A stretch of DNA of 39,106 bases from Chloroflexota bacterium (GTDB taxonomy: Bacteria; Chloroflexota; Anaerolineae; Aggregatilineales; J027). Under the pieces are notes generated by a model, which saw only the letters and a program-made list of their open reading frames with translations, ran no database searches and was not told the DNA's origin. Positions 1 through 39,106 of this stretch are shown one piece after another. The stretch covers positions 1 to 39,106 of the forward strand of contig RFGP01000037.1 in the NCBI GenBank assembly GCA_003697365.1, written 5' to 3'. Every line of letters begins with the position of its first letter. The first letter of the stretch is position 1. The position numbers and the translations under genes are program-made.

Positions 1-90
1 CCATTGCGTTTTCATAACTATCTTGCTAATGGCGAACTAGTAGAAATTGGAATGCCCATAGGTGGGCAATTCATCCAAAACGCACCCTAA
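1..90 (+). CDS. C-terminal end of an unidentified protein (5' truncated by window edge)
   Basis: The first frame is open from the window edge to a TAA at 88-90 and encodes 29 residues ending in GGQFIQNAP. The other two + frames stop within the first 40 bases. The fragment is too short to assign to a family. It lies about 75 bases upstream of a candidate promoter for the Asp23-family gene, so it is probably the end of an upstream gene on the same strand. Confidence 0.45.
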   Translation, partial: PLRFHNYLANGELVEIGMPIGGQFIQNAP

Positions 91-165
91 CATCTTCTGT
101 AGCAAAAATTTGAGAACTTCGAGTATCATTTGAAAAGATTCCAAGTCAAAACCAAAAGCAGACAA

Positions 166-194
166 TTGAGGATTCTTTTTTAGCATGGTACTAT
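166..194 (+). promoter_or_regulatory. Candidate sigma-70 promoter for the Asp23-family gene
   Basis: TTGAGG at 166-171 and TACTAT at 189-194 are separated by 17 bases, and a TG at 186-187 forms an extended -10. Transcription would begin near 201. That places the in-frame TTG at 195 outside the message and favours the ATG at 231. It is a motif match only. Confidence 0.4.
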
Positions 195-230
195 TTGCGG
201 ACATCAGAGCAGCAAAAGGCGGATGGTTTT

Positions 231-608
231 ATGGCTTTGCAACAAAATGAATTAGGAACTGTTCATATTTCTGAGACTGCAATTGCCAATCTCGCAAGTC
301 ATGCAGTTACACAAACATATGGTGTCGTTGGTATGACGACTCCTAATTTGGCTTCGGACATTGCAGCGACAATTACACGTGATCCGCATCGAGGAGTTGT
401 TGTTTCGATCAAAGAAAATGCCATTACCATTGATCTTTACGTTGTCTTAGCGCATGGCATCCGCATTACAAGTGTTGCCACAAGTATCATAAATAGTGTA
501 CGTTATCTTGTAGAAAAACATGTAGGCTTGCCAGTAGAACAAATCAATGTGCACGTGCAAGGCCTACGCATTGAAAAAGAGAAGTCATCATCAACGGCAA
601 CTCGCTAA
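231..608 (+). CDS. Asp23/Gls24 family envelope stress response protein
   Basis: The 125-residue product matches the small Asp23/Gls24 (DUF322, YloU-like) family. An N-terminal segment, ISETAIANLASHAVTQTYGV, is followed by an alternating beta/alpha body with ITIDLYVVLAHGIRI and a C-terminal HVQGLRIE strand. Family members are cytoplasmic or membrane-anchored proteins linked to envelope stress; the molecular role is not settled. The ATG at 231 is preferred because AAAGGCGG lies just upstream and the candidate promoter would start transcription after the in-frame TTG at 195, which would add 12 residues. In Firmicutes the homologue yloU sits directly before yloV (fakA). Here the same order holds, but 355 bases of repeat-rich DNA intervene. 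Confidence 0.85.
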   Translation: MALQQNELGTVHISETAIANLASHAVTQTYGVVGMTTPNLASDIAATITRDPHRGVVVSIKENAITIDLYVVLAHGIRITSVATSIINSVRYLVEKHVGLPVEQINVHVQGLRIEKEKSSSTATR

Positions 609-963
609 AGCAGGAGGCCTGTGGGAAACCATAAACCCATGTTGAATAGATATAGCCATGCTGAAAGACTATGTTGGGAACGAAAAGATAACAGCCTTGA
701 ACGTTGTACAGTGCTAGTAAAGATGCTGAGAGCTATATCAATAAACGTTCCATAACGCGGTAGAAAAAACATCGTCAACGTGTATGGCAAAAAGGCAAGG
801 AATGCCATCTTTTACCGAAAAATTCCAATCCCTTTTAGGGAGAGGGGAATGGTGCGGTCGCACACCGCGCACGCTCTTTCGTCCGATGCACGGTGATAGC
901 GACGTATCCAGCCGTGCATTCCTCCACCGATTACAGTAGGTGGTTTCCAGTACGGAGGTTTCT
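609..963 (+). promoter_or_regulatory. 355-bp gap with multiple inverted repeats: candidate structured leader of fakA
   Basis: No convincing gene is seen on either strand. The stretch has several perfect inverted repeats. GATATAGC at 649-656 pairs with GCTATATC at 732-739. GGAACG at 677-682 pairs with CGTTCC at 746-751, interleaved with the first pair as in a pseudoknot. GTGC at 852-855 pairs with GCAC at 860-863. ATGCACGG at 886-893 pairs with CCGTGCAT at 912-919. CCACC at 924-928 pairs with GGTGG at 939-943. CCTCC at 921-925 could also pair with the fakA Shine-Dalgarno GGAGG at 954-958. This suggests a structured 5' untranslated region that could control fakA translation. No known riboswitch class was recognised. 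Confidence 0.4.
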
Positions 964-2628
964 ATGAACAAAGTAGTTTCTTACCAGACCTGTAATGGGC
1001 AACAATTCAAAGCGCTTGTCCAAGCTGCAACAAGTTGGCTTGAAAATAACCATAAGCGCGTGAACGATCTTAATGTTTTTCCCGTGCCAGATGGTGATAC
1101 TGGCACGAATATGATGTTGACGATGAAAAACGCGCTAAAGGAAATTTTGGGGCTTGATACTGATCATGTTGGTCAAATTGTAAGCAAGGTTGCCTATGGC
1201 GCAGTAATGGGCTCTCGTGGGAATTCTGGCACTATTTTGTCACAGATTTGGAGCGGTCTTGCTGATATTGTACGCGAGGAACATGTTCTAGACAGTCCGC
1301 TATTGATTAGAGGATTGCGGCGGGCAACAGATAAAGCCTACAAAGGTGTACAACATCCTGTAGAAGGAACCATCCTCACTGTCATTCGTGAAATTACAGA
1401 AGCAGTCGAAGCCCTGCCCAATCATGCTATACCACTAGACGAACTGCTTAAAATTATTGTTGATGTTGGCTGGAAAAGTGTACAAAATACCCCTGAATTA
1501 CTTCCTACATTAAAACAGGCCAAAGTTGTGGATTCTGGCGGAACAGGGTTAATGTATATCCTAGAAGGTATGCTACGCTACATGAATCGTGAATCGGTCG
1601 CTGTTGAAGCCACTAACACATTTGAAGCCGCTATAGAAGCGTTGCATACTGACAATGGCGTTGTTGAGCATCCCGGCGAAAATTTTTACGATGTTCAGTT
1701 CATTATTAAAGGACAACGCCTAGATGCTGAGATTATAAAAGCTGATATAGAGCGTATGGGCGAATCAGCGGTTGTTGTCGCCACTGATACAGTTGTCAAA
1801 GTTCATGTACACGTCGCCAACCCTGCAGAACCTATCGGGTATGCAATTCAGCATGGACAAATTACAGATGTAGTCATTGAAAATATGCTTGAACAGTATG
1901 AAGCCTTTGTCGCACAGCATGAATTAGCGACAAAATCTGAACCAGCAGCGACGAACCTCATCCAACCCGGAGACATTGCAGTGATTGCTGTTGTGCCAAG
2001 CACAGGTTTTGGCGATATGTTCTACGATCTTCAAGTAACGGCCCTCGTAAATGGAGGACAAACCAATAATCCAAGCGTAGAAGAATTTATACGCGCGTTT
2101 GAGTCCATCAACACCGATAAAATTATCTTGTTGCCTAACAACAAAAATATCATCTTAACTGCTAAGCAAGCCGCAGAAATGATGCCCGACCGTGAAATAA
2201 TGGTCATACCAACACGTACTGTTCCTCAAGGAATCAGTGCTATGTATCCCTATCAACCCAAAGGCGATCTGCACCAAATCGCACAGGCGATGACAGCAGC
2301 AAAAGATAGTGTCGTGACTGCTGAAATCACAACGGCGGTTCGCAGCGTAGAACTAGATAATGTAAAAGTAGAAGAAGGACAAGTTATCGGCCTGCTTGAT
2401 GGGCAACTTACGACAGTTGGAGATAACGAGTTAGAAGTTGCTAAAAGCCTATTAGCACAGGCAGATTTAGAAGATCGAGAACTTTTGACCGTCTATTTTG
2501 GCGCAGATGTTAGCCATGATCAGGCTGCTGAATTTGCAGAGAAACTTGTCGAAGCATATCCAAACTTAGAAGTCGAAATAGCCGAAGGTGGCCAACCACA
2601 TTATCCCTATATATTGAGTATAGAATGA
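964..2628 (+). CDS. fakA: Fatty acid kinase catalytic subunit FakA (DAK phosphatase/DhaL family)
   Basis: The 554-residue protein has the FakA architecture and usual length. It has an N-terminal DhaL-type nucleotide-binding domain, a middle domain and a C-terminal DegV-like domain. Visible motifs are FPVPDGDTGTNM (39-50), whose aspartates bind Mg-ADP in the family, GSRGNSGTI (83-91) and DSGGTGLMYILEG (190-202). An HVH motif lies at about 281-283 in the middle domain. FakA phosphorylates fatty acids presented by a FakB (DegV) protein, yielding acyl-phosphate for phospholipid synthesis. The ATG at 964 has GGAGG five bases upstream, so an in-frame GTG at 940 is unlikely. The stop overlaps the next gene by four bases (ATGA), which implies translational coupling to the first degV gene. 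Confidence 0.93.
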   Translation: MNKVVSYQTCNGQQFKALVQAATSWLENNHKRVNDLNVFPVPDGDTGTNMMLTMKNALKEILGLDTDHVGQIVSKVAYGAVMGSRGNSGTILSQIWSGLADIVREEHVLDSPLLIRGLRRATDKAYKGVQHPVEGTILTVIREITEAVEALPNHAIPLDELLKIIVDVGWKSVQNTPELLPTLKQAKVVDSGGTGLMYILEGMLRYMNRESVAVEATNTFEAAIEALHTDNGVVEHPGENFYDVQFIIKGQRLDAEIIKADIERMGESAVVVATDTVVKVHVHVANPAEPIGYAIQHGQITDVVIENMLEQYEAFVAQHELATKSEPAATNLIQPGDIAVIAVVPSTGFGDMFYDLQVTALVNGGQTNNPSVEEFIRAFESINTDKIILLPNNKNIILTAKQAAEMMPDREIMVIPTRTVPQGISAMYPYQPKGDLHQIAQAMTAAKDSVVTAEITTAVRSVELDNVKVEEGQVIGLLDGQLTTVGDNELEVAKSLLAQADLEDRELLTVYFGADVSHDQAAEFAEKLVEAYPNLEVEIAEGGQPHYPYILSIE

Positions 2629-3491
2629 GCACAATACGCATTGTTACTGATGGCAGCGCTTTATTTCTTGATCCTACGGTGATTCAGCGTTATCAGATCA
2701 CTGTGGTGCCTGTTTATGTTCAAATCGGAACAGATGTTTTCCGACTGGGGGTTGATCTTGACCCTGACGCGCTTTTCTATCGTCTACAAAATAGTAATCA
2801 TCAGCCAATTTTACTTCCACCAACCGTTGAAGAATTCTATCAGGTATATGATGCGCTCAATCAAAGCACAACAGCTATAGTGTCAATGCACATGTTCTCT
2901 CAATTAGGGCAGATTTATAAATCCGCCTTAACAGCAAGTCGTATGCTGCTAGGGCGTTGTGACATAGCAGTGGTTGATTCTCAAACGGTTTCCGCTGGGC
3001 TTGGTTTTCTAGTGCATCGTGCGGCGGAGATTATATCGCAATTCGATCAACTAGAACCTGCAATCAAGGCTATTCGTCGATTGTTGCCACGTGTTTACAG
3101 TGTTTTTTATCTCAGAACAATGCAAACATTAGCGCAACGTGGACTCATAGGCCAAGCACAAACTATTTTAGGCGAAATGCTAGGCGTTATGCCATTTGTC
3201 ACCATAGAAGATGGCGAGCTCACCATTATGGAAAAAGCGCTTAGTGATGCTCAAGCCATTGATAAACTCATTGAGTTTATTGGTGAATTCACCAATATTG
3301 AAGATATGCTCATTTTGCATTCTCCTTATGATACCAATGAAAATTTACATCTATTGCAGGATCGTTTAGCTGCAGAGCTTGGCAAATCAAACTTTGCTAT
3401 GCGTGTATATGATGCATCAATTGCAGCATTGCTAGGGTATGATGCAACTGGTATTGTTGTTTTAGAGGGCGAAGAAGAGGAATATTTTTAG
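2625..3491 (+). CDS. DegV family protein, divergent FakB-like
   Basis: The 288-residue protein has the length and fold pattern of DegV/FakB fatty-acid-binding proteins, starting IRIVTDGSALFLDP and containing VVDSQTVSAGLGF. It departs from the family at key sites. The usual TDS(T/S)SDL is TDGSALFLD. The Ser-Gly loop of the LSGTxxSA type reads FSQLGQIYKSA. The C-terminal GPGxxG loop is absent, replaced by ALLGYDATGIVV, and the tail is acidic (EGEEEEYF). It starts inside the fakA stop codon and is followed three bases later by a more canonical degV gene. It may bind a different lipid or act with its neighbour. The family call is firm, the ligand is not. Confidence 0.85.
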   Translation: MSTIRIVTDGSALFLDPTVIQRYQITVVPVYVQIGTDVFRLGVDLDPDALFYRLQNSNHQPILLPPTVEEFYQVYDALNQSTTAIVSMHMFSQLGQIYKSALTASRMLLGRCDIAVVDSQTVSAGLGFLVHRAAEIISQFDQLEPAIKAIRRLLPRVYSVFYLRTMQTLAQRGLIGQAQTILGEMLGVMPFVTIEDGELTIMEKALSDAQAIDKLIEFIGEFTNIEDMLILHSPYDTNENLHLLQDRLAAELGKSNFAMRVYDASIAALLGYDATGIVVLEGEEEEYF

Positions 3492-3494
3492 CTT

Positions 3495-4337
3495 ATGACC
3501 ATCCGTATTGTCACAGATAGCACATCAGACCTATTACCTGAATGGATTGAGCAGTATAAAATCACTGTCATTCCGGCATTCGTCCAGTTTGGAAATGAGA
3601 GCTTTGCAGACGATGGTATCGCCCTACCCAGAGAAGAATTTTATCGCCGTCTTATTGAGCAGGACGAAACTGCTACAACTTCTGCAATGCCAATTGGCTT
3701 ATGTGAAGAAATGATGCAAAAAGCGCTTCAAGAAGCTGATCATGTTATCGCCATTACGCTCTCGTCAGAACTCAGTGGCATTCATAATGTAATGAAATTA
3801 GCAGCACAGAATTTAGCCCCAGATCGCATTACTGTTTATGATAGTCGCACGTTGACAATGGCCTTAGGCTGGATTGTGCTTGCTGCTGCACAAGCCGCTG
3901 ACGCAGGTGAAAGCCTTGACAATATTAAAGCACTTATTGAAGACTTGATAGAGCGTGCAGTTATTTATGCAGGATTTGACACGCTTGAATATGTACGACG
4001 CGGTGGGCGTGTGAGCGCACTAGCAGCCACCGTTGGAGGGCTGTTACAAATTAAGCCTTTATTCCAAGTCGTAAATGGACGTGTAGAAATCATCGGGCGT
4101 GTGCGCACCATGAGCCGTATGTACAGCGAACTTGAAAAATATGCACAAGATGTCGCGCCCTTTGACCAAATCGCTTATATTCATACTCATGCGCCAGAGC
4201 GTGCTGAAAAGCTGCGCGATAATTTGGCGAGTTTAAATCCACACGGAAAAACGCATATTGTTGAAGCAACAACAGCCATTGGGGCCCAGATCGGGCCGGG
4301 GGCATTTGGTTTTGCTGCAATTCGATCAAAACGATAA
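3495..4337 (+). CDS. DegV family fatty-acid-binding protein (FakB-like)
   Basis: This 280-residue protein is a canonical DegV/FakB. TDSTSDLLPEW begins at residue 7. Further motifs are TLSSELSGIHN, VYDSRTLTMALGW, LEYVRRGGRVSA and a C-terminal IGAQIGPGAFGF loop. FakB proteins bind a fatty acid in a deep pocket and present its carboxylate to FakA for phosphorylation. The gene sits three bases after the divergent degV paralogue, in one operon with fakA, which supports a kinase/carrier pairing. No strong Shine-Dalgarno is seen directly before the ATG; coupling to the preceding stop is likely. The gene ends six bases before the recG start. Confidence 0.92.
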   Translation: MTIRIVTDSTSDLLPEWIEQYKITVIPAFVQFGNESFADDGIALPREEFYRRLIEQDETATTSAMPIGLCEEMMQKALQEADHVIAITLSSELSGIHNVMKLAAQNLAPDRITVYDSRTLTMALGWIVLAAAQAADAGESLDNIKALIEDLIERAVIYAGFDTLEYVRRGGRVSALAATVGGLLQIKPLFQVVNGRVEIIGRVRTMSRMYSELEKYAQDVAPFDQIAYIHTHAPERAEKLRDNLASLNPHGKTHIVEATTAIGAQIGPGAFGFAAIRSKR

Positions 4338-4342
4338 AGACT

Positions 4343-6925
4343 ATGCCATCATCACTTGAAAAACTCATCCAAGTTTTACGCCGTGAAGAAGAACTCGGTT
4401 ACAAAAATACTGCCGTTCAAGGTGGCTTAAGTGCGTATGCGATTCGTTGGCGACAAGAAGCAATTCGTGAAGCCAAAACCGAACATCAGCGCGCGTTGGT
4501 TGAAGAGCTCACACTTGCTATAGAGTATTATCAAACCCAAGAAGAGCGTTTTGAACGACAACAAGTGCTCAAATACATGCTTGGACGTATCACGCAGCGC
4601 GTTGAACCTCGCCCAGAATTTTTGGCCGCAACCGAAACTATTTTTGATGATGCATTAGATGAAGACGATATAAGCGAAGAACCTATTTCTCCACCATCAA
4701 AACAAGAGCCCATTCAAAAAACAAAACCTATAAAAAAACAAGCTGATCTCACAGCAGTTGGGCTAAGCATAGAGCCTATTCCTATGCAAGCGGCCCAATC
4801 CCGTAAGCCAAAACCACGCCGTCAAAGTCGCCCTTCATTAAACCTTGAAGAACAGCGTCGACGACTTGCAGCGCTAGAACTCCCTGTGACAAAACTTAAA
4901 GGGGTGGGCACCAACCGTGCAGAACAGCTTGCACGGCTTGGGATTAATACCATTGGCGATCTGCTATTTCACTGGCCACGACGCTATGATGATTATACTA
5001 GGATGCCCATCTTGCGTCGGCTTACCCCTGATCAGCAGGTTACAGTAATTGGCACCATTCGTTCTGTCCAAGAACTATATTCACGGCAAAACACAAAGTA
5101 CATCAAAGTTGTTATTGATGATACCAGCGGCAAGCTCGAATTGATCTTTTTCAATATGCCGTTTTTAAAGCGCATGTTGAAGGTCGGAATGCAAATAGCC
5201 GTAGCAGGTAAAACAGACCTCTTTCGCGGGCAAATATGCATGGTCAACCCAGAATGGGAACTCATTGATCAGCAAAACCTCGTCAAAGGCAGCATCGTGC
5301 CTGTTTATCCTTTGACAGAAGGTTTAAGCAATAAGTTCATGCGCAAAATTATGCGCCAAGCTATTGATGATTGGGCCGATAAAATCGTGGACTACATGCC
5401 TGAAAGCGTTTTAGAACGCGCTGAAATGGTCGATCTGGAATGGGCAATTCGACAGCTACATTTTCCCGAACATATTGATTACATCGATTATGCGCATGAG
5501 CGTTTGGCATTTGATGAGTTAATCCTGCTTCAACTGGGCATATTAGCAAAACGACGTGAGTGGCAATCGCAACCAAGCATTCCCCTTCAGGTAGAAGATG
5601 AGTGGTGGCAACAATGTATTGACTCTCTACCCTATAGCTTGACAGGAGCGCAAGAACGCGCCCTATCTATAATACGAGAGGATATGAGCCGCGATCTTCC
5701 CATGAATCGCCTTCTACAAGGGGATGTTGGTTCAGGCAAGACTGTTGTGGCAGCTTTAAGCATGGCGATAGCAGTCGCAAATGGCACTCAAGCAGCTATC
5801 ATGGCCCCTACTGGTGTCTTGGCTGAACAACACTATAAAAGTATTAGCAACTTTTTTCAAAACTTACCCAATGGTGACACAGTCGACATACGCCTGTTAA
5901 CTGGTGCTACCACAGGCAGCACTCGTGAAGAAATTTATCGTGGGTTAAGTGATGGTAGCATTCAGGTTGTTGTTGGCACACACGCCTTAATTCAAGAAGG
6001 TGTTGAGTTTGCAAATCTTTCGCTTGCAATTATTGATGAACAACATCGCTTTGGCGTAGAGGAACGCGGTGCATTACGCGGAAAAGGCACAAACCCACAC
6101 GTCTTGATTATGACCGCTACACCAATCCCGCGCACGCTTGCCCTCACAATTTTTGCTGATCTAGATGTCACCGTACTGGATGAGATGCCAGCAGGACGCA
6201 CGCCAGTTGTTACAAAATTGTTGCTGCCTTCTGAGCGAGAACGTGCCTATAGCTTTATTCGTAGCCAAGTTGATAAAGGCCGACAAGCCTTTATGATTTA
6301 CCCGTTAATCGAATCTTCCGAGAAATTAGAAGCCACATCAGCAATTGAGGCTTATGAAGAGCTAAGCCAAACAGTGTTTCATGGGTATCGTGTGGGATTG
6401 TTGCATGGGCGAATGTCTCCTAATGAAAAAGATGCTATCATGACTGCTTTCAGTCAACATGAGCTCGATATTCTGATCTCGACAACAGTCATTGAAGTAG
6501 GTATTGATGTTCCTAATGCTAGTGTTATTCTCATTGATGGTGCAGATCGCTTTGGGCTTGCACAGCTTCACCAGTTGCGCGGTCGTGTTGGCCGAGGCCC
6601 TCACGAATCATATTGTTTACTAGTCAGTGATACCCAAAAAGAAGATGCCTTAGAACGGCTGGCCAAATTAGAAACGATCAATGATGGCTTTACACTAGCA
6701 GAACTTGATTGGAAACTACGTGGAGCAGGCGATCTATTGGGCACAAGACAAGCTGGGTTTGCGGCAATGCGTATGGGCAGTATCATTAATGAACATTTGG
6801 TAGAATTGGCGCAATTTGAAAGCCGTGCATTGTTTGCGGAAGACCCATATCTCAATCATACTGAGCATGTACTTTTAGCAGAACGTATCGAGCAGTTACG
6901 ACGACGTAGAACAGATATTAGTTAG
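4343..6925 (+). CDS. recG: ATP-dependent DNA helicase RecG
   Basis: The 860-residue protein is RecG, the branch-migrating helicase that remodels stalled forks and Holliday junctions. It is longer than the roughly 690-residue E. coli type. The extra length is an N-terminal extension of about 170 residues that is helical at first (LEKLIQVLRREEELGYKNTA) and then a charged linker. The wedge/OB domain follows the helix-hairpin-like LKGVGTNRAEQLARLGI (about 185). Helicase motifs are present in order: Walker A GDVGSGKT (about 460), DEQH (about 563), TATPIPRT (about 590) and QLRGRVGRG (about 744). It lies six bases after degV and 26 bases before coaD, so it is probably co-transcribed with them. Confidence 0.96.
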   Translation: MPSSLEKLIQVLRREEELGYKNTAVQGGLSAYAIRWRQEAIREAKTEHQRALVEELTLAIEYYQTQEERFERQQVLKYMLGRITQRVEPRPEFLAATETIFDDALDEDDISEEPISPPSKQEPIQKTKPIKKQADLTAVGLSIEPIPMQAAQSRKPKPRRQSRPSLNLEEQRRRLAALELPVTKLKGVGTNRAEQLARLGINTIGDLLFHWPRRYDDYTRMPILRRLTPDQQVTVIGTIRSVQELYSRQNTKYIKVVIDDTSGKLELIFFNMPFLKRMLKVGMQIAVAGKTDLFRGQICMVNPEWELIDQQNLVKGSIVPVYPLTEGLSNKFMRKIMRQAIDDWADKIVDYMPESVLERAEMVDLEWAIRQLHFPEHIDYIDYAHERLAFDELILLQLGILAKRREWQSQPSIPLQVEDEWWQQCIDSLPYSLTGAQERALSIIREDMSRDLPMNRLLQGDVGSGKTVVAALSMAIAVANGTQAAIMAPTGVLAEQHYKSISNFFQNLPNGDTVDIRLLTGATTGSTREEIYRGLSDGSIQVVVGTHALIQEGVEFANLSLAIIDEQHRFGVEERGALRGKGTNPHVLIMTATPIPRTLALTIFADLDVTVLDEMPAGRTPVVTKLLLPSERERAYSFIRSQVDKGRQAFMIYPLIESSEKLEATSAIEAYEELSQTVFHGYRVGLLHGRMSPNEKDAIMTAFSQHELDILISTTVIEVGIDVPNASVILIDGADRFGLAQLHQLRGRVGRGPHESYCLLVSDTQKEDALERLAKLETINDGFTLAELDWKLRGAGDLLGTRQAGFAAMRMGSIINEHLVELAQFESRALFAEDPYLNHTEHVLLAERIEQLRRRRTDIS

Positions 6926-6951
6926 CTTTTTAGCGAAATTAGGAAAACGTA

Positions 6952-7464
6952 ATGCTGAAAAAAGCAGTGTTTCCCGGTTCATTTAATCCTTTTCATCTCG
7001 GACACTTAGACATTCTCAGGCGTGCGGCGCGTGTTTTTGAGCAGGTTATTGTCGCTGTTTATGAAAATCCAAGCAAGCCACTCTTATTTACCGTTGAAGA
7101 ACGGATAGAATTAGTAAGGGAAACCGTAAAAGATGCCCAAATCTCTAATGTGCAAGTTGCGTCATTTCGGGGTCTGACGGTAGACTATTTAAAGTCAGTG
7201 GAAGCATATGTGATGATTCGTGGCTTGCGTGTATTCTCAGATTTTGAATTTGAGTTCCGTATGGCACTAGCGAATCAACGCCTAGCTCCAGAAATTGAAA
7301 TTGTTAACTTTATGACAGGCGAGCAGTACATTCACATTAGCTCAACAACTGTGAGAGAGATTGCGTCATTAGGTGGTGATGTATCTTCAATGGTGCCGCC
7401 TAATGTTGAAGCAGCCTTACGAAGGCGCTTTGCAGATAAAACATCTCTCAGCACTGATATGTAA
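6952..7464 (+). CDS. coaD: Phosphopantetheine adenylyltransferase CoaD
   Basis: The 170-residue protein catalyses the ATP-dependent conversion of 4'-phosphopantetheine to dephospho-CoA in coenzyme A synthesis. It has the nucleotidyltransferase start AVFPGSFNPFHLGHLDI, with the (H/T)xGH signature as HLGH at 15-18. It also has the family motifs MIRGLRVFSDFEFEF (the usual sequence is RGLRxxxDFExE) and HISSTTVREIASLGGDVS. Length is normal (about 160 expected). AGGAAAACGTA lies just upstream of the ATG. It follows recG and precedes a coiled-coil protein gene and rpmF, similar to the coaD-to-rpmF neighbourhood of many Gram-positive bacteria. Confidence 0.96.
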   Translation: MLKKAVFPGSFNPFHLGHLDILRRAARVFEQVIVAVYENPSKPLLFTVEERIELVRETVKDAQISNVQVASFRGLTVDYLKSVEAYVMIRGLRVFSDFEFEFRMALANQRLAPEIEIVNFMTGEQYIHISSTTVREIASLGGDVSSMVPPNVEAALRRRFADKTSLSTDM

Positions 7465-7512
7465 ATGTAATATTTATAACGTTATTATTGAACCCAATAG
7501 TATGGGGGTGGC

Positions 7513-8127
7513 ATGGATATTCAACATTTAGTTGATCGTTTAGAAGACTTAATTGATGAGGGGCGGCATGTCCCTATGAGTCGTTATACCCTGATCGACG
7601 AAGAACGCGCACTTGAAATTATTGACCAAATGCGCATCTCAATTCCTGAACAAATTGAGAAGGCAACGCGCGTTGTAAACCAACGAGATCGCATCTTGTC
7701 GCAGGCAAATGAGGAGGCAAACCGCATCCTTGAACTGGCGCGCGAAAAAAGCGAAGAACTCGTTAATCGTGATGCAATCATGGTCAAAGCACAAACACGT
7801 GCCGAAGCACTTCTCGCTCAAGCGCGCTTGGATGCAGAACGAACACGTGAAGAAGCTGATGGCTATGTCATGGAAGTGCTAAAAGACCTAGAAAGTCAAC
7901 TGTTACGAACTTTAACCATTGTTCGTAATGGCATTGCCAAGCTCGTTCAGGATCGCGAAATTCGCAGCCAAACGATCCAACAACTTCAACAGCAGGCACA
8001 ACTTGCCAATGCGCAAAGCCAAGCAACGCTGCCGCCAACCCAACCGCAAACTGAAACGAATACTGAAGTTTCAGAAGAAAAGGCATCTGTTGAGGTTGAG
8101 CAAGATCAATATGTTGATAGCGAATAA
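7513..8127 (+). CDS. Coiled-coil protein of unknown function (DivIVA/ATP-synthase-b-like)
   Basis: This 204-residue hydrophilic protein has no signal peptide or membrane segment. Residues 1-50 form a short region ending IDEERALEIIDQMRISIPEQI. Residues 50-160 are predicted coiled coil rich in Ala, Glu, Arg and Gln (ANEEANRILELAREKSEELV). The tail is Gln/Thr/Glu-rich and probably disordered. Similar proteins are often labelled DivIVA-like or ATP synthase subunit b-like because of the coiled coil, but no defining motif is visible, so no function is assigned. GGGGGTGG precedes the ATG. It occupies the place between coaD and rpmF where other lineages carry a DUF177/YceD gene. Confidence 0.75.
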   Translation: MDIQHLVDRLEDLIDEGRHVPMSRYTLIDEERALEIIDQMRISIPEQIEKATRVVNQRDRILSQANEEANRILELAREKSEELVNRDAIMVKAQTRAEALLAQARLDAERTREEADGYVMEVLKDLESQLLRTLTIVRNGIAKLVQDREIRSQTIQQLQQQAQLANAQSQATLPPTQPQTETNTEVSEEKASVEVEQDQYVDSE

Positions 8128-8142
8128 CTAAAGGCCATCCCC

Positions 8143-8171
8143 TTGTCAGTCAAGGCGAACCATGCTAATAT
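8143..8171 (+). promoter_or_regulatory. Sigma-70-type promoter for rpmF, extended -10
   Basis: TTGTCA at 8143-8148 is followed after 17 bases by TAATAT at 8166-8171, with TG at 8163-8164 giving an extended -10. Transcription would start near 8178, about 57 bases before rpmF. A perfect 5-bp inverted repeat, CCTTG at 8141-8145 with CAAGG at 8151-8155, overlaps the -35 element and could be an operator or a chance hairpin. Confidence 0.55.
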
Positions 8172-8234
8172 GCGATGCGCCCGTTAGGGTGTTTCGGTTT
8201 GCCATTTTAGATAAAAGATTAGGATAAAAACATC

Positions 8235-8423
8235 ATGGGGCCACTACCAAAGCGTAAGGTCTCGCGTCGTCGTAGAGGTAATCGTCGTTCACACGATAGC
8301 TTAGTTCCGCCTCATCTCGTGAAATGCGAGGAATGCGATAACTATAAACCCAGTCATCAAGTATGCCCACATTGTGGCACTTATAAGGGAACTGAAGTTA
8401 TCGCTATTGAAGACGAAGAATAG
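8235..8423 (+). CDS. rpmF: 50S ribosomal protein L32
   Basis: The 62-residue basic protein is bacterial L32, a small component of the large ribosomal subunit near the peptidyl transferase region. The N-terminal MGPLPKRKVSRRRRGNRRSH matches the conserved PKR-x-S-x-R-R-x-x-R-R-x-H pattern. A zinc ribbon follows, with CEEC at 31-34 and CPHC at 44-47, so this is the zinc-binding (C+) form. The acidic tail AIEDEE is slightly longer than in some lineages. AGGATAAA lies upstream of the ATG. It has its own promoter-like element at 8143-8171 and a terminator at 8452-8499, so it can be transcribed alone. Confidence 0.96.
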   Translation: MGPLPKRKVSRRRRGNRRSHDSLVPPHLVKCEECDNYKPSHQVCPHCGTYKGTEVIAIEDEE

Positions 8424-8451
8424 ACGACGCGATATTGCATATCTATGCCAA

Positions 8452-8499
8452 TAGACCGTTTTCTATCCTTGAAAAGAAGAAGGCGGTCTACCCTTTTAT
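8452..8499 (+). terminator. Rho-independent terminator after rpmF
   Basis: TAGACCG at 8452-8458 pairs with CGGTCTA at 8484-8490. An inner TTTTC/GAAAA pairing extends the stem with a bulge. The 3' arm is followed by a T-rich run (CCCTTTTATT). Confidence 0.6.
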
Positions 8500-8514
8500 T
8501 ATATATCTTCGATT

Positions 8515-8973
8515 ATGATTCCCTCTTTTCGCCAAGTACAGCTTTCTGATGTCGTCCAACTTCATCAAAATTGTTGGTCAGAAACATCATCCGCGTATGT
8601 AGAAGACCTAGTACGCCGAGCAATTCGGTTATATGAGCAAAAACGTGGTGGAGCTATTGTTGCTCTTCACAATGAGCGTGCGATCGGCTATGGCATGTTA
8701 ACTATATGGGGCACATTAGGCGAAATTAGCGACTTAATTGTCACCCCTGCTTATCGCCGTCAAGGTATTGGCACCTGCATTATTCATCAAATTTGCTTTC
8801 TTGCAATCGACTTAGGTATATATGAAGTAGAAATTGGCGCTTTAGCAGAAAATGTTGATGCCATCCGCTTGTACGAACGTTTAGGCTTTGTTCGTCATCG
8901 CCAACTTACATTACAAAGCGGCAATATGCCTCAAACGCTGATCTATTTACACAAAAATTTACTGACGATGTGA
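8515..8973 (+). CDS. GNAT family N-acetyltransferase
   Basis: The 152-residue protein is a single GNAT acyltransferase domain. The acetyl-CoA-binding motif A is clear: ISDLIVTPAYRRQGIGTCII (71-90), with RRQGIG as the pyrophosphate loop. It is followed by the motif B region AENVDAIRLYERLGFVRHRQ (111-130), typical of the family. The substrate cannot be read from the sequence; small-molecule or protein N-termini are both possible. It follows the rpmF terminator and has only a weak ribosome-binding site. Its stop codon (8971-8973) directly abuts the stop codon of the convergent uracil-DNA glycosylase gene, leaving no intergenic base. Confidence 0.88.
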   Translation: MIPSFRQVQLSDVVQLHQNCWSETSSAYVEDLVRRAIRLYEQKRGGAIVALHNERAIGYGMLTIWGTLGEISDLIVTPAYRRQGIGTCIIHQICFLAIDLGIYEVEIGALAENVDAIRLYERLGFVRHRQLTLQSGNMPQTLIYLHKNLLTM

Positions 8974-9606
8974 TTAAAACAATGAGAGTTGTTGGGGATG
9001 TTGTGGAGATGTGGAATCGTTATTATCGCCTGAAAGGTAGCGCTCAACATTATCAATAATCTCGCGCATTCGCCAAAAATCAGCTTCCATTGTGGCGCGC
9101 AATAAAGGATTACGTAAGACAGCCGCCGGATGATATAACGGATAATAAATGCGTCCATTTTCAACTTTTGGCTGGCCGTGTATAGCCGATATTTTAGCGG
9201 TTTCGCCAAAAAACAATGCCATGCTAAAACGCCCTAAAGTAACAATCATGCGCGGGTTAATCAAAGCTATTTGGCGTTCCGTATATGTCTGGCAAGCCGC
9301 AATTTCTGAACGAAACGGATCACGGTTACGCGGCGGACGGCAGCGTACAACATTAGTGATAAATATATCATCCCGATGAAGTTGAATCATTCGCAATAAT
9401 TCATCTAAATAACGCCCTGAAGTTCCAACAAAAGGGATACCTTGCTGATCTTCATGAAAACCGGGTGCTTCTCCAATGAACATAATTTGCGCATGACTTT
9501 CCCCTTGTCCCGGTACAGCTTGCGTGCGTGTTTGATGCAGAGCACACAGCGTACATGAACGTATTTCTTCAGCAATTAAGGCTAACGTATCTTTACTCAT
9601 GCTCAT
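8974..9606 (-). CDS. Family 4 (Fe-S) uracil-DNA glycosylase
   Basis: The 210-residue protein matches type 4 uracil-DNA glycosylases, which remove uracil from DNA to start base excision repair. The four 4Fe-4S cluster cysteines are visible as Cys18-x2-Cys21 (SCTLC), Cys89 (VVRCRPP) and Cys105 (AACQ). The active-site motif GEAPG lies at 45-49, followed by GIPFVGTSGRYLD. The second catalytic motif is YHPAAVLRNP, with His159. The C-terminal 30 residues are Ser/Asn/Gln-rich and probably flexible. It is the last gene of a minus-strand cluster with tsaE, tsaB and a rimI-like gene. A second ATG two codons in is an equally possible start. Confidence 0.94.
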   Translation of the reverse strand: MSMSKDTLALIAEEIRSCTLCALHQTRTQAVPGQGESHAQIMFIGEAPGFHEDQQGIPFVGTSGRYLDELLRMIQLHRDDIFITNVVRCRPPRNRDPFRSEIAACQTYTERQIALINPRMIVTLGRFSMALFFGETAKISAIHGQPKVENGRIYYPLYHPAAVLRNPLLRATMEADFWRMREIIDNVERYLSGDNNDSTSPQHPQQLSLF

Positions 9607-9640
9607 TCAGCAAACTTTTCTATAGATAATATCAATAAAT

Positions 9641-10276
9641 TCATTGTAGCAGGTCTAAGCGCAACCCAGAGAATTGATCTTTGAAGGTTATAGAATGTGC
9701 TAATTTTAAGACATTTTCGCGAAAAGCTAACCAATACTTCTCATTTAATGTGGACGTTTTCATCAAATAAGCATCTTCATGATTATCTGAATAATATTTT
9801 GGCAAAACTTCTGCACGACGGTATCCATATTTCATGTAAAGTGCTTGGGCAACAACATTGCTCACACGAACTTCCAGTGCAGAAAAACGCGCATGACAAG
9901 CCATCGCTTTTGCCAATAAACCGACCAGCATTAACTCTCCTAAGCGTTGGCCCCGATGTGAGGGATGAACTGCTAATTGGCTAATATGCCCTTCACCATT
10001 GCGTATCCACATACTGCCATAAGCAACAATTGCACCTATGGATAATGATTCATCATAAGGAGGTAATACCTGTAGGCGCTCTGGTCGTGGATGGCGATAG
10101 GGGGGCAACTCTGGAAGCTCTATTACGCCTAAATGTGTTGTTGAATAACGATTGACATTGTAAATATACGTTGTAGTAGTCCACGATGTATTGAAAGCCT
10201 CTTGCTCAACCAAGCTGACCTGCTCTAAATCCTCAATAGCCATCTCGCGTAAAATTGGTGTTAGCTTAGTGTCCAT
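9641..10276 (-). CDS. rimI: RimI-like GNAT N-acetyltransferase
   Basis: The 211-residue protein is a GNAT acetyltransferase of the RimI type, which acetylates ribosomal protein S18 N-terminal alanine in E. coli. Visible motifs are ISQLAVHPSHRGQRLGELML (98-117) with the acetyl-CoA loop RGQRLG, then LEVRVSNVVAQALYMKYGYR (134-153) and KYYSDNHEDAYLMK (160-173), all characteristic of RimI. It is longer than the usual 150 residues because of a Pro-rich insertion of about 25 residues at 53-78 and a C-terminal extension of about 35 residues. Its start is 10 bases from the tsaB stop. A rimI beside tsaB and tsaE is a widespread arrangement. The substrate here is inferred from family and neighbours. Confidence 0.85.
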   Translation of the reverse strand: MDTKLTPILREMAIEDLEQVSLVEQEAFNTSWTTTTYIYNVNRYSTTHLGVIELPELPPYRHPRPERLQVLPPYDESLSIGAIVAYGSMWIRNGEGHISQLAVHPSHRGQRLGELMLVGLLAKAMACHARFSALEVRVSNVVAQALYMKYGYRRAEVLPKYYSDNHEDAYLMKTSTLNEKYWLAFRENVLKLAHSITFKDQFSGLRLDLLQ

Positions 10277-10286
10277 AAGAATTTAG

Positions 10287-10964
10287 TTAAGGTTCTTTGA
10301 TATAAAACGGTACTGCTGTAATAGGGTCTTGAGGCTCATGCATCAAAGCCAACAGGGCTAACGTTGCGGCACGATGTAATCTTAAAGTTGGCGGAGCGAG
10401 TTTTATGTTCTGTGGCAGTGAAAATTCTTCATCTGTTAACAGTTCATCAACTTCACCAACCAGCCATGCTGATTGCCCTGATAATTCCGTTTGCTGAAAA
10501 TAGTGAGTTAACTCATGCGCTGCAAGTAAAACGGGCTGCTTGACTGATTCATAGCAACTGGCACTATTCGCTAGTTTATACTCTCCTAAAATAAAACGAC
10601 CACGCCCAGCAGCCAAAACGGCATAAATGAGCTGCCCCTTTTGTATAAACATAGTTGGCAACCCATGTGCCACAATATCTAATGTTGATACAACATAAAA
10701 CGGAAGCTGGCAGGCTAGTGCAATCCCTTTGGCCACCGCCATGCCCAACCTCACACCTGTAAAAGAGCCCGGCCCTTGTGCCACTGCAACACCCGTTAAA
10801 GCCGACATAGGTTTATCGTAAACACTCAACAGGTGCGCAATTATTGTTGTGGGTGACAAACGCGCTTGATAATTTGAAACCCACGAACATTCCCCTAAAA
10901 CCTTCCCACCTTCAACCAATGCTACGCTCCACACATGAGTTGAAGTATCTAGTGCTAAAATCAT
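10287..10964 (-). CDS. tsaB: tRNA t6A threonylcarbamoyltransferase complex subunit TsaB
   Basis: The 225-residue protein is TsaB (YeaZ), the non-catalytic dimerisation partner of TsaD in N6-threonylcarbamoyladenosine (t6A) formation at tRNA position 37. It begins with the ASKHA-fold MILALDTSTHVWSVALVEGG and has the diagnostic VAQGPGSFTGVRLGMAVAKG motif. The C-terminal half is shorter and more variable, as in the family. Its start overlaps the tsaE stop by four bases (ATGA on the minus strand), so the two are translationally coupled. TsaD and TsaC are not in the window. Confidence 0.94.
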   Translation of the reverse strand: MILALDTSTHVWSVALVEGGKVLGECSWVSNYQARLSPTTIIAHLLSVYDKPMSALTGVAVAQGPGSFTGVRLGMAVAKGIALACQLPFYVVSTLDIVAHGLPTMFIQKGQLIYAVLAAGRGRFILGEYKLANSASCYESVKQPVLLAAHELTHYFQQTELSGQSAWLVGEVDELLTDEEFSLPQNIKLAPPTLRLHRAATLALLALMHEPQDPITAVPFYIKEP

Positions 10965-11461
10965 TTCCAGTTCACCATTTGCTGGTTAAAACATTGCAAT
11001 AAATCTTGGTGTATTGGCCCAGTGGCTTCAAAGGTAAGTAAACGCTGCTCGTCATCATCCTGAATCTCTAATGTTATCCATAAGCAGTCTTTAGGCAAAA
11101 CGGATAGTAAATGTTGCGGCCATTCAATTAATATTGGGCCTTGGGCAGCCAAAATATCATCAAACCCAATAGAAAATACAGCATCAGAAGAATGTAGACG
11201 ATAAGCATCTATATGATATAGCTGTTGTTGATCATCTGGGCGCTGATAAACGTTCACAATAGTAAAAGTAGGGCTTGTGATACGCTGTGTTGTTCCCCAA
11301 CCGCGCCCCACACCACGTGCAAACGTTGTTTTTCCTGCTCCCAAATCACCACTTAAGCAAACTAGATGTTGAGAATTTAGCAGTTGCCCAAGCGTTTCGC
11401 CTATGCGCAATGTATCTTCTAAATCTCGACTAGTGACAAGCACAGTGTCTCTTGAAGCCAA
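10961..11461 (-). CDS. tsaE: tRNA t6A biosynthesis ATPase TsaE
   Basis: The 166-residue P-loop ATPase is TsaE (YjeE), which binds TsaBD and drives its turnover in t6A synthesis. Walker A is GDLGAGKTT at 38-46, followed by RGVGRGWGTTQRITSPTFTI with the family's SPTFT motif. YHIDAYRL and ILIEWPQHL carry further conserved acidic and aromatic positions. Start choice: a TTG at 11459-11461 (minus strand) preceded by AAGGAT seven bases upstream; a downstream GTG lacks such a site. It is the first gene of the minus-strand cluster tsaE-tsaB-rimI-udg. Confidence 0.93.
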   Translation of the reverse strand: MASRDTVLVTSRDLEDTLRIGETLGQLLNSQHLVCLSGDLGAGKTTFARGVGRGWGTTQRITSPTFTIVNVYQRPDDQQQLYHIDAYRLHSSDAVFSIGFDDILAAQGPILIEWPQHLLSVLPKDCLWITLEIQDDDEQRLLTFEATGPIHQDLLQCFNQQMVNWK

Positions 11462-11507
11462 TTTACAAATCCTTCGATTTAAGCAAACCTTATCGTGAGT
11501 CTAGTCT

Positions 11508-11537
11508 ATTATAGTGAAGAAAGATAATAGATGACTA
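11508..11537 (-). promoter_or_regulatory. Candidate promoter for the tsaE-tsaB-rimI-udg cluster
   Basis: On the minus strand a perfect TATAAT (11513-11508) is preceded, after an 18-base spacer, by TAGTCA (11537-11532), a 4/6 match to the -35 consensus. Transcription would start about 40 bases before the TTG start of tsaE. Confidence 0.45.
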
Positions 11538-11596
11538 TCCTGAACCTATCTCCCCATCTCAAAGTATGCTAATTGAGAAACAGAAGTACATGAATA

Positions 11597-11624
11597 TTGA
11601 CAATAAAAACGTAGGGTACAAAAT
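11597..11624 (+). promoter_or_regulatory. Candidate upstream promoter of the opp operon
   Basis: A consensus -35 TTGACA at 11597-11602 is followed after 16 bases by CAAAAT at 11619-11624, a 4/6 match to the -10 consensus. It precedes a second candidate start signal at 11651 and the possible RNA leader. Confidence 0.35.
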
Positions 11625-11650
11625 ACTAGGCATTATCGCGTTTGATACTG

Positions 11651-11656
11651 TATAAT
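11651..11656 (+). promoter_or_regulatory. Perfect -10 hexamer, candidate proximal promoter of the opp operon
   Basis: TATAAT at 11651-11656 would start transcription near 11663, giving a leader of about 170 bases before oppD. No good -35 element is seen at 16-18 bases, so it may need an activator or serve an alternative sigma factor. Confidence 0.4.
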
Positions 11657-11662
11657 GCCCTA

Positions 11663-11831
11663 CTAAATATTAAACGGGTGGGGTACCCCCTGTCGGAAGC
11701 GATGTAAGACAGCATAGTTCTGCAATCGTTATAAATGGCAAGAATCCCCTACCTTTGAAGTGCAGGAAGTATGTTAAATCTTGCAAGCAGAAACAAATCT
11801 TAAAGATTGAATTATAAGGAGTTATGGTCTT
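11663..11831 (+). promoter_or_regulatory. Candidate structured 5' leader of the opp operon
   Basis: GGTGGGG at 11677-11683 can pair with CCCCTACC at 11746-11753 (one bulged A). The pair encloses two hairpins: CTGTC 11690-11694 with GACAG 11708-11712, and TTCTGC 11718-11723 with GCAAGAA 11738-11744 (one bulge). Together they form a three-way junction. A perfect palindrome GGGGTACCCC at 11680-11689 could compete with the closing stem. An SD-like AAGGAG at 11816-11821 precedes the oppD start. No known riboswitch family was recognised. With the promoters listed separately, this accounts for the whole 370-base divergent gap from 11462. Confidence 0.35.
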
Positions 11832-12838
11832 TTGAACACCTTGATGGAAGTAAAAGATCTTAGAGTACGCTTTAAGACCAAAGAAGGCACAGTGTACGCT
11901 GTAAATGGTGTTTCATATACCTTACGCGAAGGTGAAACACTAGGGGTTGTGGGAGAAAGCGGTAGCGGAAAAGTGTCCATGCGCTCTCTATTATGGGGTT
12001 GTTGCCGAGCCCTCCTGCAATCATCGAAGGAAGTGTGAATTTTCGAGGACGAGAACTGTTAAAACTCTCACGCAATGAAATGCGTTTAGTGCGTGGCGCA
12101 GAAATTGGCATGGTCTTTCAAGACCCTATGACCTCGCTCAATCCTGTGCTCACCATTGGCCGTCAAATCACTGAAGCGCTTAAATTACATTTAGGTATGG
12201 ATAACGAGCAGGCACGTCGTCGTGCTGCTGAGCTTCTAGCGATGGTAGGTATCCCCGCAGCAGATCGACGTTTAGACGATTATCCACACCAATTTTCAGG
12301 TGGTATGCGTCAGCGCGCCATGATCGCTATGGCACTCTCATGTAATCCGCAACTGCTCATTGCAGACGAGCCTACAACAGCACTAGACGTAACCATTCAA
12401 GCGCAAATTTTGGACCTTGTCCGTCGTTTACGCGATAAAATTGGCATGTCCATGATCTGGATCACTCATGACTTGGGTGTGGTAGCAGGCCTAGCAGATA
12501 CTTTACAAGTTATGTATGCAGGTAAAATTGTTGAACGTGCACCTGTGAAAGCTATCTTTAAAGATACACGCCATCCTTATACAAAGGGCTTATTAGCTTC
12601 TTTACCACGTCTCGATAAAAAACATGAGAAATTGACATCCATCTTAGGCTCACCACCTGATTTGCGTGAAGAACCTAAAGGGTGCCCATTTGCACCTCGA
12701 TGTCCGTTTGTGATTGATCAATGCACAAAAGAAATGCCACCACTTAAAACTGTGGATGAAGGACATCCTGAGCATCTTACCGCATGTTGGGTAGACGTTC
12801 GCACTGCTGAATACACTCGTCCTGAGATGGTGCTTTAG
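11832..12838 (+). CDS. oppD: Oligopeptide/dipeptide ABC transporter ATPase OppD/DppD, frameshifted in this sequence
   Basis: Two overlapping frames together encode one OppD-type ATPase of about 335 residues. The first frame (11832-12038) gives the N-terminus up to Walker A (VVGESGSGK) and then diverges. The second frame, readable from 11969 to the stop at 12838, gives SVHALSIMGLLP, the expected continuation, then FQDPMTSLNP, FSGGMRQRAMIAMAL (ABC signature) and LLIADEPTTALD (Walker B). The C-terminal CPFAPRCP motif region of peptide transporters follows. The break is at a run of four A's (11969-11972). One more A would restore the frame, so the cause is a homopolymer sequencing error, a real mutation, or minus-one slippage. 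Start is a TTG with AAGGAG ten bases upstream. The protein should energise peptide import with OppF. Confidence 0.85.
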
Positions 12839-12843
12839 CAGCC

Positions 12844-12852
12844 TGTTATAAT
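12844..12852 (+). promoter_or_regulatory. Extended -10 element upstream of oppF
   Basis: TGTTATAAT at 12844-12852 is a perfect extended -10 motif in the 58-base gap between oppD and oppF, with no clear -35. It could provide internal transcription of oppF and downstream genes. Support is limited to the motif. Confidence 0.28.
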
Positions 12853-12896
12853 GATGGTGTTCATGGTATCGAATAGCAAACATTAGAAAGGAAGGA

Positions 12897-13964
12897 ATGC
12901 CAACAGCGTTATGCTTAATGGCATTTTATAAAAGGCCTATGACATTAGCTGGACAACCTGTTACATCAACCAAAGTATCGTCATCTGATCGTGAAGTTCT
13001 CGTATCAGTGCGCAATCTCAAAAAATATTTTCCTATCAAAAAGGGGTTCATTTTTAGCCGAGAAGCAGCCTATGTTAAAGCGGTTGATAATATCAGCTTT
13101 GACATTTATCGCGGTGAGACATTGGGCTTAGTAGGCGAAAGTGGTTGCGGAAAATCAACCACAGGACGAACAATCCTTCAATTGCACCGAGCCACTGAAG
13201 GGCATGTCTTCTATGAAGGAGAAGATTTAGTGCAAATGCGCGGCAATCGCCTACGTGAGATGCGCCGCAAAATTCAGATCATCTTTCAAGACCCCTATGC
13301 ATCTTTGAACCCCCGCATGACCATCGAGCGCATTGTTTCTGAACCGTTGCTTGTGCATGGCATTGGGGATACAAATAGCCGCCGTAAACGTGTTGCTGAA
13401 CTGCTAGAATTGGTAGGGTTAAACCCCTATTTTGCAGATCGGTACCCCCACGAATTTTCTGGTGGACAGCGTCAACGTATTGGTATTGCACGGGCGCTAG
13501 CACTTGATCCGGATTTCATCGTAGCAGATGAGCCGATCTCGGCATTAGACGTGTCGATTCAAGCCCAAGTTGTGAATTTGATGCAACAGCTACAGCAAGA
13601 TTTAGGGCTAACTTATTTATTCATTGCCCACGATCTCAGTATGGTACGTCATATTTGTGATCGCGTTGCAGTGATGTATTTGGGCAAAATTGTAGAACTT
13701 GCTGAAAGCGAAGAGCTTTATACCAACCCACTACATCCTTATACACAAGCCTTGCTTTCAGCTGTCCCTGTCCCTGATCCAGAAGTTGAAGAAAATCGTC
13801 AACGTATTATTCTAAAAGGCGATCTACCAAGCCCTGCCAACCCGCCTATTGGATGCAATTTTAATACACGCTGTCCTGTTGCAGTTGATGCGTGTTTTGA
13901 AATTGAACCAGAGCTTGTTGAAGTGAAACCCGGCCACTGGGTAGCTTGCCATCGCGTTGTGTAA
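12897..13964 (+). CDS. oppF: Oligopeptide/dipeptide ABC transporter ATPase OppF/DppF
   Basis: The 355-residue protein is the second ATPase of an Opp/Dpp-type importer. After a variable N-terminus of about 32 residues come [15 protein letters not shown] and Walker [10 protein letters not shown] at 80-88. Further motifs are [11 protein letters not shown] (Q-loop), [15 protein letters not shown] (ABC signature), [16 protein letters not shown] (Walker B and D-loop) and IAHDLSMV (H-loop). The C-terminus has the peptide-transporter motif [11 protein letters not shown]. All catalytic motifs are intact, unlike the oppD reading frame before it. AAAGGAAGGA precedes the ATG. It is predicted to pair with OppD under the OppB/OppC channel. 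Confidence 0.95.
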
Positions 13965-14040
13965 ATTGCTTAGGCTACATTTAACTGGATTTTAGGGACA
14001 AATACTGATATTGATGTCGGTTTTATGAGGAGTTTGTTAT

Positions 14041-15204
14041 ATGGCACAATCAGAAAGTAGCCGTCCGATCATCTTAGATGATAAATCGGTTCGTGCGAAG
14101 AAATCATCACCAACAGCAGATGCTATCCGCCAATTTAGGCAAAATCGAGCATCCGTTGTTGCCTTCATAATTATTGTATTTTTCATCTTCATAGCACTTA
14201 CAGCACGTTTATGGACAGCGGTCGGTTTGCTTGACCACCCGCGTGGTTTTCGTGCAGTCCATGACATTTTACCATCTGGTTGGGATAACACGACAGTAGA
14301 CCCATACCCCGATCCGGGACACTGTGCTCGCGATAATTTAAACAAGCCAGAAGATTGGTGTTCTCTGCTTTCTCCAGAAGAACAGGCACGCTTTCCAGAT
14401 AAGTGCTTGCTCTATCCACCTCTAACAGCAGAGCGCATTGAACAACGGCAATGGTGTTATCTGCTAGGTGGTGATCAGCAAGGGAAAGATTGGCTGACCC
14501 AAACAGTTTATGGGGCACAGGTTTCACTGGCAGTAGCTTTAATTGGGTCTTCTGTGAGCTTTATTTTTGGCATCATCTATGGTGTCATCGCTGGCTATTA
14601 TGGTGGGCGCTTAGATAATGTCATGATGCGCTTTATTGACTTCTTGTATGGTATTCCCGGCCTTGTTATTATCATTCTAATGCAGGTGTTTTTCCGCCAA
14701 GTTTCTAATCAATACGGGAATGAAGAAGGCATCATCGGGTTAATCATTGAAATTGATAACGCGCTCGGCGGTCTGTTCTTCTTATTTATAGCCATTGGTT
14801 TATTGAGTTGGATCGGTATGGCGCGTTTAGCACGTGGGCAGATTCTCTCCTATCGCGAGAAGGAATTTGTAGAAGCAGCGCGTGCTGTTGGCGCTAGTGA
14901 CCGTCGTATCATTTTTGTGCACTTGTTGCCTAATGTTATCGGCCCGCTCATTGTTGCTGAAACCCTAACCATTCCCGGTTATATCTTCACCGAAGCATTT
15001 TTGAGTTTCATTGGTTTAGGTGTACAGCCCGGCACGCCCAGTTGGGGCGAAATGATTAGCCGTATTCGTAACCAAGGCGGATTGCTTTCTAACCGACATA
15101 TTGTTATTGTGCCTAGTGTTGCACTGGTAACCTTAACCTTGGCCTTTAATTTCTTTGGTGATGGCTTGCGTGACGCGCTTGATCCGCGCTTACGTGGTAA
15201 ATAA
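14041..15204 (+). CDS. oppC: Peptide ABC transporter permease OppC/DppC with enlarged extracytoplasmic loop
   Basis: The 387-residue protein is an OppC/DppC-type permease. It has a cytoplasmic N-terminus with RQFRQNRASVVAF, then TM1 (about 38-58). The canonical LLGGDQQGKDWLTQTVYGAQ and the remaining five helices start at about 141. The EAA loop that contacts the ATPase reads EAARAVGASDRRIIFVHLLP, and the C-terminus is DALDPRLRG. Typical OppC proteins have about 300 residues; the surplus is a loop of about 85 residues after TM1 (60-147) holding four cysteines (95, 107, 122, 139) and exposed outside the membrane, where disulfides are possible. GAGGAG lies eight bases before the ATG. Confidence 0.94.
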   Translation: MAQSESSRPIILDDKSVRAKKSSPTADAIRQFRQNRASVVAFIIIVFFIFIALTARLWTAVGLLDHPRGFRAVHDILPSGWDNTTVDPYPDPGHCARDNLNKPEDWCSLLSPEEQARFPDKCLLYPPLTAERIEQRQWCYLLGGDQQGKDWLTQTVYGAQVSLAVALIGSSVSFIFGIIYGVIAGYYGGRLDNVMMRFIDFLYGIPGLVIIILMQVFFRQVSNQYGNEEGIIGLIIEIDNALGGLFFLFIAIGLLSWIGMARLARGQILSYREKEFVEAARAVGASDRRIIFVHLLPNVIGPLIVAETLTIPGYIFTEAFLSFIGLGVQPGTPSWGEMISRIRNQGGLLSNRHIVIVPSVALVTLTLAFNFFGDGLRDALDPRLRGK

Positions 15205-15223
15205 TTTAATCGACATAAACACC

Positions 15224-15256
15224 CCAAACTCCTCATCTTTAAATCTAGGAGTTTGG
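15224..15256 (+). other. Intercistronic hairpin between oppC and the lipoprotein gene
   Basis: CCAAACTCCT at 15224-15233 pairs perfectly with AGGAGTTTGG at 15247-15256, a 10-bp stem with a 13-base loop. It is not followed by a T-run, so it is more likely an mRNA stability or processing element than a terminator. Confidence 0.55.
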
Positions 15257-15294
15257 TAAATAGATGGTTATACAATAGGAGACTTCGTAAATCC

Positions 15295-17367
15295 ATGAAA
15301 AGAGTATTACTCGTTGCTGTACTTATGCTCTTGGGATCAGTAGCATGTTATTCTGATAGCCCTTTATGGGTTTTTGGTGTAACTGATACCCCACCAACAG
15401 CAACCTTTTTACCGACTCCAGATTATGACAAATACCCAGCAAAATTAGGGCAAGACCAAGTTGCTTTAGCACCGATTCCATCAGGTGGGCCAACACAGCC
15501 ATTCTTCTTTGTAACAAGATTGCCAGAAGAGCTCATCTCTGGTCTACGGAACGCTAGCGGCTCTTGTGATTATGGTTCTGAGCTAGAAGTACTATATATT
15601 GGTCACAAATGGGAGAGCTTTAGCGGCACTGTATTTATTGATGATATTGTATTAACTAGCGCAGAGAATACCGAAACTGTCTTTGATTTTGAGACACCAG
15701 TCGATTGGGCTGCTGAAGACGATGGTATTGGTGCAGACGATGAGAAAGCCCAGATCAGAAATAATGTTGATTTCAATTCCTTGAAATTAAGCAATAGTGA
15801 TGTTGATGTTTCTAATAGCACTTCTGTATTAGGACTTGACATTCAATTTTCCGGCGAAGATTGGGAAGCAAGTTTTGCAACTAAGTTTGAACCCCCGCAA
15901 GATTGGTCAACATTTGATGCAATTAGCTTCAATGTATTTACTCCTTCTAATGCGAGTAAATTTTATGCCATTCCCTTTATTCGCACAGCAAATAGTGAAC
16001 AAGCCTTTGCGTCCGATAAAATTGCGTTGAATTCAGGGCTTTGGACAGAAGTAAGTTTTGATCTTAGTGCTATAGAAGATCGCAGCAATATCCAAGCCTT
16101 TGGGGTAAAAATTGGCGCTAACCCAACTAATACCTACTACTTGGTAGCTTGCTCTGGTACTGTGGGTTGGGCAAATGAAACTCGTATTGCTGGGCCTGTA
16201 TTATTCTTGAAAGGTCAAAGTGCTCAAACGCGACCAATTAGCGAACGTGGTGCTCCCATTCCTGAAGGTCAACCCTTCATGATTCATGGTGGCGCAGAAC
16301 CACCAATTGGCCCATTGCCTGCTTCTAATCAATGCCAAGTTGGTGAAGTAGTCGACATTATTGGTGTATCGTCTACAAATCAGCAAATTTGGTACAACAT
16401 CCGTTGTGATGGTACTGAAGGATGGGTCACTGAAGATCGTCTATTTGGGCCGCTCTTCTTACCCGCTGTGAATGGCATTGGTGTTGTTGTTGCTGAAGAA
16501 GGTATAACCGAAATTCCCCTAACAGCGAATGCTGGTGAAGTTTCTGATGACAATCCACCAATTGGTACTTGCCCAATTAATACAGCAATCACAACATTAG
16601 ATTTTGAGACAATCCTCGTTGGTGAAGAACAAGTTCCCTATTATCTCATTAGTTGTGGTGACCTTGTTGGGTGGACAACTCAAGACCCTCTACTAGAAAT
16701 TCCTTATCCTCTCTCCACCTATGTCATCGTTATTGGCCCCGAAGGGTCTGATGAGATATTGGTAGAGGCTGAAAGCGAAGGAAACGCAGAGACTACAGAC
16801 GAAATAAGCGATACACCTGTAGAAGATGTGGCACTACAAGACGAACAAAGTTTTATTGATCCACGCTATCGCCCTGCAACACTAACAAGTGAACCAGCAC
16901 CTGCTACTGAGGATAATATCATCGGAGAATGCCCTAGTAGTACTGTTGTTCAATTAGAAGATGTGGCTTCTAATTTTGGGCTAATTTACTATCAAGTCAC
17001 TTGTGGTGAAGTGACTGGTTGGATTGATGCGCGCAATTTGCCCAACAGCGTGTTATATCCACCCGGCCAAACTATTTGGTTTACACAACCCACCTTCGAT
17101 GCACAACGCCGTCGTCAAAGAGGTTTTGCAATTGATGCAACGCCTTCGCAAACTTCACCCGAAATTGGACAATGTGCTTTATTCCAACCCGTTGAAGTAT
17201 TGCGAGTTATATTTGAACAACGCGCACTCAAGCGTCTAGGTTTCCGTTTGTACTATGAGGTTAGCTGCACCAATCTTGACGGTGAACCCATTGTTGGTTG
17301 GCAAGAACTTGAGCTGCATACCGACAAGATAGCTACACAAAATCCCTTACAAATTTTTGGTAGTTAA
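15295..17367 (+). CDS. SH3b-repeat lipoprotein with nested carbohydrate-binding-like domain
   Basis: The 690-residue protein starts with a lipoprotein signal (KRVLLVAVLMLLGSVAC, lipidated Cys18) and a Thr/Pro linker (PPTATFLPTP). Five SH3b-like repeats follow, each with a cysteine pair: 91/286, 347/371, 426/454, 545/570 and 627/658. The first pair is far apart because a beta-sandwich of about 171 residues (103-274) sits inside that repeat; it carries FSGTVFIDDIVL and WTEVSFDLSAI, as in carbohydrate-binding modules. Another linker lies near 490-540. SH3b repeats often bind cell wall or protein ligands. Placement between oppC and oppB suggests an accessory or ligand-capturing role for the transporter. 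An upstream in-frame TTG at 15253 lies in a hairpin, so the ATG before the signal peptide is chosen. It is not a recognisable SBP_bac_5 protein. Confidence 0.8.
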   Translation: MKRVLLVAVLMLLGSVACYSDSPLWVFGVTDTPPTATFLPTPDYDKYPAKLGQDQVALAPIPSGGPTQPFFFVTRLPEELISGLRNASGSCDYGSELEVLYIGHKWESFSGTVFIDDIVLTSAENTETVFDFETPVDWAAEDDGIGADDEKAQIRNNVDFNSLKLSNSDVDVSNSTSVLGLDIQFSGEDWEASFATKFEPPQDWSTFDAISFNVFTPSNASKFYAIPFIRTANSEQAFASDKIALNSGLWTEVSFDLSAIEDRSNIQAFGVKIGANPTNTYYLVACSGTVGWANETRIAGPVLFLKGQSAQTRPISERGAPIPEGQPFMIHGGAEPPIGPLPASNQCQVGEVVDIIGVSSTNQQIWYNIRCDGTEGWVTEDRLFGPLFLPAVNGIGVVVAEEGITEIPLTANAGEVSDDNPPIGTCPINTAITTLDFETILVGEEQVPYYLISCGDLVGWTTQDPLLEIPYPLSTYVIVIGPEGSDEILVEAESEGNAETTDEISDTPVEDVALQDEQSFIDPRYRPATLTSEPAPATEDNIIGECPSSTVVQLEDVASNFGLIYYQVTCGEVTGWIDARNLPNSVLYPPGQTIWFTQPTFDAQRRRQRGFAIDATPSQTSPEIGQCALFQPVEVLRVIFEQRALKRLGFRLYYEVSCTNLDGEPIVGWQELELHTDKIATQNPLQIFGS

Positions 17368-17377
17368 CACGGATAGC

Positions 17378-17407
17378 ATATGGGGTGGGCTTAGTCTTGC
17401 CCCATAT
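17378..17407 (+). other. Intercistronic hairpin between the lipoprotein gene and oppB
   Basis: ATATGGGG at 17378-17385 pairs perfectly with CCCCATAT at 17400-17407 around a 14-base loop. No T-run follows. With the hairpin at 15224-15256 it brackets the lipoprotein gene. Confidence 0.5.
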
Positions 17408-17443
17408 CAAATGCAGATTTAGAGGATAATTGAGGGAATTTTA

Positions 17444-18961
17444 ATGAAGATCATTCAAAATATTTTGAACACTATAGTGAATGCCATTGGCGGCCCCAGT
17501 ATGTTAAAGTTTTTGGTGCGACGCACATTGGCCGCTATCCCGGTATTATTTGCTATCATGGTGGTTACCTTCGGGCTCACGCGCATTATGCCCGGTGGGC
17601 CTTTCGATGCCGTCGGACAGCGTAGTATGCCCGCTCACATTCGTGCCCAGCTAGAAGAGCGTTATGGGCTCAATAAAGCGCTTTTCTTTGACACCCCTAG
17701 CAATGCAAATGGCGCAGAAGTACAGTGGGGCAAACAAGCCTATGCCAAAGGCGGCTTTGGTGAAGATGTTAGCGGTGTTTACGCTGAACTTGACAACACG
17801 GGCGTTCGTTTTCGCGGAACGTACAATTTAATTGTATGGGACGATGAAGCTGAACGCCTTGTTGAATATGAGCGTAATCCATTTAAGAATTGGGTAGAAG
17901 AAAACAGCGATCTTGTCTATACCGTCAATACTTTAAGCACCCTCAGCACTTCAAGCCTCTCTATGCCAACGGGTATTGGGGGGGTAGCAAATTATATGAC
18001 CGCGACAGGTGTCACTAACCATTCATTACAAGAACTCGCTGAATACAACGAGGACTGTCGCCCATATAAGCAATATCCCGGTTGGGCAGTATTAGCCACT
18101 CGTGAAGAATGCAAAACGTCTTCAGGTAACGTGAGTTTTGTCGTGAATCGTTCTAAAGACGTGTTCCGCATCGATGCCCTAGACTCACAATTCTGGAATT
18201 ATGTATGGGGCGTATTGCACTTTGACTTTGGCCCTTCACTAAACATTGCTGACCGCGAAAGTCTACAGGTGCGCGATGAAATTTTGCTACGCCTACCTGT
18301 TTCAATGGAAGTTGGTGTTATAGCAGTGATTTTTGGCTTTTCGCTTGGCATTCCGCTTGGTGTATTGGCTGCAATTTATCACAATACCTTTATTGACTTC
18401 ATCGCAACATTTTTTGCAGTTTTAGGGCAATCAACACCTAATATCGTGTTAGCTCCTATCCTCATTATTATCGTGGCGTTAGAATTACAGTGGCTCCCTG
18501 TTCCTGATGGCTCAGGATGGAAAGACCCATTCTTTAGCCGAACCCATCTTGAAAACCTGATCCTTCCCACCATTGCACTTGGTACGGGAATGAGTGCGAG
18601 TATTGCGCGTTTAACTCGTGCTAGCCTGTTACAAGTTTTGAATGAAGACTATATTCGTACGGCAAGAGCTAAAGGATTGCGTGAACGTACTGTTATTTAC
18701 CTACACGGGTTGAAGAATTCTCTAATTCCTGTTGCGACAATTTTAGGGCCACTATTGGCAGGTATTTTAACAGGTACATTCATCATTGAGCTGATTTTCG
18801 TCATTCCCGGCTTAGGTGAAACTTTCATCACCAGCGTGGGCGCACGTGACTATACAATGATCATGGCAGTAACGCTTTTATATTCAGTGTTCTTGATCAT
18901 TGGAAATATCATGGTCGATGTGATTTATACATGGCTAGACCCGCGCATTCGTTTTGACTAA
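17444..18961 (+). CDS. oppB: Peptide ABC transporter permease OppB/DppB with large extracytoplasmic insertion
   Basis: The 505-residue protein is an OppB/DppB permease. The family N-terminus MLKFLVRRTLAAIPVLFAIM is at 20-39, followed by MPGGPFDAV and ERYGLNKAL. The core resumes at about 247 with DSQFWNYVWGVLHFDFGPSL and five more helices. The EAA loop is YIRTARAKGLRERTVIYLHGLKN and the end is VIYTWLDPRIRFD. Most OppB proteins have about 310 residues. The extra 165 residues (81-246) lie in the first extracytoplasmic loop and contain two cysteines (205, 223). Residues 1-19 precede the family's normal start; the ATG at 17501 is an alternative, but the GAGGG site favours 17444. It is the last gene of the opp operon, before a strong terminator. 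Confidence 0.93.
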   Translation: MKIIQNILNTIVNAIGGPSMLKFLVRRTLAAIPVLFAIMVVTFGLTRIMPGGPFDAVGQRSMPAHIRAQLEERYGLNKALFFDTPSNANGAEVQWGKQAYAKGGFGEDVSGVYAELDNTGVRFRGTYNLIVWDDEAERLVEYERNPFKNWVEENSDLVYTVNTLSTLSTSSLSMPTGIGGVANYMTATGVTNHSLQELAEYNEDCRPYKQYPGWAVLATREECKTSSGNVSFVVNRSKDVFRIDALDSQFWNYVWGVLHFDFGPSLNIADRESLQVRDEILLRLPVSMEVGVIAVIFGFSLGIPLGVLAAIYHNTFIDFIATFFAVLGQSTPNIVLAPILIIIVALELQWLPVPDGSGWKDPFFSRTHLENLILPTIALGTGMSASIARLTRASLLQVLNEDYIRTARAKGLRERTVIYLHGLKNSLIPVATILGPLLAGILTGTFIIELIFVIPGLGETFITSVGARDYTMIMAVTLLYSVFLIIGNIMVDVIYTWLDPRIRFD

Positions 18962-18995
18962 ATCTTAAGAATTTTCTTAAAACAGAAATACCTTT

Positions 18996-19036
18996 AACAA
19001 TCGTAGCCCTTTTAAGAAAGCTACGATTGTTGTTTA
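18996..19036 (+). terminator. Rho-independent terminator of the opp operon
   Basis: AACAATCGTAGC at 18996-19007 pairs perfectly with GCTACGATTGTT at 19020-19031, a 12-bp stem with a 12-base loop followed by GTTTATT. It lies 34 bases after the oppB stop. Confidence 0.75.
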
Positions 19037-19088
19037 TTCATCGAAAATGAGTGGTGTGAACGTAGCCCGAAGCTATCACAAATCGTTG

Positions 19089-19094
19089 TATAAT
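19089..19094 (+). promoter_or_regulatory. Perfect -10 hexamer upstream of the FHA gene
   Basis: TATAAT at 19089-19094 lies 67 bases before the FHA gene start and after the opp terminator, so it is the natural start point for the downstream gene series. No clear -35 is seen. Confidence 0.38.
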
Positions 19095-19161
19095 GAATAT
19101 ACTATGAGATTTTTCCAATAAATCTCATCCGAATTGATACAATAAAAAGGGCTTATGTGTT

Positions 19162-21114
19162 ATGCAACATCTTGGACGCTTGGCAATTTTTAGCCCAGAC
19201 GGTCCTATACAGAACTTTTTCATTGAGAAAGAAATTGTTGCAATTGGCCGTTCTTCCGGCAACGATCTTGTTTTAGATCGGCATGGCATATCTCGTTACC
19301 ATGCAAGTCTCACCCTCAATGAAACAGGTAATATCGCTGAATTACGTGATTTGGAATCAGTTAATGGCACCTATGTAGATGGGCTTCGATTAAAGCCGAA
19401 TGAAGCTCGGATTTTACGCGGCGGTGAAGAAATTCAAATTGGTGATATACGCTTGATTTTTCATCCTGCCGCAGATGACACATCCGACCAAACAGTACAG
19501 GTACATCTCCAAGACTTTGATGCCCCCCATTTATCTGTTGCCTTAGAAGGCCCAGACATTGCAGTTACCCCCGGCACGCACGCGCCAGCAATCATAAGAC
19601 TTTCCAACAAAACGCAAGAAAAAATGCGCGTTGTTTTGCGTATTGAGGGAGTGCCTCCCCAATGGGCACGCTTAGATCAAACAGAGTTTGAACTATTGCC
19701 AGAGCAACAGCGCGAAATCGGCATTAATTTCAAGCCAGCGCGGCGTTACGATACTAAACCCGGTTTTTACAATATCACCTTACATGTTGGCACTGTAGAT
19801 ACAAACTATCCCCCTATTGAGCTGCGCACTCGTCTACAGATTCTGCAGTTTAACGGTTATGGCGCAGTCTTAGGCACGCCTCTCATTGAAAATGAAGGAA
19901 TATTTAAGTTATACATTCATAATCAAGGAAATGGCCCTTTGCCATTGCGCTTTTTGGGACGTGATGCAGAAAATCTACTCAATTATGTTATTGAACCTTC
20001 ACAGATTGTATTAGAAGCGGGACAACGTTTGACGGTGCAGGGGCAAGTGTCAGCCAAACAACGCCCATTATTAGGAAAGCCACAGCGTATTAATTACGAT
20101 ATTCTCACCCAATCACTTAGCCCTTCTGCGTTTATAGCCCCCGTAAGTGGACAAATTGAGATAGCACCTGCTTTGTCTAATTGGAAACTTCCGATAGGAA
20201 TAGGGGTTGTGCTTTTTCTAGCGCTCTTAGTTTTATTAGGAGTTTTATCCTCTCAAATGACCTCAGACTCGGATAGTGCTGAAGCGCAGCAACCACAAAT
20301 CAGTCGCTTTGCCCTAAATGGCAATCAATCTGATAATCTCGTAGTTTCGGTGAATGATCCGATTTTAGTGCAGTGGCAAACACAAAATGCGGCTTTCATT
20401 CGCCTCAATGCCCAAAGTGAAAACGGGGATACAGTCCTTTATACATTGGCTGCCCAAGTTCCACATAGCCACGTCCTTCAATTTTCTGATGTTGGACGTT
20501 ATGCGGTATGGCTAGAAGCGCAAAATGAGGAAAAGCAAGAATTCAGCCCTATGCTCAATGTGGAAGTACTACCACTCATACAGCTCAAAGTTTATAGCGT
20601 TAGCACTTCTACAACTCAAGCATCAGCGGTATTGTATCGCGGGGTCAATGGGCAGTATATCATTGTTGAGTGGAAAGCCAACTGGGGAAATAAGACAGTC
20701 CCCTCACCGCTAGACATTATTATTGGTGATCAGGTCTTCCCCATTACAGATATGGAGGGCCAACTCTCATTGGCAGCTAATGGGCTACAAAACCAATTAG
20801 GGGGTGTGGAAGTTTCGTTAGAAGCGAATTCTCAGATATTACACACTGTCATCTTACCAACGGCATATCCAGAGTGCATTAGTCAAAATGATATTTTGCT
20901 CTATGATGCCCCTGACCCCAACAGTTCAGCGATACCCATCATGGCAAACACGCCTTTTCAGATTGACGGTCAAAATAACGAACGTTGGATACGTGTCATT
21001 TCGCCAACACAACAAACAACTATTGGCTATTGGGGATGGCTTTCTCCTGAGAGTCTCATAGACATAATCTGCCCTATTGATTATGTTGAACTAGAACAAA
21101 TTCCTGAAACATAA
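19162..21114 (+). CDS. Membrane protein with N-terminal FHA domain and extracytoplasmic SH3-like tail
   Basis: The 650-residue protein starts with a forkhead-associated (FHA) domain (about 1-101) keeping the phosphothreonine-binding residues: IGRSSGNDLVLD (28-39), ISRYHASL (43-50) and NGTYVDG (68-74). Two Ig-like beta-sandwich segments follow (about 115-335; for example GVPPQWARLDQTEFELLPEQ). A single transmembrane helix lies at about 343-366, then another Ig-like segment and a C-terminal SH3-like region (572-640) with GYWGWLSPESL and flanking cysteines resembling the SH3b lipoprotein repeats. Topology is probably FHA inside, C-terminus outside. It could read Ser/Thr kinase signalling at the membrane; no kinase gene is in the window. 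AAGGG precedes the ATG. Confidence 0.8.
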   Translation: MQHLGRLAIFSPDGPIQNFFIEKEIVAIGRSSGNDLVLDRHGISRYHASLTLNETGNIAELRDLESVNGTYVDGLRLKPNEARILRGGEEIQIGDIRLIFHPAADDTSDQTVQVHLQDFDAPHLSVALEGPDIAVTPGTHAPAIIRLSNKTQEKMRVVLRIEGVPPQWARLDQTEFELLPEQQREIGINFKPARRYDTKPGFYNITLHVGTVDTNYPPIELRTRLQILQFNGYGAVLGTPLIENEGIFKLYIHNQGNGPLPLRFLGRDAENLLNYVIEPSQIVLEAGQRLTVQGQVSAKQRPLLGKPQRINYDILTQSLSPSAFIAPVSGQIEIAPALSNWKLPIGIGVVLFLALLVLLGVLSSQMTSDSDSAEAQQPQISRFALNGNQSDNLVVSVNDPILVQWQTQNAAFIRLNAQSENGDTVLYTLAAQVPHSHVLQFSDVGRYAVWLEAQNEEKQEFSPMLNVEVLPLIQLKVYSVSTSTTQASAVLYRGVNGQYIIVEWKANWGNKTVPSPLDIIIGDQVFPITDMEGQLSLAANGLQNQLGGVEVSLEANSQILHTVILPTAYPECISQNDILLYDAPDPNSSAIPIMANTPFQIDGQNNERWIRVISPTQQTTIGYWGWLSPESLIDIICPIDYVELEQIPET

Positions 21115-21188
21115 AAGTAAGGAACATTCACGTTTATCTGGTAAGTAATGGTATATTGCGTTATCGGTAAAAATTGGAATATACAAAG

Positions 21189-23744
21189 ATGCGAATCAAA
21201 ATCTTTCCTAAAATAAAGCGTCGGCTATGGTGGGTATTTATCTTACTACTAGTCTTCATCTCAAGTGCCACACCGACCTTTGCACGTCAACAAGATGATA
21301 TTGAGATAGAAGTCCAAGCGGGATATAGCGGTTATTTCCGCTCTAACAAATGGACTCCTATTCAAATCACAGTACGTAACAATAGCAATCGAGACATTCA
21401 AGGAACTTTACAGGTTCGCTCACAAAACGAAGGCTCAACCCAAGAGCGTATTTTCCAAAGTCCTTTTTTTGTTCGCTTTGGTAATGCACGTACAGAATTT
21501 ATATATGCCACGCTTGAAGATGAAAATTTTCTCGTTGAGCTGTTGGATAATACAGGTCGAGTGCTTGAAAGTACAAGCGTTCAAGCTACCAAAATTCGCA
21601 ATCGTGATATTTTGTATGTGGTCATTACAGAAGCGCCCGAACTTGTCTTAATGACTGAGCGCCGTATTGGCTCAGGAACTCCTTATCAAGCGAATTGGTC
21701 ACTGGAGGACATCCCCACAGAAGCAGAGTCTCTGCGATCCATTGATGTCATTATGCTTTATGACATTCGTACTGGCAGATTATCAGTAGAACAACAAGAA
21801 GCCTTGAGAAAATGGGTATATGGTGGTGGTCATCTCATTGTGCATGGAGGTGCGGGGACAAACTGGCAATTTGCCCAACAATATTTAAGCAACCTATTGC
21901 CTACTGAACTTGTCGGAAGCACCACAATAAACACTTTAGAGCAGCTGGGGCGTTTTACGGGCTTTCCTAGTGAAACTCTAATGACCAATAATCAACAAGG
22001 CTTTATTGTCACCCGCAACATGCCTAAGCCAAACGCCGTCGTATTGCTAGAAGCTGAAAACATTCCTCTTATTGTTCGGCAAGAACAAGGCAGTGGAGTA
22101 GTTGACTTTGTGGCCCTTGATCCGCTCAGTGCCCCTCTCAATGACTATGAAGCTACAAACGCTATTTGGTTTGAACTTGTTAGCAGTCGTCCAATTCGTC
22201 AGGGGTGGTCTTATGACTTTATTGATTGGCGAGCTGCCGATAACGCGATTCGTATTGTGACCAACTTAGACTTTCCTTCATCGCTCACTTTAATACTATT
22301 TCTGTTAGCCTATATTACGCTCATAGGCCCTATAAACTATATTGTCCTCAACTTAATTGGACGACGGGAACTCGCGTGGTTCACCATCCCTATCTTTATT
22401 GTAGCCTTCACAGCCATTGCCTATTTTTCCGGCTTAAGTTTGCGCGGTGATACAGCAACTGTAAATCATTTGTCTGTCATCCAAGCCTATCCTGACAGCG
22501 AATTAGCGAGAATGGATGGCTTAGTTGGAATTTTTTCACCACGCCGCACCACATACAATATAGAAGTTACAGAAGACATAGCTCTACGTACACTGCCCAA
22601 CGTGGATAGTGTAGACAGCAAGCTGGGCGAAATCCCAATACAAGAAGAGGCAAACTATCAAGTTAATAATTTACCTGTAGATGCCGGTATTGTCGCCACT
22701 TTTGCAACTAGCGGTTATACACAAGCACCTGAATATACTGGACGAGCAATCTGGACATTGACTGACAGCCGTGATGTTAGCTTAAAGGGAGAAATTCGAC
22801 TGGCAAGCACAATGCCCGATCTTGATGATGCCGTTGTACTTGCACAAAATGGCTTCTATCCGCTTGGTGACTTGAAAGCTGGCGAAGTTCGGACATTTGA
22901 TTTCAGCGGACAGTGGACGCTAAGTTTGAATAGCCCTACCCATTATCCACTAGGTAACCGCTACGAGTTCTTTGAAACAACCTATATCAGTTATAATTAC
23001 AACTACACCACTTGGTATGGGCCAACTATAAATCCTTATGTATGTGGTGGAGGCTTCAATCTTACCCTTGCGCAGGTCATGTACCAACAGGAATTTAACT
23101 GCGAACAACGTGGAGGAAGCGAGGAAGAGCGTATTGCTCGACGACGTGCACTTCTATTAAAAGCCATCAATTATGAGTTAGGGCAAAATGGCGGACGCGG
23201 AGATGCTGTATATGTGATTGGGTGGGCTAACATCGATGATGCAGAACAAAACCTCTACGGCATACAACTCAAAGATAAAGATCAAATTAACACATATAAT
23301 AATCTCTATATTCTAAAGCTACCCGTCGAGTATCAAACCAGTGCACTGACGACAATACATATCATCCCACCCGGCCTACTTACATGGACAGTGATAGACA
23401 CTCAAGGTTTTAGTGCAGAACTATCGCCCTATAACATGCGATTAGGCAGCCAAGATGAAGTGACTTTCCGATTTGCGCCTGTTGGTATTTTTCAAAATGT
23501 TGAAGTTAGAACGCTAGACCTACAAATTATTGTGAATGCTAGCGCGCGTCAACTTGAAGTGCATTTGTGGAATTGGGAAAATGGGGAGTGGGACAGTCAT
23601 AATATTGTCAATGATCGCATTACATTAACCCAACCTGCTGCTTATTTAGGCCCTACGAATGCGATACATATCAACCTACGCCCTGCGCCAAATGTCACAG
23701 AAGTTTTCATTCAAATGATTGAGCCTACATTGATCATATCCTAA
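21189..23744 (+). CDS. Secreted/membrane protein with glutamine amidotransferase-like domain
   Basis: The 851-residue protein has a Sec signal peptide (RRLWWVFILLLVFISSA, cleavage likely after TFA at 32). An Ig-like domain follows (40-135). Residues 140-240 look like a class I glutamine-amidotransferase-like fold (IDVIMLYDIRTGRLSVEQQE, then GGGHLIVHGGAGTNW near 212) but show no catalytic cysteine at the expected turn. Two membrane helices lie at about 364-388 and 395-418, followed by a long beta-rich extracytoplasmic region. Similar domains accompany ABC-2 exporters (for example GldG-type proteins), and an ABC ATPase and permease follow here at 23767-25742, so a transporter accessory role is likely. 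An in-frame TTG at 21174 is an alternative start. No specific family name is assigned. Confidence 0.72.
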   Translation: MRIKIFPKIKRRLWWVFILLLVFISSATPTFARQQDDIEIEVQAGYSGYFRSNKWTPIQITVRNNSNRDIQGTLQVRSQNEGSTQERIFQSPFFVRFGNARTEFIYATLEDENFLVELLDNTGRVLESTSVQATKIRNRDILYVVITEAPELVLMTERRIGSGTPYQANWSLEDIPTEAESLRSIDVIMLYDIRTGRLSVEQQEALRKWVYGGGHLIVHGGAGTNWQFAQQYLSNLLPTELVGSTTINTLEQLGRFTGFPSETLMTNNQQGFIVTRNMPKPNAVVLLEAENIPLIVRQEQGSGVVDFVALDPLSAPLNDYEATNAIWFELVSSRPIRQGWSYDFIDWRAADNAIRIVTNLDFPSSLTLILFLLAYITLIGPINYIVLNLIGRRELAWFTIPIFIVAFTAIAYFSGLSLRGDTATVNHLSVIQAYPDSELARMDGLVGIFSPRRTTYNIEVTEDIALRTLPNVDSVDSKLGEIPIQEEANYQVNNLPVDAGIVATFATSGYTQAPEYTGRAIWTLTDSRDVSLKGEIRLASTMPDLDDAVVLAQNGFYPLGDLKAGEVRTFDFSGQWTLSLNSPTHYPLGNRYEFFETTYISYNYNYTTWYGPTINPYVCGGGFNLTLAQVMYQQEFNCEQRGGSEEERIARRRALLLKAINYELGQNGGRGDAVYVIGWANIDDAEQNLYGIQLKDKDQINTYNNLYILKLPVEYQTSALTTIHIIPPGLLTWTVIDTQGFSAELSPYNMRLGSQDEVTFRFAPVGIFQNVEVRTLDLQIIVNASARQLEVHLWNWENGEWDSHNIVNDRITLTQPAAYLGPTNAIHINLRPAPNVTEVFIQMIEPTLIIS

Positions 23745-23766
23745 GAATTGAGGAGATTAAGAGTCG

Positions 23767-24807
23767 ATGACTGATGTAATACCACCATCAGAAGAAAATA
23801 TCGAACAACCAGAATTAGCTGCAGATGCGATCAAGCTTTCCGCCCAAATTGACGAGGAAGACTTAATTATCGAAACACGCGGATTGAACAAACGCTATGG
23901 AAAGCTCCATGCCGTCAAGGACTTAAATTTACAAGTGCCACGTGGGGCGATCTATGGTTTTGTCGGGCCAAATGGTGCAGGCAAAACAAGCACGATGCGC
24001 ATCTTAACAACACTTATGCGCCCAAGCGGCGGTGAAGCCTTCATTGATGGTTATTCCGTTATTCATAACCCGCGTGATGTTCGGCGATCTATCGGCTATA
24101 TGCCCGACTTTTTCGGGGTGTATGAAGATATGAAAGTTTGGGAATATCTAGATTTCTTCGCCGCATGTTATGAAATTCCCGAAAGCCAACGACATGGCCT
24201 TATCAATGACCTCTTAGAGCTGGTTGATCTTAGTCATCGCCGCGATGATATGGTCGACAAGCTGAGTCGTGGTATGAAACAACGGCTTTGCTTGGCGCGC
24301 ACACTTGCCCATGATCCATCTGTGTTGATTTTAGACGAGCCTGCATCGGGGCTTGATCCTCGTGCCAGAGTTGAAATTCGAGAGTTGCTTATTGAGCTTG
24401 CCAAAATGGGCAAAACTATTTTCTTCTCATCGCACATTCTCGCGGATGTCAGTGAAATTTGTACCCATATCGGCATTATCGAAGCTGGTGAAATGGTGAT
24501 GCAAGGGCCTATCAAAGAATTGCGCCGACAACTCAACCCCCATAAGATTATTGTGATCAGTTTGCTTGATAAAGTCGAAGAAGCCAAAACTGCGATTCTA
24601 CAACTTCCTGATGTTGAAGCAGTCACCGATCTTGCCCCTGAAGATGGCAAAAAACGCCTACGAGTTGAGTTTAAGGGAGAAGATGCTGGTGTAAGCCAAT
24701 TATTGGCAGCGCTAACTACGAAGGGCATTCCAATTGTCAACTTTGCAGAAGAAACATCTGACCTAGAACAGGTATTTATGAAGGTGACTAAGGGAATTGT
24801 GAGCTGA
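23767..24807 (+). CDS. ABC transporter ATP-binding protein (ABC-2 export type)
   Basis: The 346-residue ATPase has an acidic N-terminal extension of about 35 residues and then a complete ABC domain. Walker A is GPNGAGKTS at 67-75, the signature is LSRGMKQRLCLARTL, Walker B is VLILDEPASGLDP and the H-loop is FFSSHILADV. The C-terminal 90 residues form the regulatory extension common in CcmA/NatA-type exporter ATPases. It follows the amidotransferase-like membrane protein by 22 bases, and its stop overlaps the start of the permease gene by one base (TGATG). Substrate is unknown. GAGGAG lies upstream of the ATG. Confidence 0.93.
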   Translation: MTDVIPPSEENIEQPELAADAIKLSAQIDEEDLIIETRGLNKRYGKLHAVKDLNLQVPRGAIYGFVGPNGAGKTSTMRILTTLMRPSGGEAFIDGYSVIHNPRDVRRSIGYMPDFFGVYEDMKVWEYLDFFAACYEIPESQRHGLINDLLELVDLSHRRDDMVDKLSRGMKQRLCLARTLAHDPSVLILDEPASGLDPRARVEIRELLIELAKMGKTIFFSSHILADVSEICTHIGIIEAGEMVMQGPIKELRRQLNPHKIIVISLLDKVEEAKTAILQLPDVEAVTDLAPEDGKKRLRVEFKGEDAGVSQLLAALTTKGIPIVNFAEETSDLEQVFMKVTKGIVS

Positions 24808-25742
24808 TGGCAACGCGACTTAACCGATTATACAATCCGCTATATATCCTCATTCGCAATCCAGTTGCACTCAAAGAATTGCGAGGTCGGATGCGTGGGC
24901 CACGTGCCTTCATGGTGATGACAGGATACTTGCTCATTGTCGGTTTTTTCACCACCTTTATCTATCTTGCAGCAACCTCCGATTCCTTAAGTAATACAGG
25001 TGAAATTGACGGTGGTGAAGTTGGGCGTATTTTGTTTAGCTCAGTTGTTGCTATTGAGCTTTTCTTAGTAGTTTTCATCACCCCTGCATTCACGGCAAGC
25101 GCTATCAGTGGCGAGCATGAACATCAAACCTATGACTTATTACGCACGACTTTATTGCCCGAAAGCTCACTAGTATGGGGGAAACTTTTTTCCGCGTTGG
25201 CATATATTATCCTATTGTTGCTCGCAGCAATTCCCATGCAAAGTATAGCTTTTCTATTTGGCGGTGTTGATCTGCCCGAAATTTATATCTCATTCGTTAT
25301 CTTAATGTGCACAGCGGTATTTTTGGGTTCATTAGGAATTTATTTTTCATCGACAACACGCAGTACCCTACGCGCTAATATCTTGACCTATATCACTGCA
25401 ATGGCCGTTGCTCTAATTTCTGCGCTCATTATTGTAGTACTTGTAGGGATCAACAACTCCTATACTGCTACAACCAATACGAGTGTAGTTACTCGTGCAG
25501 GTGAATGGATATTACTCATCCCACGTGGGCTATTTATTTGTCTTAATCCGCTAGCAACCTTACTTGTAACGCGCGATTTTCTCATCAATCAGCAATCTGT
25601 ATTCACTATTGAATATGCGTTTCAGGATGGCACAAGTGTAACATTACTTTCGCCTTGGCTAGTGTTTTCTTTTATCTACCTGACTATGGCTGGCATCATC
25701 TTATGGCGCACAGTGCATATCTTGAAACGCATTCAAGAATAA
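24807..25742 (+). CDS. ABC-2 type transporter permease
   Basis: The 311-residue protein has six predicted membrane helices. The N-terminal NPVALKELRGRMRGPRAFMV is typical of one group of ABC-2 permeases. The motif ISGEHEHQTYDLLRTTLLPE matches the loop conserved after TM2 in ABC-2 proteins and likely contacts the ATPase. The start codon overlaps the stop of the ATPase gene, so the pair is translationally coupled and forms one exporter (or mechanotransmitting ABC module). The substrate cannot be read from the sequence. Confidence 0.88.
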   Translation: MATRLNRLYNPLYILIRNPVALKELRGRMRGPRAFMVMTGYLLIVGFFTTFIYLAATSDSLSNTGEIDGGEVGRILFSSVVAIELFLVVFITPAFTASAISGEHEHQTYDLLRTTLLPESSLVWGKLFSALAYIILLLLAAIPMQSIAFLFGGVDLPEIYISFVILMCTAVFLGSLGIYFSSTTRSTLRANILTYITAMAVALISALIIVVLVGINNSYTATTNTSVVTRAGEWILLIPRGLFICLNPLATLLVTRDFLINQQSVFTIEYAFQDGTSVTLLSPWLVFSFIYLTMAGIILWRTVHILKRIQE

Positions 25743-25803
25743 AACTTTCATGCTTCACAATCAGTATGCTTAATAACGACTTTTAGTTGGTAAGGAAAAT
25801 CAG

Positions 25804-27720
25804 ATGCAGCGCATCGAACGTATCGCCACAACACAGCAACAATCCCCAGATCATTTAGGTGTTTTGCGTTGGTACTTGCGCCAATGGAATAACCGCTTAC
25901 GTCTTACACGCACAGCTATTTGGTTACCGCGTGGTTTGTTATTTGGCGTACTGATTGGCCTTGTGCTCTCGACCATTTCACGTCTGCGTCCATGGCTATT
26001 ACAAGAAGAACTTTTACGCTACTCAATACTATCCATTATTTTAAGCAGTATGATCACCTTGTTATGTATTTGGCTTTGGCCGCGCAAATCACATTCAGCT
26101 GCGCTTGATTTCGATCTACGTTTTGGGCTGCAAGAACGCATAAGTACAGCATTTGAGTTGTTAACAGGGCAACTCAATACATCCCCCATATTTCATACCC
26201 TTCAAATTGAAGATGCACGAATAGCAGCCAAAAAAGTCAATCCGAAAACTGCGCTGCCTGTCAAATTTAAGCGTGCAGAAATTTTCTTGCTTATTGTGGC
26301 GCTTATTGCATTATTCTTGTCCATCTGGCTAGAAAATCCTTTTGCGCAAGATATTCTTGCGCAAAACGCCTTACAAGAAGAAATTGCAGAACGTCGCGAA
26401 GAGCTTGAATCAATTCGTGAACAAATCGAAGAAAATCCTGAACTAACTGAAGAACAAATTGAAGAGCTCAACCAGCCTATCGAAGAAGCATTAGAAACAT
26501 TAGAGAATGAAGATATAACCCAAGCAGAAGCAGGAGCAGCGCTTTCAGAAGCTGAACGTCAACTAGAAGAAATGTCACAAGATGGCCTTTCTCAAGAAGA
26601 ACGCGAGGCCTTCCGAGAAGCAGGGGAACAACTCTCTCAAAATCCTGATTCAGAAGCTGTCGGCGAATCGCTTCAAGAACCAAATTTATCTGAGGCTGCT
26701 GAAGAACTTGAGACACTCGCTGATCAACTAGATCAATTATCGGCAGAAGAGCAACAAGCGCTCGCCGATCAACTTGAGGCTGCAGCAGATGCATTAGAAG
26801 AAACCAATCCTGAGCTGGCACAATCATTACGTGAAGCTGCTGAAGCATTGCGTGAAAATGACACACAACGCGCACAAGAATCGTTACAAGAAGCATCTGA
26901 TACGCTACAACAGCAAAGTGCACAAAACGAATCACAAGCACAAGCTGCACAACAAGCGCAAGAACGTATTGAAGAAAGCCGTCGTGCGATGAGCGAATTT
27001 AATAGCGAGAGTGAAGCGCAAGATGCTTCTCAAGAGCAACAAGAAGCGCAAAATTCGGAGTCGCAACAAGCACAACAAAGCGACCAGCAAGGACAACAAG
27101 GGCAAGAAGGACAAGAAGGACGGCAGGGTCAATCTGAACCGTCTAACCAAGCACCACAAGGTGGCCAAGAGGGACAATCTCAGCAAGGTGAAGGGGGTAG
27201 TCAAGAGGGACAAAACGCTTCTGATGCGCAAGAAGCACAAACAACTACAACACAAGGGCGGCAAGGCATAGAAGGCGAACAACAAGGGCAATCTCAACAA
27301 GGGGTAGGCGAGCAATCTGGCACCCAATCAGGAGGCAGTGGTGCTGGTGATAGTGGAGGTAGTGAAAACTCCCAAAATCAAGGCAATGGAACAGCACAAA
27401 ACCAACCCGGCCAAGTAGATAATCGCCCCGGCAATGATGATCAGCGTGAATATGATCCCATTTATAATCCCACCCGTATTGGTGAAGATGATACTCCAGA
27501 CCCCGAAGTATCCTTAAGTGGAGAAGTTACTGACGATAGCGGCATTCCGACACAAGAAACAAATTTTAACGACTCTTTTGAAGGCACTTCTACTGTCCCC
27601 TATAACGAGGTCTTCAATAGCTATCGTGGCGAAGTGCAAAAAGCACTTGAAAGCGATTATATCCCTATTGGATTACGTGATCTTGTACGTGCTTACTTTA
27701 CTTCTATCGAACCAGAATAG
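25804..27720 (+). CDS. Membrane protein with long acidic coiled coil and Gln/Gly-rich region
   Basis: The 638-residue protein has three membrane helices (about 42-62, 70-92, 158-177), with basic residues placing the N-terminus inside. After the third helix comes an acidic coiled coil (about 185-410; LREAAEALRENDTQRAQESL), then a low-complexity Gln/Gly/Ser/Glu stretch (about 410-545). A conserved-looking C-terminus follows (YNEVFNSYRGEVQKALES, then IPIGLRDLVRAYFTSIEPE). By the positive-inside rule everything after TM3 is extracytoplasmic. Proteins of this layout, resembling DUF4175-type proteins, accompany MoxR/VWA clusters. MoxR starts 10 bases downstream. It might form a fibre-like or scaffold element. 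AAGGAAAATC precedes the ATG. Confidence 0.75.
   Translation: MQRIERIATTQQQSPDHLGVLRWYLRQWNNRLRLTRTAIWLPRGLLFGVLIGLVLSTISRLRPWLLQEELLRYSILSIILSSMITLLCIWLWPRKSHSAALDFDLRFGLQERISTAFELLTGQLNTSPIFHTLQIEDARIAAKKVNPKTALPVKFKRAEIFLLIVALIALFLSIWLENPFAQDILAQNALQEEIAERREELESIREQIEENPELTEEQIEELNQPIEEALETLENEDITQAEAGAALSEAERQLEEMSQDGLSQEEREAFREAGEQLSQNPDSEAVGESLQEPNLSEAAEELETLADQLDQLSAEEQQALADQLEAAADALEETNPELAQSLREAAEALRENDTQRAQESLQEASDTLQQQSAQNESQAQAAQQAQERIEESRRAMSEFNSESEAQDASQEQQEAQNSESQQAQQSDQQGQQGQEGQEGRQGQSEPSNQAPQGGQEGQSQQGEGGSQEGQNASDAQEAQTTTTQGRQGIEGEQQGQSQQGVGEQSGTQSGGSGAGDSGGSENSQNQGNGTAQNQPGQVDNRPGNDDQREYDPIYNPTRIGEDDTPDPEVSLSGEVTDDSGIPTQETNFNDSFEGTSTVPYNEVFNSYRGEVQKALESDYIPIGLRDLVRAYFTSIEPE
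26990..27430 (+). repeat. Low-complexity CAA/CAG-GGN-rich coding repeat
   Basis: About 440 bases encode irregular Gln-Gly, Gln-Glu-Gly and Gln-Gln units (for example QQGQEGQEGRQGQ). Units are imperfect, so this is a degenerate compositional repeat, not a tandem array. It produces long open frames on the opposite strand that are not genes. Confidence 0.7.
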
Positions 27721-27730
27721 GATTGATCTT

Positions 27731-28726
27731 ATGTCAAATGTACCATTAGAAATGAGCGTTGAACAATTTGCTGATTATGCACAAGCTATTATTAATGAAG
27801 TGCATAAAGTTATCGTCGGGCAAAATGAGCTCATTCGCCAAGTTTTGATTTGTGTTATTGCCGGCCGTCATGCATTGTTAGAAGGTGTGCCCGGCTTAGG
27901 TAAAACAATGTTAGTGCGCACTTTTGCGCAAACAATGAACTTACGTTTTGCGCGCATTCAATTCACCCCTGATTTAATGCCTGCTGATATTGTGGGAACG
28001 GATGTCTTGGAAGAAACAGAAGACGGTCGCAAGGTGTTTCGTTTTCAACCGGGTCCTGTGTTTGCAAATCTTGTACTGGCTGACGAGATCAATCGTGCCA
28101 CACCTAAAACACAATCTGCATTGCTAGAAGCCATGCAAGAAAAACGGGTTACAGTAGCCAACACCACTTATGATCTTGAACCGCCCTTTTTCGTATTAGC
28201 AACGCAAAATCCCCTTGAAATGGAAGGAACTTATCCACTGCCTGAAGCTCAACTTGATCGCTTTATGTTCAAGATTAATGTACCCTTCCCATCAGCCACT
28301 GAATTAGTCGAAATATTTAATCGTACAACTGGCATTGAAAACGAAACACCCCAACCTGTTGTCAATGGCGAAGATATTATTGCAATGGGTCAATTGGCTT
28401 TACAAGTTCCCATAGCTACGCCTGTTAATCAATATGTTGCGCGTCTGATCGTAGCAACCCACCCCGAAAGTCCAGAAGCCTCACCAAAAGTGAAAAAGTT
28501 CGTGCGGTATGGTTCTAGCCCACGTGGCGGGCAAGCTCTGATTTTAGGCGCAAAAGTGAATGCCTTACTAGAAGGGCGCTATAATGTCGCTTTTGATGAT
28601 GTGCGTTTGATCGCCCCAGCTGTATTACGCCATCGCTTACTCATGAATTTTGAGGGTTTGGCAGAAGGTATCAGCGCTGATGAGGTTATTCAAGATTTGC
28701 TTGAGCATGTTCCGCTAGAAGTCTAA
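27731..28726 (+). CDS. MoxR family AAA+ ATPase
   Basis: The 331-residue protein is a MoxR-type AAA+ ATPase, a group acting as chaperone-like partners of VWA-domain proteins. Walker A is GVPGLGKT (52-59), Walker B is NLVLADEINRA (around 113-123), sensor 1 is VLATQNPLEMEGTYPLPEAQ (155-174), and an arginine finger lies in LDRFMF (175-180). The start is the ATG at 27731 with AGGA eight bases upstream; the frame is open further 5' but that part overlaps the preceding gene. The usual partners, a DUF58 protein and VWA proteins, follow at 30563, 34003 and 36004, with an ABC exporter in between. Confidence 0.95.
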   Translation: MSNVPLEMSVEQFADYAQAIINEVHKVIVGQNELIRQVLICVIAGRHALLEGVPGLGKTMLVRTFAQTMNLRFARIQFTPDLMPADIVGTDVLEETEDGRKVFRFQPGPVFANLVLADEINRATPKTQSALLEAMQEKRVTVANTTYDLEPPFFVLATQNPLEMEGTYPLPEAQLDRFMFKINVPFPSATELVEIFNRTTGIENETPQPVVNGEDIIAMGQLALQVPIATPVNQYVARLIVATHPESPEASPKVKKFVRYGSSPRGGQALILGAKVNALLEGRYNVAFDDVRLIAPAVLRHRLLMNFEGLAEGISADEVIQDLLEHVPLEV

Positions 28727-28758
28727 CCTTATACTCTACACAGACAATAGGAGGCTTC

Positions 28759-29676
28759 ATGTCATCATCGCTCATCATTCAAACTGATGCGCTTACTAAA
28801 GTTTTTGGAAGAGGTCGTCGGCGTAAAGTTGCCGTCAATGAGCTAAACCTTCATATTGAACCTCACCAAGTTTATGGCTTTTTAGGGGTAAATGGGGCTG
28901 GAAAAACGACGACCCTCCGCATGATTTTAGGACTTATGCGTCCAACAAATGGGCGCGCTTATGTATTTGGAAAAGACATCCAACAACATCCCAGCGTTCT
29001 AAAACGTGTGGGCGCAATGGTTGAAGGCGCGACGTTTTACCCATACTTAAGCGGTTGGCATAACTTAATGGTTGTTGGCAGATCAATGAATGGCTTTGAT
29101 GCCAAAATTGCAGAACAACTCCTTGAACAATTAGGCATTGCCAACGCTAAACGGGTCAAGTTTAGAGCATATTCAACAGGTATGAAGCAACGGTTGGGTA
29201 TTGTGGCAGCGTTATTACATAATCCCGACCTTATCATTTTAGATGAACCTACCAATGGCATGGACCCTGCCGGTATCCGAGAAATGCGACATTTTATTCG
29301 CGAACTTGCTCATGTTCACGGAAAAACAGTCTTTTTGACTAGCCATTTGCTGAGCGAAGTGCAAGCAACCTGTGATCGATTGGCTATTATTCATCAAGGT
29401 GTACTGAGACGAGAAGGAACGTTAGATGAACTCTTAAATCAAGAGAGCGTCATAGAAGCAGAAGTAAGTCCTATTGAACGCGCTGAAGCAGTATTACAAG
29501 CCAATTGGCGCACAGAACGGTTCTCTGATAACACATTGCATATTTATGCGACAAAAGAAAATACACCCGCTATTGTGTACCAATTAGCAAATGAAAATAT
29601 AGATATTTTTAGCATTAAGCCGTATCAACTTTCTTTAGAAGAATATTTCTTACGTGAAGTTGGGATAGAGGTATAG
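28759..29676 (+). CDS. ABC transporter ATP-binding protein (BcrA-like)
   Basis: The 305-residue ATPase has Walker A GVNGAGKTT (43-51), signature YSTGMKQRLGIVAALL, Walker B LIILDEPTNGMDP and H-loop FLTSHLLSEV. The C-terminal extension ends LEEYFLREVGIEV, as in BcrA/NatA-type exporters such as bacitracin or lantibiotic self-protection pumps. GGAGG precedes the ATG. It is followed four bases later by a permease gene. It is only distantly similar to the ATPase at 23767, so it is a separate module and not a recent duplicate. Confidence 0.93.
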   Translation: MSSSLIIQTDALTKVFGRGRRRKVAVNELNLHIEPHQVYGFLGVNGAGKTTTLRMILGLMRPTNGRAYVFGKDIQQHPSVLKRVGAMVEGATFYPYLSGWHNLMVVGRSMNGFDAKIAEQLLEQLGIANAKRVKFRAYSTGMKQRLGIVAALLHNPDLIILDEPTNGMDPAGIREMRHFIRELAHVHGKTVFLTSHLLSEVQATCDRLAIIHQGVLRREGTLDELLNQESVIEAEVSPIERAEAVLQANWRTERFSDNTLHIYATKENTPAIVYQLANENIDIFSIKPYQLSLEEYFLREVGIEV

Positions 29677-29680
29677 CGCC

Positions 29681-30550
29681 ATGACCCATTTTTTGATGCT
29701 CTGTCGGGCAGAATGGCGAAAAATTATTGGTAACCGTTTACTCATGGGTTGCTTGATTTATACATGGCCATTGGTAGGTATTGTAATTGCTTGTATTTTA
29801 ACCCTAGCATTTGCGCTAAATTCTGAAGCTCGTGAATCCTATGTGGCTGATCCTTTTCGTTGGACAGATATTGCCCTAATCCCTTGGTTTTTGCTCAACA
29901 ACCCACTAGGAAGATTACTGCTCATAGGCTTTTCAGTTACTATTTTTGCCGGCGAATATCAATACCGCACATGGAAGACTATTTTACCAAGTAACCCACG
30001 ATGGATAATGATGCTCGTTAAATACGTAGCGATGAGCGGTTTTATTGTGATCGCGCTCACAGTCACATCATTCATAGTCGTAGCGTTCATTGGGTTTATG
30101 AATTTAATCGTTGGTGCTCCATATCCACCGACGCTTAACATCAATACACTTAGCGATTTCTTGCAGGATTATCTCCTTAATGCCAGCGTATTATTTTTTG
30201 CCACACTCGTTGTTGTGGGGATTGGCATCCTCATTTCAATTATCACTCGCTCTGTTCTTATTGGAATCATTGCTGGTGTGTTCATCTCTTTCATTGAATT
30301 TTTAGGCATTCCTGCATTGCTAGCCATAGCTGCTGGTATTCTACGAGAAGAGTGGATACGAAAATTGATAGTCTTTGTTCCTTCCTATAACGCAGATAAC
30401 ATCGTTTCATGGGTAAATTTCAATGAACCAGCAGTCTACTTTGACGTAGAACCACTTTCGCTTACGGAATCTGTTGGTATTTTAACCATGTGGTTATTGA
30501 TACTATTTGGCTTATCCATCTTCGTTTTTCAATACCAAGATATAGATTAG
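29681..30550 (+). CDS. ABC transporter permease (ABC-2/BcrB-like)
   Basis: The 289-residue protein has about six membrane helices and starts LCRAEWRKIIGNRLLMGCLI, typical of ABC-2 permeases in which a cytoplasmic amphipathic segment precedes TM1. GEYQYRTWKTILPSNPRWIM matches the conserved E-x-x-x-x-T-W-K-T loop found in BcrB/NatB-like permeases. It pairs with the ATPase four bases upstream. Substrate unknown; export of, or protection from, an envelope-active compound is possible by family analogy. The DUF58 gene follows after 12 bases. Confidence 0.85.
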   Translation: MTHFLMLCRAEWRKIIGNRLLMGCLIYTWPLVGIVIACILTLAFALNSEARESYVADPFRWTDIALIPWFLLNNPLGRLLLIGFSVTIFAGEYQYRTWKTILPSNPRWIMMLVKYVAMSGFIVIALTVTSFIVVAFIGFMNLIVGAPYPPTLNINTLSDFLQDYLLNASVLFFATLVVVGIGILISIITRSVLIGIIAGVFISFIEFLGIPALLAIAAGILREEWIRKLIVFVPSYNADNIVSWVNFNEPAVYFDVEPLSLTESVGILTMWLLILFGLSIFVFQYQDID

Positions 30551-30562
30551 GCAATTCTGACA

Positions 30563-31462
30563 ATGTCCAGCAAGTTCAAGATTTTTGATCCCAATACACT
30601 ACGCAAATTTGAGAATCTCACACTGATAGCAAGCCAAGTACGCGCTGGTGCAATGAAAGGGGAGCGTCGTTCCGTTAAACGCGGCACTAGCATAGAATTT
30701 GCTGATTACCGTGACTATGCCAAGGGGGATGACTTACGCCGAGTAGATTGGAATATCTACGCGCGCCTAGAAAGACCTTTCATTAAACTACTTGAGGAAG
30801 AAGAAGACCTTGCTGTTCATTTCTTACTAGATGCATCCGCAAGCATGGACTGGCCACGAGAAGGCAACCGTGATCACCATAAATTTATATGGTCATTGCG
30901 CGTCTTAGCGGGGTTGGCTTATCTATCGCTATCTTCTGGCGATTTTGTACACATTACAGCTCTGCGTGCTGATCACAATCATCAATGGGGGCCGCATCGG
31001 GGTCGTGCCTACACAGTGCCATTACTTCAAAACCTAGAAAAAATTTATACACGCGGTGATACCAATCTAGACCTCGCACTTAAGGATTATGCGCTTCGGA
31101 CACGACGAGTAGGTTTGTGCATTATTCTAAGTGACATGATGTCTCCCACCTATAAAGATGGCTTAAGCGCCCTACAATCACGCGGTTTTGAAGTCGCAAT
31201 TATCCAAGTCCTCTCTCCTGATGAAGTGAACCCAACACTTGATGGAGACTTACGACTCATCGATGTTGAAAGCGGTATTCCGCAAGAAGTCACTGTTGAT
31301 GCTAGTATGAAACAACTTTATCAAGAGCGATTGCTAGCATGGCAAGAAGAGATCGGCGATTTTTGTTTACGGCGCGGTATTCACTTCATTACTGCAGAAA
31401 CTAGCCTGCCATGGGAAGAACTGATCTTATACCAACTACGACGTATTGGTGTTGTACGATGA
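30563..31462 (+). CDS. DUF58 domain protein (MoxR-associated, VWA-like)
   Basis: The 299-residue protein carries the DUF58 signature SIEFADYRDYAKGDDLRRVD (43-62) followed by WNIYARLERPFIK. A VWA-like fold then begins HFLLDASASMDW (86-97), with an intact MIDAS DxSxS (Asp90, Ser92, Ser94). There is no membrane segment, so it is probably cytoplasmic. DUF58 genes occur next to moxR genes across bacteria; the pair is thought to act on envelope or metabolic complexes. Here an ABC pair separates it from moxR. Its stop overlaps the start of the next gene by four bases (ATGA). Confidence 0.93.
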   Translation: MSSKFKIFDPNTLRKFENLTLIASQVRAGAMKGERRSVKRGTSIEFADYRDYAKGDDLRRVDWNIYARLERPFIKLLEEEEDLAVHFLLDASASMDWPREGNRDHHKFIWSLRVLAGLAYLSLSSGDFVHITALRADHNHQWGPHRGRAYTVPLLQNLEKIYTRGDTNLDLALKDYALRTRRVGLCIILSDMMSPTYKDGLSALQSRGFEVAIIQVLSPDEVNPTLDGDLRLIDVESGIPQEVTVDASMKQLYQERLLAWQEEIGDFCLRRGIHFITAETSLPWEELILYQLRRIGVVR

Positions 31463-33990
31463 GTAAGCGCTTTCTTGCGCTCGTTATTCTTTTACTGGGC
31501 TTTGGCGTGCGTGTATGGCAGCTTGATGCAGAATCGATTTGGCATGATGAAGGATGGTCGATTCGTGCAATTCATAGCCCTTTTGGCACTCCAGACGACA
31601 ATACACCATATGTTTATTACATAACGGGTCATTTGTTGTGGCGATTGGGTGCAGGCAATAGTGCATTTGCATTGCGATATGTCTCTGTCCTGATAGGGCT
31701 TGTTACTGTTGCAGTGGCATTATACATAGGACAACGCTGGTTTGGGCATCATGGTAGCTGGACTTTTGGCTTTTTAATTGCCATCTCTCCATTATTATGG
31801 GACTATGCTCAAGAAGTAAGAGCTTATGTTGCCGTTCCGCTCATTGCCCTGCTGCTATTGCTGTGGGTTGAATCTCTATTACATTATCCACGCCAACGTT
31901 CCATACCACATCGCTTATGGATAAGCATTTGGCTTACCGAATGTGTAGGGCTTTATACGCATAACTTAGCAGTACCGCTTGTTGCTTGGACAGGACTCAC
32001 AGTTGGTATTGTTTGGTTATTCAGGAAAAATTGGCAGCGTCTTATAACGTGGTGTGCATTGCACATTTTGCTAGGGATTGCCTACATCCCTTGGGTGATG
32101 ACTCAATCGCCATCTGGCACAAACTTAAATACGCCGCCACAAATTGGTTTCGCACTTGTACGTGATATTTGGTACAGCTATTTTCTACCCGTTCTAGCAC
32201 AAGTACGAGACGCTGAGAGCCCAATCCTAATTATTCTGGCAGCGATCATCAGCCTTGTAGCTATACCTTTTTTCGTATTAAAACGCCCCCTTCAAGGTGG
32301 AATTACACTCTCTCAAGCATTATTGGTACCCCTATTCAGTACCGCGCTTTTACTAGCTGCACATATAGACTTTCATCCGCGTTATTTTATTGCTGGCACA
32401 CCAGCAGCTCTGCTCGTACTTGTTGGCGGAACTCAAGCAATTTCTTCTGTAAAGATACGCAACCTCAGCGCAATAGTGATAACTATTCTGATGGGAATTA
32501 TTAGCTATCAAAGCCTGCACGACATCCACACAACACGCACTTATCAACATGATGACTTTGCGGCTGTTGCAAAATATTATGCAAACTTGCCAGAAGACAC
32601 TGTAATATTAATACCATTTGATGACGAGCCCGCCTTACAATATTATTTTGCTTCTGAGTATGATATTAAAGCCCAATTCATCAATGTTCCGCTCCATAGC
32701 AAAAAAGAGATAGCACTCTCCACAATACAAGAACTAGCCTCTGTTGGTTCACGTCATGTCGAATTATTGACGTGGTTTCAGCTACCAGCTGATGTACGCG
32801 GAATGTATCCTTGCTTTTTGGGCAGTAACAGCGAAACCATTGGGGAAACGCAACGCTTCTTTGGACTCAGCACTCAAACATTCATGCTTTCGCGTATCCC
32901 CGATCCTAAACCTTTGCCAATTGAAGCTACTTTTGCTGAAGGTGATTTGCGCAACGTTTTTTACATGGCTTCTCAAGAAGGTGTATGTGTATTCACCGAA
33001 TGGCATCCTAAACAAAACAATGGCGAGACAAGCATCGTGAGCCAAATCCTAAATCCCATAGAAGAAACCATTGCAAGGCAAGATGCCGTTATAAGAAACG
33101 CTGCACAAGAAAGCAACCTTAAAGATTATGGTGCGTCTTTTCATTGGCTACCATTGCCTAGAGGAGCACCTCTTGATGATTATACGATCGCCTTTACTGT
33201 CTACAATCAAGCAAAGCCAAGCGGTTTTGATGTCATTCAGAACAATCGAATTATAGGTAAAACTGTGCAAGCAACTCAACCAATTCGCGCACGCGGTAAA
33301 CCATTAACTGAAACGCCTTCGATAGATCAACTTTTGAGCGATAGTGTAGGAGACATGCCTTTAAATAGCGGCTCATCTTTTACAGTGACGCTACTTATAC
33401 ATCAAGCACAGATAGTATCGCTTGTTGGCGAAGGATGGCGCATTGAATCACCAATTATGCGCGATCCAGAATTAGAAGCTCAGCTAAGTTGGCATCACTT
33501 CACCATTCCCCCAGATGCAAATGGCGAAGTTGAACTTTGGGCAGGAGCAACACTTTTAAAAACATATGTCATCAATCCTGTAGAACACCTATTTGAACAG
33601 CCATCTAGTCAAGTAACTACATCTGCCACATTTGAAGGCATTGGGGAATTGGTTGGGTATAGTGTGACACATCCTTATGACGTGACTTTAGTTTGGCAAG
33701 CGCATCAAACAACAGATATACCTTACATGGTGTTTGTACAATTTATCGCTCCAGATGGGCGAGTGATCGCACAAAGTGATAGCCAACCCGCCAATGGAGA
33801 GCGCCCAACAACTAGTTGGATACCCAATGAATACATCATCGACAACCATCGTCTCTCCTCAAATATAGAACAATATAAAGGCAAAGGTACTTTGATCATT
33901 GGATTTTACAACCCAGATACGTTTGAACGTGTACTTACGACAGAAGGACAAGATTTTTATCAATTACCAACCGAATATTTAGTTGATTGA
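31459..33990 (+). CDS. GT-C-type membrane glycosyltransferase-like protein
   Basis: The 843-residue protein has about ten N-terminal membrane helices (up to about 365) followed by a soluble region of about 480 residues. The first extracytoplasmic loop contains AESIWHDEGWSIRA (25-38); the Asp-Glu pair here matches the catalytic acidic motif of GT-C glycosyltransferases that use lipid-linked sugars (ArnT/PMT-like). The second half is beta-rich, with a jelly-roll-like part near 715-840. A sugar-transfer role in the envelope is inferred; donor and acceptor are unknown. It begins inside the DUF58 stop codon (ATGA), an unusual tight coupling for this enzyme class. Confidence 0.72.
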   Translation: MSKRFLALVILLLGFGVRVWQLDAESIWHDEGWSIRAIHSPFGTPDDNTPYVYYITGHLLWRLGAGNSAFALRYVSVLIGLVTVAVALYIGQRWFGHHGSWTFGFLIAISPLLWDYAQEVRAYVAVPLIALLLLLWVESLLHYPRQRSIPHRLWISIWLTECVGLYTHNLAVPLVAWTGLTVGIVWLFRKNWQRLITWCALHILLGIAYIPWVMTQSPSGTNLNTPPQIGFALVRDIWYSYFLPVLAQVRDAESPILIILAAIISLVAIPFFVLKRPLQGGITLSQALLVPLFSTALLLAAHIDFHPRYFIAGTPAALLVLVGGTQAISSVKIRNLSAIVITILMGIISYQSLHDIHTTRTYQHDDFAAVAKYYANLPEDTVILIPFDDEPALQYYFASEYDIKAQFINVPLHSKKEIALSTIQELASVGSRHVELLTWFQLPADVRGMYPCFLGSNSETIGETQRFFGLSTQTFMLSRIPDPKPLPIEATFAEGDLRNVFYMASQEGVCVFTEWHPKQNNGETSIVSQILNPIEETIARQDAVIRNAAQESNLKDYGASFHWLPLPRGAPLDDYTIAFTVYNQAKPSGFDVIQNNRIIGKTVQATQPIRARGKPLTETPSIDQLLSDSVGDMPLNSGSSFTVTLLIHQAQIVSLVGEGWRIESPIMRDPELEAQLSWHHFTIPPDANGEVELWAGATLLKTYVINPVEHLFEQPSSQVTTSATFEGIGELVGYSVTHPYDVTLVWQAHQTTDIPYMVFVQFIAPDGRVIAQSDSQPANGERPTTSWIPNEYIIDNHRLSSNIEQYKGKGTLIIGFYNPDTFERVLTTEGQDFYQLPTEYLVD

Positions 33991-34002
33991 GAGATAACTA
34001 GC

Positions 34003-35988
34003 GTGGGTGGATTCGGATTTTTATCATTAGCTTCATTAGCCTTCTCGGCATTAGCTATTCCCATATTTTTGCTTTACATGCTGCGTTTGCGGCGTACTGA
34101 TATGCCAATTTCAAGCACTTTTTTATGGCAACAGCTCGTGCGAGACAGAGAGGCAAACGCCCCTTGGCAACGCCTACGCCTTAATTGGTTGTTGTTTTTA
34201 CAGTTGCTTATTCTAGCAGTGTTAGTACTGGCTCTAGCACGTCCATATCAAGAAGTTGAAACCATCACTCGTGGGCGCATTGTTTTATTGCTAGATGCTT
34301 CAGCAAGCATGAATGCAACCGATCTAAATGGTCAGACGCGCTTTGCTGAGGCACAAAAGATCGCGCTAGACACCATCAACACCTTAGGGGAAGATGATAC
34401 AATGACCGTCATTCGAGTGGGCGAGGTACCTGAAGTTCTTGCCGCAGCAACAAGAGATCGAACTGTATTGCGCCGTGCTATCCGCGAAGCTACACCAAGC
34501 GTTGGTAAAGCCGATTGGCCCGCCGCACTGACGCTTGCTGCAAGTGGATCGCTAGGTGTAGATGAATTGCAGGTTGTTGTTTTAAGTGATGGCGGTTTAC
34601 CTGATGATTTGCCTGTTGTGCCCGGTGAAGTGCTTTTTGTAAAAGTAGGCGAGTCTGATAGCAATGTGGGAATTACAGTTCTCTCTGTGCGTCAACTGCC
34701 TGATCAGCCACCACAAATGTTTGCCCAGCTAGAAAATTTTAGTACCCAAGGTAGCCGTGTAATCTTAGAGTTGCGATTAGATGGTGAATTTTATAATTCT
34801 CAATTTTATACCATTCCCGCTGGAGATGTACTGAACATCGTAGAAGCTGATTTACCTGAAAACTTCACCAAACTAGAGGCACGTCTTTCACCGCCTAGTA
34901 ATGCCAGCACCCCTGACTACCTTCGCATTGATGACGTGGCATATGCTGTTCATGCTGAAGCTGCAACTGGTAACGTTCTTCTTATCACTGAAGGCAATAT
35001 CTTTTTAGAAGAGCTCTTTGAAAATCTAACAGGGATTAACCTAACCGTTAGCACGCCCGAACAGGGTATACTGCGTGGCGACTATGATCTCATCGTATTT
35101 GATAGCTGGTTACCAAATGAGCTGCCCACAAAAGAAGATATTTTCATCATTAATCCAACTACCAGCACGAACCTCTTTGCTGTGAGCGGCGAAAGTACAG
35201 ACACAGCAATTGATCCCATCACTGGCGGTGTTTCCATTGAAGACGAACGCACACGCTTTTTGGATTTTTCCAGTGTTGCGATTCGCAATTTCCAAGTTCT
35301 TGAGGATGTGAGTTGGGCAGACTTTTTAGTTGAGACTGAAAATGGCGATCCATTAGTATTAGCTGGTGAATTTGAAGGACAACAAGTCGCTATTCTCACA
35401 TTCGCGCTCAGCAATTCTAATCTCCCACTACAAATTCAATGGCCTATCCTTGTGGCAAATTTAATGGACTGGTATCGCCCACAACGTGCCATTAATGTCA
35501 TCAGCCTTGCGCCTGCAGAACCGATTGCAATTCGGCCAACAGTTCCTGCAGATACTGTTGTTATTCGTAAGCCCAATGGTGAAAGAATCCGCTTCACCTT
35601 AGACGAATCCCCAGAAGTATTTTTCGCTGATACAGCAGCGCTTGGATTTTATGATATTGAAATTCTGCTTGATGGTGATATTGTGCAGACAGATAGCTTC
35701 GCTGTGAATCTTTTTGATCGCGCAGAAAGCAATATCCGTCCAATAGACACCTTAACCTTGCAAGGCAGCGGCGGCGAAACTGTTATCCGCAGTACTACAG
35801 GCGAAGAAACTGGTCGGCGAGAATTATGGCGCTATTTTGTTTATATTGGGTTGATTATCTTAGGCATTGAATGGTGGTATTATCACCGTAGCCGCAACCG
35901 CAAAATTAAGCCCAAAGCGCCTTTCTTACAAGGAACTGAAAGCGAGAAAGCGCGGCGTTGGTGGGCAATTCGACCAAGTCGTCGTTAG
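34003..35988 (+). CDS. BatA-like VWA membrane protein
   Basis: The 661-residue protein starts with a BatA-type N-terminal domain: two membrane helices (about 8-27 and 62-80) flanking LRLRRTDMPISSTFLWQQL. A VWA domain follows with intact MIDAS IVLLLDASASMNATD (Asp98, Ser100, Ser102). Further along are an Ig-like segment and a region reading VLLITEGNIFLEELFENLTG, then YDLIVFDSWLPNELP, resembling an amidotransferase-like fold without a visible catalytic cysteine. A C-terminal membrane helix lies at about 611-630. It is related to Bacteroides aerotolerance (Bat) proteins, which work with MoxR. Start is a GTG preceded by GAGATAA; the previous stop is 12 bases upstream. Confidence 0.87.
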   Translation: MGGFGFLSLASLAFSALAIPIFLLYMLRLRRTDMPISSTFLWQQLVRDREANAPWQRLRLNWLLFLQLLILAVLVLALARPYQEVETITRGRIVLLLDASASMNATDLNGQTRFAEAQKIALDTINTLGEDDTMTVIRVGEVPEVLAAATRDRTVLRRAIREATPSVGKADWPAALTLAASGSLGVDELQVVVLSDGGLPDDLPVVPGEVLFVKVGESDSNVGITVLSVRQLPDQPPQMFAQLENFSTQGSRVILELRLDGEFYNSQFYTIPAGDVLNIVEADLPENFTKLEARLSPPSNASTPDYLRIDDVAYAVHAEAATGNVLLITEGNIFLEELFENLTGINLTVSTPEQGILRGDYDLIVFDSWLPNELPTKEDIFIINPTTSTNLFAVSGESTDTAIDPITGGVSIEDERTRFLDFSSVAIRNFQVLEDVSWADFLVETENGDPLVLAGEFEGQQVAILTFALSNSNLPLQIQWPILVANLMDWYRPQRAINVISLAPAEPIAIRPTVPADTVVIRKPNGERIRFTLDESPEVFFADTAALGFYDIEILLDGDIVQTDSFAVNLFDRAESNIRPIDTLTLQGSGGETVIRSTTGEETGRRELWRYFVYIGLIILGIEWWYYHRSRNRKIKPKAPFLQGTESEKARRWWAIRPSRR

Positions 35989-36003
35989 GGAGATTGTGTT
36001 CTT

Positions 36004-38937
36004 ATGGACTTTATTAGCATTACCGATCCAACAGCGTTTATACTTTTGCTCTTAATCCCAATTTTCATACGACTTGGCTGGCCACAAACCGCATACCGCC
36101 GTCGCCGTGACTTCATCTCAATGGGTGTGCGTATTGTGTTAATTTTATTGCTAATTTTAAGCCTTGCGGGTTTACAAATACGCCAACGCGCAGATCGTTT
36201 AGCTGTTGTATTTTTAGTCGATGTATCTGACAGTATGGATGAAGTCTCGCAAAGCCAAGCCATTGAATATGTGCAAGCCGCTATTGAAAACATGACCGAA
36301 GATGATCTGGCTGCAGTTATACTATTTGGTGAGAACGCACTTGTCGAACGCCCAATGCAATCGATCATCGATCTGAGCCAAATTGGTACACGTCCTATAT
36401 CCATCAATACAGACATCGCTGAAGCGATTCGTCTCGGAATAGCTCTTTTTCCGCCGGATGCTGCCAAACGTCTTGTGATCTTAAGTGATGGACTTGAAAC
36501 AAGTGGTGATGCACTACGCGCTGCTGAACTTGCTGCTGCGACAAATGTACAAATTGATTATGTTCCCTTTGGTGTTGTACGTAATCGTGAAGTGCTCGTT
36601 AGTAGTGTACGTGTACCTTCTGTTGTAGGTGAAGACGAGCCTTTTGATTTAATCGTTGAAATTGAAAACCGAGGCGATACTAGTACGCCTGTATTACTTA
36701 CTGTCTCTGCTGATGGTGAACCCATTGAAACGCAAGAAATCACCGTTCGTCCCGGCACTAATCGCTATGTCTTCAGCCCACTACAATATTCAACGGCACG
36801 CTTCGTTGAATTTCGGGTCACAATTGAACCGCAAACAGGCGAGGGTTTTACCGAAAATAATCAGTTATCGGCTTTTACACAGGTTTCAGGGCGTTCACGA
36901 GTGCTACTCGTCAGAAGTGAGCCACAAGAAACAGTTGCACTTGAAGCAGCGCTTTCTGATGCTGGTTTATTGCTGGATGTCATTACGCCTGAAGAGATGC
37001 CACTCGGTTTAGCACCATTAGCTGTATACGAAAGCATCATTTTAGCTAACGTATCAGCAGCAGAACTAACACCAACACGCATGGAACTATTACAGCTCTA
37101 CGTACGTGATGCTGGGCGTGGCTTAGTTGTCATCGGTGGGCCAGATGCTTATGGTGTTGGCGGATATTTTGAAACACCTCTAGAAAAAGCATTACCTGTT
37201 GATATGCGCATTCGCAACCAAGAACGTATTCCACAACTCACAATGGTTTATGTTATTGATCGCTCAGGATCAATGGAATTTCGAGGGCCAAGCGGCTTTA
37301 GTAACCTTGAACTTGCCAAAGAAGCGATCATTCGCTCTATCAATTTTTTAAATGACTATGACCGCACAGGTATCGTCTCTTTTGATACACAAGCCTTTTG
37401 GGTAGTAGATATTCAAGAAATCGGTAATGCTGGCAATCGTAGTGACATTATCGGTCGCGTTGCGAGTCTCACGGCCGGTGGTGGCACAGATATTTATGGT
37501 GGTATGGCTGCCATTGATCGTGAATTGCCTAACGATCCTGCCACATTAAAGCATGTTATCTTGCTCACTGATGGTGGTGCAAATCCAGAAGGTATTATTC
37601 CATTAACTGCTCGCTTGCACGACAGCTATGACATCACAACCAGCATTATTGCAATAGGGCAAGATTATGCACCTTGGCTGAGAGATATGGCACGAGCAGG
37701 CGGTGGTAATTTTCATGTCACTTCCACTGTAGAAAACATTCCAGCCATTTTTTCTAGCGAGACAGTCTTAGCAACGCGCTCATATATTTTCGAGGAGCCA
37801 TTCCGTCCAGCACTCGCCTCTACAAGTCCTATTTTAGATGGCATTAATCTCAATACGATGCCTGAACTATTAGGATATGTAGCCACTTCGCCCAAAGACA
37901 CGGCAACTGTCATCTTCACTGGCCCTGAAGACGATCCCATTCTTGCCTCATGGCAATATGGTTTGGGCCGAAGCGTTGCCTTTACATCAGATGCCACCTT
38001 GCGATGGGGGACAAATTGGGTAAACAATTGGAGCGATTATACTCGTTTCTGGAATCAAGTGGTGCGCTGGACGATCACAGAAAACAGTGGTAGCAATATC
38101 GATACCCGTGTTGAAACTCGTGGCGATACTCGTGTCATCGTTGTAGATGCACGTGATGATAACGGCAACTATTTAAATCAGTTAAATTTAGACAGCGCCG
38201 TAATTTATCCAGATAGGACAACCGAAAATCCTATTTTCCGTCAAGTAGCACCGGGACGATATGAAGCGGAATTTCATCCTAACCAAGAAGGCGCATATTT
38301 TATCCGCGTTTATGGTACAACGCCTGAAGATGCGCCTATTGAAGCGACCGTTGCTCAAAATACTGGTTGGGTATTGAGTTATTCAGATGAATATCGCGTC
38401 AGTGAGCCTGATCCTGAATTTTTGAGGCAAATCGCTAGCACAACGGGTGGACGTTCGGTTGCTAATAATCCTGCGAATGTCTTTGCACATGACCTCGATC
38501 AAGCTGAAGCCGCACTTCCCTTATATCCTTACCTCTTAGCATTAGCGGCGTTCTTATTGGTACTTGATATTGCCATACGACGCTTGGTCATCAATCGCAG
38601 CGATCTAGAGCGGCTACGAGTATGGAGTGCTGGACTATTAGGTAGGCGAACCTCTAGCTATGAAGGTACGCAAAGTGAACAACGCATTAGCGATTTAATG
38701 CGTGCCAAGCAAAGAGCGAGCAACAGTGCATCTAGTGCTGAAGACGTAACTGCACCTACGTCTTCACCAATGCCGTCAAGAGCTGCAACTAATAATCCCA
38801 ATACAACAACAGCAGCCACACCTCAAACCCCTGCAAGACGTTCTATGCGTCCAACCTCAAAATCACGGGGCGAAGCGGCAAGTAATACTGCATCATCTTT
38901 ACTCAAGAAAAAACGGGAGCGGAGCGATGGCTCGTAA
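36004..38937 (+). CDS. Membrane protein with two VWA domains flanking an amidotransferase-like domain
   Basis: The 977-residue protein begins with two membrane helices (about 10-24, 42-58). VWA domain 1 has VVFLVDVSDSMDE (MIDAS Asp73, Ser75, Ser77). An Ig-like segment and an amidotransferase-like domain (about 295-400; RVLLVRSEPQETV, GRGLVVIGGPDAYGVGGYF) follow. VWA domain 2 has VYVIDRSGSMEF (Asp419, Ser421, Ser423), with TAGGGTDIYGG and ILLTDGGANPEG. Then come a beta-rich part, a third membrane helix (about 841-861) and a disordered Ser/Thr/Ala tail with many basic residues, probably cytoplasmic. Both MIDAS sites look competent to bind metal. It follows the BatA-like gene by 15 bases and overlaps the next gene by 11. 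Confidence 0.87.
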   Translation: MDFISITDPTAFILLLLIPIFIRLGWPQTAYRRRRDFISMGVRIVLILLLILSLAGLQIRQRADRLAVVFLVDVSDSMDEVSQSQAIEYVQAAIENMTEDDLAAVILFGENALVERPMQSIIDLSQIGTRPISINTDIAEAIRLGIALFPPDAAKRLVILSDGLETSGDALRAAELAAATNVQIDYVPFGVVRNREVLVSSVRVPSVVGEDEPFDLIVEIENRGDTSTPVLLTVSADGEPIETQEITVRPGTNRYVFSPLQYSTARFVEFRVTIEPQTGEGFTENNQLSAFTQVSGRSRVLLVRSEPQETVALEAALSDAGLLLDVITPEEMPLGLAPLAVYESIILANVSAAELTPTRMELLQLYVRDAGRGLVVIGGPDAYGVGGYFETPLEKALPVDMRIRNQERIPQLTMVYVIDRSGSMEFRGPSGFSNLELAKEAIIRSINFLNDYDRTGIVSFDTQAFWVVDIQEIGNAGNRSDIIGRVASLTAGGGTDIYGGMAAIDRELPNDPATLKHVILLTDGGANPEGIIPLTARLHDSYDITTSIIAIGQDYAPWLRDMARAGGGNFHVTSTVENIPAIFSSETVLATRSYIFEEPFRPALASTSPILDGINLNTMPELLGYVATSPKDTATVIFTGPEDDPILASWQYGLGRSVAFTSDATLRWGTNWVNNWSDYTRFWNQVVRWTITENSGSNIDTRVETRGDTRVIVVDARDDNGNYLNQLNLDSAVIYPDRTTENPIFRQVAPGRYEAEFHPNQEGAYFIRVYGTTPEDAPIEATVAQNTGWVLSYSDEYRVSEPDPEFLRQIASTTGGRSVANNPANVFAHDLDQAEAALPLYPYLLALAAFLLVLDIAIRRLVINRSDLERLRVWSAGLLGRRTSSYEGTQSEQRISDLMRAKQRASNSASSAEDVTAPTSSPMPSRAATNNPNTTTAATPQTPARRSMRPTSKSRGEAASNTASSLLKKKRERSDGS

Positions 38938-39106
38938 GCTATTTTTAGCAATTGGGATAATACTCATCTTAAGTGCTTGTGGTCTTTTTTCCAAAGAAGA
39001 TGACAGTAAACCTAGCAATGGTAATACAACAACTGAATGGGTACGCATTACAGATGGTGCAGAATATCGTACCTTCTCCATAACGCCATCGGATGCTACT
39101 CCATTT
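38927..39106 (+). CDS. Lipoprotein, N-terminal part (3' truncated by window edge)
   Basis: An ATG at 38927 with GGGAGCGGAG directly upstream opens a frame that continues to the window end (60 codons). It encodes a lipoprotein signal peptide, MARKLFLAIGIILILSACG, with a consensus lipobox (LSAC, Cys18). An Asp/Ser/Asn-rich linker and TEWVRITDGAEYRTFSITP follow. The start lies inside the last 11 bases of the double-VWA gene, in another frame, so the two are translationally coupled. The mature domain is too incomplete to identify. Confidence 0.8.
   Translation, partial: MARKLFLAIGIILILSACGLFSKEDDSKPSNGNTTTEWVRITDGAEYRTFSITPSDATPF

Follow-up and report, generated by a model that had tools for sequence, protein, structure and literature searches.

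We found that about 510 bp coding for one full carbohydrate-binding module (CBM) fold sit in a seven-residue hairpin loop of the first SH3b-like repeat of an old lipoprotein in a Chloroflexota genome (coordinates refer to the window, the whole stretch of 39,106 nucleotides that was analyzed). The guest domain is circularly permuted, with its usual last strand standing first, and is a permuted relative of the Pfam family PF21253 rather than a standard member. The best explanation of the whole, in which we place high confidence, is that one rotated period derived from a tandem CBM array was inserted into the loop of repeat 1 after the genus had split from its family. The genome of the window is referred to as G000 and the second species of the genus (MAG TC_152, loci L010 and L081) as G001; in our collection the family comprises ten genomes and the genus only these two.

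The host lipoprotein and its insert

The host gene (15295–17367, plus strand) codes for a secreted lipoprotein with five SH3b-like, cysteine-paired repeats, as recognized from its open reading frame, lipobox, Pfam matches and orthologues with oppC upstream. Its start codon is ATG, with an alternative TTG upstream at 15253, and the lipobox reads LGSVA followed by C18. Pfam scores are 25.4 bits for SH3_3 (below the cut-off of 27) and 21.8 bits for GW (just above the cut-off of 21). The cysteine pairs are 91/286, 347/371, 426/454, 546/570 and 627/658, giving spacings of 195, 24, 28, 24 and 31 residues for repeats 1 to 5; the original prediction, made from the sequence alone, gave the same values for repeats 1, 2, 3 and 5 and erred by one residue in repeat 4 (25 instead of 24). 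Excising 513 bases does bring the spacing of repeat 1 to 24, as it had claimed, and insert-free orthologues have 24–26. Both halves of repeat 1 align with uninterrupted orthologues: the first (15565–15609, plus strand) runs from Cys91 to HK105 (CDYGSELEVLYIGHK, compared with CVFDDELEVLYAGHK in G002), and the second (NPTNTYYLVAC286SGTVGW...) occupies 16120–16212 on the same strand.

The gene lies between an oppC-type peptide permease gene upstream (14041–15204, plus strand; Pfam BPD_transp_1 and OppC_N) and an oppB-type one downstream (17444–18961, plus strand; BPD_transp_1), both recognized as conserved neighbors by synteny as well as by Pfam. We found oppC upstream in all 22 orthologous loci examined and oppB downstream in 21 of the 22, the exception being at a contig end. 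Such a constant position between the two permease genes points to a role in peptide transport, in which the lipoprotein may be an accessory of the adjoining oligopeptide ABC transporter. The gene order oppC–lipoprotein–oppB (14041–18961) is kept across two families. Both permeases have unusually long cysteine-containing segments (OppB has 505 residues, with the transport domain starting only at residue 302), and these extra segments might be a docking site for the lipoprotein. Further downstream, 19162–21114 codes for an FHA-domain protein with an SH3b-like C-terminal region, and in G001 and G005 its homologues adjoin the same operon.

The insert (WESF...GVKIGA, 170 residues) spans 15610–16119 on the plus strand, approximately residues 106–275 of the lipoprotein, so that the limits first proposed (15598 and 16116) were off by one to four codons from the best fit. 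It is missing in the complete orthologues outside the genus and present in the second species. Its first part (WESFSGTVFIDDIVL; 15610–15654, plus strand) corresponds to the usual last strand of the domain, matching HMM positions 144–159 of conventional-order units and predicted as a strand (E50–62, pLDDT ~90). A linker, TSAENTE (15655–15675, plus strand), follows as the counterpart of the inter-unit linker of tandem arrays, based on alignment with array periods, and the remainder of the CBM from the first to the next-to-last strand (TVFDFE...GVKIG; 15676–16116, plus strand) is supported by PF21253 at 30.6 bits, by HMM positions 3–140 of 159 and by alignment to the mannanase structure 1WKY. Against its cut-off of 27, PF21253 (Mann_GBD_bact) scores 28.6 bits with the whole protein and 30.6 bits with the insert alone, residues 71–172 of the segment as first delimited matching profile positions 26–127 of 143. 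For the diverged G001 protein, no Pfam family was reported at an E-value of 0.01. Solved structures related by sequence are mannanase 1WKY, TmCBM27 (1OF3), 6TN6 and CsCBM27 (1PMH), and the insert is a galactose-binding-like CBM related to the solved CBM27 and 1WKY mannanase CBMs. That a beta-sandwich domain is nested in an SH3b-like repeat, as the original prediction had it, is thus borne out by the orthologue alignment, PF21253 and the structure model. Both inserts also carry an extra segment of ~15 residues that is absent from array units (NNVDFNSLKL at 15730–15790 of the window; QNVDFNELRA in G001, locus L010).

Strand order and function of the guest domain

The permutation is most directly seen with a conventional-order profile built from 12 CBM units. 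The G000 insert matches this profile as two pieces: the main part covers HMM positions 3–140, and the N-terminal FSGTVFIDDIVL, standing first in the insert, covers positions 144–159. When the FSGTVFIDDIVL strand was moved to the end in silico, the G000 insert gave one continuous match over HMM 3–159 with 84.2 bits, compared with 69.8 bits for the whole sequence in native order (65.5 for the main part) and at most 70.4 bits in 20 trials in which the strand was shuffled before rejoining. For G001, the rejoined order scored 57.5–58.9 bits versus 40.0–41.7 in native order and at most 47.1 with a shuffled strand, so that rejoining gains 14–19 bits over native order across the two inserts. The two ends proposed for the insert, FSGTVFIDDIVL and QAFGVKIG, indeed correspond by homology to the final and penultimate strands of CBM units, and joining them gives the conventional order that had been foreseen, scoring as one full domain. 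Conversely, a permuted-order profile aligned to TmCBM27 as two swapped pieces, with profile positions 41–108 on chain residues 24–89 and positions 6–18 on residues 161–173, where the second piece is weak by itself (1.9 bits) and counts by its position only.

Tandem CBM units in related genomes (three in a GH5 mannanase and four in a C47 protein of G008, and two in G067) repeat with a period of 163–168 residues and show the same order across the unit boundary (GVKVG-SGST-AFEGDVFIDN). Read from within the loop that joins the last two strands, an array period therefore has the order of the insert and about its length (170 residues in G000 and ~182 in G001). The suggestion that the permuted unit came from a tandem domain array agrees with this, and we regard an array origin as well supported.

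An AlphaFold2 model of residues 60–306, for which the input alignment included array periods set in permuted register, reached a mean pLDDT of 81.8 and a pTM of 0.73. In this model FSGTVFIDDIVL forms a strand of 13 residues with a pLDDT of ~90; a conventional-order unit modeled as a control reached 85.0 and 0.82. On realignment, model residues 67–219 superimposed on 1WKY 340–475 (Z 12.2, rmsd 2.5, 129 residues), and the conventional control on 1WKY 340–490 (Z 21.0, rmsd 1.6, 142 residues). The coverage of CBM11 (1V0A) was 3–154 for the insert model and 3–172 for the control. A Foldseek search with the composite model returned no match below an E-value of 0.001. The predicted fold fits solved CBMs but ends one strand short at the C-terminus, the alignments stopping early as the permutation proposal would have it, and the N-terminal strand is the sole candidate in the model for the missing one. 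Pairing of strand E50–62 with E207–216 is deduced from the strand assignment and the alignment end points, and is to be taken as a predicted contact.

What the guest domain does in the lipoprotein may differ from the role of its relatives. In the alignment, the aromatic residues of the fold's core persist in both inserts, whereas columns 24, 25, 132 and 134, aromatic in array units, are non-aromatic in both; columns 25, 132 and 134, which are W in most units, have become G, E and A in G000 and L, Q and V in G001. These lost aromatics would correspond to the sugar platform, and with both inserts lacking the exposed aromatics of array units, mannan binding is doubtful. Judging from these residues, the guest would most likely be a spacer or protein-contact module and not a mannan binder. 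Continued binding of a beta-mannan-like glycan, with a putative sugar-anchoring role for a transporter-linked lipoprotein, would fit relatives that are mannanase CBMs and the presence in the genome of a mannanase-type gene carrying this kind of CBM, but with the aromatics at columns 25, 132 and 134 lost while those of the core persist, we consider it unlikely.

Origin of the insertion

The donor is a member of this CBM family. The only PF21253 locus of the G000 genome, a mannanase-type gene, is split over contigs C182 and C109, the ends of which share exactly 99 bases inside a CBM unit (L075:1–99 and L046:1–99). Contigs from de Bruijn assemblies end in shared bases at repeats, and the CBM array of this mannanase may have been collapsed at the C182/C109 ends. 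The CBM of this locus is ~36% identical to the insert over 104–108 residues; with a single CBM locus at this identity and no DNA-level copy, a recent donor within the genome was rejected. No near-identical donor of the insert was found. Separately, we observed that the four-CBM protein of G008 (L042:5134–9525) has an SH3b domain between its units and adjoins a DUF4062 protein ending in the same kind of CBM. In a phosphoesterase-like protein of G168 (L076:3009–4976; LLIVSDLHLSEG, GHTHN), residues 92–221 form a CBM-like segment, apparently inside the enzyme domain and possibly another nested CBM.

The junctions show how little was lost. The host loop from LYxG to YYL has seven residues in most uninterrupted orthologues (LYAGHK-SETE-IYYLVTC in G002; LYIGRLNTDTVYYLIAC in G005), and the array loop from GVKVG to AFEG has four. 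The filled site of G000 has HKWE (four residues) on the left and ANPTNT (six) on the right, with HEFN and PDPART in G001, which means that 10 of the 11 possible loop residues (7 + 4) are kept and the insertion was therefore almost loss-free. At the left site, uninterrupted G002 has LYAGHK, G000 has LYIGHK and G001 has LYIGHE. HK is probably derived from the host because the empty site of G002 matches and H or K is absent from this position in all array units, and the left junction thus probably lies about two codons downstream of the ATTGG proposed as the breakpoint.

The copies of ATTGG at 15598–15602 and 16111–16115 are 513 bases apart as originally described, but the proposal of insertion at a 5-base microhomology found no support. 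Shared runs of at least 5 bases between the junction zones (±9 nt) arise in 60% of synonymous-codon shuffles and in 32% of random zone pairs; a run of five on the single best diagonal occurs in 1.2% of random pairs, but this diagonal was chosen because it matched. Both strands of the window (1–39106) contain 154 copies of ATTGG, compared with 105 expected from dinucleotide shuffles. G001 has TTGGCC twice at the same place, and the repeated bases at the junctions of both species are mostly accounted for by a conserved Gly codon preceded, in host and guest alike, by a codon for Ile or Leu. With shared bases not beyond chance, conserved (I/L)-Gly codons and an old insertion, microhomology-mediated insertion is not supported. 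A target-site duplication by a mobile element seems unlikely too, given that the ATTGG pair has nothing distinctive about it and that we came across no separate element.

In our preferred reading, a one-period stretch would have come from a CBM array, such as one in a mannanase gene of the lineage itself or of a relative. Its insertion would have kept the reading frame and cost either loop almost no residues. The rotation would have been tolerated or selected because it brings the guest ends next to each other at a beta-hairpin, and with adjacent ends guest and host could fold independently. Two more specific routes are each rather improbable, and about equally so. Recombination within the array could have excised a one-period circle that was opened at another phase on integrating into the lipoprotein gene. 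An insert about one period long (170 and ~182 versus 163–168 residues), the near-complete retention of host and guest loop residues (10 versus 11 expected) and the existence of near-identical tandem units in relatives all fit such a circle, but two independent cuts would lead to the same outcome under selection for a complete fold whose ends are adjacent, and at this divergence no junction scar is left. If true, it would be a general one-step route to nested permuted domains, with the phase set by the point at which the circle opens. Alternatively, a conventional array of at least two units could have been inserted and then trimmed on both sides to one rotated unit, which follows the usual permutation-by-duplication route (PMC3320104) and allows intermediates. 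However, neither genome has an intermediate with an extra unit, and trimming from either side would have had to halt at one and the same strand.

Insertion of a single rotated period also agrees with the distribution of the insert. Among the ten genomes of the family, only G000 and G001 carry it, in the same loop; all complete orthologues outside the genus (G002, G003, G005–G009 and those aligned from f4, another family of the order) have an uninterrupted loop, and the G004 orthologue is known only as a fragment from outside the insertion site. In a host tree with the insert removed, the two carriers group together (100/99) inside the uninterrupted family, and gain is therefore the parsimonious polarity. 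In the CBM tree, the two inserts group (94/75) apart from the array clades, which fits a single event. The lipoproteins of G000 and G001 are 46% identical overall and 36% within the insert, showing an old insertion. It took place after the genus split from its family. Searching genome contigs with the whole lipoprotein gave no match, an alignment-based search of genome contigs returned only family members already seen, and viral contigs scanned with the permuted-order alignment yielded no relative. Each homologue is either free of the insert or has it in the same permuted form, and none showed the region as one continuous known domain, an outcome the original prediction had named as decisive against it. 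An ancestral insert lost from all other lineages is very improbable, as it would have had to disappear precisely on each of the remaining branches of the family as well as in the outgroup family. Less credible still, to the point of being negligible, is a chimeric assembly joined at the two copies of ATTGG: the window does come from a fragmented MAG of 220 contigs, but a strongly diverged copy of the insert (36% identity) lies at the same position of the same operon in a second species, both species have an open reading frame here, and GC3 is equal in insert (0.296) and host (0.290). The second species thus excludes misassembly, a shared assembly error not being credible at this divergence.

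Comparison with known nested and permuted domains

To our knowledge, few natural domains are both permuted and nested, and swaposin is the textbook case of a nested permutant. Swaposin is a permuted saposin inside plant aspartic proteinases (the plant-specific insert) whose permutation is traced to a tandem array (PMC3320104), and it is the closest precedent for the nested CBM. Both are permuted copies of a tandem-array domain nested in an unrelated host. Unlike the helices of swaposin, however, our guest is a beta jelly roll in a bacterial, SH3b-like lipoprotein, of which uninterrupted orthologues and array relatives are known in the same bacterial family.

Other carbohydrate-binding-type beta sandwiches interrupt host domains as well, including CBM112 in a GH26 catalytic domain (PMC13357471) and a CBM inserted in GH5 (PMC9063844). 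The host of our guest, in contrast, is not an enzyme, the guest has lost its exposed aromatics, and the searched text on CBM112 mentions no circular permutation. The guest shares its sequence family and fold with PF21253, CBM27 and the 1WKY CBM, whereas these solved relatives and the array units have the conventional strand order. A survey of domain insertions found that inserts have close ends (median 14.3 Å) and treated circular permutation separately (PMC13114784). With fewer than 200 residues and ends that should lie close, our guest resembles the surveyed inserts, but its close ends arise by rotation. This suggests a rule in which a jelly roll rotated to open at a hairpin gains adjacent ends and becomes fit for insertion. 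Since one bacterial lineage offers related tandem arrays, the empty site and, in two species, the filled one, the context is unusually complete, and the idea of permutation from a tandem array, as put forward for swaposin, becomes testable by sequence.
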